NCBI GenBank assembly: GCA_947463325.1
Contig: CANHQT010000004.1
Location: forward strand, 48,810-112,809
Reading direction: 5' to 3'
Origin: Sphingomonadaceae bacterium
GTDB lineage: Bacteria; Pseudomonadota; Alphaproteobacteria; Sphingomonadales; Sphingomonadaceae
Length of the DNA: 64,000 nt
Shown: positions 1 through 64,000 of the stretch, in pieces
Layout of the letters: each line of letters opens with the position of its first letter
How positions within the stretch are numbered: the first letter of the stretch is position 1
The notes under the pieces: generated by a model
Told to the model about the DNA's origin: nothing
Database searches by the model: none
The model's input: only the letters and a program-made list of their open reading frames with translations
Position numbers and translations under genes: made by a program

Positions 1-25
1 AGCGGGCGTTCGGCGGCCTGTTCCC

Positions 26-1777
26 CTATTCGGCAGCCATTGCCAGCGGCATCGTCTGCGGCCCGCGGATGACCTTGCCCGGCACCGGGCCCTGCATCAC
101 GCCGTCGCGGAAAGTGACCGCGCCCGATTTCACCGTCGCAACATAGCCTTCGGCCTTTTGCAGCAGCCGCTTGCCGCCTGCCGGAAGATCAAAGGCAAGC
201 CAAGGTTTGCCCAGCTTGAGCCGTTGAAGATCGATCACATTAACGTCCGCGAGCAGGCCCGGGGCGAGCAAGCCGCGATCCTCCAGCCCATAGAGCAGCG
301 CGGTATCGCGGCACTGGCGGCGAATCGCATGTTCGAGCGGAATGCGGTTGCCCCGGCGCCGGTCGCGCACCCAATGCTGGAGCATGAAGGTGGGCGAAGC
401 AGCATCGCAGATGGTCCCGCAATGCGCGCCACCATCCGACAGCGAGTTCACCGTATCATCGCTGCGCTGGAGGCTTTCGAGGAAATCGAGATTGCCGTCA
501 GCATAGTTGAGGATGGGGAGGTAAGCGAAGCCGGTGGCATCGTCGCGGCACAGCAGGTCATAGGCATATTCCGCCGGATCGACTCCGGCCGCTGCGGCGC
601 GGGCGGCGATGCTCGCTTCCGGCCCCGGCTCGTAATCGAAATCCTCGCCCATCTCATACTGCATCGCAAAGCCGGCGCTGACGACCATGACGAGGCCGAC
701 GATATCCTCCGGCACCTCGCTATAATCATTGGCTTCGGACAGAAGCTGCGCCTTGAAGGCGGGATCAAGCAGCTTTGCCCTTTGTTCTTCCCAAGGGAGC
801 TCGGCGATCGCCAGCCAGGACGGGCGGAAGCGGAAGGGATGCACGGTGCCGCGCCAGGCCATGATGATGCCGTTGCCGCGCAGTGCGATCTGCGCGACGA
901 TGTTGGCGCCATTGTCATTTTCGGCGCGCATCGAGGCGATCTGTTCGTCGAGCGGCATTTCCTTGGCGATGCTTTGCAGCGCGGCATAGGTGCAGGGAAG
1001 GCCGGTTTCCCGGCTCATCGCGCCCATCCAGCCGAACTCGTCCCATTCGCGGCGCATGTCGCTCGCCATTTCAAAGACGCCATGGCCGACACGGCCCATG
1101 GCGCGGCCGATGGCGATCAGCTCTTCCTTGGTGGCGGTGGTGCCGGGCACCACCTCCCCATCGACCGAGCGGTGGAGCACGGTGCGGCTGGTCGAGAAGC
1201 CGAGCGCGCCGGCGCGAACGCCCTCTTCGACGATATCGGCCATCGCTGCGATGTCATCCTCGGTCGGAATGGCACCCGGGCGTTCACGATCCCCCAGCAC
1301 ATAAGCGCGCACTGCGCCATGCGGCACATGGGTGCCGACATCGACGGTGCGGGGGAGCTTTTCCAGCGCATCAAGATATTCCGGGAAGCTTTCCCAGTCC
1401 CACTTCATCCCTTCGGCGAGCGCGGTGCCGGGAATGTCCTCCACCCCTTCCATCAGGCCGATCAGCCAGTCATGCCGGTCAGGCCGAGCAGGGGCGAAGC
1501 CGACGCCGCAATTGCCCATGACGACGGTGGTGACGCCGTGCCAGCTGGACGGCGCCATTTCCTGATCCCAGGTCGCCTGCCCGTCATAATGGGTGTGGAT
1601 GTCCACGAAACCGGGTGTGACGATACAGCCGGTTGCGTCAATCTCCTCACGGCCCGATGCCGTCACGGTGCCGACGATGCTGATGCGATCCCCGTCGATC
1701 GCGACATCGCCTGTGAAGGGCGCGCCGCCGCTGCCGTCGACAATGGTACCGCCGCGAATCACCAGATCATGGGCCAT
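26..1777 (-). CDS. N-acyl-D-amino-acid deacylase / D-aminoacylase-type amidohydrolase
   Basis: Amidohydrolase motifs ([28 protein letters not shown]); start placed at [10 protein letters not shown]. Confidence 0.85.
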
Positions 1778-1905
1778 GACTCTCTCCTCACCGTTTCCCC
1801 CGTCATGCACGCGAGAGAATCCGTTGCTAACCGCAACCTCTCATATCGGGCCGCGCCTCTCAAGTGCTTGACTTGAGGCGCGCGCCAAGCCGACAACCGA
1901 CGGCG

Positions 1906-3267
1906 ATGGGAAAGAGGCAAGAATTCGAAACGGCGCTTTCGGCCGTGCTGGCGCGCATTGCGCCGGGCAGTATCGCGGGGCTTGCCCGCCTGTCCGGCGG
2001 AGCGAACATGGAAAGCTGGTCGATCGACTGGCTTGGCCATGATGGGGAGGCACAGGGCTTCATCCTGCGGCGATCGCCTTCGCCGGAATGGAGCGCGGGC
2101 CGGCCGTTCGGCCTCGCGACCGAAGCTGCGCTGGTGCAGGCGGCGCGTGCAGGCGGCGTGCTGGCGCCCGAGGTGGTGGCGGCGCTGGCGCCCGGAGACG
2201 GGCTGGGCGATGGTTATGTGATGCGGCGGATTGAGGCCGAGGTGAACCCGGCCGCGATTCTGGCAAACCCCGCGCCGACACTGATCCACGACATCGGACG
2301 CGAGCTGGCGCGCATCCATGCCCTGCCGCTGAATGCCCTGCCCGCAGATATCCCGACGCTCGACACAGCGGGAGGGCTGGCGGATCTGAAGCAGCGCTTC
2401 ATCGACTATGGCGGGGATAGACCGATCATCGCCGCGGCGATCCGCTGGCTTGAAACGCACATCCCCGCGCCCGCGCCGCCAGTGCTGGTGCATGGCGATT
2501 TCCGCATGGGCAATCTGATGGCGGGGCCGGATGGCCTGGCCGGCGTGCTCGACTGGGAACTGGCGCACGTCGGCGATGCGCATGAGGACCTTGCCTATGG
2601 CTGCATGACGGTGTGGCGCTTTGCCGGGCATGACCGGCCAGCGTTCGGCCTGTCCGATCTGGAAACGCTGTTCGCGGCCTATGCAGAGGCAAGTGGTGTC
2701 AACGTCGAACCGGCGCGGTTCCGTTTCTGGCTGATCTACCGCACCTTGTGGTGGGCGCTGGGCTGCTTGCAGATGGGCGCCATCTGGCGGAGCGGTGTCG
2801 ATGCCAGCCTGGAACGGGCGGTGATCGCAAGGCGCACGGTGGAACAGGAGCTGGACCTGCTGTTGCTGCTGGAGGAGGAAGTCCCGGCCGACATCCGTCA
2901 TGCCGGGGTCGCCGGCTTGCAGGAAGAAGCACCATCCCTTGCCACCGGTGAGACCAGTGCCGCAGAGCTGGTCGGTGCCGTCGCCGACTGGATTGCAGCG
3001 GAGGTAAAGCCAGGGGCGCAGGGACGCGCGAAGTTCATGGCGGCGGTGGCGATCAATGCGCTGGGCATGGTACGGCGCGAGCTGGAGGCGCCGGTCGCCC
3101 ATACCGACAAGGCACTGGCAGACGATCTGTTGAGCGGGGTTGTGACACTGGCAACGCCGGGGCTGCTGGCGCGGCTGCGGGCCCTCGCGCTCGCAAAGCT
3201 CGCCAATGACGTTCCCAAATATCCGGCGCTCGGCGTCGCACGGCAAAAATGGATGAAACGCCCGTAA
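1906..3267 (+). CDS. Phosphotransferase family protein (aminoglycoside phosphotransferase/ACAD10-like)
   Basis: VLVHGDFRMGNLM and GVLDWELAHVGDAHEDLAY kinase motifs; followed by an acyl-CoA dehydrogenase. Confidence 0.85.
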   Translation: MGKRQEFETALSAVLARIAPGSIAGLARLSGGANMESWSIDWLGHDGEAQGFILRRSPSPEWSAGRPFGLATEAALVQAARAGGVLAPEVVAALAPGDGLGDGYVMRRIEAEVNPAAILANPAPTLIHDIGRELARIHALPLNALPADIPTLDTAGGLADLKQRFIDYGGDRPIIAAAIRWLETHIPAPAPPVLVHGDFRMGNLMAGPDGLAGVLDWELAHVGDAHEDLAYGCMTVWRFAGHDRPAFGLSDLETLFAAYAEASGVNVEPARFRFWLIYRTLWWALGCLQMGAIWRSGVDASLERAVIARRTVEQELDLLLLLEEEVPADIRHAGVAGLQEEAPSLATGETSAAELVGAVADWIAAEVKPGAQGRAKFMAAVAINALGMVRRELEAPVAHTDKALADDLLSGVVTLATPGLLARLRALALAKLANDVPKYPALGVARQKWMKRP

Positions 3268-3283
3268 GGGGGGAGAGGAAAAG

Positions 3284-4570
3284 ATGGATTTCAGTCTGCC
3301 GCAGGATTTGCTCGACTATCTCGACGAGCTGGACCGGTTCATCGAGGCGGAGATCAAGCCGCTTGAGGAGGCGGACGACAATATCCGTTTCTTTGACCAC
3401 CGCCGCGAATGGGCACGCACCGATTTCGACAATGGCGGCCTGCCCCGCCACGAATGGGAACAATTGCTGCGCGCCGCTATGCGCAAAGCCGATGCCGCCG
3501 GGCACTGGCGCTTTTCCGCGCCCAAAAAATATGGCGGCAAGGATGGCAGCAATCTGTGGATGGCAGTGATCCGCGACCGTTTCGCGCAGAAGGGTCTGGG
3601 GCTCCACAATGATCTGCAGAACGAGCATTCGATTGTCGGCAACTTCCCCTTTGTCGCCATGTTCGAGGAATGGGGCACGCCCGAGCAGAAAGAAGAGTTC
3701 ATCCTCGGCGGCTTTGCCGGCACGCGGCGCACAGCGTTCGGCCTGACCGAGCCCGAACATGGATCCGACGCAACGCACATGGAAACGCGCGCGGTGCGGG
3801 AAACGCGTGACGGCGTTGACGGCTGGCTGATCAACGGGCGCAAGATGTGGATCACCGGCATGCATGTCGCGACCCATTGCGCGACATTCGCACGCACCAG
3901 CGGCAATGATGGCGACGCGCGCGGCATCACCTGTTTCCTTGTCCCCACCGGCACGCCGGGGATGACGGTCGACGAGTATATGTGGACGTTCAACATGCCG
4001 ACTGACCACCCGCGGATGACATTCCGCGACGTATGGGTGCCGGACAGCGCCATCCTGGGTGTCGAAGGGCGCGGCCTTTCTCTCGCGCAGAGTTTCGTCC
4101 ACCAGAACCGCATCCGGCAGGCGGCGTCATCGCTGGGCGCGGCGACATTCTGTGTCGAGGAAAGCGTGCGCTATGCACGCGAGCGCAAGCCGTTCGGCGA
4201 GGAGCTGGCGCGCAACCAGGGGATCCAGTTCCCGCTGGTCGAGCTGGCGACGCAGTGCGAAATGCTCCGCCTGCTGATCTACAAGACCGCCTGGGACATG
4301 GACCGCATGGAGCATAGCGCGATCGAGCGCGAGCTTTCCGACAAGATTTCCATGTGCAACTACTGGGCGAACCGGCTGGTGTGCGAGGCCGCCGACCGGG
4401 CGATGCAGGTGCATGGCGGTATCGGCTATTCCCGGCACAAACCGTTCGAGCACATCTACCGCCATCACCGGCGTTACCGCATCACCGAGGGCGCAGAGGA
4501 AATCCAGATGCGCAAGGTGGCGGCCTATCTGTTCGGCTATCTGGGGCCGCGAAAGGGCCTGTTTGCCTGA
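3284..4570 (+). CDS. Acyl-CoA dehydrogenase family protein
   Basis: FGLTEPEHGSDATHMETRA, AMQVHGGIGYSRHKPFEHIYRHHRRYRITEGAEEIQ. Confidence 0.9.
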   Translation: MDFSLPQDLLDYLDELDRFIEAEIKPLEEADDNIRFFDHRREWARTDFDNGGLPRHEWEQLLRAAMRKADAAGHWRFSAPKKYGGKDGSNLWMAVIRDRFAQKGLGLHNDLQNEHSIVGNFPFVAMFEEWGTPEQKEEFILGGFAGTRRTAFGLTEPEHGSDATHMETRAVRETRDGVDGWLINGRKMWITGMHVATHCATFARTSGNDGDARGITCFLVPTGTPGMTVDEYMWTFNMPTDHPRMTFRDVWVPDSAILGVEGRGLSLAQSFVHQNRIRQAASSLGAATFCVEESVRYARERKPFGEELARNQGIQFPLVELATQCEMLRLLIYKTAWDMDRMEHSAIERELSDKISMCNYWANRLVCEAADRAMQVHGGIGYSRHKPFEHIYRHHRRYRITEGAEEIQMRKVAAYLFGYLGPRKGLFA

Positions 4571-4588
4571 ACAGACGGTGATCGCCGC

Positions 4589-6427
4589 CTAACGCTTTGG
4601 GCCACGCGGCGGGCGCGCCCCAGCAGGGCGGCCAGGCCCGCGCGAGGCCCCTTGCGGACGCGGGGCGCCTGGCGAACGGGGAGCGCCTGGCGCACGAGGG
4701 CCGCCTTGCGGACGTGATGCGCCCTGGGGGCGCGGGCCACCGTGAGGGCCACGGGGCTTGCCGCCGCCGCCAGAAGGCGGACCACGGCCGATGGTGGGAC
4801 CGCCCGGCGCTGGCGTGATGGCAAGGCCGCTTTCATCCTCTGCGCCGGGTTTCAGCGTGCGGCGCAGCGTGTCGGCGACACGGTCCGCAATGCCGCGCGG
4901 GATTTCCACAAAGCTTTCGTGCATGCCGATGCGGATCGCACCGATATCTCCCCGCGTCACATGCGCGCGGCGGCACAGCAAGGGCAGCAGCCAGCGCGGA
5001 TCGGCATTGTGCCGGCGCCCGGCATCGATGCGGAACCACACGCTATCCTCGAAACCCTCTCGGGGGGCACGCTCGGCGCGCTCCGGCCGGGCGCCGCGCT
5101 CGCGCTGGGGCGGTCCGGTGTCGGGGATCAATTCCTCTGGTCGGGGAAGCGCGGCGCGATGAGCGTGGACGAGCAGCGCGGCAATTTCCTCCGGGCTGCG
5201 CTGTTCAAGCAGCTGCGCTGCAATTGCCGCATCCTCACTATCCGTTTCGATAGGTGCGAGCAGCCGTTCGATGAGGCGGGCGCGGTCGGCAACGACAACC
5301 TCCTCCGCTGTCGGCGGCTGGCGCCATTCGGCCTGAACACCGGCATCGCGCAGCAGCAGCTCGACCCGGCGGCGGCGGGGGTAGGGGACGATAAGGGCGG
5401 CTACGCCCTTTTTCCCTGCGCGCCCCGTGCGGCCCGAGCGGTGCTGGAGCGTTTCGGCATCGCGCGGCAGCTCGACGTGGATAACGAGAGTCAGCGTCGG
5501 CAAGTCGATGCCGCGGGCGGCGACATCGGTGGCGACGCACACGCGGGCGCGCCGATCGCGCAGCGCCTGAAGCGCATGGTTGCGTTCTGACTGGCTGTGT
5601 TCGCCGGAAAGGGCAACGGCAGCAAAGCCGCGTTCCACGAGGCTGGCATGCAGGTGGCGGACATTGTCACGCGTGGCGCAGAAAAGGATGGCGGTATCCG
5701 CCTCATGCAGGCGCAGGAGGTTGACCGCCGCATTCTCGATATCGGCAGGCGCGACGAGGATCGCCTGATAAGCGATGTCGCCGTGGCCGCGATCCGCGCC
5801 GCGCGTTTCGAGCCGCAAGGCATCGCGCTGATACCGTTTGGCGAGCGCGACGATCGGGCGCGGCATGGTGGCGGAGAAGAGCAATGTACGCCGCCCTTCC
5901 GGCGTTGCATCGAGCAGTTCCTCGAGATCTTCGCGAAAGCCCATGTCGAGCATCTCGTCAGCTTCATCGAGGACGGCAACCTTGAGCGCCGACAGGTCTA
6001 GCGCGCCGCGCTCAAGATGGTCGCGCAGTCGGCCGGGCGTGCCGACCACGATCTGCGGGCGAGCAGCGAGCATACGCCGTTCACGCGAGGCATCCATGCC
6101 GCCGACACAGGTGGCGAGGCGCGCGCCGGCATGGGCATAGAGCCAGGCAAGCTCTCGGCTGACCTGAAGCGCCAGTTCACGGGTCGGGGCGACGACGAGC
6201 GCGAGCGGGGCGTGCGCCTCATGCGGGCGATTATCTGCACCGAGCAGATCGGTGGCCATGGCAAGGCCGAAGGCGACGGTTTTCCCTGACCCGGTCTGGG
6301 CGGAGACAATGAGATCACGGGCATGTGCTTCTGGAGACAGGACAGCGGCCTGCACGTCAGTGGGTTCGGCATAGCCGCGCGCGGATATTGCGGCGGCAAG
6401 CGGGGCGGGACAATCAGGAAAGGCCAT
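4589..6427 (-). CDS. DEAD/DEAH-box RNA helicase with Gly/Pro/Arg-rich C-terminal tail
   Basis: AQTGSGKT, PTRELALQ, DEADEM, SAT, HRSGRTGRAG motifs. Confidence 0.9.
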   Translation of the reverse strand: MAFPDCPAPLAAAISARGYAEPTDVQAAVLSPEAHARDLIVSAQTGSGKTVAFGLAMATDLLGADNRPHEAHAPLALVVAPTRELALQVSRELAWLYAHAGARLATCVGGMDASRERRMLAARPQIVVGTPGRLRDHLERGALDLSALKVAVLDEADEMLDMGFREDLEELLDATPEGRRTLLFSATMPRPIVALAKRYQRDALRLETRGADRGHGDIAYQAILVAPADIENAAVNLLRLHEADTAILFCATRDNVRHLHASLVERGFAAVALSGEHSQSERNHALQALRDRRARVCVATDVAARGIDLPTLTLVIHVELPRDAETLQHRSGRTGRAGKKGVAALIVPYPRRRRVELLLRDAGVQAEWRQPPTAEEVVVADRARLIERLLAPIETDSEDAAIAAQLLEQRSPEEIAALLVHAHRAALPRPEELIPDTGPPQRERGARPERAERAPREGFEDSVWFRIDAGRRHNADPRWLLPLLCRRAHVTRGDIGAIRIGMHESFVEIPRGIADRVADTLRRTLKPGAEDESGLAITPAPGGPTIGRGPPSGGGGKPRGPHGGPRPQGASRPQGGPRAPGAPRSPGAPRPQGASRGPGRPAGARPPRGPKR

Positions 6428-6512
6428 CGATTATGTTTTTCCGGGTGCGCCATGCGCCACGGAAAAACGGCCGGATTGCCGATGGACGTGCGTAGGGCAG
6501 ACAATAGGCTGG

Positions 6513-6588
6513 TGGTGCCGCTTACAGGACTCGAACCTGTGACCCCCGCATTACGAATGCGATGCTCTACCAACTGAGCTAAAGCGGC
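6513..6588 (-). tRNA. tRNA-Thr (CGT)
   Basis: Minus strand GCCGCTTTAGCTCAGTTGGTAGAGCATCGCATTCGTAATGCGGGGGTCACAGGTTCGAGTCCTGTAAGCGGCACCA; loop TTCGTAA. Confidence 0.95.
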
Positions 6589-6743
6589 CCGCCGATGCAC
6601 CCGCAAGCTTTGCGGGGCGGCGAGGCCGGTAGCAGCAAGCGCCGCCTGAGACAAGTGCAGCAGGCGGCCGATGCTTAACCGCCCTTTTACTAGTGCTGGC
6701 GCAAAAGCGGTTCCGGACACGAGCGGACCAGGATCCTTAATGC

Positions 6744-8105
6744 ATGGACACGCAGCGCAACGCCTTTGACAGCGACGCCCCAGGGCAAGTCGAGGCGCCG
6801 GGCATCGAAACGCCCCCGGTGATCGGGCAGGACGAGCGCCGGATGCATGTGCGCGCCTACAATTTCTGGGCAAAATTGTTGCAAGGCCGGTCCTTTCCGT
6901 CGATCGAGGCGCTCGACCTCGACCAGCTCGGCGACTTTGGCCACCATGCGGTTCTGCTCGATTTCACCAGCGGCATCGACAATCCGGCGATTTCCTATGT
7001 CGGCGAGACGCTGGCGCGCGAATGCGAGCTGGATGACAGCATCCAGTACATCTCCGAAATCCCGCGCCGATCGCTGCTGTCGCGACTGACCGACCATTAT
7101 CTGCAGATCATCGCCAACCGTGCACCGATCGGTTTTGAAGCCGAGTTCGTCAATGCGCGCGGTTCAACCATTCTCTATCGCGGCGTGCTGCTGCCTTTCT
7201 CGTCCGACGATGACTCCATCGATTTCATCCTCGGCGTGATCAATTGGAAGCAGGCCGCAGAACCGACATTGAGCGATGCGATCAACGCGCAGCTGGCCGA
7301 AGCCGTGTCGCATGCATCCGCCAGCGCCCGCCCGACCCTGCCGATCTGGGGTGACGGACCGGACGCCAGCCACGCCACCATCCCGGGTGGACCGCCCGCG
7401 CCGGCAACGGTCGAGGATCACCGGGACGAGGAACTGCTGCTCGATGCTGTTGCCGCGCTCGACGAAATGGTCGACGGGCCGATCGAGGACGAGGGCGAGC
7501 TGAACCTGGCCGACTGGCTGGCGGGCGCGCGGGCCTGCGCCGATACTGCCGCACAGGCGAATGCGCGCGGGCACAGCGCGCTCTATCAGGCTTTGGGCCG
7601 TGCATGGGGCTTTGCCCGCGCCGCTGAAAGCGATCCCGACGGCTATGCCGAACTGCTCGAGGAAGCAGGTATTACCACTTCCCCGCGCGCGCCGATGACC
7701 CCGGTGGTCAAGCTCGTCTTTGGCATCGCCCACGATAAAACCCGCCTCGCCGAATATGCCGCCGTGCTGGGCTATGCTGCCGAAGAGGGGCTGAGCCCGG
7801 CTGACCTTTCGCAGCACATCTCCGGCTATGAAGGCGGCCTTAAGGCGCTGGTGCGCGCGATCCGCGCACGCAAACGCAATCAAGCGGCAAAGCCGGATCC
7901 TCTAGCTCAAGCCGCTGCCCTGCTGGAGACTGTGCCGGCACTGGGCGCTGTTGACCTGCCCAAGGTGCCGCAAGACGGCACCTATATGAGCCTGCTGGTG
8001 CGCCGCGAGGCGGACGGCCGCCTTTCCGTCATCGGCGGCGCGAACGATGTGCATGGCTCCACCCGCCAACTGATGCGCGATGTCGCTCGCCAACATCGCG
8101 GCTGA
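6744..8105 (+). CDS. PAS-domain-containing protein
   Basis: N-terminal PAS-like region (RAYNFWAKLLQGRSFPSIEALD...FEAEFVNARGSTILYRGVLLPFSSDDDSIDFILGVINW). Confidence 0.65.
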   Translation: MDTQRNAFDSDAPGQVEAPGIETPPVIGQDERRMHVRAYNFWAKLLQGRSFPSIEALDLDQLGDFGHHAVLLDFTSGIDNPAISYVGETLARECELDDSIQYISEIPRRSLLSRLTDHYLQIIANRAPIGFEAEFVNARGSTILYRGVLLPFSSDDDSIDFILGVINWKQAAEPTLSDAINAQLAEAVSHASASARPTLPIWGDGPDASHATIPGGPPAPATVEDHRDEELLLDAVAALDEMVDGPIEDEGELNLADWLAGARACADTAAQANARGHSALYQALGRAWGFARAAESDPDGYAELLEEAGITTSPRAPMTPVVKLVFGIAHDKTRLAEYAAVLGYAAEEGLSPADLSQHISGYEGGLKALVRAIRARKRNQAAKPDPLAQAAALLETVPALGAVDLPKVPQDGTYMSLLVRREADGRLSVIGGANDVHGSTRQLMRDVARQHRG

Positions 8106-8289
8106 GCAGGCCGAGTAAGAAAATTTCACTCGACTGATCGAATCTTTGCGCCGCTAGGGTTGAGCCAGAAGCCCGACAGGCGCATAGGCCGAAGAGGGAA
8201 GGGCTGCAGCGCGCGGTCTGCCGGTGTGCGCCGGTAACGCTACGGCAGAGCCTCCCCCTGATGCGCAGGAAGACGGGCAGGAGCGACCC

Positions 8290-11200
8290 ATGGCGGTACA
8301 GACGGACGGAAAGAGCACAGCAGAAAATGGCACCGGCGAGGCGCCGCCCCGTGCCCTGCTCGTAGCGATCCGCAATGCACTCGCCGACAGCGCCCTGCCT
8401 GACGAGGACATCGACACGTCTGCCGCCGAGCGTGACGAGGCCGCAGCCTTTGTCGCCGCGACCGCGCTGGTGCGCGACGCCGGGACCCCTGCCATCGCGC
8501 TGGAGACTTTAGCCGGCGAAGCGGGCGCCCGCCGGATGCGGCTCGCCATCATCAACGATGACATGCCGTTCCTGGTCGATTCAGTGGCAGGTGCGGTTTC
8601 CAATGCGGGGCTGGTCATCACGCGTATCATCCACCCCGTGGTGGCGGTGCGCCGCAATGCTGACGGACGGCTGACCGACGTGCTCGATCGCGGTGCCAGC
8701 GGCGAGCCGCGCGAATCCATGATCTACATGGAGATGGAGCGGGCCGATGCGCGGACCCGGCGATCATTGCTGGGCGACATTGAGGCGGTGCTGGGGGATG
8801 TGCGGGCTGCGGTGACCGACTGGCAGAAGCTGCAGGCGGCGATGGCCGATGATGCCGCGCGGCTGGGCGATAGCGAGGCATCAGCGCTGCTGCACTGGTT
8901 CCTCGACCGCAATTTCACGCTGCTTGGCCACGAACAGCGTGATCGCAATGGCGCTGCGAGCGGCACGCTGGGCATTTGCCGGAGCGGCGACATGCCGCTG
9001 CTCGCAGCCGCCACGGTGCAGGCAGCGTTCCAGTGGTTCGAGCGGGGCGACCGAGTGCCGCTGATCGTCAAATCGAACCGCACCGCCACGGTCCACCGCC
9101 GGGTGCTGATCGACGTCATCATCATCCCCGTGCACGGCGCGGACGGGATCGAGGCGCTATCGATCCATGCCGGCCTGTGGACCAGTGCCGCGCTGTCGAG
9201 CCCGCCCGAGAAGGTGCCGATGCTGCACACGGCGCTTTCCGAGCTCATCACCAAATTCGGGTTCGATCCTTCGGGTCATGCCGGCAAGGCCCTGGCCCAT
9301 GTGCTGACACAATTGCCGCATGACCTGCTCGTCGCCACGGACAGTGCGCAGCTGGAAGCGATCGCGCTCGACGCCATGTCGATTGCCGACCGGCCGCGCC
9401 CCAAGCTCGCCTTCATCCTTTCGCCGCTGAAGCGCCACCTGTTTGCGTTCGTGTGGCTACCGCGCGACGAGGTTTCGACCGCGCGGCGCACCGCCATCCA
9501 GGACCTGCTGATGGCGCGAACCAATGCCCGGCTGCTGAGCTGGAGCATTTCCATGGAGGATGGCGGCGCGGCGTTGCTGCGTTACACGCTCGACCTGCGC
9601 GACGGCGGCAAGGTGCCGGACGTGCGCGGGCTCGATGCCGAGCTGGAGGAGATGGTGCGCGGCTGGGCACCTGGCGTCGAAGCGGCGCTGGCCCAGCTGG
9701 TCGAGCCAGGCCGCGCCAATGCGCTGGCAGCACGCTTTGCTCAGGCTTTGCCGCAATCCTACCGCCTGACCCACAGCACCGAGGATGCGGCGCAGGACAT
9801 CTTGCGCCTGCGCGACCTTTCCCCCGACCGTCCGGTCAATGTACGGATTGCCGGAGACGGCGAGGCGGCCGGAAAACTGAGGCTCAAAGTCTATAGCGCG
9901 AGCGGAAGCCTGCCACTGTCATCGATGGTGCCGGCGCTCGAGGATTTCGGTTTTGTGGTGCTGCAGGAACTGCCGACCGCGCTGGATGGAATCGACGGCT
10001 ATCATCTGCATGACTTCGGCCTGGGCGACGCGGAGGAAATCGCCGCGGGCACCGACCTTGCCATGGTCGAGCGTGCGGTGGCGGCAGTGCTGGCAGGACA
10101 GGCCGAGAATGACGCCTTCAACCAGCTGGTCAGCGCGGTCGGTATCGACCCCGAGGCAGTCGGCTGGCTGCGCGCATGGTTCCGCTATCTGCGGCAGGCC
10201 GGCGTCACTTATTCCATCCCCACATTCGTGCAGGCATTGCGGGGGGCGCCCGAAGTCACCCGTGCATTGGTCGCGCTGTTCCGCGCCCTGCATGACCCCA
10301 AAGGCGCCAGCCCTGATGCCGCCCAGACCGCGCGCGAGGCGGTGACTGCAGGCCTCGACAAGGTGGCAGCGATCGACGAGGACCGCATCCTGCGCCTGAT
10401 GCAGAGCGTGATCGAAGCGACGCTGCGCACCAACGCCTTTGCGCCCGCCGCCGCCGAAGCATTGGCGTTCAAAATCGACAGTGCAAAGGTCCCGGGCCTG
10501 CCCCAGCCGCTGCCGTGGCGCGAGATTTTCGTTTATTCACCGCGGGTCGAGGGCATCCATTTGCGCGCCGGCCCGGTCGCGCGCGGCGGCCTGCGCTGGT
10601 CCGACCGGCGTGACGATTTCCGCACCGAGATCCTCGGCCTGATGAAAGCGCAGCGGGTCAAGAATGCGTTGATCGTGCCGACCGGCGCCAAGGGCGGATT
10701 TTATCCCAAGCAATTGCCCGACCCGAGCGCGAACCGCGACGCCTGGTTCGCCGAAGGCACCGAATGCTATCGCATCTTCATCCGCACCCTGCTGTCGATC
10801 ACTGACAATCGTGTGGGTGAGACGGTCGTGCATCCCAAGCATGTCGTCATCCGCGATGGTGAGGATCCCTATTTCGTTGTCGCCGCCGACAAAGGCACAG
10901 CAACCTTTTCCGACGTCGCCAATGCCATCGCGCTGGAGCATGACTTCTGGCTGGGCGATGCCTTCGCCAGCGGCGGTTCCAACGGCTATGACCACAAGGC
11001 GATGGGCATCACCGCCAAGGGTGCCTGGTTGTCGGTGCAGCGCCATTTCCGCGAACTTGGCACCGATGTGCAGAGCGATCCGGTAACGGTTGTGGGCGTT
11101 GGCGACATGTCCGGCGACGTGTTCGGCAACGGCATGCTGCTGTCCCAGAGCCTGAAGATCGTCGCGGCATTCGACCACCGCCACATCTTCATCGACCCCG

Positions 11201-12960
11201 CCCCCGATGCGGCGACAAGCTGGGCCGAGCGCAAACGCTTGTTCGAGCTGCCGCGATCAAGCTGGGCCGATTATGATGCCAGCCTGATCTCCACCGGCGG
11301 CGGCGTATATCCGCGCAGCCAAAAGTCGATCGACCTTTCGCCCGAAGCCGCTGCCGCCATCGGCATTGCACCCGGCGCGATCGACCCGGCAACGTTGATG
11401 GCCGCGATCCTCAAGGCGCCGGTCGACCTTATCTGGTTCGGCGGCATCGGCACCTATGTGAAAGCAGCCGCGCAGAACAATGCCGAGGTCGGAGACCCGG
11501 CCAACGACCGTATCCGCGTCGATGCCGAAGCCTTGCGCGCGCGGGTGATTGGCGAGGGCGCGAACCTGGGCGTCACGCAAGCGGCGCGTATTGCCTTCGC
11601 GGGACGCGGCGGGCGCATCAACACCGACTTCATCGACAATAGCGCGGGCGTCGACTGTTCTGACAATGAGGTCAACATCAAGATCGCGCTCAACCGTGAG
11701 GTGCGCGAGGGCCGCCTGGGTGCCGAACCGCGCAACGTGCTGCTCGCCTCCATGACCGATGCGGTGGCGGAACTGGTGCTGGCCGACAACCGGCTGCAGG
11801 CGCTGGCTCTCTCCATCGCCGAGCGGGGCGGGGCAGCGGCGCTGCCTTCCCTCATCCGGCTGATCGAGCATTTCGAGGGGACGGGCAGGCTGGACCGCTT
11901 GGTCGAAGGCCTTGCGTCCAACGACGATCTCACCCGCCGGATGAATGAGCATCGCGGCCTGACGCGGCCCGAGCTGGCGGTGCTGCTTTCCACGGCAAAG
12001 CTGGCCATCCAGGACGCGGCCGAGGACGGCAAGCTGGGCGCCGATCCGCTGATGGACGAGGAGCTGCTCGCGGCCTTCCCGCAGGCGATGGCGGGCGCAC
12101 ATCGCGATGCCATCCTGTCCCACCAGCTGCGCAACGAGATTGTCGCCACCAAGGTCGCCAACCGGCTGGTCAACCGTATGGGTCTGATCCACCCGTTCGA
12201 GCTGGCCGAAGAAGAAGGCGTCGGCATGGCCGATGTCGCCGAGGCCTTTGTGGTTGCCGAGAAGCTGTTCGAGCTTCCCGCACTGTGGGCAAGGATCGAC
12301 AGCGAACCCATGCCCGAGGCGGTGCGTATCGGCCTTTATGGTGAAGTCGCGCTGGAACTGCGCGCGCACATGGCGGACCTCATTCGCAACGCAGTGGCTG
12401 ACCGCAGCCTCGCACGTTGCGTGGCCGAGCTGTCACCGGGCATTGCGCTGCTGGACCGGCAGAGTGACCGGCTGATCCGCCCTGCAGGGCGCGAGGCGGC
12501 GGATGCTTTCCAGCGCCGTCTGGAAGATCAGGGCACACCGACCGATTTGGCGCGGGCCATCGTTCATCTGGCGGAAGTCGACGGGGCGGTGGGCATCGTT
12601 TCGCTCGCGACGCGCACGGGCACTGACCCCGCCGCACTGACGACCGCCTTTGGCGCTTTGGGCCAAGCCACCGGCCTCGACTGGGCACAGGGCGCAGCGA
12701 TGACGATGGCGCCGGTCGACCCGTGGGAGCGACTGCTCGTGGCAGGCCTCGCCCGCGATTTCCAGCAGATGCGGCTCGATACCATCGCGCGTCTGGGCGG
12801 CGAAGCTGAGGCGGCTGCAAATGGCTGGCTGGCACGCAATGACGCGCGGGTGCGGCAGTTCCGCACCTTTGTCGACCGCGCCAAACTGAGCCCGCAGCCG
12901 TCCCCGGCGATGCTGGCCCAGCTGGCAGGGCAGGCACGCACGCTGCTGGCACGCGCCTGA
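8290..12960 (+). CDS. NAD-dependent glutamate dehydrogenase, large (GDH-180-like) type
   Basis: ~1556 aa; [98 protein letters not shown]. Confidence 0.93.
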   Translation: [1556 protein letters not shown]

Positions 12961-13084
12961 CCGCGAGCGGCCGGGTTCGCCAGCACCACAGGCCGACACG
13001 CAATTTTTGCGTGGAGCCTTTGCGGCCCATGCAGCGTTCATTCCTCCATCACCGGCCTGCTGCCGTGGCAGGCCGCCGAGGAGA

Positions 13085-13339
13085 ATGGACATGAGCATTT
13101 TGAGACTGATGGTCGCCGGTGCCGGTGGCTATGCCGCTTGGCACTGGTGGCAACACAGCCATCCATCGCGCGCGGAGCCAGCAGCCTTTGCCAATGGTGA
13201 AAGCGAACCCGCGAACTTCGACCAGACCCGCTCTGCTGGCCCGGAGGGAATGCGGGACGCCACGAAGAGCCGCGAGTGGGACAAGGTCGACCAGGCCGCA
13301 GACGAGAGCTTCCCGGCAAGCGACTCGCCGGCCTACTGA
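13085..13339 (+). CDS. Small hypothetical protein
   Basis: GAGGAG SD upstream; MDMSILRLMVAGAGGYAAWHWWQHSHPS... hydrophobic N-terminus, acidic C-terminus (DKVDQAADESFPASDSPAY). Confidence 0.55.
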   Translation: MDMSILRLMVAGAGGYAAWHWWQHSHPSRAEPAAFANGESEPANFDQTRSAGPEGMRDATKSREWDKVDQAADESFPASDSPAY

Positions 13340-13348
13340 CCGCTCGCC

Positions 13349-15883
13349 CTATAGCTGCCTGAGCGCACTCGCCGGGCGGACCGACATGAGCGGGATGGAG
13401 CCGGCAAGGCCGATGCCGAGCGTGACCGCCGCACCGCCGAGCAGCGTGGCGGCGACCACACCCCAATCGGGTGCCCAGGTGAAATCGAACAGCTGGACGA
13501 TGACGAACCAGGCTGCCCCCGCCCCAAGCGCGAAGGCAAGCGCGGCGAGCACCGCAGCGAGCAGCGCATATTCGAGCGCCTGAGCGCCGAGCACCTGCCA
13601 GCGGGTCGCGCCGAGCGTCTTCATGATGACGCTGTCATAAGCGCGTGACTGGCGCGAGGCGGCGATGGCGCCGATCAGCACAGCGATGCCGGCGAGGATG
13701 GCGATCGACGCCGCAGCGAGGATGGCGCCTGCCATCTGTTCGAGCAGCACCGTGACCTGCCCGATCACTTCGCCCACCGCGATGATCGAGACGGTCGGGA
13801 AGGCGGCGAGCAATGCGCGAGTGAGGCCGGGGTCGGGCGAGCCATCAGTGGTCAGCGTCGCAGCGAACGTATGCGGCGCGCTGGCAAGCGCGCTGGGCGA
13901 GAAGACCATGATATAGTTGAAGCCCATCGTGTCCCAGTTGATGCGGCGGAGCGAGGCAATGCGCGCCTCTATCTCCCGCCCCAGGACATTGACGGTGATC
14001 GTGTCCCCGACACGGACGCCGATGGTGTTGGCGGCTTCCTCATCAAGGCTGACGAGGGGAGGGCCGGCATAGTCGGGCGCCCACCATTCACCGGCGGTAA
14101 GTTCGCTGCCTTCGGGCAAGGTTGGCGCGTAGGTGACGCCGCGTTCACCGCGCAGGAACCATGCGCCGTCGGGCAGTTCCTCAAGCTCCGAGACGCGCTG
14201 GCCGGCATAGGCGACGATCGTGCCGCGCAGCGCAGGGACCATGTTGAGCTCTGCTTGCGGCGCACGTTCGGCGACGATGGCGCGGAACTGGTCCTGCCCG
14301 GTCGAAGGGATGTCGAGGATGAAATTGTCGGGCGCCTCACGCGGGACGCTGCGCTCAATCTCCGCAGTCAGGCTGGTCTGGATCGCCGCCAGCGTGACGA
14401 ACAGGGTGAGCGCGAGGCCAAGCGCGATGACCAGAGCGGGCGTCTGCGAGCCCGGGCGGTAGAGATTGGCGATGGCGAGGCGGAACAGCGGACGGCGCGG
14501 GCGCGGGACAGCGCGCGCGGCGCGGCGGACGGCCGATCCCACGCCGAGCAGAAGGAGCAGAACAGCCGCCACCGATGCGAGCACTCCGGCCGAGAAGAGC
14601 GGTTCGCGTGCAGTGATCAAGGCGAGCGCGACAATGCCGGTTGCGGCCAGCGCGACCTGGAGGATGGTGCGCCGGTCAACGCCGCCGCCGCCTTCGATAC
14701 GCGAGCGGAACAGTGCGGCGGCCGGCTGGGTGCGGGCCCGCGCGAGCGGCGGCAGGGTGAAGGCGAGGGCGATGAGCAGGCCGTAGGCCGCGGCGCTCGC
14801 CAATGCGACAGGGTGGAGGGAGAATCCGGGCTGGACCGGCAGCGCATTGCCGATGAGTGCGACCAGCAGCGGCGGCGAGACTGCGCCGATCACCAGCCCC
14901 GCAAGAATGGCGAGCAGGGTCACCGCCCCCACCTGAAGCAGATAGATGCGCAGCACATCGCCGCTGCCCGCGCCGAGCACCTTTAACGTCGCGATGCTGC
15001 CGCGCTTGGTCGCGAGGTAGGAGGAAACGCCGTTGGAGACGCCGATCCCCGCCACCACCAGAGCGGTGAGGCCGATCAGCGAGAGGAACTGGCCCATGCG
15101 TTCGATAAAGCGGTTGGCACCGGGCGAGGCGCGATCGCGGCTCTTCACCTCGACGCCAGCGTCCTTGAGCTCGCGGCTCAAATCGTCGGTAAGGGTCGCC
15201 ACGTCTGCGCCGGGTGCGGTGCGGACGCGATATTTGGATTCATAGAGGCTGCCGGGCTGAAGGAGGCCGGTCCGGCGCACCCCTTCGATGCTGGTGATAG
15301 CAACGGGACCGAGGGTGAAGCCTTCGCCGACACGGTCCGGTTCCGTCCCGATGATGCCCGCGATGCGGAAGGTAGCGGTGCCGTAGCGCAGATTATCCCC
15401 CACCCCGAGAGCGAGCCGCTCCGCCAGGCCGGGGCCGATATAGAGGCTGTCAGCGGCGGGGGGCGGCGCGGGGCGGCCATCAGCGAGCGTCAATGTGCCA
15501 TAGAGCGGATAGGTTGCGTCGACCGCCTTCAGCTCGGAGAGGACGGCATCGGGGCCGCCATCCGCCGAGGCATCGGCGCGCTGCGCCATCGCGCGCATGC
15601 GGATGGTTTCACTGAGCACGCCGAGATCGTCGAAGCGGGCCTTTTCCTCCGCTGTCGCCTCACGCTGGGAGACGGCGAATTCGATGTCACCACCGAGGAG
15701 GATTTGGCCGCGCGCGGCGAGCTCCGCGGTGATGGCGCTGGTCAGGCTGGCGATGGCAGCGAGGGTGCCGACGCCGAGCAGAAGGCAGATGAAGAGGAGC
15801 CTCAGACCCCGGAAACCGGTGTGGAGATCGCGCCGGGCAATCGTCCATGCGGCGCGCCATGACAGCGCGTTGGCGCTGCTCAC
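13349..15883 (-). CDS. ABC transporter permease, FtsX/MacB type (YbbP-like)
   Basis: 844 aa, two FtsX-like modules (VVAGIGVSNGVSSYLATKRGSIATLKVLGA; AIAASRQSRAYDSVIMKTLGATRWQVL). Confidence 0.88.
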   Translation of the reverse strand: MSSANALSWRAAWTIARRDLHTGFRGLRLLFICLLLGVGTLAAIASLTSAITAELAARGQILLGGDIEFAVSQREATAEEKARFDDLGVLSETIRMRAMAQRADASADGGPDAVLSELKAVDATYPLYGTLTLADGRPAPPPAADSLYIGPGLAERLALGVGDNLRYGTATFRIAGIIGTEPDRVGEGFTLGPVAITSIEGVRRTGLLQPGSLYESKYRVRTAPGADVATLTDDLSRELKDAGVEVKSRDRASPGANRFIERMGQFLSLIGLTALVVAGIGVSNGVSSYLATKRGSIATLKVLGAGSGDVLRIYLLQVGAVTLLAILAGLVIGAVSPPLLVALIGNALPVQPGFSLHPVALASAAAYGLLIALAFTLPPLARARTQPAAALFRSRIEGGGGVDRRTILQVALAATGIVALALITAREPLFSAGVLASVAAVLLLLLGVGSAVRRAARAVPRPRRPLFRLAIANLYRPGSQTPALVIALGLALTLFVTLAAIQTSLTAEIERSVPREAPDNFILDIPSTGQDQFRAIVAERAPQAELNMVPALRGTIVAYAGQRVSELEELPDGAWFLRGERGVTYAPTLPEGSELTAGEWWAPDYAGPPLVSLDEEAANTIGVRVGDTITVNVLGREIEARIASLRRINWDTMGFNYIMVFSPSALASAPHTFAATLTTDGSPDPGLTRALLAAFPTVSIIAVGEVIGQVTVLLEQMAGAILAAASIAILAGIAVLIGAIAASRQSRAYDSVIMKTLGATRWQVLGAQALEYALLAAVLAALAFALGAGAAWFVIVQLFDFTWAPDWGVVAATLLGGAAVTLGIGLAGSIPLMSVRPASALRQL

Positions 15884-16584
15884 GCCGGCACGCGATCGGC
15901 AACGATGCGGCCGTCCTTCATTTCCACGATGCGGTCGCAGCGCTGGGCGAGTGCGGGATCATGGGTGATGATCACGAGGGTCGCCCCTTGCGCGGCGCGG
16001 CGGGCGAAGAGGAGATCGATGATCGCTTCGCCCGTCGCGGCATCGAGATTGCCGGTGGGTTCGTCAGCAAAAATAATCTCCGGTCCGGCCGCGACAGCGC
16101 GGGCGATGGCGACGCGCTGCTGCTCGCCGCCCGACAGCTGGGTCGGGTAATGATCGAGCCGGTGGCCGAGGCCGACCGCTTCAAGTTCGCGCGCGGCGAC
16201 GGCGAAGGCATCGGCCTCTCCCGCGAGTTCGAGCGGAACGGCGACATTTTCCAGCGCCGTCATCGTCGGCAGCAGGTGGAAGCTTTGCAGCACGATGCCG
16301 ATGCGGCCACGCCGCGCAGTGGCAAGGCCATCCTCGTCCAGCGTGCCATAATCGATGCCGGCGACCTGCACTTCGCCGCCGCTGGCACGTTCGAGGCCCG
16401 ACAAAACCGCCATCAGCGAGGATTTGCCCGAGCCCGATGCGCCGAGGATGGCAAGGCTTTCCCCCTGCGGGATGGCCAGATCGACACCCTTTAAAATTTC
16501 GACCGGCGCCTCACGCGAGCCGAGGGTGAGGGTGACATTGCGACCGCGGATCGCAATATGGGGGTCATTGCCGGTTCCGTGCAT
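15880..16584 (-). CDS. ABC transporter ATP-binding protein (YbbA/LolD-like)
   Basis: Walker A GASGSGKSS, LSGGEQQRVAIARA, Walker B IIFADEPTGNLD; overlaps the permease by 4 nt. Confidence 0.92.
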   Translation of the reverse strand: MHGTGNDPHIAIRGRNVTLTLGSREAPVEILKGVDLAIPQGESLAILGASGSGKSSLMAVLSGLERASGGEVQVAGIDYGTLDEDGLATARRGRIGIVLQSFHLLPTMTALENVAVPLELAGEADAFAVAARELEAVGLGHRLDHYPTQLSGGEQQRVAIARAVAAGPEIIFADEPTGNLDAATGEAIIDLLFARRAAQGATLVIITHDPALAQRCDRIVEMKDGRIVADRVPA

Positions 16585-17332
16585 GATGAGGAGAGCGCTT
16601 TCGATGGCCTGGACGATGGTGCAATGGCTGGCTGCCGGGGGCGCCGCCATTTTGTTGACTGCTTGCTCAGATGGTGGCGCGGGCGGCAGCGACAAGGGCA
16701 GTCGCAGCGCAGATGAAGCGAACGCATCGCTGACTGTTGCGCCGACGGCACAGGTCAGCGCCGATGCGCCGCTGGTGGTGGCGTTCGGCGACAGCCTTTA
16801 CGCGGGCTATGGCCTCGACGCCGGCGAGGGTTTCGCCCCCGAGTTGCAGCGGCGGCTGGCGGCGGCCGGGACCGAAGCCGCTGTGTTCAATGCCGGGGTT
16901 TCGGGTGATACCACGGCGGCGGGGCTGGCGCGGCTTGCCTTCACGCTCGATGGCCTTCCCAAAAAGCCTGCGCTGGTGATCATCGGCCTCGGCGGCAATG
17001 ACATGCTGCGCGGTATCGGGCCGGAAACGACGCGATCCAACCTCGACGCGATGCTGGCCGAACTCGACCGGCGCGGCATTCCGGCCATGCTGACGGGGAT
17101 GCTGGCGCCGCCCAATTTGGGCGAGGATTATCGCACCGCCTTTGACGCCATCTATCCTGAACTGGCGCGCAAGCATGACGCGGCGCTCTATCCCTTTTTC
17201 CTTGAAGGTCTGGTCGGCAACCGCGCGCTGTTCCTGCCCGACGGGATCCACCCGACAGCGGAAGGGATCGACATGGTCGCCGAGAAGGTCGCGCCGGTCG
17301 TGGCCGGGGCACTGGGCGACGCGCAACGCTGA
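16583..17332 (+). CDS. tesA: GDSL arylesterase / TesA-like lysophospholipase
   Basis: VVAFGDSLYAGYGLD, GVSGDTTAAG, IGLGGNDMLRGI, DGIHPTAEG; lipobox LLTACS; divergent from ybbA as in E. coli. Confidence 0.9.
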   Translation: MMRRALSMAWTMVQWLAAGGAAILLTACSDGGAGGSDKGSRSADEANASLTVAPTAQVSADAPLVVAFGDSLYAGYGLDAGEGFAPELQRRLAAAGTEAAVFNAGVSGDTTAAGLARLAFTLDGLPKKPALVIIGLGGNDMLRGIGPETTRSNLDAMLAELDRRGIPAMLTGMLAPPNLGEDYRTAFDAIYPELARKHDAALYPFFLEGLVGNRALFLPDGIHPTAEGIDMVAEKVAPVVAGALGDAQR

Positions 17333-17338
17333 GCTGAA

Positions 17339-17352
17339 TTGACCCACATCAA
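17339..17352. promoter_or_regulatory. FNR/Anr/FixK-type box TTGACCCACATCAA
   Basis: 9/10 conserved positions of TTGAT-N4-ATCAA, 64 bp upstream of a microprotein start. Confidence 0.6.
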
Positions 17353-17416
17353 GGCGGAGCCGCGGCTGGCCTGCCATTCCCTTGTGCATCAGACGCGCAA
17401 GAGGAGTGAAAGCGCC

Positions 17417-17524
17417 ATGTTCGACCATTTCAATCAGGCCCCGGTGTTGCTGTTCATGGGGATGATGGCCTGTTTCGGCCTGACCCTGCTCTACGTTTCC
17501 GTTGAGGACGCGATCCGGCACTGA
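17417..17524 (+). CDS. 35-aa single-TM microprotein
   Basis: GAGGAG SD at 17401; MFDHFNQAPVLLFMGMMACFGLTLLYVSVEDAIRH. Confidence 0.6.
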   Translation: MFDHFNQAPVLLFMGMMACFGLTLLYVSVEDAIRH

Positions 17525-17528
17525 GCAG

Positions 17529-18287
17529 TCAAAGGCTCTGGCCGTCGTCGACCGTGAGGGTCGCACCGGTGGTCGAGCCGCTGGCGTCCGAGCAGAAGTA
17601 AAGCACCGCACCGTCGAGCGATTCGACGGGTTGCAGGCGGCGGCGGTGGAAGGCGGCAATCTGTGCCTGACCGCCGGGCGTATCGAACCAGTCACCGGCA
17701 ATCTCCGTTGCGATATAGCCGGGCTGGATGGTGTTGACGGTAATACCGATCCGCACCCATTCCCGCGCCAGATTGCGCCCGAGATGTGCGACCGCCGCCT
17801 TGCCCGCGGCATAGGCTGCATCGCCCTGCCCCGTCATGCCCGCAGTGATCGAGCCGATGAGGAGAATGCGCCCGCGCGTGCCTATGCCGTGGGCGATCAT
17901 GCGCCGCGCGGCCTCCCGCGCGGTCAGATAGACGCCGGTGAAATTGGTGTCGGTGAGCTGCCGCAGTGCCTCCACCGAAACATCGGTCGAGCGGCCGGGA
18001 GCAGCCATGCCGGCGTTGGCGATGACCGTATCGATCGGACCCAAGGCCGCCTCTGCCGCATCAAAGGCAGCGATGATCGAGGCTTCGTCTGTCACATCCA
18101 TCGGCACGGCGACCGCCTTGCCCTGCCCGAGTTCTTGCGCCAGCACCGCCACCCGTTCCACCCGGCGTGCGCCGAGCACCACCCGCGCACCCGCCGAAAC
18201 AGCGAGCCGCGCGAAATGCGCGCCGAGGCCGGAGGAAGCACCGGTGATGAGGAGCGTGCGCCCTTCAAGCGGGAGGGGTGTCGTCAT
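17529..18287 (-). CDS. SDR family oxidoreductase
   Basis: GASSGLGAHFA nucleotide-binding motif, YAAGKAAVAHLGRNLA. Confidence 0.9.
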   Translation of the reverse strand: MTTPLPLEGRTLLITGASSGLGAHFARLAVSAGARVVLGARRVERVAVLAQELGQGKAVAVPMDVTDEASIIAAFDAAEAALGPIDTVIANAGMAAPGRSTDVSVEALRQLTDTNFTGVYLTAREAARRMIAHGIGTRGRILLIGSITAGMTGQGDAAYAAGKAAVAHLGRNLAREWVRIGITVNTIQPGYIATEIAGDWFDTPGGQAQIAAFHRRRLQPVESLDGAVLYFCSDASGSTTGATLTVDDGQSL

Positions 18288-19909
18288 CCGAACATCCTTG
18301 CAAACAGGCCGCGATCGCGCAGAATCTCATGCGCGGCATTATGGCCGGGCGCGCCGGTGACGCCGCCACCGGGGTGGGTGCCCGATCCGCACATGTAGAG
18401 ACCCGCAATCGGCCCGCGATAATCCCCATGGCCAAGCACCGGCCGCGCCGACCAGAGCTGATCGAGGCTCATGTGGCCGTGGAAAATATCCCCGCCGACA
18501 AGGCCGAATTTGCGTTCGAGATCGAGCGGGGAATGGATCTGCCGCGCGATGATCGAGGATTTGAAATTGGGGGCGTGGGCGGTGACGGTATCAATGATGT
18601 GATCGGCCACTTCATCGCGCACATCATCCCAGCCGCGCGGTCGCCCATCCGGCCCGGGTGGCAAATCAAAGGCAAATTGCTGGCAGAACAGGCTGGCGAC
18701 ATGCGCGCCCGGCGGGGCAAGACTGTCATCAACGGTCGAGGGGATCTTGATTTCAACGATCGGCGCTTTTGACCAGCCGTGAAGCCGGGCATCGTCCCAA
18801 GCCTGATCCATATAATCGAGGCCGGGGGCGATGATGATGCCGGCGGTATGGTGTTCGGCGAGGGTCTTGCCGGGCAGCACGGTGAAGTCGGGCAGTTCCG
18901 AGAGCGCGACATTCATCCGGAAAGTGCCGGAGCCGGTGCGGTATCCGGCCATGGCGCGGCGGAAATCGGCCGGCAGGTCCGAGGCGTCGACCATGTCACG
19001 ATAGAGGAGCGCAGGGCCGACGTTGGCCGCGACAGTGCGCGCGGCAATTTCCTCCCCGCCGACCAGGCGCACCCCGGCGACACGGCCGCCATCGATCAGC
19101 AGGTGATCGACCGGCGTTTCGAGGCTGATTTCCACCCCGGCATCCATACAGGCCGCGGCCATCGCCTGAGTGATTGCGCCCATGCCGCCGACAGCATGAC
19201 CCCAGGCGCCCTTGGTTCCGTTGACCTCTCCAAACACGTGGTGGAGCAGCACATAGGCCGAGCCGGGGGTCGAGACGCCACCGTAATTGCCGACCACCGC
19301 ATCAAAGGCGAAGGCGGATTTCACCACATCGCTTTCATACCAGCGGTCGAGGAAGCTGCGCGCGCTGGCGACGAACATGGCCAGCACATCGCGCTGGGCA
19401 TCAATCGGCAGCCGTGCGAGCGCGCGGCCCTGAACGATTCCGGAGAGCAGATCACGCAAACCACCGCCGGCGTTGGGCGGCGTGCGCAAGGCCATGTCAC
19501 GCAGCACATCCGCCACCCGTTCGAGCGCGGATTCATAAGCCGGGAAGGCCTCTGCATCGGCCTGCGAGAAGCGGGCGAACTCCGCCTGCGTGCGCGCGGT
19601 GCCGCCGCCCAGTTTCAGATATGTGTCGGGGAAGGGGAAGAAGTTGGAGATCGTCCGTTCAATGACGCGATAGCCGTGATCGGCGAGGCGCATATCCGCG
19701 ATCACCTTGGGCCGCAGCAAGCTGACGGTATAGCTGGCGGTCGAGTTGCGAAAGCCGGGGGCGAATTCCTCCGTCACCGCAGCGCCGCCGACAATGTGGC
19801 GCCGTTCGAGCACCCGCACCTTCATACCCGCACGCGCGAGATAGAAGGCGCAGACCAGGCCATTGTGGCCGCCGCCGATGATCAGCGCATCATATTGTCT
19901 GGTGCCCAT
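18284..19909 (-). CDS. FAD-dependent oxidoreductase (phytoene-desaturase-like / NAD(P)/FAD family)
   Basis: DALIIGGGHNGLVCAFYLARAGMKVRVLERRHIVGGAAVTEEFAPGF; C-term GLYMCGSGTHPGGGVTGAPGHNAA; start placed at MGTRQYD. Confidence 0.88.
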   Translation of the reverse strand: MGTRQYDALIIGGGHNGLVCAFYLARAGMKVRVLERRHIVGGAAVTEEFAPGFRNSTASYTVSLLRPKVIADMRLADHGYRVIERTISNFFPFPDTYLKLGGGTARTQAEFARFSQADAEAFPAYESALERVADVLRDMALRTPPNAGGGLRDLLSGIVQGRALARLPIDAQRDVLAMFVASARSFLDRWYESDVVKSAFAFDAVVGNYGGVSTPGSAYVLLHHVFGEVNGTKGAWGHAVGGMGAITQAMAAACMDAGVEISLETPVDHLLIDGGRVAGVRLVGGEEIAARTVAANVGPALLYRDMVDASDLPADFRRAMAGYRTGSGTFRMNVALSELPDFTVLPGKTLAEHHTAGIIIAPGLDYMDQAWDDARLHGWSKAPIVEIKIPSTVDDSLAPPGAHVASLFCQQFAFDLPPGPDGRPRGWDDVRDEVADHIIDTVTAHAPNFKSSIIARQIHSPLDLERKFGLVGGDIFHGHMSLDQLWSARPVLGHGDYRGPIAGLYMCGSGTHPGGGVTGAPGHNAAHEILRDRGLFARMFG

Positions 19910-19999
19910 GCGTATCCCTAACGCCGAAGGGGCGGGGTAGGAAAGAGGGGCATGAGGCGGTATCGGCAAGAGAAAGTTCGCAACGAGGGAAGCATTGCC

Positions 20000-20755
20000 A
20001 TGGCCACACGCACCGCACTGGTGACCGGCGCCACATCCGGGTTCGGCGCGGCGATTGCGCGGGCCCTCACCAGCGCAGGCTGGCGGGTGATCGCGACCGG
20101 GCGGCGCAGCGAACGGCTGGAGGCGCTGAAAGCCGAACTGGGCGCGGACAGGCTGCTGCCCGTGACGCTCGACATGCGCGACGGCGATGCCATCCGCGCG
20201 ATGGTGGCCGGCCTGCCCGAAGGCTGGCGCGAGATCGACTGCCTGATCAACAATGCCGGCCTCGCGCTCGGCACCGGGCCGGCGCAAGCATCCGACCCGA
20301 AGCAGTGGGAGGAGATGGTTGCGACCAACATCTCCGGCCTCATCGCCATCACCCATACGCTGCTGCCCGCGCTGATCGCGGCCAAGGGCGCGATCATCAA
20401 CATGTCCTCTGTCGCCGCGACCTACCCCTATGCCGGCGGCAATGTGTATGGCGGGACCAAGGCGTTTGTCCGGCAATTCTCACTGGGGCTGCGGTCCGAC
20501 CTCGCCGGGACAGGGGTGCGCGTCACCTCTATCGAGCCGGGCATGGCGGAGACCGAGTTCACGCTGGTGCGCACCGGCGGCAACCGCGCGGCGAGCGATG
20601 CGCTCTACTCTGGCGCCGATCCGATGACGGCGGAGGACATCGCCGCCACTGTGCTGTGGATCGCGACACTGCCGCCGCACCTCAACATCAACACCATCGA
20701 GATGATGCCGGTGCGGCAGAGCTTTGCCGGCTTTGCCGTGACGCGAGAGGGGTAA
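20000..20755 (+). CDS. SDR family oxidoreductase (YdfG-like)
   Basis: TALVTGATSGFGAAIARAL, NNAGLALG, YGGTKAFVRQFS. Confidence 0.9.
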   Translation: MATRTALVTGATSGFGAAIARALTSAGWRVIATGRRSERLEALKAELGADRLLPVTLDMRDGDAIRAMVAGLPEGWREIDCLINNAGLALGTGPAQASDPKQWEEMVATNISGLIAITHTLLPALIAAKGAIINMSSVAATYPYAGGNVYGGTKAFVRQFSLGLRSDLAGTGVRVTSIEPGMAETEFTLVRTGGNRAASDALYSGADPMTAEDIAATVLWIATLPPHLNINTIEMMPVRQSFAGFAVTREG

Positions 20756-20761
20756 GCCACC

Positions 20762-21526
20762 ATGGCCGACGGCGTGACCTATGACAGCTATTTGAGGCTC
20801 GACGCGATCCTTTCCGCGCAGGAGCCGAAGTCTGACCGGCATGACGAGCTGCTGTTCATCGTCATCCACCAGACCAAGGAGCTGTGGCTGAAACAGATCA
20901 TCGCCGAGCTTGAGCTGGCGCTTGATCTGGTGCGCGGCGACCGGCTGACCGAGGCGTACAAGGGCCTTGCCCGGGTGAGCCGCATCCAGGCGGTAATGAC
21001 CCTGTCGTGGGACGTGCTGACCACCATGACCCCGGCGGATTATACGCGGTTCCGCCATGTGCTGGGGACGAGCAGCGGTTTCCAGTCCGACCAGTTCCGC
21101 ACGGTCGAGGTCATGCTGGGCGTGCGCGAAGGGCCGATGCTGGGGCCGATGACGATCGATGCAGCGGCAAGGCCAAGCCTGTGGGACGAGGCCAATGCGG
21201 CGGCAGCGCGGGCGGGGTTGCCGGTGCCGGACGCCGCGCTCACCCGCGACTGGGCCAAACCCTATCGCGCAGACGGAGGGGTAGAGGCGGCCTGGGCCGA
21301 GGTCTATCGCGCGCCGGACACCTATTGGGCGCTCTACCAGCTCGCCGAGAAGCTGGTCGATATTGACGACGCGATGGCGAGCTGGCGCCACCGCCATGTG
21401 CTGACCGTCAGCCGGATCATCGGCGGCAAGCGCGGGACCGGCGGGACAGCGGGCGTGCCCTATCTCGAATCGACGCTGACGAAGCGCGCCTTTCCCGAAC
21501 TCTGGTCGCTGAGGACTCTCCTTTGA
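20762..21526 (+). CDS. kynA: Tryptophan 2,3-dioxygenase
   Basis: TYDSYLRLDAILSAQEPKSDRHDELLFIVIHQTKELWLKQIIAEL; RFRHVLGTSSGFQSDQFR; HVLTVSRIIGGKRGTGGTAGVPYLESTL. Confidence 0.95.
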   Translation: MADGVTYDSYLRLDAILSAQEPKSDRHDELLFIVIHQTKELWLKQIIAELELALDLVRGDRLTEAYKGLARVSRIQAVMTLSWDVLTTMTPADYTRFRHVLGTSSGFQSDQFRTVEVMLGVREGPMLGPMTIDAAARPSLWDEANAAAARAGLPVPDAALTRDWAKPYRADGGVEAAWAEVYRAPDTYWALYQLAEKLVDIDDAMASWRHRHVLTVSRIIGGKRGTGGTAGVPYLESTLTKRAFPELWSLRTLL

Positions 21527-22677
21527 GCGCAGGCGATTTCCGTCACCTGTTCCAGCGCAGCATCGCAGCGGCGCCGGGGCGGCTCCATTTCGCGGCGCAC
21601 AGCCACCATCTGTGGCCTGATGCCTCCTATGTCGGGCAGATCGCCGCGTGGGAGGATGCGGCACGGCTTGCCGACCGCAAGTGGGAGCGGGTGATGGGCG
21701 AGCTGTGGCCCGCAGCCCAGCACCATGTCGCGGACGAGCTGAAGCTGCCCGACCCGGCGAGCGTGGTCTTTTCCTCCAACACGCATGACTTCCTGCTGCG
21801 CATCGCCTCCGCCATCGCCGAGCGGCCGTTGCGGCTCTTGTCCGGCGACGGGGAGTTTCACAGTTTCCGGCGGCAGGCGGCGCGCTGGGTGGAAGCGGGG
21901 GAGGTCGAGTGGCGCACGGTCGCGGGCGGAGCAGGCATGGGCGGGAAGCTCGCCGAGGCCGCGAGGGCATATGAGCCGCACCTGATCATCGCCAGCCATG
22001 TCGGATTTTCGACCGGGGCTATCGCCGATGATCTGGCCGAGGTCGCGGCGCTGTGCCGCCCTGAGGGGCCATGGCTGATTGTGGACGGCTATCATGGCTT
22101 TATGGCGCTGGAGAGCGACTTTGCCGCGCTGGCGCCGCGAGCCTTTTACACCGGGGGCGGGTATAAATATGCGATGGCGGGGGAAGGCTGTGCTTTCTTG
22201 CACGCGCCGCCGGGCTATGCCGCGCGCCCCGTTGCGACCGGATGGTATGCCGAGTTTGACGATCTGTCGCTGCCGCCCGGTGCGGTGGGATATGCCCCCG
22301 ATGCGCGGCGGTTGCTGGGATCAACATTCGACCCGTCCGGGCTGTACCGTTTTGTCGCGGTGCGCGATTGCCTGGCCAGCGAAGGGCTGACCACGGCAGC
22401 GATCAGCGCGCATTGCGCGGCGCTGAAAGCGCAGTTCCTGAACGGGATCGAGGGGACAGCGCTGGCGGGGGCGGAGGTGCTCAACCCCGCAGCGGCAGAG
22501 GAGCCGCAGGCGCGGTTCGTGGCGCTGCGGCACGCGGATGCGCCGCGCTGGCAGGCAGAGCTGATGGACGCGGACGTGGTGACCGACGTGCGCGGCGATG
22601 TGCTGCGGCTCGGCTTTGGCCTGTACCAGACAGCGCGCGATGTCGACGCGCTGCTGGGGGAAGTGGCGCGGCTCTAG
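21523..22677 (+). CDS. Class V aminotransferase-fold PLP enzyme, probable kynureninase
   Basis: TTG start overlapping kynA stop (TTGA); VVFSSNTHDFLLRIAS, ASHVGFSTGAIADDLAEV, VDGYHGFMAL, YTGGGYKYAMAGEG (candidate PLP Lys). Confidence 0.75.
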   Translation: MSAGDFRHLFQRSIAAAPGRLHFAAHSHHLWPDASYVGQIAAWEDAARLADRKWERVMGELWPAAQHHVADELKLPDPASVVFSSNTHDFLLRIASAIAERPLRLLSGDGEFHSFRRQAARWVEAGEVEWRTVAGGAGMGGKLAEAARAYEPHLIIASHVGFSTGAIADDLAEVAALCRPEGPWLIVDGYHGFMALESDFAALAPRAFYTGGGYKYAMAGEGCAFLHAPPGYAARPVATGWYAEFDDLSLPPGAVGYAPDARRLLGSTFDPSGLYRFVAVRDCLASEGLTTAAISAHCAALKAQFLNGIEGTALAGAEVLNPAAAEEPQARFVALRHADAPRWQAELMDADVVTDVRGDVLRLGFGLYQTARDVDALLGEVARL

Positions 22678-23063
22678 CCGGCTGCGCTGTCTTCCGCTTT
22701 CGGGCGGGTGGCGAACCAGGCGACGATGAACAGCAGCAGCAGCAAACCATCAATCATGCCGGCGACGAACGGGCCGGAGGGGGCCTGCACACGGCCCTGT
22801 GACCAAAGCCAGAGGATCGGCACGAAGAAGGCGATTTTTTCGAGGAAGGTGAAGGGCATCAGCACGCGCCAGCGCACCGGATCCATCGCGATGAACAGGA
22901 ACAGGAACTGCCAGACCAGCGCGGTCCCGTGAAAACCGTAATAAAATTCCGGCTGGGCGATGCGGAAGGGCAGCAGGCCCGCGCTCTCGGCAAACAGGCC
23001 GGGGACGATGGCGAGGATCCCGAAAATACCGGCGAGCGCATAAACAATGCGGGCAAAACGCAT
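22674..23063 (-). CDS. Small integral membrane protein, unknown function
   Basis: Multiple hydrophobic segments; overlaps the end of the PLP enzyme gene by 4 nt in convergent orientation. Confidence 0.7.
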   Translation of the reverse strand: MRFARIVYALAGIFGILAIVPGLFAESAGLLPFRIAQPEFYYGFHGTALVWQFLFLFIAMDPVRWRVLMPFTFLEKIAFFVPILWLWSQGRVQAPSGPFVAGMIDGLLLLLFIVAWFATRPKAEDSAAG

Positions 23064-23120
23064 GGGTGACACCCCTTTCCCTATAGTCCCGAAGCCGAGT
23101 CCAGCACGGCACCGTTACGG

Positions 23121-23762
23121 TTGCAACAGGATGTTGACGGTTCGGCAACCGCGACCGTGGTGGGAAGGGCCATGCGCCACCACCCGCCCGCCCCCCGCCA
23201 CAGCCCGACGGGCCTGCCCCCAACCGGCCCGCGGAACCCGCAAAGGCAAGGAAAAGGCCGATTCTTCGCGGCCGCCACCGCCATATTGATCAGCGGCGCG
23301 GCGCTGGCCGGATGGCCGATGGCCGAGGCGGCAGCGGAAAAAGACGGCCGCGAGGCGCCCAGGATCGCTTCCATTATGGGGGCATCCGAAGCGGGCGGAT
23401 CCGATGTGATCCGCGGGATGCGGTTCAGCCTGTGCGAGGGCAGCGGCGGAACCAATTGCGTGGTCGACGGGGACACTTTCCGGCTGGCCGGCGAGCGGAT
23501 CCGCATCGCCGACATCGACACGCCGGAAACCCACCGGCCACAATGCCCGGCGGAAGCCGCGCTGGGCGAGGCCGCGACACGGCGGCTGCACGCGCTGCTC
23601 AACGCCGGCACCTTCACGCTGCAAAGCATCGACCGCGATACCGACCGTTTCGGCCGCAAGCTGCGCATCGTGACGCGCGGCGGCGAGAGCATCGGCGGGC
23701 AGCTGGTGCGCGAAGGGCTGGCGCGGCCCTATCGTGGCGGGCCGCGCGCCGGCTGGTGCTGA
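23121..23762 (+). CDS. Thermonuclease (SNase-like) family protein
   Basis: VVDGDTFRLAGERIRIADIDTPET...DRDTDRFGRKLRIV...GGQLVREGLARPYRGG; start uncertain. Confidence 0.85.
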   Translation: MQQDVDGSATATVVGRAMRHHPPAPRHSPTGLPPTGPRNPQRQGKGRFFAAATAILISGAALAGWPMAEAAAEKDGREAPRIASIMGASEAGGSDVIRGMRFSLCEGSGGTNCVVDGDTFRLAGERIRIADIDTPETHRPQCPAEAALGEAATRRLHALLNAGTFTLQSIDRDTDRFGRKLRIVTRGGESIGGQLVREGLARPYRGGPRAGWC

Positions 23763-23798
23763 ACCCCCAAACCTACCCCCGGCGCTAACCCCCCCGGC

Positions 23799-24140
23799 CT
23801 AATCATACAGCGAGGTCGCGCAGGAGAGGCACAGCGCCGCTTCATGCTGCACCCCGAGCCGGCGAGGGTCGATCCCCTGCCCGCAGCGGGCGCAGACCCC
23901 GTAGGTGCCGGCATCGAGGCGGCTGATGGCAGCCCTGACTGCGGCAATCTCCAGCATGATCAGTGCTTCCTCCCCTTCCAGCACCTCATCATCTTCCTTT
24001 TCGGTGGCAGCCTCGCTGCTGTCCGGATTGACCGGTTCGATGCGCGCGGCGTGGACATGGGCGGCGCGCACCTGCAGCTCGGCAAGGCGGCTAGCGAGCT
24101 GCTCGCGGATGGTTTCAGGATCGAGGACCATGAACATCAC
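23799..24140 (-). CDS. TraR/DksA-type zinc-finger protein
   Basis: CARCGQGIDPRRLGVQHEAALCLSCA. Confidence 0.85.
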   Translation of the reverse strand: MMFMVLDPETIREQLASRLAELQVRAAHVHAARIEPVNPDSSEAATEKEDDEVLEGEEALIMLEIAAVRAAISRLDAGTYGVCARCGQGIDPRRLGVQHEAALCLSCATSLYD

Positions 24141-24388
24141 ACCTCCTGCCGGGCGGCGGCAAGCAGCGCCGCGACCTGATCCAACAGGGTGAGCCGTTCA
24201 CGCTTCAGCGATTCGAGCGCCTCATCCCCCAGCGGCTCGACCTCTGCTGCGCTGCGGTGAATGGTCCGGTTCACCTCATGATAGCGATCAGCCAGCTTGA
24301 TGAAGTGCGGATCCTCCAGCTTCAGCCGGTGGAGGAGCGCGGTGTCCGCGGGGAATTCCGCGGCGAGCTCATGCGGTGTGTGGGTCAT
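24137..24388 (-). CDS. DUF465/YdcH-like small protein
   Basis: FIKLADRYHEVNRTIHRSAAEVEPLGDEALESLKRERLTLLDQVAALL; 4-nt overlap with the DksA-like gene. Confidence 0.8.
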   Translation of the reverse strand: MTHTPHELAAEFPADTALLHRLKLEDPHFIKLADRYHEVNRTIHRSAAEVEPLGDEALESLKRERLTLLDQVAALLAAARQEV

Positions 24389-25324
24389 AGTCTCTCCCTT
24401 CAGGCGACGACGATGCGACACTTATGGACACCGGCCCCGATGCGCGCATTGCGTTGAATCAAAAGCACTCGATGGGAGTTGGTTCCGCTCGGGAGAGAAA
24501 GAAGAGGGTTAACGCTGGGGCGCGGGGGGAAAGGGAGAAGGGTTCGCGCAGAGGCTGTTGGATTTGGGGATGCGCCGATCCTGTCGCGGGACTTCGGTTT
24601 GAAAAGCGAAGCGCGGTCGGCAGGAATCGGTGGCGCCCTGCCCGTTGGCGGCGCAATGCCGTTCGACCGGGGAGCCGGAGGGTCAGCCAGGGTGGCCCGA
24701 TCAGCGGCGGAGGCGGGCTGACACGCCCCCGCGCAAGCCGGAAGCGGGGCCGTGCGTGCCGGCGGCTGGCGAGGGGCAGGCCGGATAGGCCCGCCGCGTT
24801 GCGCCAGTCGCGCTTACCATTCACGCATGCGCCCTGCCGGCAGTGGCCGCTCTCAACGAACCAGCCCCGACGGTCAGCCATGACATAAGCGTTGTTGCCG
24901 GTCCTCGGCCCCGCGCCGTCCGCCGCGGGCCCTTCGCGAAGGGTGGCCGCGTGTCCGGTGCAAGGCCCTGGGTTCTTCCACCGACCCCATGCCATGGTGA
25001 CAGACGCCAGCGATGCACGCCCCCCAGGGAGGCCGGGCACCGCCCAATCCCCGCGATTTGGCGCACGAGAGGGAGTCCTCTGGCCAGAAAGCCACCCCAT
25101 CCACGCCGACCGCTATGCCGGCCCATCGGGGGTTGCCCAACTCACCAGCCCGCCAACCCGCCCGAAGTGCGATTCCGGACGGACGAGTGGGATTTACCTA
25201 ACCTATTTGGTTGTAGAAGTCAATCGCATAAGGCACGCCGATGCGACCCATCAGGAGCGAAGCACTGAGCAGTTAAGGCTGGCGAGACTTGTAAGTTACG
25301 CGGTAAAAAATAGATTGCGCGTCA

Positions 25325-25834
25325 CTATATGGACACTTGAGAGTTCCAATCCCGGATGAGCGAACCTAAACGTGCCATATCGCGATCTGATAATACGCCG
25401 CTGTGCATTATAACATTTCTAGAACGTTCAACGATCTCGAAGACACTTTTAACCCACTCGATATTGGGTAGATACGCCTCAAACTTGTCTAGATTGTTGG
25501 CGATTATATTTGCTAAATTTGGAAGCATAGTGAACTTGATTGGACTACCCCCTCGCTGGACATGCCAACGCACTTGCTGCTCTGCCTCCATTCGCTTCCG
25601 CGCATCCGATCTAATCCGCTCCGACACGCACTTGTCCCACCAATCCTCGCCCTCGGCCTCAAGCAGGACGCGTGTCACAAGCTCGGTATCTAGCACATCG
25701 ACGCCAAGAGTTTTGCGTAGAGCCTCCGCGTCAAAGCTTAAGTCATGGCGCTTTTTGCGCCCAGCACGGTCCAGTGCGGCGTCAGTCAGTTGCCCCTTGA
25801 AGACAAAGCTGTATGCTTCATCATACAAGCTCAT
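25325..25834 (-). CDS. Swt1-type HEPN domain protein (candidate RNase/toxin)
   Basis: EIVERSRNVIMHSGVLSDRDMARLGSLIRDW contains the HEPN RX4H motif (R139-H144); start overlaps upstream stop as ATGA. Confidence 0.7.
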   Translation of the reverse strand: MSLYDEAYSFVFKGQLTDAALDRAGRKKRHDLSFDAEALRKTLGVDVLDTELVTRVLLEAEGEDWWDKCVSERIRSDARKRMEAEQQVRWHVQRGGSPIKFTMLPNLANIIANNLDKFEAYLPNIEWVKSVFEIVERSRNVIMHSGVLSDRDMARLGSLIRDWNSQVSI

Positions 25835-26478
25835 CCTAAGTGCTCGCGCAGGCTCCGGAATAGCGCATCGTAAACAGCGGGATCACGAGATTCCGGGAGA
25901 ATAATTTGAATATTATAGTGAAGACCGTTCACGGATAGACGAGGCAGCCTCTTTTTTCTTAATGGAATTTTATCGCTTTCTGCATCATCAAAAATATCTT
26001 CGTTGTCATCCTCTATATCAGAATCTATGTCATCTTCAGGAGCGCGCCTGACCTGCTCGAAGTCAGCCAGTTTGCACAAACTTGAGAACGTCATCGCCAT
26101 TTTGCCAATGACTGTTTCACCGTATTGGCCCTGGGTCAGGGTCTTCAATTTATTTGTTAAATCTACTCTACTTAACTTATGGGCATTGATATTTACATCG
26201 AACAGATCTTTATAGGCATATCGGATGCCTTCCGCCATAACTACTCGAGCTTGACCAGCATCTAAGTATGCAAAGTACCTAGACGTTGGCTTGCCTTGAT
26301 CATCGAGAAATCCAAGCGCCTTGAGAACTCCGATTATGAGGCGGTCAGGGGACGCTTTAAAATCTAGAGACTGAAGAAATCGAACAGTAAACCGCTCAGG
26401 CGCTTTAGCTTGTTGTATAGCCTCCAAAATCGCCGTCAAGTTCTTGGTGCTGGTCAAATATGCAGATGGGAGAGCCAT
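25831..26478 (-). CDS. DUF5343-like protein
   Basis: LTSTKNLTAILEAIQQAKAPERFTVRFLQSLDFKASPDRLIIGVLKALGFLDDQGKPTSRYFAYLD pattern; low-GC gene coupled to the HEPN gene. Confidence 0.65.
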   Translation of the reverse strand: MALPSAYLTSTKNLTAILEAIQQAKAPERFTVRFLQSLDFKASPDRLIIGVLKALGFLDDQGKPTSRYFAYLDAGQARVVMAEGIRYAYKDLFDVNINAHKLSRVDLTNKLKTLTQGQYGETVIGKMAMTFSSLCKLADFEQVRRAPEDDIDSDIEDDNEDIFDDAESDKIPLRKKRLPRLSVNGLHYNIQIILPESRDPAVYDALFRSLREHLG

Positions 26479-26481
26479 ACT

Positions 26482-26580
26482 TTAATCCGCCGCAATCGCC
26501 GGAGCGCTGAACATGTCTTCGTCGCCATGATCGACGGCTACGGTTTCGCCTGCCTTAGCGCACTGGCGCTTATCGAAGTT
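26482..26580 (-). pseudogene. Diverged duplicate of the nrdB 3' end
   Basis: 99-nt ungapped match (83/99 by hand count) to 26929-27027; FDKRQCAKAGETVAVDHGDEDMFSAPAIAAD* vs FDKRQRAKVGETVADNDGEEDMFSAAGIAAE*. Confidence 0.9.
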
Positions 26581-26781
26581 GACTCGGAAGATCGCCCTGG
26601 CACCACGGATTACGCCGCCCAATGGCGTGGCGAATTCAAACGGTTGATTGGACGAGGGCGCCATCAAGAAAACTCGGACAGTTGATGCTCAGAGGGCGAA
26701 TAGTGAATGAATGCAGTTTTGAGTCAAGTCGAGTTAACTATTTAGATAGCAGGATGTGTTGAGACAGGATTCAGTATAATA

Positions 26782-26796
26782 CATTGAAATTCAATG
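26782..26796. promoter_or_regulatory. Palindrome CATTGAA-A-TTCAATG (operator-like) next to TATACT/TATAAT -10-like hexamers
   Basis: Perfect 7-bp inverted repeat; on the minus strand it lies between TTAATC (26801-26796) and TATACT (26778-26773). Confidence 0.45.
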
Positions 26797-26928
26797 ATTA
26801 AGCGGAGATCGAGCGCCCACCACCCCGCGCAAACAAGTGCGGCGCGGGATTACCTCCCGCGCCGTCACTATGCGCTGTGCGCTGATGGGGAAGTGGGGGC
26901 GCGGTTGTGGGCGCGCCCTCGCTCCGGC

Positions 26929-27981
26929 TTACTCCGCCGCAATCCCTGCTGCGCTGAACATGTCTTCCTCGCCATCATTGTCGGCGACGGTTTCGCCCAC
27001 CTTGGCGCGCTGGCGCTTGTCGAAGCTGGACCAGACATCATTCCAATCCCCGCGGGTCGCGGCCTTTGAATATTCGGTCGCGCGGGTTTCGAAGAAGTTG
27101 GCGTGTTCCACACCGTTGAGCAGCGGGGCGAGCCAAGGCAGCGGGTGTTCATCGATCATGTAGATCGGCTGGAAGCCCAGCTGACCAAGGCGCCAGTCGG
27201 CGATGTAGCGGATGTAGCGCTTAATTTCCTTTGGCGTCATGCCGGGGACCGGGCCCTGTTCAAAGGCGAGGTCGATGAAGGCATCTTCCAGACGCACCGT
27301 TTTCTGGCAGCAATCCAGAATATCGTCGCGCACCGCGGGGGTCAGGCAATCGCGTTCCTTGACGAAGGCATGGAACAGGCGGGTGATCCCCTCACAATGC
27401 AGGCTTTCATCGCGGATCGACCAGCTGACGATCTGACCCATGCCCTTCATCTTGTTGAAGCGCGGGAAGTTCATCAGCATCGCGAAGGAGGCGAACAGCT
27501 GAAGCCCTTCGGTAAAGCCACCGAACATGGCGAGCGTGCGGGCGATATCCTCATCATTATCGACACCGAAGGTGTTCAGATAATCATGCTTGTCCTTCAT
27601 TTCCTTGTACTGAAGGAACATGCCATATTCGCTCTCGGGCATGCCGATGGTGTCGAGCAGGTGGCTGTAGGCCGCGATATGCACCGTCTCCATATTGGAG
27701 AAGGCGGTCAGCATCATCTTGACCTCAGTCGGCTTGAACACGCGGCCATAATGTTCGTGGTAGCAATTCTGCACCTCGACATCGGCCTGCGTGAAGAAGC
27801 GGAAAATCTGGGTCAACAGGTTACGCTCATGATCGGACAGCTTTTGCGCCCAATCGCGGCAATCCTCACCCAGCGGCACTTCTTCCGGCAGCCAGTGGAT
27901 CTGTTGCTGGCGCTTCCAGAAATCATAGGCCCAGGGATATTGGAACGGCTTATACTGGGCGCGGGCTTCGGTGAGGGACAT
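26929..27981 (-). CDS. nrdB: Ribonucleoside-diphosphate reductase small subunit
   Basis: YPWAYDFWKRQQQIHWLPEEVPLGEDCRDW, FSNMETVHIAAYSHLLDTIG, IRDESLHCEG. Confidence 0.97.
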   Translation of the reverse strand: MSLTEARAQYKPFQYPWAYDFWKRQQQIHWLPEEVPLGEDCRDWAQKLSDHERNLLTQIFRFFTQADVEVQNCYHEHYGRVFKPTEVKMMLTAFSNMETVHIAAYSHLLDTIGMPESEYGMFLQYKEMKDKHDYLNTFGVDNDEDIARTLAMFGGFTEGLQLFASFAMLMNFPRFNKMKGMGQIVSWSIRDESLHCEGITRLFHAFVKERDCLTPAVRDDILDCCQKTVRLEDAFIDLAFEQGPVPGMTPKEIKRYIRYIADWRLGQLGFQPIYMIDEHPLPWLAPLLNGVEHANFFETRATEYSKAATRGDWNDVWSSFDKRQRAKVGETVADNDGEEDMFSAAGIAAE

Positions 27982-28011
27982 CGGTTTTTCCTCGGATCAA
28001 TCATTTGCAAA

Positions 28012-28037
28012 CCCCCTCTCCCGATCGGGGAGAGGGT
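28012..28037. terminator. Intercistronic hairpin between nrdA and nrdB
   Basis: CCCTCTCCC GATC GGGGAGAGGG with one bulged G. Confidence 0.4.
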
Positions 28038-28058
28038 CTATTCAAGGCACTGGTCAGA

Positions 28059-29999
28059 TTACTGGCAGGCCAAGCATTCATCATAGTCGGTGGTGGTCGC
28101 CAGCTCGAACTTTGGCGCATCCGGCGTGTTATCCGCCTCCACCCCACCGGCGAAGCCCGCGCGCTGCACGCTCTTTGACCGGAGATAATAGAGCGACTTG
28201 ATGCCCAATTCCCATGCGCGGAAATGCAGCATCATCAGATCCCACTTCTCCACATCCGCGGGGATGAAGAGATTGAGGCTGGTCGCCTGATCGATATAGG
28301 GCGTGCGGTCCGCCGCGAGCTCCAGCAGCCAGCGCTGGTCAATCTCGAAGCTGGTCTTGAACACGTCCTTTTCCTCTGTGGTGAGGAAATCGAGGTGAGC
28401 GACGCTGCCGCCCTTTTCGAGGATCGAGTTCCAGACGGAATCGCTGTTCTTCGCCTTTTCCACCAGCATCTTTTCAAGGTGCGGGTTCTTGATCGAGAAG
28501 CTGCCCGACAGCGTCTTGTGCGTATAGATGTTGGCCGGGATGGGTTCGATACAGGCCGAAGTGCCGCCAGCGATGATCGAGATCGACGCGGTCGGCGCGA
28601 TCGCCATCTTGCAGCTGAACCGTTCCATCACGCCCTGATCGGCAGCATCGGGGCACGGCCCGCGTTCCTGCGCGAGCAGCATCGAGGCGGCGTCCACCTG
28701 TTCGCGGATGTGGCGGAAGATCTTGAGGTTATAGGCCTTGGCCATCGCCCCTTCGAACGGCAGCTGCCGCGCCTGAAGGAAGCTGTGGAAGCCCATGACG
28801 CCGAGGCCGACGCTGCGTTCACGCATCGCGCTATATTTGGCGCGGGCCATCTCATCCGGTGCGCGGTCGATATAATCCTGCAGGACATTATCGAGGAAGC
28901 GCATCACATCCTCAATGAAGCCCTTTTCCTCATTCCACTCATCCCAGGTTTCGAGGTTGAGCGAGGACAGGCAGCACACCGCCGTCCGGTCATTACCGAG
29001 ATGGTCGCGGCCGGTGGGCAGGGTGATTTCCGAGCAGAGGTTGGAGGTCGAGACCTTCAAGCCCAGTTCGCGGTGATGCTTTGGCATCATCCGGTTCACC
29101 TGATCGATGAAGATGATGTAGGGTTCACCCGTCGCGAGGCGGGTTTCCACCAGCTTCTGGAACAGGCTGCGCGCATCGACAGTGCCGCGTTCCGAGCCAT
29201 CACGCGGGCTCTTGAGCTTGAATTCGGCGCCATCACGCACCGCTTCCATGAACTCGTCCGTGACGAGCACGCCATGGTGGAGGTTCAGCGCCTTGCGGTT
29301 GAAGTCACCCGAAGGTTTGCGGATTTCGAGGAACTCCTCAATCTCCGGATGGCTGATGTCGAGATAGCAGGCGGCCGAGCCGCGACGCAGCGAACCCTGC
29401 GAAATGGCAAGGGTAAGGCTGTCCATCACGCGCACGAAGGGGATGATGCCGCTGGTCTTGCCATTGAGGCCGACCGGCTCACCAATGCCGCGCACGCTGC
29501 CCCAATAGGTGCCGATGCCGCCACCGCGGCTGGCGAGCCAGACATTCTCGTTCCAGGTGCCGACAATCGCTTCGAGGCTGTCTTCGACCGAGTTGAGATA
29601 GCAGCTGATGGGCAGACCGCGACCGGTGCCGCCGTTCGACAGCACAGGCGTCGCCGGCATGAACCAGAGCTTTGAAATGGCATCATAGACGCGCTGGGCG
29701 TGCGCCTCATCATCGGCATAGGCCGCAGCGACGCGGGCGAAGAGATCCTGATAGGTTTCGCCGGGCAGCAGATAGCGATCGTTCAGCGTATCCTTGCCGA
29801 AATCGGTCAGCAGGACATCGCGCGAGGCATCGGTCACGACATTGAAGCGCCGCTCGGCAACGGTCTTCGAATCCACGGGCGCGGGCGCGGGCGCCGCAGC
29901 CTCCACCTTCGTAGACTCCTCAGTTACAGAGCGTTCTTCCAACTGGGTTGCCACCTTTTCACTCTCCTCGGCGCGCGTATCGCGAAAATCCATATCCAT
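28059..29999 (-). CDS. nrdA: Ribonucleoside-diphosphate reductase large subunit
   Basis: MPATPVLSNGGTGRGLPISCYLNSVEDSLEAI, NLCSEITLPTGRD, C-term DYDECLACQ; start placed at MDMDFRD. Confidence 0.97.
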   Translation of the reverse strand: MDMDFRDTRAEESEKVATQLEERSVTEESTKVEAAAPAPAPVDSKTVAERRFNVVTDASRDVLLTDFGKDTLNDRYLLPGETYQDLFARVAAAYADDEAHAQRVYDAISKLWFMPATPVLSNGGTGRGLPISCYLNSVEDSLEAIVGTWNENVWLASRGGGIGTYWGSVRGIGEPVGLNGKTSGIIPFVRVMDSLTLAISQGSLRRGSAACYLDISHPEIEEFLEIRKPSGDFNRKALNLHHGVLVTDEFMEAVRDGAEFKLKSPRDGSERGTVDARSLFQKLVETRLATGEPYIIFIDQVNRMMPKHHRELGLKVSTSNLCSEITLPTGRDHLGNDRTAVCCLSSLNLETWDEWNEEKGFIEDVMRFLDNVLQDYIDRAPDEMARAKYSAMRERSVGLGVMGFHSFLQARQLPFEGAMAKAYNLKIFRHIREQVDAASMLLAQERGPCPDAADQGVMERFSCKMAIAPTASISIIAGGTSACIEPIPANIYTHKTLSGSFSIKNPHLEKMLVEKAKNSDSVWNSILEKGGSVAHLDFLTTEEKDVFKTSFEIDQRWLLELAADRTPYIDQATSLNLFIPADVEKWDLMMLHFRAWELGIKSLYYLRSKSVQRAGFAGGVEADNTPDAPKFELATTTDYDECLACQ

Positions 30000-30186
30000 G
30001 CCCCGCACAGTCTGACGGCAGCGGCGATGATTCGCCACCCCCTTTGTTCTTAATATGTTCGAATCAGGCATCCCCCCTGATCCTTGCCCAAGCCGGACGG
30101 TGAGGGAACGCGCCATAATGGCGGAGGAAACAGAGGTGGAAACCGCTTCCCCGTCAGTCGACTAGAGCAGCCAACTGCCATGCCTG

Positions 30187-30234
30187 ACACAATCTGTAGG
30201 GTGCCCTCACCGGCTGACCCACCACACATAGTGC
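30187..30234. promoter_or_regulatory. Tandem NrdR boxes
   Basis: ACACAATCTGTAGGGT (30187-30202, 13/16 to ACACWWTATATAGTGT) and CCACCACACATAGTGC (30219-30234, 11/16); 32-bp start-to-start, upstream of nrdA. Confidence 0.6.
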
Positions 30235-30462
30235 CACAGCGGCTGACTCTGACAAGATGATTAATGACCGATTAGCGACTCAGTTCGTCGTCGTATCAGG
30301 GCGCTTCGTCGCAAGGCCAAAATTGCTGCAATGCAGCGACGCGCGGATGTTCCAGTGTTTTTCATGTCGGCAAGAGAACGAACAGGGATCAGCGCGGAAA
30401 TTTTTCTGCCGAACTGAGCGGTTATCGGCAGCTGTGAAACAGCGCCGTTATGGCCACCCCGG

Positions 30463-30861
30463 TCAGGCCGGTTCGAGCGTCACGGTGCAGGGCGCTCCCT
30501 CCGCCAGCCCCTCCGCTTTGCGCACGCTGGCCTTGACCGGGAGCAGCCAGCCGGGCGGATCGCGGCTGGGGAAGATCGAGGTCTGCCAGGCGGTCGCGCC
30601 GATCGTTGCGGTGACGCGCAGCGAGGCAAAGCCGCCGCGACGGGAAAGGCCGCGCGCCGCGGCATAAGCGGCGATCGCCGCTCCGGCCTCCCCATCGATG
30701 GTCACAAAATGCCAGGCGGCGTTGGTGCGCGCGCCATCCTTTGCCCGCCACACCCACATCGGTGCGCTGTGATGCCACAGCGGCGCGGCGGCAGGCACCG
30801 GGCCATCGGTAATGCCGAGTTCTTCGGCGAGGAAGCGCGCGAGGGCGGGATCGTCCGGCAT
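30463..30861 (-). CDS. DUF1905-like protein
   Basis: AAWHFVTIDGEAGAAIAA...GFASLRVTATIGATAWQTSIFPSRDPPGWLLPVKASVRKAEGL. Confidence 0.8.
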   Translation of the reverse strand: MPDDPALARFLAEELGITDGPVPAAAPLWHHSAPMWVWRAKDGARTNAAWHFVTIDGEAGAAIAAYAAARGLSRRGGFASLRVTATIGATAWQTSIFPSRDPPGWLLPVKASVRKAEGLAEGAPCTVTLEPA

Positions 30862-30893
30862 GGCTGCCTCTGCCCTGCCCGCGCCGGTGCAGC

Positions 30894-31484
30894 CTATTCC
30901 GCCAGCGCTTTCTTGTAGATGCTGCGCTGCGGCTTTTCGAACAGCTTCATCACCATCGGCTCGAAAAATTCGAGCGGGGCGCTGTCATAATTGGGATCAA
31001 AGGCGGTCTGATCATATTTGGCGCAGAATTCCGCGCACGCCTCGAAATGCGGGTGGCCGCGGAACTGCTCCCGCATATCCTTATCAAGGCCGATATAGTC
31101 GAAGAAATAATAGCCCTGGAAAATGCCGTGGTTCTCGCAGATCCAATGCTCCTCCTCCGAGACGAAGGGCTTGAGGATCGCGGCGGCGATATCCGGATGA
31201 TTATAGGCGCCGAGCGTGTCGCCAATGTCATGCAGCAGCGCCATCACCACATAGCTGTCACTGCGCCCGTCGCGATGCGCGCGGGTCGCGGTCTGTAGGC
31301 AGTGGGTCAGCCGGTCGACGGGAAAGCCGCCATAATCATCGGCAAGCAGTTTCAAATGATCGAGCACACGCCGGCCACCCTGCGGCGAATGTTCACGCGC
31401 ACAGGCCCCGATAATGTCCCAATCGGCCTGCGTGCCATGCTCCAACGCGGTGAATTGCGCGCGCGGCGCGATAAGGCTGTCCAT
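30894..31484 (-). CDS. HD-domain phosphohydrolase-like protein
   Basis: RLTHCLQTATRAHRDG...VVMALLHDIGDTLGAYNHPDIAA; ENHGIFQGYYFFDYIG; start placed at MDSLIAPRA. Confidence 0.8.
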   Translation of the reverse strand: MDSLIAPRAQFTALEHGTQADWDIIGACAREHSPQGGRRVLDHLKLLADDYGGFPVDRLTHCLQTATRAHRDGRSDSYVVMALLHDIGDTLGAYNHPDIAAAILKPFVSEEEHWICENHGIFQGYYFFDYIGLDKDMREQFRGHPHFEACAEFCAKYDQTAFDPNYDSAPLEFFEPMVMKLFEKPQRSIYKKALAE

Positions 31485-31577
31485 ATACTCGCCCTCTCCC
31501 GGCTGTTGTTGGCGGGGAGGATAGGGGGGAAAGGCTGCGGTTTGCAAGCGGGGGGTGCCCGGGATCAGCGCGGCGCG

Positions 31578-31614
31578 GACGGGCGAGACTGCCGCGCCTG
31601 CGGCTTGGCATTTC
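31578..31614. repeat. 37-bp direct repeat, copy 1
   Basis: GACGGGCGAGACTGCCGCGCCTGCGGCTTGGCATTTC, identical to 31695-31731. Confidence 0.95.
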
Positions 31615-31694
31615 GCTGTCACCTTCGTCCCCCGGACGGATGTCAGGGTACCCTTCGCTGCGCTACGGGATTTCGATATCGCATTCGCCCCCCC

Positions 31695-31731
31695 GACGGG
31701 CGAGACTGCCGCGCCTGCGGCTTGGCATTTC
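31695..31731. repeat. 37-bp direct repeat, copy 2
   Basis: Identical to 31578-31614. Confidence 0.95.
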
Positions 31732-31772
31732 ATTTTTCAGATCGTCCCCCGGACGATCAGAAAAATGAAATG
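31726..31772. repeat. 22-bp inverted repeat directly after tRNA-Ala
   Basis: CATTTCATTTTTCAGATCGTCC-CCC-GGACGATCAGAAAAATGAAATG, one mismatch. Confidence 0.9.
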
Positions 31773-31846
31773 GTGGAGCCTAGCGGGATCGAACCGCTGA
31801 CCTCCTGCATGCCATGCAGGCGCTCTCCCAGCTGAGCTAAGGCCCC
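31771..31846 (-). tRNA. tRNA-Ala (GGC)
   Basis: GGGGCCTTAGCTCAGCTGGGAGAGCGCCTGCATGGCATGCAGGAGGTCAGCGGTTCGATCCCGCTAGGCTCCACCA; loop ATGGCAT. Confidence 0.95.
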
Positions 31847-31918
31847 GTTCCATTTCGGGCGCCGGGCGTTGTTCCCGGCGGCAAGGCGCGCCCCTTAACC
31901 GAGGGGGCGCCCGTTTTG

Positions 31919-31940
31919 CAAGGGGCGAATCCGCCCCTTG
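31919..31940 (-). terminator. Hairpin downstream of the TIGR02300 gene
   Basis: CAAGGGGCG AATC CGCCCCTTG, perfect 9-bp stem. Confidence 0.55.
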
Positions 31941-31952
31941 GCCATCATCGGA

Positions 31953-32282
31953 TCAGATTTCCTCGTCGCCGTCGTCGCCCGCGGCAACGCCGAGATCGTC
32001 ATCGCCGCCGAGATCGACGTCATTGTCCGGCGAGACATTGTCGTCATCGACATCGACGTCGAGATCGAGATCGGTATCCGCCACGACCACTTCGGCTTCG
32101 GGTTCGGCAACGCCGGCCTTCATCTGCTCGAACGGCATCGGCTGCTTCGACTTGAGCACAGGCTCAGGATTCCAGGCATAGCCGCAGTTGATGCAGCTGA
32201 CCGGATCATCCTTGGTCAGGTCATAGAAACGCGTGGCGCATTTGGGACAGCTGCGCTTCGTGCCCCACTCAGGCTTGATCAT
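31953..32282 (-). CDS. TIGR02300 (FYDLN acid domain) family protein
   Basis: MIKPEWGTKRSCPKCATRFYDLTKDDPVSCINCGYAW and Asp-rich tail. Confidence 0.92.
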   Translation of the reverse strand: MIKPEWGTKRSCPKCATRFYDLTKDDPVSCINCGYAWNPEPVLKSKQPMPFEQMKAGVAEPEAEVVVADTDLDLDVDVDDDNVSPDNDVDLGGDDDLGVAAGDDGDEEI

Positions 32283-32406
32283 CGTCCAACCATTCTCGCA
32301 TGAAAATCGGGCCGTCGCGGGCGTGAAATGCTGCCCCGAAAGGCGGCCTGCGACGAATCGGCGGGGCATTGCCAGAAAGGCAGGGCGCTGTCAAAAGCCC
32401 GGCCGC

Positions 32407-33798
32407 ATGACCCAGCACCCCGCCAGCGCCACTCGCTTTGCCCCTTGCGGGCCGTTGACGGGCATGGTGCGCGTACCCGGCGACAAATCCATCAGCCACC
32501 GCGCGCTGATGCTTTCCGCCCTCGCGGTCGGGGAGAGCCGCATCACGGGGCTGCTCGAAGGCGAGGATGTGCTGGCCACCGCCGCAGCGATGAAGGCCTT
32601 CGGCGCAGTCATTCTGCCGCCTGACGGCGGGGGTTCGCCTTCCTCTAGCGCAGGCGCTAGCGGCGGCCATGCCGACCAGCGTGGCACATGGACAGTCTAT
32701 GGCGTCGGCGTGGGCGGGTTGCTGCAGCCGGCATCGGCGCTCGACATGGGCAATTCGGGGACATCGACCCGGCTGCTCATGGGCCTTGTCGCCAGCCATG
32801 CGGTAACCGCCACCTTCATCGGCGATGCCAGCCTGTCGAAGCGGCCGATGGGCCGCGTGATCGACCCGCTCTCTAGCATGGGCGCGGACATCAGTGCTTC
32901 CCCCGGCGGGCGGTTGCCGCTGATGGTGCGCGGCATCGTCCCGGCGGTGCCGATGAGCTACACGCTCCCGGTTGCTTCGGCGCAGGTCAAATCGGCAATC
33001 CTGCTCGCGGGCCTCAACACGCCGGGTGTCACCGAAGTAATCGAGCCCGTGCCGACGCGCGACCATAGCGAGCGGATGCTCGCCGGGTTCGGTGCGGATC
33101 TGACGGTCGAGGAAGTGGCGGGCACACGCCACATCCGCGTGCGCGGCGAGGCCGAGCTGAAGCCGCAGACGATCGAAGTGCCGGGCGATCCATCCTCCGC
33201 CGCCTTCCCCATCGTCGCCGCGCTGGTGACGCCGGGGAGCGAGGTGACGGTGACCAATGTCGGCATGAACCCGACGCGCACCGGCATCTATCGCATGCTC
33301 GAGGCAATGGGCGCCGACCTTTCCTACACCAACGAGCGCATCGTCGGCGGCGAGCCGGTGGCGGATGTGACCGCGCGGCACAGCACGCTCAACGCGATCG
33401 AGGTGCCGCCCGAAGTCGTGCCATCGATGGTCGACGAATTCCCGATCTTCTTCGTCGCCGCGGCGATGGCGCACGGCACAACGCGCGCGAGCGGGCTTGA
33501 GGAGCTGCGCGTCAAGGAATCCGACCGGCTGGCGCTGATGGCGGGCGGGCTGATGGCGCTGGGCGTGCACATCGACGAAGGCGAAAGCAGCATCGCCATG
33601 ACCGGAACCGGCGGCGAGCCATTGCCCGGCGTGCCCGCCAACCCGCCGCTGATCCACGCCGAACTCGACCACCGTATCGCGATGAGCTTTGCCGTCGCCG
33701 GCCTCAACACCCGCGGCGGCCTTTCCATCGACGACATGAGCCCGGTCGCGACAAGCTTTCCCGGGTTCGAGGATATGCTGAGGGGGTTGGCGGGGTGA
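32407..33798 (+). CDS. aroA: 3-phosphoshikimate 1-carboxyvinyltransferase
   Basis: [62 protein letters not shown]. Confidence 0.97.
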
Positions 33799-33808
33799 TG
33801 GGTACCCC

Positions 33809-34447
33809 ATGATCATCGCCGTCGACGGCCCGACCGCTTCGGGCAAGGGGACGATTGCCAAGGCGCTGGCCGCGCATTTCGGCATACCGCACCTCGACAC
33901 GGGCCTGCTTTATCGTGCGGTGGGGCGGCAGGTGGCCCTGTGCGGGGGCGACCCCGATGATGCGGCCGATGCGCTGGCGGCGTGCGACTTTGACGAGGCG
34001 CTGCTGGCCGATCCGGTGCTGCGCGACGAGGCGACGGGGAGCCTTGCCAGCCGTGTTTCCACCCACCCCGCGGTGCGTGCGGCATTATTCGAGCGGCAGC
34101 GCGCCTTTGCAACGCAAGGCGCCGGCGCGGTGCTCGACGGGCGCGACATCGGCACCGTGATCGCGCCCGATGCCACCGTGAAGCTGTTTGTAACGGCAAG
34201 CGTTGATGCCCGCGCGCACCGGCGCTGGCGCGAGATGATCGGGCGGTTGGGGGCAGACTCCGCCCCGCCACTGGCCACCATCGCTGCCGATCTTGCGGCG
34301 CGCGATGCCCGTGACGCAGGACGGAGCAGCGCACCGTTGGTCGCCGCGCCCGATGCAGTGATGCTCGATACCTCCGCGCTCGATGCCGCAGGAGCGATCG
34401 CGGCAGCCATCGCCATTGTCGAACGGGCCATCGCTGAAAAAGGGTGA
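33809..34447 (+). CDS. cmk: Cytidylate kinase
   Basis: [52 protein letters not shown]. Confidence 0.96.
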
Positions 34448-34655
34448 GTGCGGCCTATTTCCTTGCTTTTTGCGGTTGGGAGGCATAGGGGCGCCCGGTC
34501 CCGACGGAAGTGATTCTGCAAGGGATGCTCCGGCTTGCATGCGGCAACCGGGGCAGCATCGGCCCTTTTGGCCCGTTTCCGGCAATCCCGCCGGGGCGGA
34601 GGAAAGACCGGCGGAACCAACCGCCTGGCCGGAAAAATGATCGAAGGACTACCTC

Positions 34656-36374
34656 ATGGCCTCTACGGCACACCCCACGCGCGACGATTTTGCCGCGCTG
34701 CTCAATGAAACGCTCGGCGGCGCTGACACCCAGTTCGAAGGCCGCGTCGTCAAGGGCACCATCACCGCCATCGAAAACGACCTCGCCGTCATCGACGTCG
34801 GCCTGAAGTCGGAAGGCCGCGTGCCGCTGCGCGAATTCGCAGCACCGGGCCAGAAGGCCGACCTCAAGGTCGGTGACGAAGTCGAAGTGTTCGTTGACCG
34901 CGTCGAAAACGCCATGGGCGAAGCGATGCTGAGCCGCGATCGCGCCCGCCGCGAAGCCGCCTGGGACCGCCTGGAAGGCGAGTTCGCCAAGGAAGGTCGC
35001 GTCGACGGCGTTATCTTCGGTCGCGTCAAGGGCGGCTTCACCGTCGACCTGGGCGGCGCCGTGGCGTTCCTGCCCGGCAGCCAGGTGGACATCCGCCCGG
35101 TCCGCGACGTGCAGCCGCTGATGGACCTGCCGCAGCCGTTCCAGATCCTCAAGATGGATCGCCGCCGTGGCAACATCGTCGTGTCGCGCCGCGCCATCCT
35201 CGAAGAAACCCGCGCCGAACAGCGTTCGGGCCTCATCCAGAACCTCGCCGAAGGCCAGATCATCGACGGCGTCGTCAAGAACATCACCGATTATGGTGCG
35301 TTCGTTGACCTGGGCGGCATCGACGGCCTGCTGCATGTCACCGACATGAGCTACAAGCGCGTCAACCACCCGAGCGAAGTCATCGCCATCGGTGACACCG
35401 TGCGCGTCCAGATCGTCCGCATCAACAAGGACACGCAGCGCATCAGCCTGGGCATGAAGCAGCTGGAATCGGATCCGTGGGAAGGCGCAATGGCCAAGTA
35501 CCCGATCGGTGCCAAAATCTCCGGCCGCGTCACCAACATCACCGAATATGGTGCGTTCGTCGAACTCGAGCCGGGCATCGAAGGCCTGGTCCACGTCTCG
35601 GAAATGAGCTGGACCAAGAAGAACGTCCATCCGGGCAAGATCGTTTCGACCAGCCAGGAAGTCGAAGTGTCGATCATCGAGGTCGACAGCGACAAGCGCC
35701 GCATCAGCCTGGGCCTCAAGCAGGCCCAGTCCAACCCGTGGGAAGCCTTTGCCGAGGCCCATCCGGTGGGTTCGACCGTGGAAGGCGAAGTCAAGAACGC
35801 GACCGAATTCGGCCTGTTCATCGGCCTGCCCGGCGACGTCGACGGCATGGTCCACATGTCCGACATCGCCTGGGGCATCACCGGCGAGGAAGCGCTGGCG
35901 CTGCACCGCAAGGGCGAGCCTGTCCAGGCCGTCGTTCTCGACGTCGATGTCGAGAAGGAGCGCATCAGCCTCGGCATGAAGCAGCTCGAAAAGGGCGCCC
36001 CGGCGGTTGCCGCATCGGGCGGCACGAGCAGCGGTTCGGCCCTCAAGAAGAACGAAGTCGTGACCGTGACCGTTCTGGAAGTGCGTGACGGCGGCCTTGA
36101 AGTGCAGGTCGGCGAAGATGGCGCAACCGGCTTCATCAAGCGTAGCGACCTGGGTCGCGACCGTGACGAGCAGCGCCCCGAGCGGTTCCAGGTCGGCCAG
36201 AAGTTCGACGCAATGGTCACCGGCTTCGACCGGTCGAAGAAGCCGACCTTCTCTGTGAAGGCGATGCAGATCGCCGAAGAAAAGCAGGCAGTCGAACAAT
36301 ATGGCTCGTCCGATTCGGGCGCGTCGCTGGGCGATATTCTCGGCGAAGCGCTGAAGGCCAAGCGCGAGGGCTGA
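34656..36374 (+). CDS. rpsA: 30S ribosomal protein S1
   Basis: Repeated S1 motifs (DGVVKNITDYGAFVDLGGIDGLLHVTDMSYKRVNHPSEV etc.). Confidence 0.98.
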   Translation: MASTAHPTRDDFAALLNETLGGADTQFEGRVVKGTITAIENDLAVIDVGLKSEGRVPLREFAAPGQKADLKVGDEVEVFVDRVENAMGEAMLSRDRARREAAWDRLEGEFAKEGRVDGVIFGRVKGGFTVDLGGAVAFLPGSQVDIRPVRDVQPLMDLPQPFQILKMDRRRGNIVVSRRAILEETRAEQRSGLIQNLAEGQIIDGVVKNITDYGAFVDLGGIDGLLHVTDMSYKRVNHPSEVIAIGDTVRVQIVRINKDTQRISLGMKQLESDPWEGAMAKYPIGAKISGRVTNITEYGAFVELEPGIEGLVHVSEMSWTKKNVHPGKIVSTSQEVEVSIIEVDSDKRRISLGLKQAQSNPWEAFAEAHPVGSTVEGEVKNATEFGLFIGLPGDVDGMVHMSDIAWGITGEEALALHRKGEPVQAVVLDVDVEKERISLGMKQLEKGAPAVAASGGTSSGSALKKNEVVTVTVLEVRDGGLEVQVGEDGATGFIKRSDLGRDRDEQRPERFQVGQKFDAMVTGFDRSKKPTFSVKAMQIAEEKQAVEQYGSSDSGASLGDILGEALKAKREG

Positions 36375-36409
36375 CCGCCCCCGCAAGGGTCAAGTAATTG
36401 AAATTAAAG

Positions 36410-36441
36410 AAGGGCGCCCGCAAAACGGGCGCCCTTTTCTT
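36410..36441 (+). terminator. rho-independent terminator of rpsA
   Basis: AAGGGCGCCCG CAAAA CGGGCGCCCTT TTCTTT. Confidence 0.9.
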
Positions 36442-36645
36442 TGTCATAACTTGATCGAAACAACCAAGAAACCGCAGGATATTGCTTTACGCATCGTTCA
36501 CCGATACTTCCAAAGAGACGGCGTAAGCAGAGACACCATCAACCGGAAGCCGCTCGACCGGTCCATTTCCGGCAGCGGCGCAAAAACGAGTCGCTAAACT
36601 CTCTGCAGGGCCGCCAAGCGGTCCCTTAAAAAAGGTGGGGAATAT

Positions 36646-36927
36646 ATGATCCGTTCGGAACTCGTGCAGCGATTGTGCGAACTCAACCCCGAACTCAAGA
36701 CTGCCGAAGTCGAAGCGATTACCGATTGTTTCTTTGAAACGATCGTCGAGCAGTTGGCGGCTGGTGGGCGCGTTGAACTGCGCGGGTTTGGAGCATTTTC
36801 CGTGCGTTCGCGCGAAGCACGCATCGGCCGCAATCCGCGGACGGGGGAAGCCGTGCCGGTGCCGGCCAAGCAGGTCGTCCACTTCAAGGCAGGCAAGGAA
36901 ATTCGCCAGCGGCTCAACGCCAGCTGA
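36646..36927 (+). CDS. ihfB: Integration host factor subunit beta
   Basis: [33 protein letters not shown]...[45 protein letters not shown]. Confidence 0.95.
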
Positions 36928-36984
36928 GTCTTCATTCTGCGCCGTGCTTGCAAAGCCTGCCCTGCTGCGACAGGTGGGCGCAAT

Positions 36985-37070
36985 GCGGACGTGGCGGAAT
37001 CGGTAGACGCAGCGGACTTAAAATCCGTTTTCCCCTGGAAGTGCGGGTTCGAGTCCCGCCGTCCGCACCA
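36985..37070 (+). tRNA. tRNA-Leu (TAA)
   Basis: GCGGACGTGGCGGAATCGGTAGACGCAGCGGACTTAAAATCCG...GGTTCGAGTCCCGCCGTCCGCACCA. Confidence 0.95.
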
Positions 37071-37129
37071 GAATTTTCCTGTTTCAACGCCTTTTGCTTC
37101 AACACCGCTTACGCTTATGGTGGCTGACA

Positions 37130-38593
37130 ATGTTGCGTTGCGCCCGCCTGTTCATCCCTGCCCTGCTGATGATCGCCCTGCCGGGGTGTTCGCTGTTCGG
37201 CAACGACGGGCCGGTGCCGGTGGCAGCGATCGGCGCGCTCAACCGCAATCCGGATCGCGCGCCAGCCCCCTATTCGCTGCCTGACCGGCTGCTGCTCGAC
37301 GCGACAGCCGGCGGGCTGGTGCGCTTTGCCGCTGACGGGCAGGTGGAAGCGGGCCTCGCCGAGCGTTGGACCGTGATTGACGACGGGCGGTCCTATATCT
37401 TTCGTCTGCGCGATGCGCGCTGGCCCAATGGCCGGCCGGTGCGCAGCAGCGAAGTGGCCCAACTGCTCCAGCAGAAGATGACGTCACAGCGCCTGCGCCC
37501 AGCCCTGCGCGGCGAATTTCGCGCGGTGCGGGACGTGCGCGCCATGACCAGCCGGGTGATCGAGATCCGGCTGACGCGGCCGATGCCTGACCTACTCGAC
37601 CTGTTGAGCCAGCCGGACATGGCAATCATCCGGCGCGGGCAGGGCTGGGGCCCCTGGCGGGCGCGCTGGACCGGGGGAACCGCCGCCCTTTACCCCGAAC
37701 CGATGCCCGGCGCCGACGGGAGCATAGAGGCAGAGGCCGACCCTGAAGCCGCTGCCCTGCTGTGGGGAACGGGCGCGGCCGCCGCCATCGCCCAGTTCGA
37801 AGCCGGAGAGGCGCAAGCCGTGCTGGGCGGCCGGTTCGAAAACTGGCCGTTGGTTGCCGCGGCCGACATCCCCACGGAACGGATCATCATCGATCCGGTG
37901 CAGGGGCTGTTCGGCCTTGCTGTTGTCAGCGAGCGCGGCGTGCTGGCCAGCGCCGAAGGTAGGGCCGCAATCGCCATGGCGATCGACCGGTCAGCGGTAG
38001 CGGCCACATTCGATGCACAAGGCTATCAACCCCGCATATCGTTGCGCGGCAATAGCGAAGAAGGCGTGGCGCCGCCGACCTTGCCCGAATGGCAAACGCT
38101 GAGCCGCGACGAGCGGATCGCGAGGGGGCGGGCGCTGGTGGCGGATGCAGCCGATAGCGATGCGGTGCTGCGCATCGCCCTGCCCGACGGGCCGGGCGCG
38201 CGGCTGCTGTTCGCCCGCCTGTCCTTCGACCTCGGCCTGATCGGGGTGGAGGCAAGGCGCGTGGCGATGAATGCCGATGCCGACCTGCGCCTGATCGACG
38301 AGGTGGCACCGAGCGATGATCCGGCATGGGTGCTGCGCCGGTTAGGCTGCGGCCGGGGCTTCATCTGCGATGCCGCCAGCCGATCGGCGCTGAGGGCCAT
38401 CGACGAGGCGACCGATGCCGCCGCACGCGCCGCCGCCATTGCAGAAGCTGAGAGCATGATGACCGCGCATGGCGGCTTCATCGCGCTGGGCAATCCGCTG
38501 CGCTGGAACCTCGCCAGCCAGCGCCTGACGGGCATCCGCCCCAATGCACGTTCGCGCCACAGCTTGATTCGGCTGCTGCCATCCCCAGATTAG
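37130..38593 (+). CDS. ABC transporter substrate-binding lipoprotein, family 5-like
   Basis: Lipobox MIALPGCSLF; GLAERWTVIDDGRSYIFRLRDARWPNGRPVRSSEVA. Confidence 0.8.
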   Translation: MLRCARLFIPALLMIALPGCSLFGNDGPVPVAAIGALNRNPDRAPAPYSLPDRLLLDATAGGLVRFAADGQVEAGLAERWTVIDDGRSYIFRLRDARWPNGRPVRSSEVAQLLQQKMTSQRLRPALRGEFRAVRDVRAMTSRVIEIRLTRPMPDLLDLLSQPDMAIIRRGQGWGPWRARWTGGTAALYPEPMPGADGSIEAEADPEAAALLWGTGAAAAIAQFEAGEAQAVLGGRFENWPLVAAADIPTERIIIDPVQGLFGLAVVSERGVLASAEGRAAIAMAIDRSAVAATFDAQGYQPRISLRGNSEEGVAPPTLPEWQTLSRDERIARGRALVADAADSDAVLRIALPDGPGARLLFARLSFDLGLIGVEARRVAMNADADLRLIDEVAPSDDPAWVLRRLGCGRGFICDAASRSALRAIDEATDAAARAAAIAEAESMMTAHGGFIALGNPLRWNLASQRLTGIRPNARSRHSLIRLLPSPD

Positions 38594-38659
38594 GGGCGGC
38601 AAGGATCGCCCCAATGCCTGCCGGTTCCGACCGTGCGGCGGCAAGGCGCACAGGAGTGC

Positions 38660-39106
38660 ATGGTGACCCGTCCCGTTTCCCCCGACCAGATTGACGCGCT
38701 GTTTGCCGGTCTCGGCATCGATACGCGCAACCCCGCCCAGATCCGCCAGCGTGTCGAAACGCTGGAGCTGCTGCTGGAACGCAGCCTTGTCATCCCCGGC
38801 ACCAACCGGGCGGTGGGCCTTGATTCCATTATCGGCCTGGTGCCGGTGATCGGCGATGTCATCACCGCCGCAATGGGTGCCTATATCGTATGGGAGGCCC
38901 GCAACCTCGGCATGTCCAAATGGCAGCTGACGCGCATGGCCGGCAATGTCGCGTTCGATACGGTGCTGGGTGCAGTGCCGGTGGCAGGCGATGTCTTTGA
39001 CTTTCTGTTCCGGTCCAACAGCCGGAACCTGCGCATCATCAAACGTCACCTCGACAAGCATCATCCGGGCACGCGGGTGATTGAAGGCACCGTGCTGCCG
39101 CGGTGA
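38660..39106 (+). CDS. DUF4112-like membrane protein
   Basis: GLDSIIGLVPVIGDVITAAMGAYIVWEARNLGMSKWQLTRMAGNVAFDTVLGAVPVAGDVFDFLFRSN. Confidence 0.85.
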   Translation: MVTRPVSPDQIDALFAGLGIDTRNPAQIRQRVETLELLLERSLVIPGTNRAVGLDSIIGLVPVIGDVITAAMGAYIVWEARNLGMSKWQLTRMAGNVAFDTVLGAVPVAGDVFDFLFRSNSRNLRIIKRHLDKHHPGTRVIEGTVLPR

Positions 39107-39143
39107 AGCGGCGGGGGCGTGACCAGCCCTTGTCCAACCCTGA

Positions 39144-40406
39144 TCAGTTGTCCGGCCGGTCCGTCCAGCGCGGCGCATTCGCGAAATCCGCTTCGCGGAA
39201 CGGGCGCTCGTTGAAGACATAGGGATAATAATAGCGCCGCAGCTGTTCATGGAACCGGCGTATCTCATCCTGATAGTCGAGCTGCGCGCGCAAATCCGTC
39301 CGGGCGAGCCGGTGCAAGGCATATTGCACCCCGACCGCGGGCAGCACCCATCCAGCCAAGCGGGTTTCCGCATCGCGGGCGAGCAGCGCCTGGCGATAGG
39401 TTGCGACCTGCGGCGCCACGGCCACATCGCCGAGGTGCTGGAAGGCATAATACCATTTCCAGTGAAAGCCGCTTTCGACCTCCGCCACATCAGCCCATTC
39501 GGGATAGAGCCTGACGAAGGCGGCCATGGTGTCTTCCCTTGGCCTGTCCCACCCGGCGTGCACTTCCTCCCGCTGGGCCAGAGTGAGTTCGACACCCTGC
39601 CTGACCGGATGACGATCATTGATCGCCAGCAAGGCGAGCGTCGGCACAATCAGCGTGATGACCAGCCAGAGCGCGGACAGCATCGCCGCATTGGCAACCG
39701 AGGCGCGCGTTGCGCGGGCGATGAGCAGGATCAACAGCGTCCAGATCAGCGCATAGACAAGGCTGATCAGCAAAAAGGGCGCAACCTGTGCCGGTGCAGC
39801 CTCTGCGGCGATGGCACCAATCGCCAAGGGCAGCGCCACTGCCAGCCAGGCGAGCCCGACCCGCAAAATGACGCGGCGACCCCACAGCCAGCGCGGCGAA
39901 CGCGCCATCACGGTCAGCATCTGCGCCCGACCGGCCTCCCGTTCCGATGACCGGCTGTCGTGCAGCAGGCCGATCAGGAAAATCGGCATCAGATAGGTGA
40001 GGACAAAGGCCCAGTCGAACCGGCCGGGCAGAGCGAGTTCGGCGTTATAGCTTTCGCTTTCCTGCAACTGTCCTTCGAGGCCAAGGGCGCGCACCCTGAG
40101 CACATAGGGGGCGACATCACGCTGGCCGAGCGCCGCGAACGCCATCGCCGACGGGGAATCCCAGGTGGCATGGGCGGTGTAATAAGCGGCATTGCCAGCA
40201 TCCCCTTCCACCGACACCCAGCGCGCGATGGCGGCTTCATCCGCTTGCTGTTGCGGCTGGATACGATCGATCACCTGATGCTGCCGGTGCACCTCCGCCA
40301 GTCCGGCGATGACCGCAGCAATGCTGAGGACCGCGAGCAGCAGCAGACTGACCACAGCCAGTCTTTGCCGCGTCAGCAGCCGCCATTCATGCCGCCAGAG
40401 GGTCAT
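39144..40406 (-). CDS. ABC-2 type permease (DUF3526-like)
   Basis: MTLWRHEWRLLTRQRLAVVSLLLLAVLSIAAVIAG; DSRSSEREAGRAQML. Confidence 0.8.
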   Translation of the reverse strand: MTLWRHEWRLLTRQRLAVVSLLLLAVLSIAAVIAGLAEVHRQHQVIDRIQPQQQADEAAIARWVSVEGDAGNAAYYTAHATWDSPSAMAFAALGQRDVAPYVLRVRALGLEGQLQESESYNAELALPGRFDWAFVLTYLMPIFLIGLLHDSRSSEREAGRAQMLTVMARSPRWLWGRRVILRVGLAWLAVALPLAIGAIAAEAAPAQVAPFLLISLVYALIWTLLILLIARATRASVANAAMLSALWLVITLIVPTLALLAINDRHPVRQGVELTLAQREEVHAGWDRPREDTMAAFVRLYPEWADVAEVESGFHWKWYYAFQHLGDVAVAPQVATYRQALLARDAETRLAGWVLPAVGVQYALHRLARTDLRAQLDYQDEIRRFHEQLRRYYYPYVFNERPFREADFANAPRWTDRPDN

Positions 40407-41851
40407 GCGACGCTCCGCCGCAGCGAGCGGATGGCGGCCATGACCAGCACGCCCGCCAGCCCGAACCAGATGGCGAGCCACAGGGCGGCAGGGGCAGCCG
40501 AGCGCAACTGCGCGCCCGGATCCGCCGCCTGATATTCGAAATCGGGCAAGGCCTGCCAATTGTCCGTATCTATCCGCACGCGGCGCGCAGCATCAGGATC
40601 ACTGTTCCGCCTGCTGTCATCATCAAAGGTCAGCACTTCGGCCTGCAGGCGGTTGAGCTGCTGCACGATGGAGTAGCGATAGGCCTCTGCCTGCGCCAGA
40701 AAGCGGCGATGCGCCTCCAGATCGGTGCCCGCCGCGCGCATCGAGAAATCGCGCATGGCAATGGTCGGGCTGAGCGCGGACGCCATCAGCGCAAAATGGC
40801 TTTGCCGCCGCTGTTCGGCAGCGAGCTGTTCGGCATAGCGTTCGAACAGCAGCGAGCTCATCCGCTCACCCTCCAGCGCCAGCAGGCCGCGATAATTGAC
40901 GGGCAGATCCTCCACCCGCTCAACGCCATAGCGATCGAGCACCGATTGTCTGAAGGCGGCGAAATGCGGATCATCGGGGTTGTGGCTGTCCCCCATCTGC
41001 CGGAGATCACGCTGGATCGCGATATCGGTTTCCAACCGGGTCGGGGCCGGATGGGCGGCAAAGGCAAGGTCAGGCGCAACCCTCGGCACGAGGATGGCGA
41101 AGGCGGCCCAGATCGACAGCAGCAGCAGCAAGGCACCCCGGCTGGTCGAGGCCCGCGCCGATATGAACAGGATAAGCGCCGCCCAGATGGCGAGATAGGC
41201 CGCATAGGCCAAAGCGAGCATAAGCGCGGGAAGCAGCGGCGCCCCCTCCGTCATCACCAGCCAGCCGAGCGCGATGGCACCCGGTGCGCCGAGCAGCGCG
41301 GCCGCCGCGAGCAGCGCCAGCAGCTTTCCCGAGACCAGTTGCGGCGCGCGCAACCCCTGGGCCATCGCCTGCCGCAAGGTGCCGGCTTCGCGTTCACGCA
41401 CAACCACCCCGAAGCCGATGAAGATCAGGACCAGCGGCGCGAGAATTTGAAGGACAAAGGCCGGCGTCAATGTTCCGAAGCGGGCGAGCAGGGAGGATTG
41501 GCGGACATCGCCGAAGTTGGCGCTGTTCTGCCGATGCCCCTCCAGATAGATGCTGTTGCCGGTGAAGGCGTCCACCCCGGGATCGAAAGCAGCCAGCGGG
41601 GGCGGCACGCGAAAGACGAAATGGCCATAATGCACCACCCGGTGGGGATGTCGCGCCGGCTGGCCATCAAAACGCGTATCCGCCTCCGCCTGAAAACGCT
41701 CGCGCATATCGGCATTGGCATCCCGGTGCGCGATGCTGGTCAGCGCAGCGGCAATCGACAAGAGGATGGTGAGGAGGATCGCGACCACCGCCACACGGTT
41801 GCGCGCCATGCTGATCAGGTCATTGCGGCATACCCGCGCAACCGGGTTCAT
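40403..41851 (-). CDS. ABC-2 type permease (DUF3526-like)
   Basis: LIFIGFGVVVREREAGTLRQAMAQGLRAPQLVSGKLLALL; 4-nt overlap with the neighbouring permease. Confidence 0.82.
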   Translation of the reverse strand: MNPVARVCRNDLISMARNRVAVVAILLTILLSIAAALTSIAHRDANADMRERFQAEADTRFDGQPARHPHRVVHYGHFVFRVPPPLAAFDPGVDAFTGNSIYLEGHRQNSANFGDVRQSSLLARFGTLTPAFVLQILAPLVLIFIGFGVVVREREAGTLRQAMAQGLRAPQLVSGKLLALLAAAALLGAPGAIALGWLVMTEGAPLLPALMLALAYAAYLAIWAALILFISARASTSRGALLLLLSIWAAFAILVPRVAPDLAFAAHPAPTRLETDIAIQRDLRQMGDSHNPDDPHFAAFRQSVLDRYGVERVEDLPVNYRGLLALEGERMSSLLFERYAEQLAAEQRRQSHFALMASALSPTIAMRDFSMRAAGTDLEAHRRFLAQAEAYRYSIVQQLNRLQAEVLTFDDDSRRNSDPDAARRVRIDTDNWQALPDFEYQAADPGAQLRSAAPAALWLAIWFGLAGVLVMAAIRSLRRSVA

Positions 41852-42573
41852 GCGGCCTTGCTCTCACCATAGCGGCGGTGAAGGGCCATGACATCGACGC
41901 CGTCCGCAACGGTGACGATTTCCACCAATCGTCCGGCATCAAGAAAGCCGATCCGGTCGGCGCAATCCGCCGCGCCCAGCAGATCATGGGTGACCATCAG
42001 AATGGCCCGGCCCTTTGTGCGCATAGTGTGGAGCAAAGCCGTGAAGTCCGCGGTTGCGCGCGGATCGAGCCCGCTGGTCGGCTCATCAAGCAACAACAGC
42101 GGCGCTTCGCGCAGCAGCGCGAGGGCAATGGCCACCTTTTGCCGCATGCCTTTGGAAAAAGCGGTGACCCGCCGGTCATGCGCATCGGCAGCGAGACCGG
42201 CTTCCAAGAGCGCGGCGCCAATGGCAGCACGGGGCGGTTCGGCCCCGGCCAGCGCCATGAAGTAAGCGATATTCTCCGCCGCGCTCAAATGCTCATAGAG
42301 GGCGACATTTTCCGGCAGATAGGCGATTTTCTGCCGCGCCTGTTCCGGATCCGCCGCCGGATTGGTGCCAGCCACGGCTATCGACCCCGCGCTGGGCGTG
42401 AGAAAGCCCATGATGGCGGCCAAGGTGGTCGATTTGCCCGCGCCATTGCCGCCGAGCAGCGCGAAAATCTCCCCCGCCGCGACATCCAGCGACAGATCAT
42501 GAACGATCGTCCGGCTCGATCGCTCGATACTGACGGACTCTATGGTCAAGGCAGGGACTGGCGCTGTGTTCAT
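41848..42573 (-). CDS. ABC transporter ATP-binding protein
   Basis: GGNGAGKSTTLAAIMG; LLLDEPTSGLDPRA. Confidence 0.93.
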   Translation of the reverse strand: MNTAPVPALTIESVSIERSSRTIVHDLSLDVAAGEIFALLGGNGAGKSTTLAAIMGFLTPSAGSIAVAGTNPAADPEQARQKIAYLPENVALYEHLSAAENIAYFMALAGAEPPRAAIGAALLEAGLAADAHDRRVTAFSKGMRQKVAIALALLREAPLLLLDEPTSGLDPRATADFTALLHTMRTKGRAILMVTHDLLGAADCADRIGFLDAGRLVEIVTVADGVDVMALHRRYGESKAA

Positions 42574-42671
42574 GAGATCTTCGTTCGTGAAACGATGGCC
42601 TGATGTCAATGGTATATCATCTCTTATTGACGCTCGTGCACCACTTGCCTAGGTGCGTAACACTATATCAT

Positions 42672-42692
42672 GCCCGCAGCGGTCCTGCGGGC
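42672..42692 (+). promoter_or_regulatory. Leader hairpin before the TonB receptor gene
   Basis: GCCCGCAG CGGTC CTGCGGGC, perfect 8-bp stem followed by TGATTTGTTTC, 31 nt before ATG. Confidence 0.5.
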
Positions 42693-42723
42693 TGATTTGT
42701 TTCACAACCAAGGGACTATTTCG

Positions 42724-44862
42724 ATGCGCACTTCGCTGATCGCCGTTGCAGCCATGATGCTGGCGACGCCGGCCTTTGCCCAGGATGGATCGGGGAACCA
42801 ACCCAGCGCCGAAAGCGAGTCAGGCGACATTGTCGTCAGCTATATCCGCCAAGCCTATCGCGGGGAGTTCGCCCCGCGCGAGACACCGCAATCGGTTGGC
42901 GAGATTGACAGAGCCGCCATCGAAGATGCGGGCGCGCTGCGCCTGCCCGAAGCCCTGGATCTGGTCGCATCCGTTTCGCGCCAGAATAATCTTGGTGGCT
43001 TTTTTGATGCCTTTGCTGTGCGCGGGTTCGCCGGCGACGAGAATTTCCCCAGCAATTATCTGGTGAACGGTTTCAACGGCGGACGCGGCTTCGGCGGCGT
43101 GCGCGACACCGCAGGTATCGAGCGGATCGAAGTTCTGCGTGGCCCGACGGCAGCACTTTATGGCCGCGGGGAACCGGGCGGCAGCGTCAATCTGATCACC
43201 AAGCAGCCCGAATTTGGTCGCCTGTTCGGCTCTGTATCCGCGCAGATCGGCAGTTTTGACCGCTATCGCGGCGATATCGACGCCAACCTGCCTTTGGGCA
43301 ATTCCCTGTCCATCCGGTTGATCGGCTATACCGAAGAAGCGGGGAGTTTCCGCAATCGCCCTGACAGCGACCGGCGCGGGTTCCTGCCGTCCGTCGCGGT
43401 GAAACTGGGCGCGGACACGACGGCGCGCTATGATCTGGAATGGACGCAGACCCGTGCGCCCTTCGATCGCGGCACCATCGCGCCCAACGGCCAGTTCGGT
43501 TTCGTATCGCGCAGACTGTTCCTCGGCGAACCGGGCGATGGCCGCCATGTCGCGGACGTCCTTGGCCACCAATTGCAGATCGAGCATCGTTTTTCGGATG
43601 CATGGAGCCTGCTGGTCGGCGGCAGCTATCGCGAAACCAGCCTGGAAGGATTCTCGTCCGATCCGGAACTGGTGCGTTCGCGCCAGCGGCTTTACCAGGA
43701 CGGCCGGTCCCTGTCGCGCCAGCGCCGGTCGCGCGACTATGATGCCGAACATCTGGTGTTGCGCGCCGAATTGGCGGGCGATGTCGAATTGGCCGGTATG
43801 CGGCACCGCATCCTGATCGGCATCGACTATGATGATTACCAGAATGATCAGGTCTTCCGCCGTTTCCGCCCGCCGGCAGTCAGCGGCAACCCGAGCGCGC
43901 AGGCAGGCTATGTCTTCGATATCCTGAACCCGGTTTACGGCCGTTTCCCGCTGCCAACGCCGGGACCGTTGACCGACCGGCTGGATGAACAGCGCGCGAT
44001 CGGCATTTATCTGCAGGACCAGATCACGCTGAGCGATCGCTTTGCGGTACGTTTTGGCGGCCGGTACGACAATTATAATCTGCAGTCGCTCAACCGGCTG
44101 AACGCCGACGCCGACGAACGCGACTATGAACGGTTCAGCCCGCAGCTCGGCCTGGTCTTTACCGCGAGCCAGCAACTGTCGCTCTATGCCGCCTATGGCG
44201 AAGGATTCCGGCCCAATCTGGCCGCCGATGCCGCCGGCAATCTGTTCGATCCGGAAACCAGCCGGTCCTATGAAGTGGGCGCCAAATTCGGCCTGCTCGA
44301 CGACGCCATTCAGGGCACGCTGGCGCTGTTTTCCATGAACAAGCGCAATGTGCTGGCGGCTGACCCGCTCAATCCGGGCTTTTCGACCACCATCGGTGCC
44401 GCCCGCAGCCGCGGTCTGGAGTTCGATGTGACCGGCCGTCTGCCGGGCAATATCGATGTCATCCTGTCCTATGCCTATATCGACGCGGAAGCGCGCGCGG
44501 CCGTGCTGGATCCCAATTTCGGGTTGCAGATCAGGGTCGGTGACCCGTTGATCAACATCCCCAAGCACACGCTGGCAGCACAGATCGCCAAGACGGTCGA
44601 TATCGCCGATACATCTCTGCGGCTGGGTGTGGGCGTGCAGCATACCGGGCGCCGGCTGGGGGAAACGGCCACCACTTTCTTCCTGCCATCGCACACGCTG
44701 GTTCGTGCCTTTGCCGAATGGACCATCTCCGACAATCTCGAAGCCTTTGTGACAGTCAACAACCTCCTCAACGACACCTGGTATGCCAACAGCTTTGCAA
44801 CGCTGTTCCTGCAACCGGGCACGCCGCGTGACGCGGCCCTTGGCCTGCGCATCCGATTCTAA
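42724..44862 (+). CDS. TonB-dependent siderophore-type receptor
   Basis: Signal peptide MRTSLIAVAAMMLATPAFA; plug motifs; ERIEVLRGPTAALYGRGEPGGSVNLITK; C-terminal Phe of a beta-barrel. Confidence 0.92.
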   Translation: MRTSLIAVAAMMLATPAFAQDGSGNQPSAESESGDIVVSYIRQAYRGEFAPRETPQSVGEIDRAAIEDAGALRLPEALDLVASVSRQNNLGGFFDAFAVRGFAGDENFPSNYLVNGFNGGRGFGGVRDTAGIERIEVLRGPTAALYGRGEPGGSVNLITKQPEFGRLFGSVSAQIGSFDRYRGDIDANLPLGNSLSIRLIGYTEEAGSFRNRPDSDRRGFLPSVAVKLGADTTARYDLEWTQTRAPFDRGTIAPNGQFGFVSRRLFLGEPGDGRHVADVLGHQLQIEHRFSDAWSLLVGGSYRETSLEGFSSDPELVRSRQRLYQDGRSLSRQRRSRDYDAEHLVLRAELAGDVELAGMRHRILIGIDYDDYQNDQVFRRFRPPAVSGNPSAQAGYVFDILNPVYGRFPLPTPGPLTDRLDEQRAIGIYLQDQITLSDRFAVRFGGRYDNYNLQSLNRLNADADERDYERFSPQLGLVFTASQQLSLYAAYGEGFRPNLAADAAGNLFDPETSRSYEVGAKFGLLDDAIQGTLALFSMNKRNVLAADPLNPGFSTTIGAARSRGLEFDVTGRLPGNIDVILSYAYIDAEARAAVLDPNFGLQIRVGDPLINIPKHTLAAQIAKTVDIADTSLRLGVGVQHTGRRLGETATTFFLPSHTLVRAFAEWTISDNLEAFVTVNNLLNDTWYANSFATLFLQPGTPRDAALGLRIRF

Positions 44863-44946
44863 CGCGCGATGGAAAAAGCTGTGGCCAGTCGATCGATAAT
44901 CGACCACTGGCCGCAGCGTCCCATCGGGTGAAGAGGAGAGGCCCAC

Positions 44947-46053
44947 ATGTCCGCTCGTCGGCTGGTGCAACGCGCGCATGCGTGGCTCGGCCTGTCAGTC
45001 GGGCTGATCATCGTCCTGATCAGCACGACCGGATCGCTGCTGGTCTTCTATCCGGAGATTGACGCGGCGCTCCATCCAGCGGTGCAATCCGGAGAGATCG
45101 CAGACGATGCCGATCTGATCCGCGCCGAGGAGACATTGCGCGCATCCTATCCCGATCGCACCGGCCCCTGGCGGCTGGAGGTGACGGGGCAGCCAGGCGC
45201 CATTCCCGCCCGCTATTATAATCCACCGGAAACAGCGGGGCGCGCCTTTGCCCCCATGATGCTGTGGGTCAGCCCGGATGGCCGCGAGGTCGTGCGGACC
45301 GAATTCTGGGGCGATTATGCCATGACCTTCATCTACGACCTGCATTACCGGCTGCTGGCAGAGGGCGCGGGCGCCAAGCTGGTGGGCTATATCGGTCTGG
45401 TGGCCGTCATTCTTGTGCTGACCGGCCTGTGGAGTTTCTGGCCGCGCGGTTCATGGGCAAAGGCCCTCGCACTGCGGCTGCGCGGACACCCGCTGCGCCG
45501 CTGGCGTGATGCCCACAAGCTTGTTGGTCTGATCGGCCTCATCCCCTTGCTGATGCTGTTTGCGACGGGCGCCATGCTGGCATTGCCGGAGGAGAGCGAG
45601 ACGGTGCTGTCCCCCATCATCGGCAAGCCTGATCGCCAAAGCGCACCAGCGGTTCCGCCATTGCCGGTCGCGGCCGACCTTAGCGCCGCGCTCGCGCTTG
45701 CCCGCACGCAATTTCCCCAAGCGCGGCTGGCATGGATCGAAACCCCCGGAACAGAGGGCTGCTGCTTTCGCTTTCGTTTCCAGATTTCAGGCGACCCCAG
45801 CCGCCGCTTTCCGCACAGCTATGTCTGGGTGACCCGCAGCGGATCGACCATCGTTCAAAGCATCGATGCCAATGCCGCCAATGCGCATAGCCGGCTGCTC
45901 AATTGGCTCCACCCGCTGCATGACGGTTCGTTCGGCGGTCTGACCACCCGCATCCTGACCGCAGCAATGGGCCTCTTCCCCTTAATCCTGTTTGTCACCG
46001 GCCTTTACCGCTGGCGGTTGCGGCGCAAACAGCTGCGAGACGCTGGCTGTTGA
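44947..46053 (+). CDS. PepSY-domain membrane protein
   Basis: RRLVQRAHAWLGLSVGLIIVLISTTGSLLVFYPEID; WRDAHKLVGLIGLIPLLMLFATGAML. Confidence 0.85.
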   Translation: MSARRLVQRAHAWLGLSVGLIIVLISTTGSLLVFYPEIDAALHPAVQSGEIADDADLIRAEETLRASYPDRTGPWRLEVTGQPGAIPARYYNPPETAGRAFAPMMLWVSPDGREVVRTEFWGDYAMTFIYDLHYRLLAEGAGAKLVGYIGLVAVILVLTGLWSFWPRGSWAKALALRLRGHPLRRWRDAHKLVGLIGLIPLLMLFATGAMLALPEESETVLSPIIGKPDRQSAPAVPPLPVAADLSAALALARTQFPQARLAWIETPGTEGCCFRFRFQISGDPSRRFPHSYVWVTRSGSTIVQSIDANAANAHSRLLNWLHPLHDGSFGGLTTRILTAAMGLFPLILFVTGLYRWRLRRKQLRDAGC

Positions 46054-46126
46054 TAGAGTTGAAATGCCGCGGCCGGCGGCTCCACCAAGGGAACCGCCGG
46101 CCGCATGCATTTTTATCCGGCAATGA

Positions 46127-49100
46127 TCAGAAGCGAAGCGAGATCGCTGCCCGATAGGTATCGTTGCGCACACCGGAGCGCCCAAAGTTGGTGTCCGCTG
46201 CCAGCGACAGCGACAGGTTGCCGGTGTCGACAGTGAGGCCGCCGGTCAGTTCCACCCAATTCTTGTCCTGACCCGCCATGCGGAACAGCACATTGCCGCC
46301 GACGCCGCCCACGAAATTGGCACCAAAGCCGGCCGCCGGATCGCGGAATTCGTGGACATAGTTGACGGTAACGTTCGGGCGAACCTTGCCCTTGCCCTGG
46401 AGGACGAGGCCAAGACGGCTCTGGATGCTACGATAATCGCTGCGGGCGATTTGCAGCGCCGAGGGCCCGCCGGTTTCCAGCGACCGCGAGAAATCGATCA
46501 GGCTGCTGCGGAGCGAAGCGCGGGGACCGAAACGGATCGGGCCTTCACTGGATTCCGCACCGATGCCGACTTCGCTGAGCACCGCCAGTGCATCTTCCTG
46601 CGAGCGCAGGACCAGATTGCCCGGCACCAGCACATCCGGCCGCTCCGTCGATGTCGAAAGCAGACCGGCACTGAGCTGCAGGTCGACATAGACAGTCGAG
46701 CCCAACTGCTGCTTGCCGTACAGGGTGCCCTGATAGAGTTGGCCGTCCGCCGACTGACCGCCGACCGAGGTCGTGCCGTCAAGATCGGTGTAAGAAAGCG
46801 CGATACCAAGAATGCCACGGTCCCCAACCTCTGTTTCGAGGCCGGAGGAGACGAAGAAGCCGTCGAAGGCATCACGCGGGCCGGCGACGAGCGAGCCCGC
46901 GAGCGGGCGGCTCGACCCTTCGACATAGCCCACAGCGAGGAAGCCGCTCATGGTATCCGGCAGTTCGGATTCGGCAATCATCGGCTGGGCTGCGACATCC
47001 GACATTACCGACATCGCGGCAGCAGGATTGCCCATCGCCCGGTCAAGCGCGGCCACCTGCACCGGACGCCCGTAGAAGGCCATCGACCCGCCCAGATTGC
47101 CCGGGACGAGGCCGAGCACACGGTTGCGGATCAGCCCGCTACCGGTATCCAGTGCCGAGATACCCAGCGCGTTTTGCAGCTCTTCTGCCCGCGGGGCCAG
47201 CGCCTCAAGCGTCGCCTGGATGGTCGCCGCATTCTGCAGATCGAGAACATCGAAGATCCGGCTCAGCGCGCCCGGTGCCCGGTTGCGGTCGAGCAACGAG
47301 GCATAGTTGCGCTGAACCTGCGACGCCTGATTGACCACGTTTGCGTAGCTGTTGGCGTTGATCCGGACCTGCACACTGTTGGCGTTGTAGATCAGCACCG
47401 GCTGCAAGATGGCGCTGAGCGCTGTCGGGGCCTGGAACGTACCTGTCATCCCGCCCTGCGCGGTGAGAACAGTATAAAGGTCCCCGAAGCGGATTATCGA
47501 GCCTGTGACCGGCGCCAAGGAAATGCGGCCGCCCAGCGTTGCAATGCCATTGGTGGCAGCACCCTGCGCGTTGGAGCTTTCCGCCGCAACGGCAATGCGG
47601 TCCGAAACGCCGTTGCCGCCAGTGTTGACGAACAGGTTAGAGCCCGACGACAGCACCAGATTGCCGCCAAAGGTCAGCGTACCGATGGTCGTATCCGTGC
47701 CGCCGGTGATCGTGCCCAGAACATTGGTGGTGAAAGGCGCGTTGATCCGCCCGGTGCCCATCAGGCCACCGCCCGCGAGGAGGAAATCCCCACGCGACGT
47801 CAATGTGCCGTTGACAGTCATGACACCGGCAAACTGGCGCACATCGATGAGGCTGGTGAGCGAGCCCGCCGATGCGATCGACAGACGCGAACCGGCACCC
47901 CCGATGGCAAAGCGGTCCACAACCACAACGCTGTCGAGCGTCGTCGTGCCATTGGCGGTCAGCGTCACATCAAAATAACGGCCGATGGCACCGGTGGCGC
48001 GCACCGGATCGACATTATTAGGAACGAAATTGGTCGCGCCCGCCAGACCGTTGGCAATCGTCGGCGCCGGTGTCGGCATCAGCGCAGCGATGTTGAACGC
48101 CTCCGGCGAAGTGGCACTGACGAAACCGCCATTGAACTCCATAGTCTCTGCCCCGCCGTCCGGCTGGATCGCAGACCCAGACGTGCCGATCGGGCGTTGA
48201 TCATTGGTCAAAGTGCCGGTGGCAACATTGAGGCAGCTGCTGGAACCGCCTGACTGGAAGCACATTTCCCCGAAACCGTTGCCGGTACCGGCATTCTGCT
48301 GACCGAGAGTCGATGGGACTCCATTCACCAGCTGGCCGTTGGCACCGATGACGAAATAGTTGGGATCGTTGACGGTCACCCAGTTGGCAGCATCGGTCCA
48401 CAGGCGGTCACCGGCGACATTGGTGACATAGCGATAGGGATTGTTCTCGGCGATCCAGTCCCAATAGAGGTAGAGCGGCTGGTAGAAGGACACAGTGCCA
48501 TAGCCGTTGGCGGGCTGACCGTTGAAGAAACGGGTATAGCCGCCGGACAGCACCCCGGTGATGACTTCACGGGCAAAGAAGCCCTGCAAAATGAGCGGTC
48601 CGCCCGAATCGCCCCCTGCGGTGCTTCCTTCGGTCGGCGTGGTGCCGCGCACCCGCGCATTATCCCGGAACGCGTTGAAATCGAACGGGCTGGCGCCCGA
48701 AAGGCCACGGCGGGGATCATCGAAGTCGATGAAGTAGAGATTCTGGGTCGGGCTGGTCGATGAACCAAACAGGAAGGTTTCGAACGTCCGCAGATCCGTG
48801 AGCGCGCCGATCACATTTTCCGCCACACGGCGACGGAAATCCGAATTGGACGCAGAACCGGTGGTGGCATTGCCATGCCGGCCATAGCCGGCGATCTGGA
48901 CGTTATAGCCCGTACCCGCAGCCGTCACAGTCGGCGTAGGCAGAGGCGAGAAGAGCAGGGCCCAGGTCGGCACATTCGCCGCAGGGGTATCAAGCGTCGC
49001 GGTTGCGACATCGCCGAACAGGAAGCTGCGGGCCGCAGGATCGAGCGACAACGGGCTGTATCGAACCTGATTCACATTATAGAGGAACTGCGCCGGGTTC

Positions 49101-49693
49101 GACAGGTGGCGCAGCGCATTGGGCTGGCCGCCGATCGTGGCGTTGATCCAGCGCTGGAGCGCCGGCAGATTGTCAGCCGCGAAGCCGAAGCTGATCGGCA
49201 CGCCGCCCGACCCGGAACCATAAGCGGTCGCCGCGCGCGTGTTGACACAGTGGGCCGCAAACAGAACCGTGCGCGGGTTGATGAGCGAACCGGTGCACAG
49301 ACCGATGAAGCCATTTCCCTGATCGACCACCATCTGGCCAACGCCCGTCACATTGACGGGATCCCGCGCCGTGGTGGAGGTGCCGGGATCGGCAATGACG
49401 ATCTGCGGTTCGGGGATGACATGCGCCGGCACCAGCGAGGTGGGGCCCTTTGCGGTCACGACCGGCGTGGCTGAATTATGCGGAACCGGGGCGACCATCG
49501 ATGCCGGGAGCATCGGGCCGGCAACCGACGGGCCATTAACCGACACAGTGTCAGCCGAGTCACCCGCGAGCAAATCTGCGGAGACAATCGACTGGGCAGT
49601 AGCAGGCGTCGCAGCGATCAGCGCGACCAATGCTGCAGAAAGCATGAAGGCCGAGCGACCCGAGCCGCCAGCGGTGCGAGGATATGCGATCAT
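46127..49693 (-). CDS. Autotransporter serine protease (S1/trypsin-like passenger)
   Basis: LFAAHCVN, GDSGGPLILQGFF, C-terminal autotransporter barrel ending ...YRAAISLRF. Confidence 0.85.
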   Translation of the reverse strand: MIAYPRTAGGSGRSAFMLSAALVALIAATPATAQSIVSADLLAGDSADTVSVNGPSVAGPMLPASMVAPVPHNSATPVVTAKGPTSLVPAHVIPEPQIVIADPGTSTTARDPVNVTGVGQMVVDQGNGFIGLCTGSLINPRTVLFAAHCVNTRAATAYGSGSGGVPISFGFAADNLPALQRWINATIGGQPNALRHLSNPAQFLYNVNQVRYSPLSLDPAARSFLFGDVATATLDTPAANVPTWALLFSPLPTPTVTAAGTGYNVQIAGYGRHGNATTGSASNSDFRRRVAENVIGALTDLRTFETFLFGSSTSPTQNLYFIDFDDPRRGLSGASPFDFNAFRDNARVRGTTPTEGSTAGGDSGGPLILQGFFAREVITGVLSGGYTRFFNGQPANGYGTVSFYQPLYLYWDWIAENNPYRYVTNVAGDRLWTDAANWVTVNDPNYFVIGANGQLVNGVPSTLGQQNAGTGNGFGEMCFQSGGSSSCLNVATGTLTNDQRPIGTSGSAIQPDGGAETMEFNGGFVSATSPEAFNIAALMPTPAPTIANGLAGATNFVPNNVDPVRATGAIGRYFDVTLTANGTTTLDSVVVVDRFAIGGAGSRLSIASAGSLTSLIDVRQFAGVMTVNGTLTSRGDFLLAGGGLMGTGRINAPFTTNVLGTITGGTDTTIGTLTFGGNLVLSSGSNLFVNTGGNGVSDRIAVAAESSNAQGAATNGIATLGGRISLAPVTGSIIRFGDLYTVLTAQGGMTGTFQAPTALSAILQPVLIYNANSVQVRINANSYANVVNQASQVQRNYASLLDRNRAPGALSRIFDVLDLQNAATIQATLEALAPRAEELQNALGISALDTGSGLIRNRVLGLVPGNLGGSMAFYGRPVQVAALDRAMGNPAAAMSVMSDVAAQPMIAESELPDTMSGFLAVGYVEGSSRPLAGSLVAGPRDAFDGFFVSSGLETEVGDRGILGIALSYTDLDGTTSVGGQSADGQLYQGTLYGKQQLGSTVYVDLQLSAGLLSTSTERPDVLVPGNLVLRSQEDALAVLSEVGIGAESSEGPIRFGPRASLRSSLIDFSRSLETGGPSALQIARSDYRSIQSRLGLVLQGKGKVRPNVTVNYVHEFRDPAAGFGANFVGGVGGNVLFRMAGQDKNWVELTGGLTVDTGNLSLSLAADTNFGRSGVRNDTYRAAISLRF

Positions 49694-49933
49694 CGAGCCG
49701 AATCTCCCATCTCGTAAAATTGGTGATGCACGGGGAGGTATCGAGACTCTGACGCGGGTGCAATTTCAATTCATGCGAAAAGAGAGGGACAGATGCTGCC
49801 GTGCTTTTTCTGTCCAATATTGTTGTATTGGGTGACTCAGGGGGGCGAGCCGTGCGGTTGACCTGACCTTGCGAACCACATTCACTGGTACCATGATCAC
49901 AGCGACAGGCAGCACGAAGAAAAAGAGCGTAAG

Positions 49934-50692
49934 ATGCGGTTCCTGAAGGATTTGTTTCGAATCCGGCATGCAGCGCCGGTCGCGCGCGGGCCGATCAGCG
50001 ACGCGCAGTTCCGCATCAATGTGATCGAAAACTGCCAGCTATGGTTGAGCGAGCGGGAGGATATCCTGCACAAAAAACTCCGCGCCGATCCGCCGGAGCA
50101 TCCCGGCGACCTGTTCTACACGCTCGAAAAGCTGTCCCAATATGCGCTCGAGCTGGCGATGATCGACTGGCGCGAGGGGAAGGATCCCTCGCCCTGGTTG
50201 GCCGAGGTTCGCTCGGCCTTTGCTACCGCGCTGGCGGTGCGGCCGGACATAATGGTTGGCCATCGCAACCCCGGCCACATGGCCCTTCTCTCCGACCTGA
50301 TGGAATGGGACCTGCCATTCGAGACGGCCCCGCCGGGCGAAGAAGACCTCAAATATGCGATGATCTGGATGGACCGGTGGATCATCGCCGGCCTGTCCGA
50401 TCCGTCATGCTGGCCACTGAAGGCCGAGGCGCCGGCGACCAAGATCCAGTTCATCAACACCTGCCTTGACGATTATTGGGCGCTGCTGACCGGCCAGATC
50501 GACCCCGAGGAAGGGATGCGCCGCTGCATCCGCAATTACGAACGCCGAGCGACCCACCCCACATTCAAGGCGCTGCGATCCATCGATGCCGGTGGGCGAT
50601 ACAATGCGCTTTTCATCGACCTGACGCTCGCCGCGATCATGAAGAAGCGCGGGCTGGTTTCAGGCAGCGTGCATGACTGGCGGTGGGGGTAG
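49934..50692 (+). CDS. Hypothetical protein, possibly immunity-like
   Basis: 252-aa ORF with plausible RBS region; no motif firmly recognised. Confidence 0.5.
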   Translation: MRFLKDLFRIRHAAPVARGPISDAQFRINVIENCQLWLSEREDILHKKLRADPPEHPGDLFYTLEKLSQYALELAMIDWREGKDPSPWLAEVRSAFATALAVRPDIMVGHRNPGHMALLSDLMEWDLPFETAPPGEEDLKYAMIWMDRWIIAGLSDPSCWPLKAEAPATKIQFINTCLDDYWALLTGQIDPEEGMRRCIRNYERRATHPTFKALRSIDAGGRYNALFIDLTLAAIMKKRGLVSGSVHDWRWG

Positions 50693-50700
50693 GGTGTAAC

Positions 50701-50738
50701 GACGGCCGGTGCACGCCCTTCGCTGCGCTTCGGGACTC
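50701..50738. repeat. Direct repeat flanking an orphan gene, copy A
   Basis: GACGGCCGGTGCACGCCCTTCGCTGCGCTTCGGGACTC, 33/38 to 51497-51534. Confidence 0.8.
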
Positions 50739-50794
50739 ACAATTGCCGTGGAAAGAATAACTCTGCCTGTAATGATCGCAAACGAAGGTTAGCA

Positions 50795-51431
50795 TCAAAG
50801 CTTTTCTAGCTTGCTCTGAAGCCTCGCGATACGGGCGTCCCAATCGCCTTTCCAACCTTGAGACTGGGCTTGCAGGCATATGCCTAGCGCCTCTGCGACT
50901 TCGCCACGCTTCTCGAGAATAATGGCAAGCTGTTTATAGCCATGATGTGATGGCAAGAACCCAAGCCCCCCCCAAGGCATCCTCTCTCAGGAACGCTTCG
51001 GCTGCTTGTGGTGCGATCGCAATTTGATCTCGACAAGCAATAATGGCGCGCTCCTGAGCAAAGCTATCAATATCTCGCCAACGGTAATAGACTTCAGCCT
51101 TAGCCTGATAGGTAAAGTGCTTGGTCAAGACGCTCGGAGAAATGGCGAGCAATTCCTCTGCCTTGTCCACAATGCGAAAACCGATTGTCCGATCAGCCTC
51201 TTTCTTGAACCAGCACGCCAAGTTCGAAAGAACCTTGCTTGGGTCATAATGAGGCCCGCTTGTATCGCCCTCAATCAGGACGCGCCCACCATCGCTTCCT
51301 CCCATCGGTTGATAGGTCGAAACAATGTGCTCTCGTTCGGCAAGATCGAATTCAATAAGCCACCAGTCGGCTAGATTGGCTTGTGCGATAAATCCGCCGA
51401 CTGGACTGGTCTTTTTTGAAAACGGCCACAT
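50795..51431 (-). pseudogene. Frameshifted hypothetical gene (two ORFs, 50934-51431 and 50795-50980)
   Basis: C8 tract at 50966-50973 (G8 on coding strand); removing one G joins ...FLREDALGG to LGFLPSHHGYKQLAIILEKRGEVAEALGICLQ... Confidence 0.7.
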
Positions 51432-51496
51432 TGATGCAATCTCCGATTGTCACCGCTTAGCAGCCTAGTGCCCGGGAAGCTCGCATTTGTGCTCCG

Positions 51497-51534
51497 GACG
51501 GCCTGTGCGCGCCCTTCGCTTCGCTTCGGGATTT
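51497..51534. repeat. Direct repeat flanking an orphan gene, copy B
   Basis: GACGGCCTGTGCGCGCCCTTCGCTTCGCTTCGGGATTT. Confidence 0.8.
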
Positions 51535-51542
51535 CATTGCCG

Positions 51543-51563
51543 CATCCGTCCCCCGGACGGATG
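51543..51563. repeat. Hairpin after tRNA-Tyr, related to 31726-31772
   Basis: CATCCGTCC CCC GGACGGATG, extendable outward via ATTTCATT/AATGAAAT. Confidence 0.85.
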
Positions 51564-51575
51564 TCGGAAATGAAA

Positions 51576-51662
51576 TGGTGGACAGGGCTGGATTCGAACC
51601 AGCGTACGACAACGTCGGGCAGATTTACAGTCTGCTGCCTTTAACCACTCGGCCACCTGTCC
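51576..51662 (-). tRNA. tRNA-Tyr (GTA)
   Basis: GGACAGGTGGCCGAGTGGTTAAAGGCAGCAGACTGTAAATCTGCC...GGTTCGAATCCAGCCCTGTCCACCA. Confidence 0.95.
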
Positions 51663-51790
51663 CCAAGATCCGCGGTGCCTGCCGTCATGCGGCGGGCGGG
51701 CGGCGCGGTTATCCGCCGCCGGCTCGGGAGAGGGGCGCAATGGCGAATGGCCGCTTGCCTGTCAATCAGGCGTGTGAAAAAGCGATAACC

Positions 51791-52561
51791 ATGCGACACC
51801 GTGACAAATCTTCGCGCAGCGACAGCCGCCTCGTCCGCCTGTGGGGCCGCCACGCCGTGCTCGCCGCGCTTGCCAACCCGCACCGCGAGGTGCGCCGCCT
51901 GTGGGGCACGCGCGAGGCGCTGGCGATGATCGATCTGCCGCCGGTCCTTGCCATCACCCCCGCCGGTGCCGGCGATCTGGCAGGCATGGTGCCGGCCGGC
52001 GCCCCGCATCAGGGGCTGGTTGCCGAAGTCGAGCCGTTGCCCGACCGGTTCCTCGACGAGTTTCGCGAGCCGGAGGATGATGACCGGCGGGCCATATTGG
52101 TGCTCGACCAGGTGACTGACCCGCAGAATGTCGGCGCGATCCTGCGATCCGCTGCCGCGTTCGACGCGGTCGCCATCGTCACACAGGACCGGCACAGCCC
52201 GCCCGAGAGTGGCACCATCGCGCGCGCGGCATCAGGCGCGCTGGAGATTGTGCCCTGGGTGCGGGTGGTCAACCTCGCCCGCGCGCTCGATGAGCTGGCC
52301 GAATCGGGATATTGGCGCATCGGCCTCGCCGGAGAGGCGCAGGACACGCTGGGCAAGGCGCTCGACGGTGCGGTGCGTGCCGCATTGGTGCTGGGCGCCG
52401 AGGGGCCGGGGATGCGGCACAATATCGGCGAGCATTGCGATCAGCTCGCGCGGCTGCCGATCAGCCCTCGCATGGAGAGCCTCAACGTATCGAATGCAGC
52501 AGCAATCGCGCTCTATGCCGCCGCCGAAGCAAGCGGCCAGAGGGGGGCTCAGTCTTCCTGA
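51791..52561 (+). CDS. rlmB: TrmH/SpoU-type rRNA 2'-O-methyltransferase (RlmB-like)
   Basis: LVRLWGRHAVLAALANP, ILVLDQVTDPQNVGAILRSAAAF, VLGAEGPGMR, LNVSNAAAIALYAA. Confidence 0.9.
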   Translation: MRHRDKSSRSDSRLVRLWGRHAVLAALANPHREVRRLWGTREALAMIDLPPVLAITPAGAGDLAGMVPAGAPHQGLVAEVEPLPDRFLDEFREPEDDDRRAILVLDQVTDPQNVGAILRSAAAFDAVAIVTQDRHSPPESGTIARAASGALEIVPWVRVVNLARALDELAESGYWRIGLAGEAQDTLGKALDGAVRAALVLGAEGPGMRHNIGEHCDQLARLPISPRMESLNVSNAAAIALYAAAEASGQRGAQSS

Positions 52562-52866
52562 GCGATCGTCACCTTCAGCCCGTCAAGATCGGCGCTGAAG
52601 GGGATCTGGCACGAGAGGCGCGAAGTGGCGTCGCGGCGCGAGCTTGAATCGAGAAGGTCATTTTCATCATCGCCCATCGGCGCGACCTTGCCCGCAAAGG
52701 CCGGATCGACATGGATGTGGCATGTCGCGCAGGAGCAGCAACCACCGCACAGCGCGAGCAGCTCATCAAAGCCGGCATCGCGGATAACTTCCATCACGGT
52801 GAGGCTGGTATCGCCTTCGATCGCATGTTCGGTGCCATCGCGGGTCACGACGATCAGCTTTGCCAT
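52549..52866 (-). CDS. 2Fe-2S ferredoxin
   Basis: MAKLIVVTRDGTEHAIEGDTSLTVMEVIRDAGFDELLALCGGCCSCATCHIHV. Confidence 0.93.
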   Translation of the reverse strand: MAKLIVVTRDGTEHAIEGDTSLTVMEVIRDAGFDELLALCGGCCSCATCHIHVDPAFAGKVAPMGDDENDLLDSSSRRDATSRLSCQIPFSADLDGLKVTIAQED

Positions 52867-52996
52867 GTGCAGCTTTCCCTCAATCCGGTTTGGGCGCAAG
52901 AAACGGGACGACCCGATCTGTGCGAACGCGGCTATGCGCAGGTGGCGCGGATGAATCAAGTGACAAGAATGTCAGCGAGGGCGGAGGGACAAGGGC

Positions 52997-53620
52997 ATGG
53001 GTTTGAGTGCGCAGCAATTGAAAGGATCGCTCGATGCGCTGGCGGGCGTGGACGCGGACATTGCGCGCAGCCTGGCCGCAGTCGGCTATCCCGAGCCGCG
53101 GCTGCGCGAGCGCGGCTATGCCACCATGCTGCGCACCATTGTCGGCCAGCAAGTGAGCGTGGCGGCGGCGGCATCGGTCTGGGCAAAGCTGGAAACCACA
53201 TTGGGTGCGGGCTGCAACCCCGAGGCGCTGGTCGGGGCGAGCGAGGAGGCTCTGCGCGCCTGCGGCCTATCCCGCCAGAAACAGGGCTATGCCCGCAGCC
53301 TGGCGACGCTGGTGCTGGCCGGCGAGGTCGATCTGCACGCGCTGCCCGCCGACGATGAGGAGGCCATCGCGCAGCTCACCCGCATCAAGGGCATCGGACG
53401 CTGGTCAGCGGAAATCTATCTGTTGTTTGCAGAAGGACGCCCCGACATCTGGCCGGCGGGCGATCTGGCGGTGCAGGAAGCGCTGGCGCGCATCAAGCGG
53501 CTGGAGGCGCGGCCCGACGAGAAGGCGGCGCGGGTAATCGCCGAAGGATGGCGCCCGCTCCGCGGGGCGGCGGCGATCTTCGCCTGGCACTATTACTCGC
53601 AAAGTCGTGAACCGGTTTGA
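52997..53620 (+). CDS. DNA-3-methyladenine glycosylase 2 family (AlkA-like)
   Basis: TIVGQQVSVAAAASVWAKLE, LTRIKGIGRWSAEIYLLFAEGRPDIWPAGDLAVQEA (HhH-GPD). Confidence 0.9.
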   Translation: MGLSAQQLKGSLDALAGVDADIARSLAAVGYPEPRLRERGYATMLRTIVGQQVSVAAAASVWAKLETTLGAGCNPEALVGASEEALRACGLSRQKQGYARSLATLVLAGEVDLHALPADDEEAIAQLTRIKGIGRWSAEIYLLFAEGRPDIWPAGDLAVQEALARIKRLEARPDEKAARVIAEGWRPLRGAAAIFAWHYYSQSREPV

Positions 53621-53714
53621 GGTTTATGTCCGTTATTCACATTCGCAGCAAAAAAGCTGCCGTTCAGGAAGCGACCCCATTGCTGCCATTTCAAGAGAGG
53701 GCTAATTTGCGCCA

Positions 53715-54104
53715 GTGAACCGCGCTTTGCTCCTATTGGTTCTGTCCCTTGCTGTGGGCGCCTGTGATGACGCTTGCACCAACGAAGTCCTAACCCGACT
53801 TGTTTCGCCAGATGGCAAGCACGAAGCGGTGATGTTTCAACGCCACTGCGGCGCGACTAGCGGATACTCGACGCAAATCTCGATTGTGGAAGCCGGACAA
53901 GCCGCAGCAGGAGGAGGCAATACGTTCCGCGCGGATGACGATCATGGGGCCGCAAAAGTCGGAGATTGGGGCGGCTCATGGGCTGAAATCAAATGGCTTG
54001 CCTCAGACCACCTACTCATCCGGCATGCCGATAAGTCTCGGATCTTTGAACAGGATAATTCGGTTGCTGGCGTTTCGGTCAGCTACGAAACCGTCGCGAT
54101 GTAA
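53715..54104 (+). CDS. Hypothetical lipoprotein (DUF5412-like)
   Basis: Lipobox LSLAVGACDDAC; LVSPDGKHEAVMFQRHCGATSGYSTQISI. Confidence 0.6.
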   Translation: MNRALLLLVLSLAVGACDDACTNEVLTRLVSPDGKHEAVMFQRHCGATSGYSTQISIVEAGQAAAGGGNTFRADDDHGAAKVGDWGGSWAEIKWLASDHLLIRHADKSRIFEQDNSVAGVSVSYETVAM

Positions 54105-54129
54105 GCGGCAACTTCCCACCCAGTTTCAG

Positions 54130-54250
54130 TCATTCGGCTACCGCTCGGACCAGCCGGAAACCCGCCATCCAGACAGCGCCGGATTGTTGCAGTAGTGCTG
54201 ATGGCAGAGGCGCGGCGCTTCCAGCAACAAGGCTGGATTTCCGCCAGCGA
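54130..54250 (-). pseudogene. C-terminal remnant of a formylglycine-generating-enzyme/SUMF1-like gene
   Basis: Minus-strand frame ending ...QQSGAVWMAGFRLVRAVAE* resembles the FGE-family C-terminal GFRLVR signature; no upstream ORF. Confidence 0.35.
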
Positions 54251-54306
54251 CACGCCATTCCATGCATGTCTGACGCCTGTTTTTCACTGGATAGTGCCTG
54301 GCCTGA

Positions 54307-56895
54307 TCATTCGATTTGGGAGCGGAGCTGCACCACAAATTGCCCTGCCGGGCCGCCACCGGGCAATGTGCCTTTGGGATTGATGCACACGTGCCGGACC
54401 TGCGGGTCGTAACCGGCAGCGGGCGTATAGGTGCATTGCGCGAAGGATGCGGGCGCAGCCGCGCTATTGGAGAAGCGCAGATCCGTCGTCGGCGTCAGGG
54501 TGAGGCCGGGCGTGCCGCTCTGGAACCCGACTATGCCGCCGAGGGCCGGTGTAACGGCGTTGTAGAAGGCATGCGCGGGATCCAGCCTGATCGCGACGAA
54601 GATAGAGTCCGCATCGGTGCTGCCGGTACCGGCATTGCTGACAGTCGTCGTCAGAAGGATATCATTGCCGGGCGTGGCAAAGGGATTGTCAGCCGGAGGA
54701 ACGAAGACTTCGGACGAGATGGCAACGGTCAATGCCGCCACTCCGTCCGCCGTGGCGACGGCGGAAAATTCCGAGCTAATGTCCCAAGACCCGGCAGCCG
54801 TGCGCCGGCTGGTGGTGGCCGAGATAATGTCGCCGATCGCCACCGGTTGCAGCGTGGCGAGCGTGCCCGTGTAGCTTTGCACCCCACCAGCATGGTTGAC
54901 ATCGACATGGCCGAGATAGCGTTCCCCTTCACCGAAGCCGGTCGGATCAGCCACGCTGTTGGCGAAAAATTCGATCCGGTAGCCATTCGCGGCCGCAGGA
55001 GCATCGAGCGTGACGCGGTAGGTCAGCTGGGTTGGGGCGGAAACGATAGCGCGATTGATCTGCGGGAAGTTGAGCAAATCATTTGCCCCTGCATCCCCAT
55101 CGCCCGCGTCATTGGCTGTGACCCCGTTGTTACCCAGATCGATCCCCAGCAGGCCGTTGGCAAAGATGCGGTTGCCAAGCAGCGCAGCGCGGGTGGCATT
55201 TTCCAGCTGAATTCCATTGCGGCTGTTATCACGGACAGTGTTGCCGATTAGGCGGATGTTGCTGCCGTTGGAGTTCACATTCACCCCAGATTGGTTGGCG
55301 GAGGCGATGACATTGCCCTGGATGGTCACATCGCTGGCATTGGCGATTGATATGCCATTGAGCGCTCCGGTGATCTCATTTCCTTCGGAAGAGCCAGCGC
55401 CGCCGATCAGCACGGTGGTGATGCTGTCCGAGGAAAAGCGGATGCCGTCCCCGGCATTGAGCAGCTGCGCAGACAATGTGCGGTTGAAGCCGATGATGTT
55501 CGACTGGATGCGGATCTGGCCATCGGACGGGCCAATGCGGTCATCGGTTTCCAGCATGATGCCCGCGCCGCCATTGTTACCGGAAATGAGATTGCGCGTG
55601 ATGTCCCGCCAGGTGGCGGTGCCCATGAAATTGTTGATCGCCACACCATTGGCGCGCGCAGCCATCCCGGCGGGATCGGTGCCGATGAAATTGCCGCGGA
55701 TGGCGGTGTCTGTGCTGCCCGCTTCGGTCACGACCCCGGCGACGACATTGGCGGAGATGACATTGCCCTGACCCGCATTGAGCCCGCCGATCCGCGCGCT
55801 GGCCCCTCTGACAAGGACGCCTCTGGCGTTGGCGCTGCTCGTGCCATTGGCGAGCAGGCCGAGATAATTGCACTGGATCGTGGCATTGCTGCTGCCCGCC
55901 ACGGTGAAAACGGCATTGTCGAAGCCGGTAAGGGACAGGCCCCTGATGGTCTGGTTGGCGCCGCCCAGCTGGAAGCCGTTGAACCCTCCGCCGCGCACAT
56001 TGACCCGCAAGTCATGCCCGTTCCCCGCCCACAGATCGCGGCATTGGGTGCCGGACTGGGTGGTACCGTCAATGGTGAGGCCGTTGGCGGTGAGGTTCGG
56101 CAGAATGGACGAGAGGGTGATCGTGTGCGGCCCTGCGCCGGGGATGGCAAAGGTGACAGTCGAGGCACCGCTTTGCGCATTGGCGAACTGGATCGCTGCC
56201 CGCAGTGACCCGGCGCCGCTGTCATTTGTGTTGGTGACCACCAGCGGGTTGGAGACGCTGACCCGCACGTTGCGAATGCCGATAATCTCGGAATTGCTGG
56301 GCAGAGCAACCCACGCCACGCTGGCGATTGTGATCCCCGCATTGACCGAGGTCTGATCGATCCGAAAGCCGATGAAGCCCCCGGCAGCGCCGCTGACCGT
56401 GGTAGGCCCGGTGACGTTGAAGACAGCCCCGTTGCTCAGCGTGACCACGATCTGTGATCGCTGGCTGCCATCATTCCAGTCCCAATATTCCAGCCCGAAC
56501 CCGAAGGCGCGCGCGGCAGGGGTGAACGTCACCCGCCCGTTACCAATGGCCGGATCGGACACTGCCGTATAAATACCGGGCAGCGTGGGCGGAGAGGGCG
56601 TCCAGTTCAAGCAGGTGCGCAGGCTGACGCAATAAGAGGAGGAGCCGAAGCCGGACGTGCCTTGCCCGATCAGCGTGAAGCCGTTCCACTGTTCGGGCGT
56701 GACGGTTGGGACCGGGCGGTCCGCAGTGATGCTGGTGAATCCTTCCACCGTGGTCGTCACGCCCGCGGACGGAAGCGCGGCGGTGTAGCTCGCTTCGCTG
56801 GTGAAGGTCGTCAGCGTCTGCGCACCAGCGATGTGCGGCGTCAAACAGACCAGCCACAGCAAAGCCGTCACCCAGAATATTCTCAGCTTCAGCAC
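54307..56895 (-). CDS. Secreted right-handed parallel beta-helix protein
   Basis: Signal peptide; NDSGAGSLRAAIQFANAQSGASTVTFAIPG; repeated GNVI/GNTVRDNSRNGIQLENATRAALLGNRIFANG-type coils. Confidence 0.8.
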   Translation of the reverse strand: MLKLRIFWVTALLWLVCLTPHIAGAQTLTTFTSEASYTAALPSAGVTTTVEGFTSITADRPVPTVTPEQWNGFTLIGQGTSGFGSSSYCVSLRTCLNWTPSPPTLPGIYTAVSDPAIGNGRVTFTPAARAFGFGLEYWDWNDGSQRSQIVVTLSNGAVFNVTGPTTVSGAAGGFIGFRIDQTSVNAGITIASVAWVALPSNSEIIGIRNVRVSVSNPLVVTNTNDSGAGSLRAAIQFANAQSGASTVTFAIPGAGPHTITLSSILPNLTANGLTIDGTTQSGTQCRDLWAGNGHDLRVNVRGGGFNGFQLGGANQTIRGLSLTGFDNAVFTVAGSSNATIQCNYLGLLANGTSSANARGVLVRGASARIGGLNAGQGNVISANVVAGVVTEAGSTDTAIRGNFIGTDPAGMAARANGVAINNFMGTATWRDITRNLISGNNGGAGIMLETDDRIGPSDGQIRIQSNIIGFNRTLSAQLLNAGDGIRFSSDSITTVLIGGAGSSEGNEITGALNGISIANASDVTIQGNVIASANQSGVNVNSNGSNIRLIGNTVRDNSRNGIQLENATRAALLGNRIFANGLLGIDLGNNGVTANDAGDGDAGANDLLNFPQINRAIVSAPTQLTYRVTLDAPAAANGYRIEFFANSVADPTGFGEGERYLGHVDVNHAGGVQSYTGTLATLQPVAIGDIISATTSRRTAAGSWDISSEFSAVATADGVAALTVAISSEVFVPPADNPFATPGNDILLTTTVSNAGTGSTDADSIFVAIRLDPAHAFYNAVTPALGGIVGFQSGTPGLTLTPTTDLRFSNSAAAPASFAQCTYTPAAGYDPQVRHVCINPKGTLPGGGPAGQFVVQLRSQIE

Positions 56896-57144
56896 GACGC
56901 CCAGTTCACCTTAGTGTTTTTTGTCCAACAGACTGCCGCCGCACATCATTCTGGGAACAACGCTCGCAAGCCTGCCGCAATGCTCAACGAAGCAAGTGGC
57001 AGATTAGTAAGACTCTGACGGGTTTGTTTCGGCGCCAACCGTTAACGCGCGCTTGCGAATTACGCCTAATTCGAGGTGATCAGCGGGGAGATTTGCGATC
57101 GCGAAACCGCATGACGCAGAGGCGCAAAGCCAGCGTGGCGCCGG

Positions 57145-57666
57145 TCAGCGTGTCGCCTGGGTGAGGCGGGGGTTGAGGCGCATCACTTCATCAAGGAAGG
57201 CGCGGGGATTGCGGAAATGGCGGCTGTCGCGATTGACCGCGAGGCCGAATAGGGCGGCGCCCTCCATCACGAAATGGACGCAGTTGCGGCGGCGGAGATT
57301 GTAACTCGGCTGCGCCTGTGCGCGCCAGCGGGCAACGAAGGCCATCAGGCGGGCATAGCCGGCATCATCAAGGCGCAGGACAAAATGCGGGCGCGACGTG
57401 GGCCGCGCCATATATTCCGCCGACACGGTTTCCATCATCCCTTCGACCGAGCCGAGCAGGATGCCCGGCGTGATGCGGCGCGCGGTGAAGCCGATGTTGG
57501 TATCAATCACCTCCCCGGTTTCGAGCCGCCCGCGCAGGACAATGAAGGCGTGCGGGTAATTCTGGTCACGCTCATGGCTCCAGAAGGTCGCGATCACCTC
57601 CGCCCGGACAGGCGAGGCGACGGTCGAGACGAGCAAGGCGAGGGCAATCAGGAGAAAGCGAAGCAT
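57145..57666 (-). CDS. Secreted hypothetical protein, possible papain-like fold
   Basis: Signal peptide MLRFLLIALALLVSTVASPVRA; YNLRRRNCVHFVMEGAALFGL. Confidence 0.6.
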   Translation of the reverse strand: MLRFLLIALALLVSTVASPVRAEVIATFWSHERDQNYPHAFIVLRGRLETGEVIDTNIGFTARRITPGILLGSVEGMMETVSAEYMARPTSRPHFVLRLDDAGYARLMAFVARWRAQAQPSYNLRRRNCVHFVMEGAALFGLAVNRDSRHFRNPRAFLDEVMRLNPRLTQATR

Positions 57667-57801
57667 CGTTTCGCCTTAGTATCGGGCCAGCGGCGCCGGC
57701 GCCAGCCATTGCGCGATTGCCGACATTGCTGAAAGTAACGCTTGATTTCCAGTGCCGGCTCATGGCCATGCTGCGCGGGACATAGGAACGGGAGGGAGCG
57801 C

Positions 57802-58617
57802 ATGGCGCGCAAGGCGATTTTCATCACGGGCGGCGGATCCGGCATCGGGCGCGCCGTGGCACGGCATTTTGCTGGGCAGGGCTGGTTGGTCGGCATTGCC
57901 GACATCAACGAGGCCGGCATGCGCGAGACGGCAGCGATGCTGCCCGACGGCCTCAGCACCACGCACCGGCTCGACGTGCGCGACCGCGACCATTGGGCGG
58001 CGGCGCTGGCGGACTTTGCCAAGGTGAGCGAAGGCCGGCTCGACGTCTTGTTCAACAATGCCGGCGTCGGCCTGGGCGGGCCGATTGACGATTTTCCGGC
58101 AACCGATTCCGACACGGTGATCGACATCAACCTCAAAGGGGTGATCAACGGGATTCAGGCGGCGATGCCGCTCCTCAAAGCCACGCCGGGCAGCACGATC
58201 CTCAACACCGGATCGGCTTCGGGCTATTATGGCGCGGCAGGCCTTTCGGTCTATTCGGCCACCAAATTCGGCGTGCGCGCAATCACCGAAGCGCTCGACA
58301 TCGAACTGGAGCCACATGGCATCCGCGTGCGTGACATCATGCCGGGATTCATAGACACGCCTTTGCTCGACCGCGTGGTGCCGGGCACCAACGAGACCAG
58401 CCGCGACAAGGTGATGCAGGCGGGCCTCGAATTCACGCCGGTCGAAACAGTCGCCGCACTCGCATGGGACGCGGTGCATGGCGATGCGGTACACACCGCT
58501 GTCGGCAAGACCGCCCGCCGCCTCGCCTTTGCGGCGCGCTGGATGCCGGGCCGCTTGCGCAGGCAGATGAAGAAGGGCCGCCGGCCCGACGGCGGCAGCA
58601 CGCTGTTGGGACGTTAA
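57802..58617 (+). CDS. SDR family oxidoreductase
   Basis: [45 protein letters not shown]. Confidence 0.92.
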
Positions 58618-58913
58618 ACCAACGCGTCGATCGCGGCGGCCATGCGGGCGTCGCGTTCGGACAGGCCATCGGCATCATGGGTGGTGAGCGCGATGGTGAC
58701 GCGGTTGTAGACGTTCGACCATTCGGGATGATGGTCCTGCGCCTCGGCGAGCAAGGCGACGCGCGTCATGAAGGCGAAAGCCTGACTGAAATCGGCGAAG
58801 CGGAAGGTGCGGGTGATGGCGTCGCGCCCATCCTCCATAGCCCAGTCGGGGTGCGCGGCGAGCAGCGCGGCGCGGGCAGCATCGTCAAGCTTTGCGACCA
58901 TGGGTGCGTTCAT
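58614..58913 (-). CDS. 4a-hydroxytetrahydrobiopterin dehydratase (PCD/DCoH)
   Basis: [50 protein letters not shown]. Confidence 0.93.
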
Positions 58914-59046
58914 CCTTCCAACGTCATCGAGGGGCAATTCAGAGCAGGTGCTGGCCCAGCCCTGGATGGCTTCGTCACTTCGGTCCTCGCAATGACGGGC
59001 CAAGGGGCTTTCGACAAGGCCGGAACTTGCCGTTAAGGAGGGGCCG

Positions 59047-59448
59047 ATGACGGCTGCCCTGCCCCGTTTTGCCCCTGATGCTGCCGCGATGGAGACGGTT
59101 GCGCTGGCGGCATGGGCGGCGCTGCCGGAGCAGTTCCGGGCGCATCTCCATGCCGTGGTATTCCGCGTCGAGGAATTTGCCGATGATGCGGTGCTGGAAT
59201 CGCTCGGCATCGAGAGCCCCTATGACCTCACCGGCCTCTACGAAGGGCGGCCACTGGGGCAGAAGGGCAATATCGCGACCGGCGACTTGCCCGACATCGT
59301 GCGCCTCTATCGCGTGCCCATCCTGCTCGAATGGATCGAAAGCGGGGAGGAGCTGGAGCATCTGGTGCGCCATGTGCTGATCCACGAGATCGGCCATCAT
59401 TTCGGCCTGTCCGACGAAGATATGCACGCCATCGAGGATGCCGCGTGA
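59047..59448 (+). CDS. Metallopeptidase family protein (zincin-like)
   Basis: [22 protein letters not shown] (HExxH). Confidence 0.88.
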
Positions 59449-60053
59449 GCGGGGCGTTGTTGCTCGCGGCAGAGGGCCTTGCCTGCATCCGCGGCGACCG
59501 GTTGCTGTGGCGGGGTATCAGCCTGTCACTCGCGCCGGGCGATGCGGTGATGCTGACGGGCGCGAACGGTATCGGCAAATCGAGCCTGATCCGCATCCTC
59601 GGCGGCCTGTTGCCCCCTGCGGCGGGAACAGTGGCGCGCCATGCGCGCACCGCCATGGTCGATGAGCGCCATGCGCTCGACGCGCACCTGCCGCTCGGCC
59701 AAGCCCTCGGCCAGTGGGCGGCGATCGACGGGACAGGAACGGCGGGCGTCCATACAGCGATGGACCGGCTCGGCATCGCCCACCTTGCTGACGTGCCGCC
59801 GCGCTATTTCTCCACGGGGCAGAAAAAGCGCGCAGCACTGGCGCGGCTGATTGCGAGTGACGCGCCACTGTGGCTGCTCGACGAGCCCGCCAATGGCCTC
59901 GACCGCGATGGCGTGGCGCTTACCGAAGCGCTGATTGCGGCGCATCGCGCGGCAGGCGGCGCGGTGGTGTGCGCGAGCCATTTGCCGCTGACACTGGGCG
60001 AGGCGCAGACCATCGACATGGCGGCGCACCGCCCGAGCGAGACGGTATCATGA
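59445..60053 (+). CDS. ccmA: Heme ABC exporter ATP-binding protein
   Basis: TGANGIGKSSLIRILGGLLPPAAG, LDEPANGLDRDG; GTG start overlapping the upstream stop; followed by ccmB. Confidence 0.9.
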   Translation: MSGALLLAAEGLACIRGDRLLWRGISLSLAPGDAVMLTGANGIGKSSLIRILGGLLPPAAGTVARHARTAMVDERHALDAHLPLGQALGQWAAIDGTGTAGVHTAMDRLGIAHLADVPPRYFSTGQKKRAALARLIASDAPLWLLDEPANGLDRDGVALTEALIAAHRAAGGAVVCASHLPLTLGEAQTIDMAAHRPSETVS

Positions 60054-60700
60054 GCACGCTGCTTCGCCTCATCCGGCGCGACCTTACCGCCGAGTGGAGC
60101 AGCGGGAGCTGGTGGCTGCCGGTCGCCTTCTTCCTGCTGGTCGCGACGCTCTATCCCTTTGCGGTGGGGACGGACGCGCAATTGCTGGCGCGCACCGGCG
60201 GCGGCATCCTCTGGGTGGCGGCGCTGCTCGCCGCGCTGCTGCCGGTCGAGCGATTGTTCGCGCCCGATTTCGATGCCGGCGTGCTCGACCAGCTCGCCTT
60301 GCGCGGCCTTGCCGACGAAAGCGTGGCGGCGGCGCGCCTCCTGTCCCACACGCTGGGTTTTGCCGTGCCGCTGCTGATCGCGACGGTGCCGGGGGCGGCG
60401 CTGCTGGGGCTGGAGCAGGAAACATGGCAGCGGCTGGTGATCGGCCTTGCCATCGGCGCGCCGGGGCTGGCGGGCCTTTCCGTCACCATCGCCGCGATCA
60501 CGCTCGGCCAGCGGGGGAGCGGCGCGTTGGGCGGGCTGATGCTGTTGCCGCTGGGGGTGCCGGTGCTGATTTTCGGCGCAGGGATGCTCGACCCGATGGG
60601 GAGCAGCGCGATGCTGTTCCTATGCGCGGCATCGCTGCTGCTGGTGGCGGTGACGCCGTTCGCGGCCGGTGCGGCGCTGAGGGCGGCGCGGGAACGGTAG
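60050..60700 (+). CDS. ccmB: Heme exporter protein CcmB
   Basis: LLRLIRRDLTAEW...FFLLVATLYPFAVG; LFAPDFDAGVLDQLAL; LPLGVPVLIFGAGML. Confidence 0.93.
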   Translation: MSTLLRLIRRDLTAEWSSGSWWLPVAFFLLVATLYPFAVGTDAQLLARTGGGILWVAALLAALLPVERLFAPDFDAGVLDQLALRGLADESVAAARLLSHTLGFAVPLLIATVPGAALLGLEQETWQRLVIGLAIGAPGLAGLSVTIAAITLGQRGSGALGGLMLLPLGVPVLIFGAGMLDPMGSSAMLFLCAASLLLVAVTPFAAGAALRAARER

Positions 60701-60709
60701 GCGCTCCGC

Positions 60710-61582
60710 TTAGTCGCGGCTCCAGCGGGCCCAGATGGCGGTGGGGAGGAGGAGGCCGCGGGCTTCCTCGCGGATGGCGAGTTCGCCGGCCTCGACCGTG
60801 CCGCCGAGGTGGCCGAGCGTCTGTTGCAGCAATTCCTGAAGCGCGAGCGCGGAGAGGCGCACGGCATAGACGGTGAGGAAGAGCGCCCGGCTCTGACCGT
60901 CGAGCAACTGCGCGCAATCAGCCAGCAGGCCGGGGAGATGTTCCTCCAGCCGCCACACTTCCCCATCGGGGCCGCGGCCGAACTTGGGCGGATCGAGCAG
61001 GATCGCGTCATAGCGGCGGCCGCGCCGCACCTCTCGCGCGGCGAACTTCACCGCATCGTCGACGATCCAGCGCACCGGCGCATCGGAAAGGCCGGAGAGC
61101 GCCGCATTCTCCCGCGCCTGTGCCACCGATTTCTTCGAGGCATCGACATGCACCACCCGCGCGCCAGCGCTGGCGAGCGCGAGGCTGCCGACGCCGGTGT
61201 AGCCGAACAGGTTGAGAAATTCGGGCGATTCCACCGGTGCGACCTGATCTCGCAGCCAGTGCCACACCGGGGCCATGTCCGGGAAGAAACCGAGGTGACG
61301 GAAGGGAGTGGTGTGGGCGGTGAAGCGCACTTCTTCCCACGCGAGCGGCCAGCCTTCGGCCGGCACGGGCGATTCGAAATACCAGCGGCCGCCACCCTCA
61401 TCGTCCGAGGCGGGGACGAATTCACCATGCGCCTGCCAGTCGGCACTGGCGGGTTGCCACATCGCCTGCGGTTCGGGGCGAATGAAACGATAGTCGCCAT
61501 AGCGTTCGAGCTTTCGCCCGCCGCCGCTGTCGACGAGGCCGAAGTCAGACCAAGGCTCGCCGGTGAGGGTGAGGAGGGTCAT
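60710..61582 (-). CDS. Class I SAM-dependent methyltransferase (RlmI/RlmK-like)
   Basis: FLNLFGYTGVGSLALASAGARVVHVDASKKSVAQARENAALSG; YDAILLDPPKFGRGPDGE. Confidence 0.88.
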   Translation of the reverse strand: MTLLTLTGEPWSDFGLVDSGGGRKLERYGDYRFIRPEPQAMWQPASADWQAHGEFVPASDDEGGGRWYFESPVPAEGWPLAWEEVRFTAHTTPFRHLGFFPDMAPVWHWLRDQVAPVESPEFLNLFGYTGVGSLALASAGARVVHVDASKKSVAQARENAALSGLSDAPVRWIVDDAVKFAAREVRRGRRYDAILLDPPKFGRGPDGEVWRLEEHLPGLLADCAQLLDGQSRALFLTVYAVRLSALALQELLQQTLGHLGGTVEAGELAIREEARGLLLPTAIWARWSRD

Positions 61583-62973
61583 GCCCCGCCGTGCCGCAGC
61601 ACAAAATCGCGCACCGCGGCATAATCGCCGGGCAGCGAGACATAGCGTTCCTCACGGTCGAACAAATTGCCGACGCGGCCCGGCAGCACCGGGCGGCGGC
61701 CCGAGGCGCGTTCCACCGCATCGCCGAACTTGGCCGGGTGGGCGGTGGCGAGGGTGACCATCGGGATGGCAGGATCGCCATCATCGGCGCGCGCGGCGGC
61801 GAGGCCGATGGCGGTGTGCGGATCGATGAGTTCGCCTGCCGATTCCCATGCCCAGCGCAAAGCACCGGCCATGGCAGGACCATCAATGGCGGCGCTGGTG
61901 AACAGGGCCGAGGCACCTTCGCGCTGGGCGTTGGTGAGGCGCATCGCGCGGGTCGATTCAAACCCCGCCATCTGCGCGGCCATGGCGGCCCCATCACGCC
62001 CGCCGAGATCGAACAGCAGCCGTTCGAAATTGCTGCTGACCTGAATGTCCATGCTGGGCGTCGCAGTGGGGGTGACGATGCCGGCGCTGTAATCCCCCTG
62101 CGCCAGCGCGCGGTGGAGGATGTCATTGACGTTGGTCGCGACGACCAGACGCGCGACGGGAAGGCCCATGCGCGCGGCGACATAGCCGGCGAACACATCC
62201 CCGAAATTGCCGGTCGGGACCGAGAAGGCGACAGGACGGTGGGGCGCGCCAAGGCGCACAGCGGCATAGAAATAATAGACCACCTGAGCGGCAAGCCGCG
62301 CCCAGTTGATCGAATTGACGGCGGACAGGGTGAGGTGGCCGGTGACATCGGGGTCACCAAACATCCGCTTCACCATCGCCTGGGCATCATCGAAGCTGCC
62401 ATCGATCGCGACATTGTGGACATTGTCCGCAATCACCGTGGTCATCTGCCGCCGCTGCACATCGGAGACGCGGCCCGCCGGGTGGAGCATGACGATCGAG
62501 AGATTTTCACGGCCCGCCACAGCATCAATCGCCGCGCTGCCGGTATCACCGGAGGTCGCCCCGACGATAGTGATATGCCGGTCCGTGCCGGTCAGGAAGC
62601 GTTCGAACAGGAGGCCGAGCAGCTGGAGCGCGACATCCTTGAAAGCGAGCGTGGGCCCGTGGAACAGTTCGAGCAGCCATTGGCGCTGATCAAGCTGTTT
62701 CAGCGGCACCACCGCCGCATGATCGAAACGGGCATAGGCCGCGCGGGTGAGGCTGCGCAGTTCCTCCGCAGTCAGGCTGTCCCCGACAAAGGGCGCGAGG
62801 ACGCGCGCCGCAGTCTCCGCATAATCGAGGCCCGCGAGGTCCGCGATGTCCTGCTGACTCAGCTCAGGCCAGGCCTCGGGCAGATAGAGCCCGCCATCCG
62901 GCGCAAGGCCGGCAAGGGTCACGCCCCTGAAATCGAGCCGGTCGGGTGCGCCGCGGGTGGAACGGTAAAGCAT
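61579..62973 (-). CDS. thrC: Threonine synthase
   Basis: ELFHGPTLAFKDVALQLLG, GATSGDTGSAAIDAVAGRENLSIVMLHPAGRVSDVQRRQMTTV, SVPTGNFGDVFAGYVA. Confidence 0.96.
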   Translation of the reverse strand: MLYRSTRGAPDRLDFRGVTLAGLAPDGGLYLPEAWPELSQQDIADLAGLDYAETAARVLAPFVGDSLTAEELRSLTRAAYARFDHAAVVPLKQLDQRQWLLELFHGPTLAFKDVALQLLGLLFERFLTGTDRHITIVGATSGDTGSAAIDAVAGRENLSIVMLHPAGRVSDVQRRQMTTVIADNVHNVAIDGSFDDAQAMVKRMFGDPDVTGHLTLSAVNSINWARLAAQVVYYFYAAVRLGAPHRPVAFSVPTGNFGDVFAGYVAARMGLPVARLVVATNVNDILHRALAQGDYSAGIVTPTATPSMDIQVSSNFERLLFDLGGRDGAAMAAQMAGFESTRAMRLTNAQREGASALFTSAAIDGPAMAGALRWAWESAGELIDPHTAIGLAAARADDGDPAIPMVTLATAHPAKFGDAVERASGRRPVLPGRVGNLFDREERYVSLPGDYAAVRDFVLRHGGA

Positions 62974-63012
62974 GGCCGATCGCCTAGCGGGACGGGACCG
63001 AGCCTGCAACGG

Positions 63013-63663
63013 TCAGTGCCCCTGCCCTTCGCGCCGCCGCCGCCGCAGTGCGAGGACGTAGATCACCGCCGCGGCGAGCGCGAAGAAGAACCATTGGCCA
63101 GCGTAGGCGATATGATTGTTGGGCACGGACGAAGGATCAGGCGGCGCGCTGGCGAGGAGGCCGGGCGCGGGCGTGGCGGAGACAATCATCGGGCGCGGTA
63201 TAGGGCGCGTGCCCATGAGCGTGGCGATGAGGCCGCCTTCGACCGGCTCTGTCGTGGCGATGCCGCTGACTTCCCCGCCGGTCCATTGCGGCTGGAACTG
63301 CGCATCCTCACTCACCCCCATGTCGACGATGAAGCCCGGCCCTTCCGCGCCGCGCTTGCATTCGGCAAGGAAGCGGTAACCGCTGCGGCCGTCCGTGCTA
63401 CGCCCGCCGATCGGGCGCCATGCAGCGACCCCGAGGCAGGTGGCGCTGGCGCGGCGGAACATGGCGCTGTCGGGCATCGGCCCTGCCATGGGGAGGGCGA
63501 TGGATTCTGCCGTGCGGTTGCGTTCATAGGTGGCGAGCAGCGCGTCCTTTTCCCCTGCCCGGCCCCACTGCCAGACACCGAGCGCGATCATCGTCGCGCA
63601 AGCGGCGGCGACGATGATGGTGGGGATGATCGGCCAGCGCTGCGATGTGGGAGCTTCAGTCAT
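63013..63663 (-). CDS. SURF1 family protein
   Basis: ALGVWQWGRAGEKDALLATYERN; NNHIAYAGQWFFFALAAAVIYVLALRRR. Confidence 0.9.
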   Translation of the reverse strand: MTEAPTSQRWPIIPTIIVAAACATMIALGVWQWGRAGEKDALLATYERNRTAESIALPMAGPMPDSAMFRRASATCLGVAAWRPIGGRSTDGRSGYRFLAECKRGAEGPGFIVDMGVSEDAQFQPQWTGGEVSGIATTEPVEGGLIATLMGTRPIPRPMIVSATPAPGLLASAPPDPSSVPNNHIAYAGQWFFFALAAAVIYVLALRRRRREGQGH

Positions 63664-63738
63664 GGCCGCTTCCTGTCACTGTGGGGCAGTTTCGTCCAGT
63701 CGCGCGGGTGCGTGCATCATCGCAGGAGGGGAAAGCGA

Positions 63739-63772
63739 AAAGGGCGGCCTCGCGTAATGCGGGCCGCCCTTT
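63739..63772 (-). terminator. Hairpin terminator between cox3 and SURF1
   Basis: AAAGGGCGGCC...GGCCGCCCTTT. Confidence 0.75.
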
Positions 63773-63808
63773 CGTTTGCCATGTGCCGGTGGGCACCGAG
63801 CCCACGGA

Positions 63809-64000
63809 TCAGTGGATCGGTGCGCCCCAGCCGCCCCAGACATAGACGACGATGAACAGGAACAGCCACACCACGTCGACGAAGTGCCAGTACCAGGCAG
63901 CGGATTCGAAACCGAAATGCTGCTGCGGGGTGAAGTGGCCCTTATAGGCGCGCACCAGGCAGACGATCAGGAAGATCGTGCCGACCAGCACGTGGAAGCC
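63809..64000 (-). CDS. Cytochrome c oxidase subunit III, C-terminal part (truncated by window end)
   Basis: [58 protein letters not shown]. Confidence 0.96.

Follow-up and report, generated by a model that had tools for sequence, protein, structure and literature searches.

The window, by which we mean the whole stretch of 64,000 nucleotides analysed here, carries on its minus strand an intact nrdB gene for the small subunit of class I ribonucleotide reductase (26929..27981; open reading frame with Pfam PF00268, 9.7e-76), whose product ends in ...AAGIAAE*. The 3' tail of this gene (26929..27027, minus strand) is the intact member of a repeat, and its diverged copy lies on the same strand at 26482..26580. 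The repeat search returned the pair as an ungapped direct repeat (26482-26581 versus 26929-27028) of 84% identity, the longest within 22-32 kb. In the codon-by-codon comparison 83 of 99 nucleotides were identical, the copy was in frame and its TAA was kept; the translated pair reads SFDKRQRAKVGETVADNDGEEDMFSAAGIAAE versus NFDKRQCAKAGETVAVDHGDEDMFSAPAIAAD. An earlier note on this DNA had described 26482-26580 as a relative of the last 99 nt of nrdB, and the position given there proved to be exact. The Smith-Waterman score of the tail pair was 120, compared with 21.6 +/- 2.5 for codon-shuffled tails (z ~40). Upstream of the 99 nt of the copy no homology to nrdB above that of shuffles was found, and the similarity stops abruptly. 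The copy is the only one in its own genome and the sole instance among 64 Sphingopyxis loci.

Between the nrdB stop codon and the copy lies a spacer (26581..26928, minus strand) without homology to nrdB, GC-rich in its first part and AT-rich in its second. It contains a terminator-like stem (26840..26864, minus strand) 64-88 nt 3' of the nrdB stop which, judged by its match to the consensus, may be the terminator of nrdB itself and would then uncouple nrdB from the cassette. A consensus scan of the spacer revealed no strong sigma-70 promoter. Starting from an ATG at 26664, an open reading frame of 60 aa (26482..26664, minus strand) joins 28 unrelated residues (MAPSSNQPFEFATPLGGVIRGARAIFRV) to the NrdB tail copy. 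This frame had no Pfam match, and in 301 genomes of the family its 28-residue N-terminal part and the spacer gave only short matches at chance level and no convincing relative. The 60-aa frame is probably a leader or a scar.

The first cargo gene (25831..26478, minus strand) encodes a DUF5343 protein (PF17278, 2.3e-41; PADLOC PDC-M34A, 2.1e-74) and starts 3 nt past the stop codon of the copy (TAA AGT ATG), as had been noted before. It is overlapped by 4 nt by the second cargo gene (25325..25834, minus strand), which encodes a HEPN_Swt1 protein (PF18731, 4e-06; PADLOC PDC-M34B, 1.6e-54) with the HEPN-type RxxxxH motif in the form RNVIMH. Both genes of PDC-M34, a two-gene system of DUF5343 and HEPN proteins listed as a candidate in PADLOC, are present, adjacent and in one order. 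Compared with PDC-M34, itself a PADLOC candidate, what is new here is the genomic setting only. A literature search found no papers describing PDC-M34 or a hotspot at nrdB. Among the open reading frames and Pfam matches of the cassette there was no recombinase. For PDC-M34A there was no match in phages, plasmids and genome_contigs, and no donor was found in the family, where the best relative, from a congener, is 42% identical and is not located at the nrdB site. Elsewhere in the window, a 70-nt repeat in two copies of 83% identity (31569-31638 and 31686-31755, 117 nt apart) lies beside a tRNA-Ala(ggc) gene (31771-31846).

Variable cargo behind nrdB is common in Sphingopyxis. With one genome sampled per species, low-GC cargo was found 3' of nrdB in 48 of 64 loci and differed between species. 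As a low GC content and open frames were the criteria for cargo, genes of normal GC content were missed, and some of the listed frames may be due to chance. In 250-nt bins 500-1500 nt past nrdB the GC content was below 0.50 in 43-45% of the 64 congeneric loci, and in the bins beyond 3 kb, which served as internal control, this share was ~0. Pairwise blastn comparisons showed a left flank common to 57 loci, unshared cargo and right-flank blocks common to 24-51 loci. Moreover, the sites of G013, G021 and G034 are empty, with the left flank joined straight to a right-flank block. At the empty site of G013 (L074) the gene order is nrdB, Hyp94, DksA, thermonuclease. The genes for a 94-aa protein and a DksA-like protein in the window (23799..24421, minus strand) are syntenic with those 3' of nrdB in this genome, and the thermonuclease-like gene next to them (23121..23762, plus strand) is found 4-8 kb 3' of nrdB in many congeners. 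Since the right flank of the window is thus that of G013, the window cassette belongs to the Sphingopyxis hotspot.

In most Sphingopyxis species a conserved gene for a 74-aa protein without Pfam match (SQPQRATLEGLSNRRPQLP...WALTP.GKKVL; L160-L203; genus loci, e.g. L107, L111 and L120, ~350 nt past nrdB) lies 3' of nrdB and before the variable cargo. At the stop codon of this gene similarity between species ends, and past this boundary each has low-GC genes of its own. The 74-aa gene is absent in the window genome as well as in G016, G074 and G042. In G016 a cargo gene on the opposite strand abuts nrdB directly, and its protein is related to cargo that in G041 lies behind the 74-aa gene. Some species carry a nucleotidyltransferase-like gene (M(A/T)SPYRPEFEAALRLFARV) between nrdB and the 74-aa gene or tail copy. 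Insertions at this place were seen in L093, L114, L117 and L143 (0-550 nt past nrdB) and in L104, L125, L126 and L309; those of other species are presumably small DUF4160/DUF2442-like genes. An apparent second copy of the 74-aa gene in G066 (L146) turned out not to be a duplication, as a transposase gene, which we take to be of the IS110 type, splits the gene ~195-1345 nt past nrdB.

The same position is occupied in other genera of the family, where 56 of 98 genomes had low-GC cargo 3' of nrdB. The first cargo gene was co-directional with nrdB in 49 of these 56 (p=7e-9), and in 20 genomes of these genera cargo started only 1-14 nt past the nrdB stop. Together the cargo of both surveys, the two proteins of the window included, comprised 139 proteins in 95 clusters, 73 of which consisted of one protein only. 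The Pfam and PADLOC matches, tallied as the 25 commonest families, revealed many defence families, and many other cargo genes had no assigned function. Among the cargo were BglII, NaeI and NgoMIV restriction enzymes, MT-A70 and C5 methylases, GmrSD, DRT4 and bSEFIR, as well as TIR, SEFIR, DarT and Abi proteins, Vsr, OLD/Gabija-like ATPases and a dCTP deaminase. MT-A70/BglII and NaeI cassettes recur at the nrdB site across genera, with MT-A70 and NaeI proteins 67-89% identical. No integrase, resolvase or transposase was among the cargo families listed by Pfam for the 139 proteins, an ordering in which single matches better than ~1e-9 to 1e-11 would show. The DNA 3' of nrdB is therefore firmly established as a cargo site throughout the family, which bears out the earlier suggestion that the 3' end of nrdB may serve repeatedly as a landing site.

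Two further observations concern individual loci of the survey. A family of proteins of 230-270 aa recurs at the site in two genera (L066:8189-8911, L118:7484-8233, L137:5468-6268 and L248:2741-3451); its first member, which was tested, had no Pfam or PADLOC match. Its layout resembles that of DUF5343, and it may be regarded as a candidate for an unknown defence gene. The short contig L334 (G478:C30:1-2361) ends in an nrdB 3' fragment of 77% identity (residues 240-350). G478 also has a complete nrdB, and the fragment is foreign DNA or contamination.

Cassettes are often built straight onto the stop codon of nrdB. The last codons of the gene are usually GCGGAG-stop and thus contain a Shine-Dalgarno-like GGAG with suitable spacing for a gene landing behind it, which would serve the landed cargo as a ready ribosome-binding site. 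GGAG was not commoner at coupled sites, being present in ~75% of both groups (p=1). As it is found no less often at unoccupied sites, GGAG is a constant feature of nrdB and does not set coupled sites apart; it may permit landing without marking it.

Regarding the question of which tail is original, the sites that differ between the tails were compared with the nearest relative (G016), which supports nrdB's own tail at 10 of them and the copy at 3; at those where another relative (G071) concurs with G016 the ratio is 7 to 2, and all of these are small counts. Besides, the near-invariant AGIAAE end, read as AAE in 164 of 166 sampled NrdB sequences, is altered to PAIAAD only in the copy. Given the agreement of the outgroups with nrdB's own tail and the change of near-invariant residues in the copy alone, the copy is the decaying member of the pair; the polarised changes support the view that it is now unconstrained. 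The dN/dS of 0.38 between copy and own tail was uninformative, as functional tails also evolve fast. The closest sampled tail to the copy was that of its own nrdB (83/99), above any sampled species. Its source is therefore the lineage of the window or an unsampled sister. This comparison does not bear out the proposal of the earlier note that the nrdB of another organism was involved.

Similar copies of the nrdB tail were found 3' of nrdB in eight genomes of genus g70. Six of them share a homologous spacer, which points to one event with cargo changes afterwards. The spacers of G345 and G482 are unrelated to the shared one, which gives three arrangements in g70 and four with the window. We judge the three g70 arrangements to be independent on the basis of the non-homology of their spacers. 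In G345 the cargo overlaps the stop codon of the copy (GTGA), with a GmrSD/NsnA-like gene in second position; it overlaps the stop in G404 as well, starts 3 nt past it in G270 (bSEFIR, 6.7e-94) and ~15 nt past it in G482. The earlier idea that the cassette arrived with a 3' tail hence finds support in these cases and the window as a class, with cargo at or no more than ~15 nt from the stop of the copy. A decayed copy precedes DRT4 (3.8e-151) in G216, and further decayed copies are present in G503, G490 and G492; those of G216, G503 and G490 are truncated or disrupted by indels. In G345 and G482 the resident nrdB provides the closest match to the copy, and several g70 genomes have a copy that is closer to the tails of other species than to the own tail. 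The spacer of one g70 group contains a conserved AT-rich stretch (TTTGACTTCACATTTTTTGACAATATGTTGAA) ~50 nt before the tail copy (L314, L318, L319 and L331), which resembles a promoter for the cassette. A tail-like match of 37 nt in G155 (L222), 1.4 kb past nrdB, lies inside other sequence and was treated as chance.

Most likely, the tail copy is a scar of defence-type genes swapped in behind nrdB, with a mechanism that we infer from the anatomy of the junctions. The place behind nrdB would serve the family as an exchange site for cassettes of one to three genes, apparently rich in defence genes, which would carry no recombinase and be swapped when the conserved flanks recombine. Conserved flanks, empty sites, the lack of integrases and the presence of the same cassettes at the site across genera argue for this type of exchange. 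We consider it probable that nrdB tail and cassette were transferred together, in a recombination event with homology at one end and an illegitimate junction at the other. Recombination with homology at one end only has been documented (PMC3240628). In the window, a unit consisting of the end of an nrdB and PDC-M34 would have been joined behind the complete resident nrdB and its terminator, and the illegitimate junction would lie 99 nt short of the stop codon. The mirror image, in which a cargo-less nrdB end was joined ahead of the resident tail and cassette, would give an identical structure.

The comparison of the tail copies with their cargo shows tail and cassette to be a unit, and the role of arm length is what we infer from there. 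Cassettes assembled directly behind the nrdB stop would travel with a short piece of nrdB. If both arms are long, the flanks would be exchanged seamlessly, which fits the observation that most occupied sites are without scars. If the nrdB arm is short (~100-150 nt), an illegitimate join behind or in front of another nrdB end would leave a second tail, and longer duplicates would be lost through recombination. Gene transfer agents of alphaproteobacteria or transformation are plausible vehicles.

An unlikely alternative is that the tail was duplicated locally, by replication slippage or unequal sister exchange, and that the cassette settled behind the copy later. It would explain why in the window, G345 and G482 no sampled tail is closer to the copy than that of the resident nrdB, and in one g70 group an old copy with a shared spacer was indeed followed by different cargos, so that this copy predates the later cargo swaps; the window may be a similar case. 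However, the sequence past the first tail (terminator and spacer) is unlike that past the second (cargo), which argues against a simple tandem duplication. In the readable cases cargo starts within ~15 nt of the stop of the copy, several g70 copies are closer to the tails of other species, and no genome with a copy and clearly no cargo was found, a combination that the earlier note had named as evidence against its own reading.

Still less likely, in our assessment, is a site-specific element with a tyrosine or serine recombinase that targets the nrdB 3' end and displaces the native tail, of which the window would hold a shrunken remnant. The 3' ends of genes are classic att sites, the site recurs, and one complete and one displaced 3' end are the expected footprint; such a pair is also left by integrative elements which rebuild the host gene's 3' end, for instance e14 in icd. 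The nrdB site differs from these elements in that it lacks a recombinase and a consistent core and has cargo attached to the displaced tail. The listed cargo families include no integrase, resolvase or transposase, only 158-347 nt separate the nrdB stop from the copy in all cases but one, and most occupied sites show no duplication at all. Moreover, the inner ends of the copies vary between the four arrangements (99, ~119, ~128 and ~155 nt), contrary to what a fixed att core would lead one to expect, and the element proposed in the earlier note finds no support here.

We hardly believe that the 60-aa frame is a working leader whose product mimics the NrdB C-terminus, the known R1-binding element of R2 in class I enzymes, and competes for NrdA to throttle dNTP synthesis during phage attack, or tunes ribonucleotide reductase or couples expression of the cassette to it: although the copies of the window, G345 and G482 are open frames with an in-frame ATG upstream and an NrdB-type C-terminus ahead of cargo, near-invariant residues are altered in the window, g70 copies carry indels or truncations, the mini-ORFs have unrelated N-terminal parts and a frame of this kind is missing from most of the site's cassettes. 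If true, it would tie defence at the nrdB site to nucleotide supply.

An exchange of cassettes in flanking core genes, as we favour it for the nrdB site, agrees with what has been described for other hotspots. For hotspots without integrases or other mobile elements, double homologous recombination at flanking core genes is an accepted model (Oliveira et al. 2017, PMC5635113), and these loci likewise show quick turnover, conserved flanks and no mobility genes. At the nrdB site, in comparison, the left boundary can be placed precisely at a stop codon, that of nrdB or, in Sphingopyxis, of the 74-aa gene, and scars are one-sided. Similarly, the core defence hotspots cDHS1 and cDHS2 of P. aeruginosa collect many defence systems at one locus between conserved core genes, and exchange through homologous recombination in the flanks has been proposed there, without scars of mobile elements (PMC10250203). 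However, cDHS1 has a median size of 26 kb in one species, whereas cargo at the nrdB site measures ~0.5-2.5 kb and is found family-wide. In addition, cDHS1 and cDHS2 adjoin tRNA or tmRNA genes, whereas no RNA gene was found at the nrdB site of the window, and unlike in P. aeruginosa, there are tail scars and much of the cargo is coupled to the nrdB stop.

For the family, the nrdB site is a good place to seek new anti-phage systems, as about half or more of the sampled relatives carry different small gene sets there. Given the many recognised defence genes and the large share of single-protein clusters, comparing this site across genomes is a cheap route to their discovery. The tail copies provide evidence at the level of junctions on how genes turn over in hotspots without mobile elements, which is an open question. 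Finally, the idea that incoming genes find a ready ribosome-binding site in the near-invariant nrdB end can be tested.
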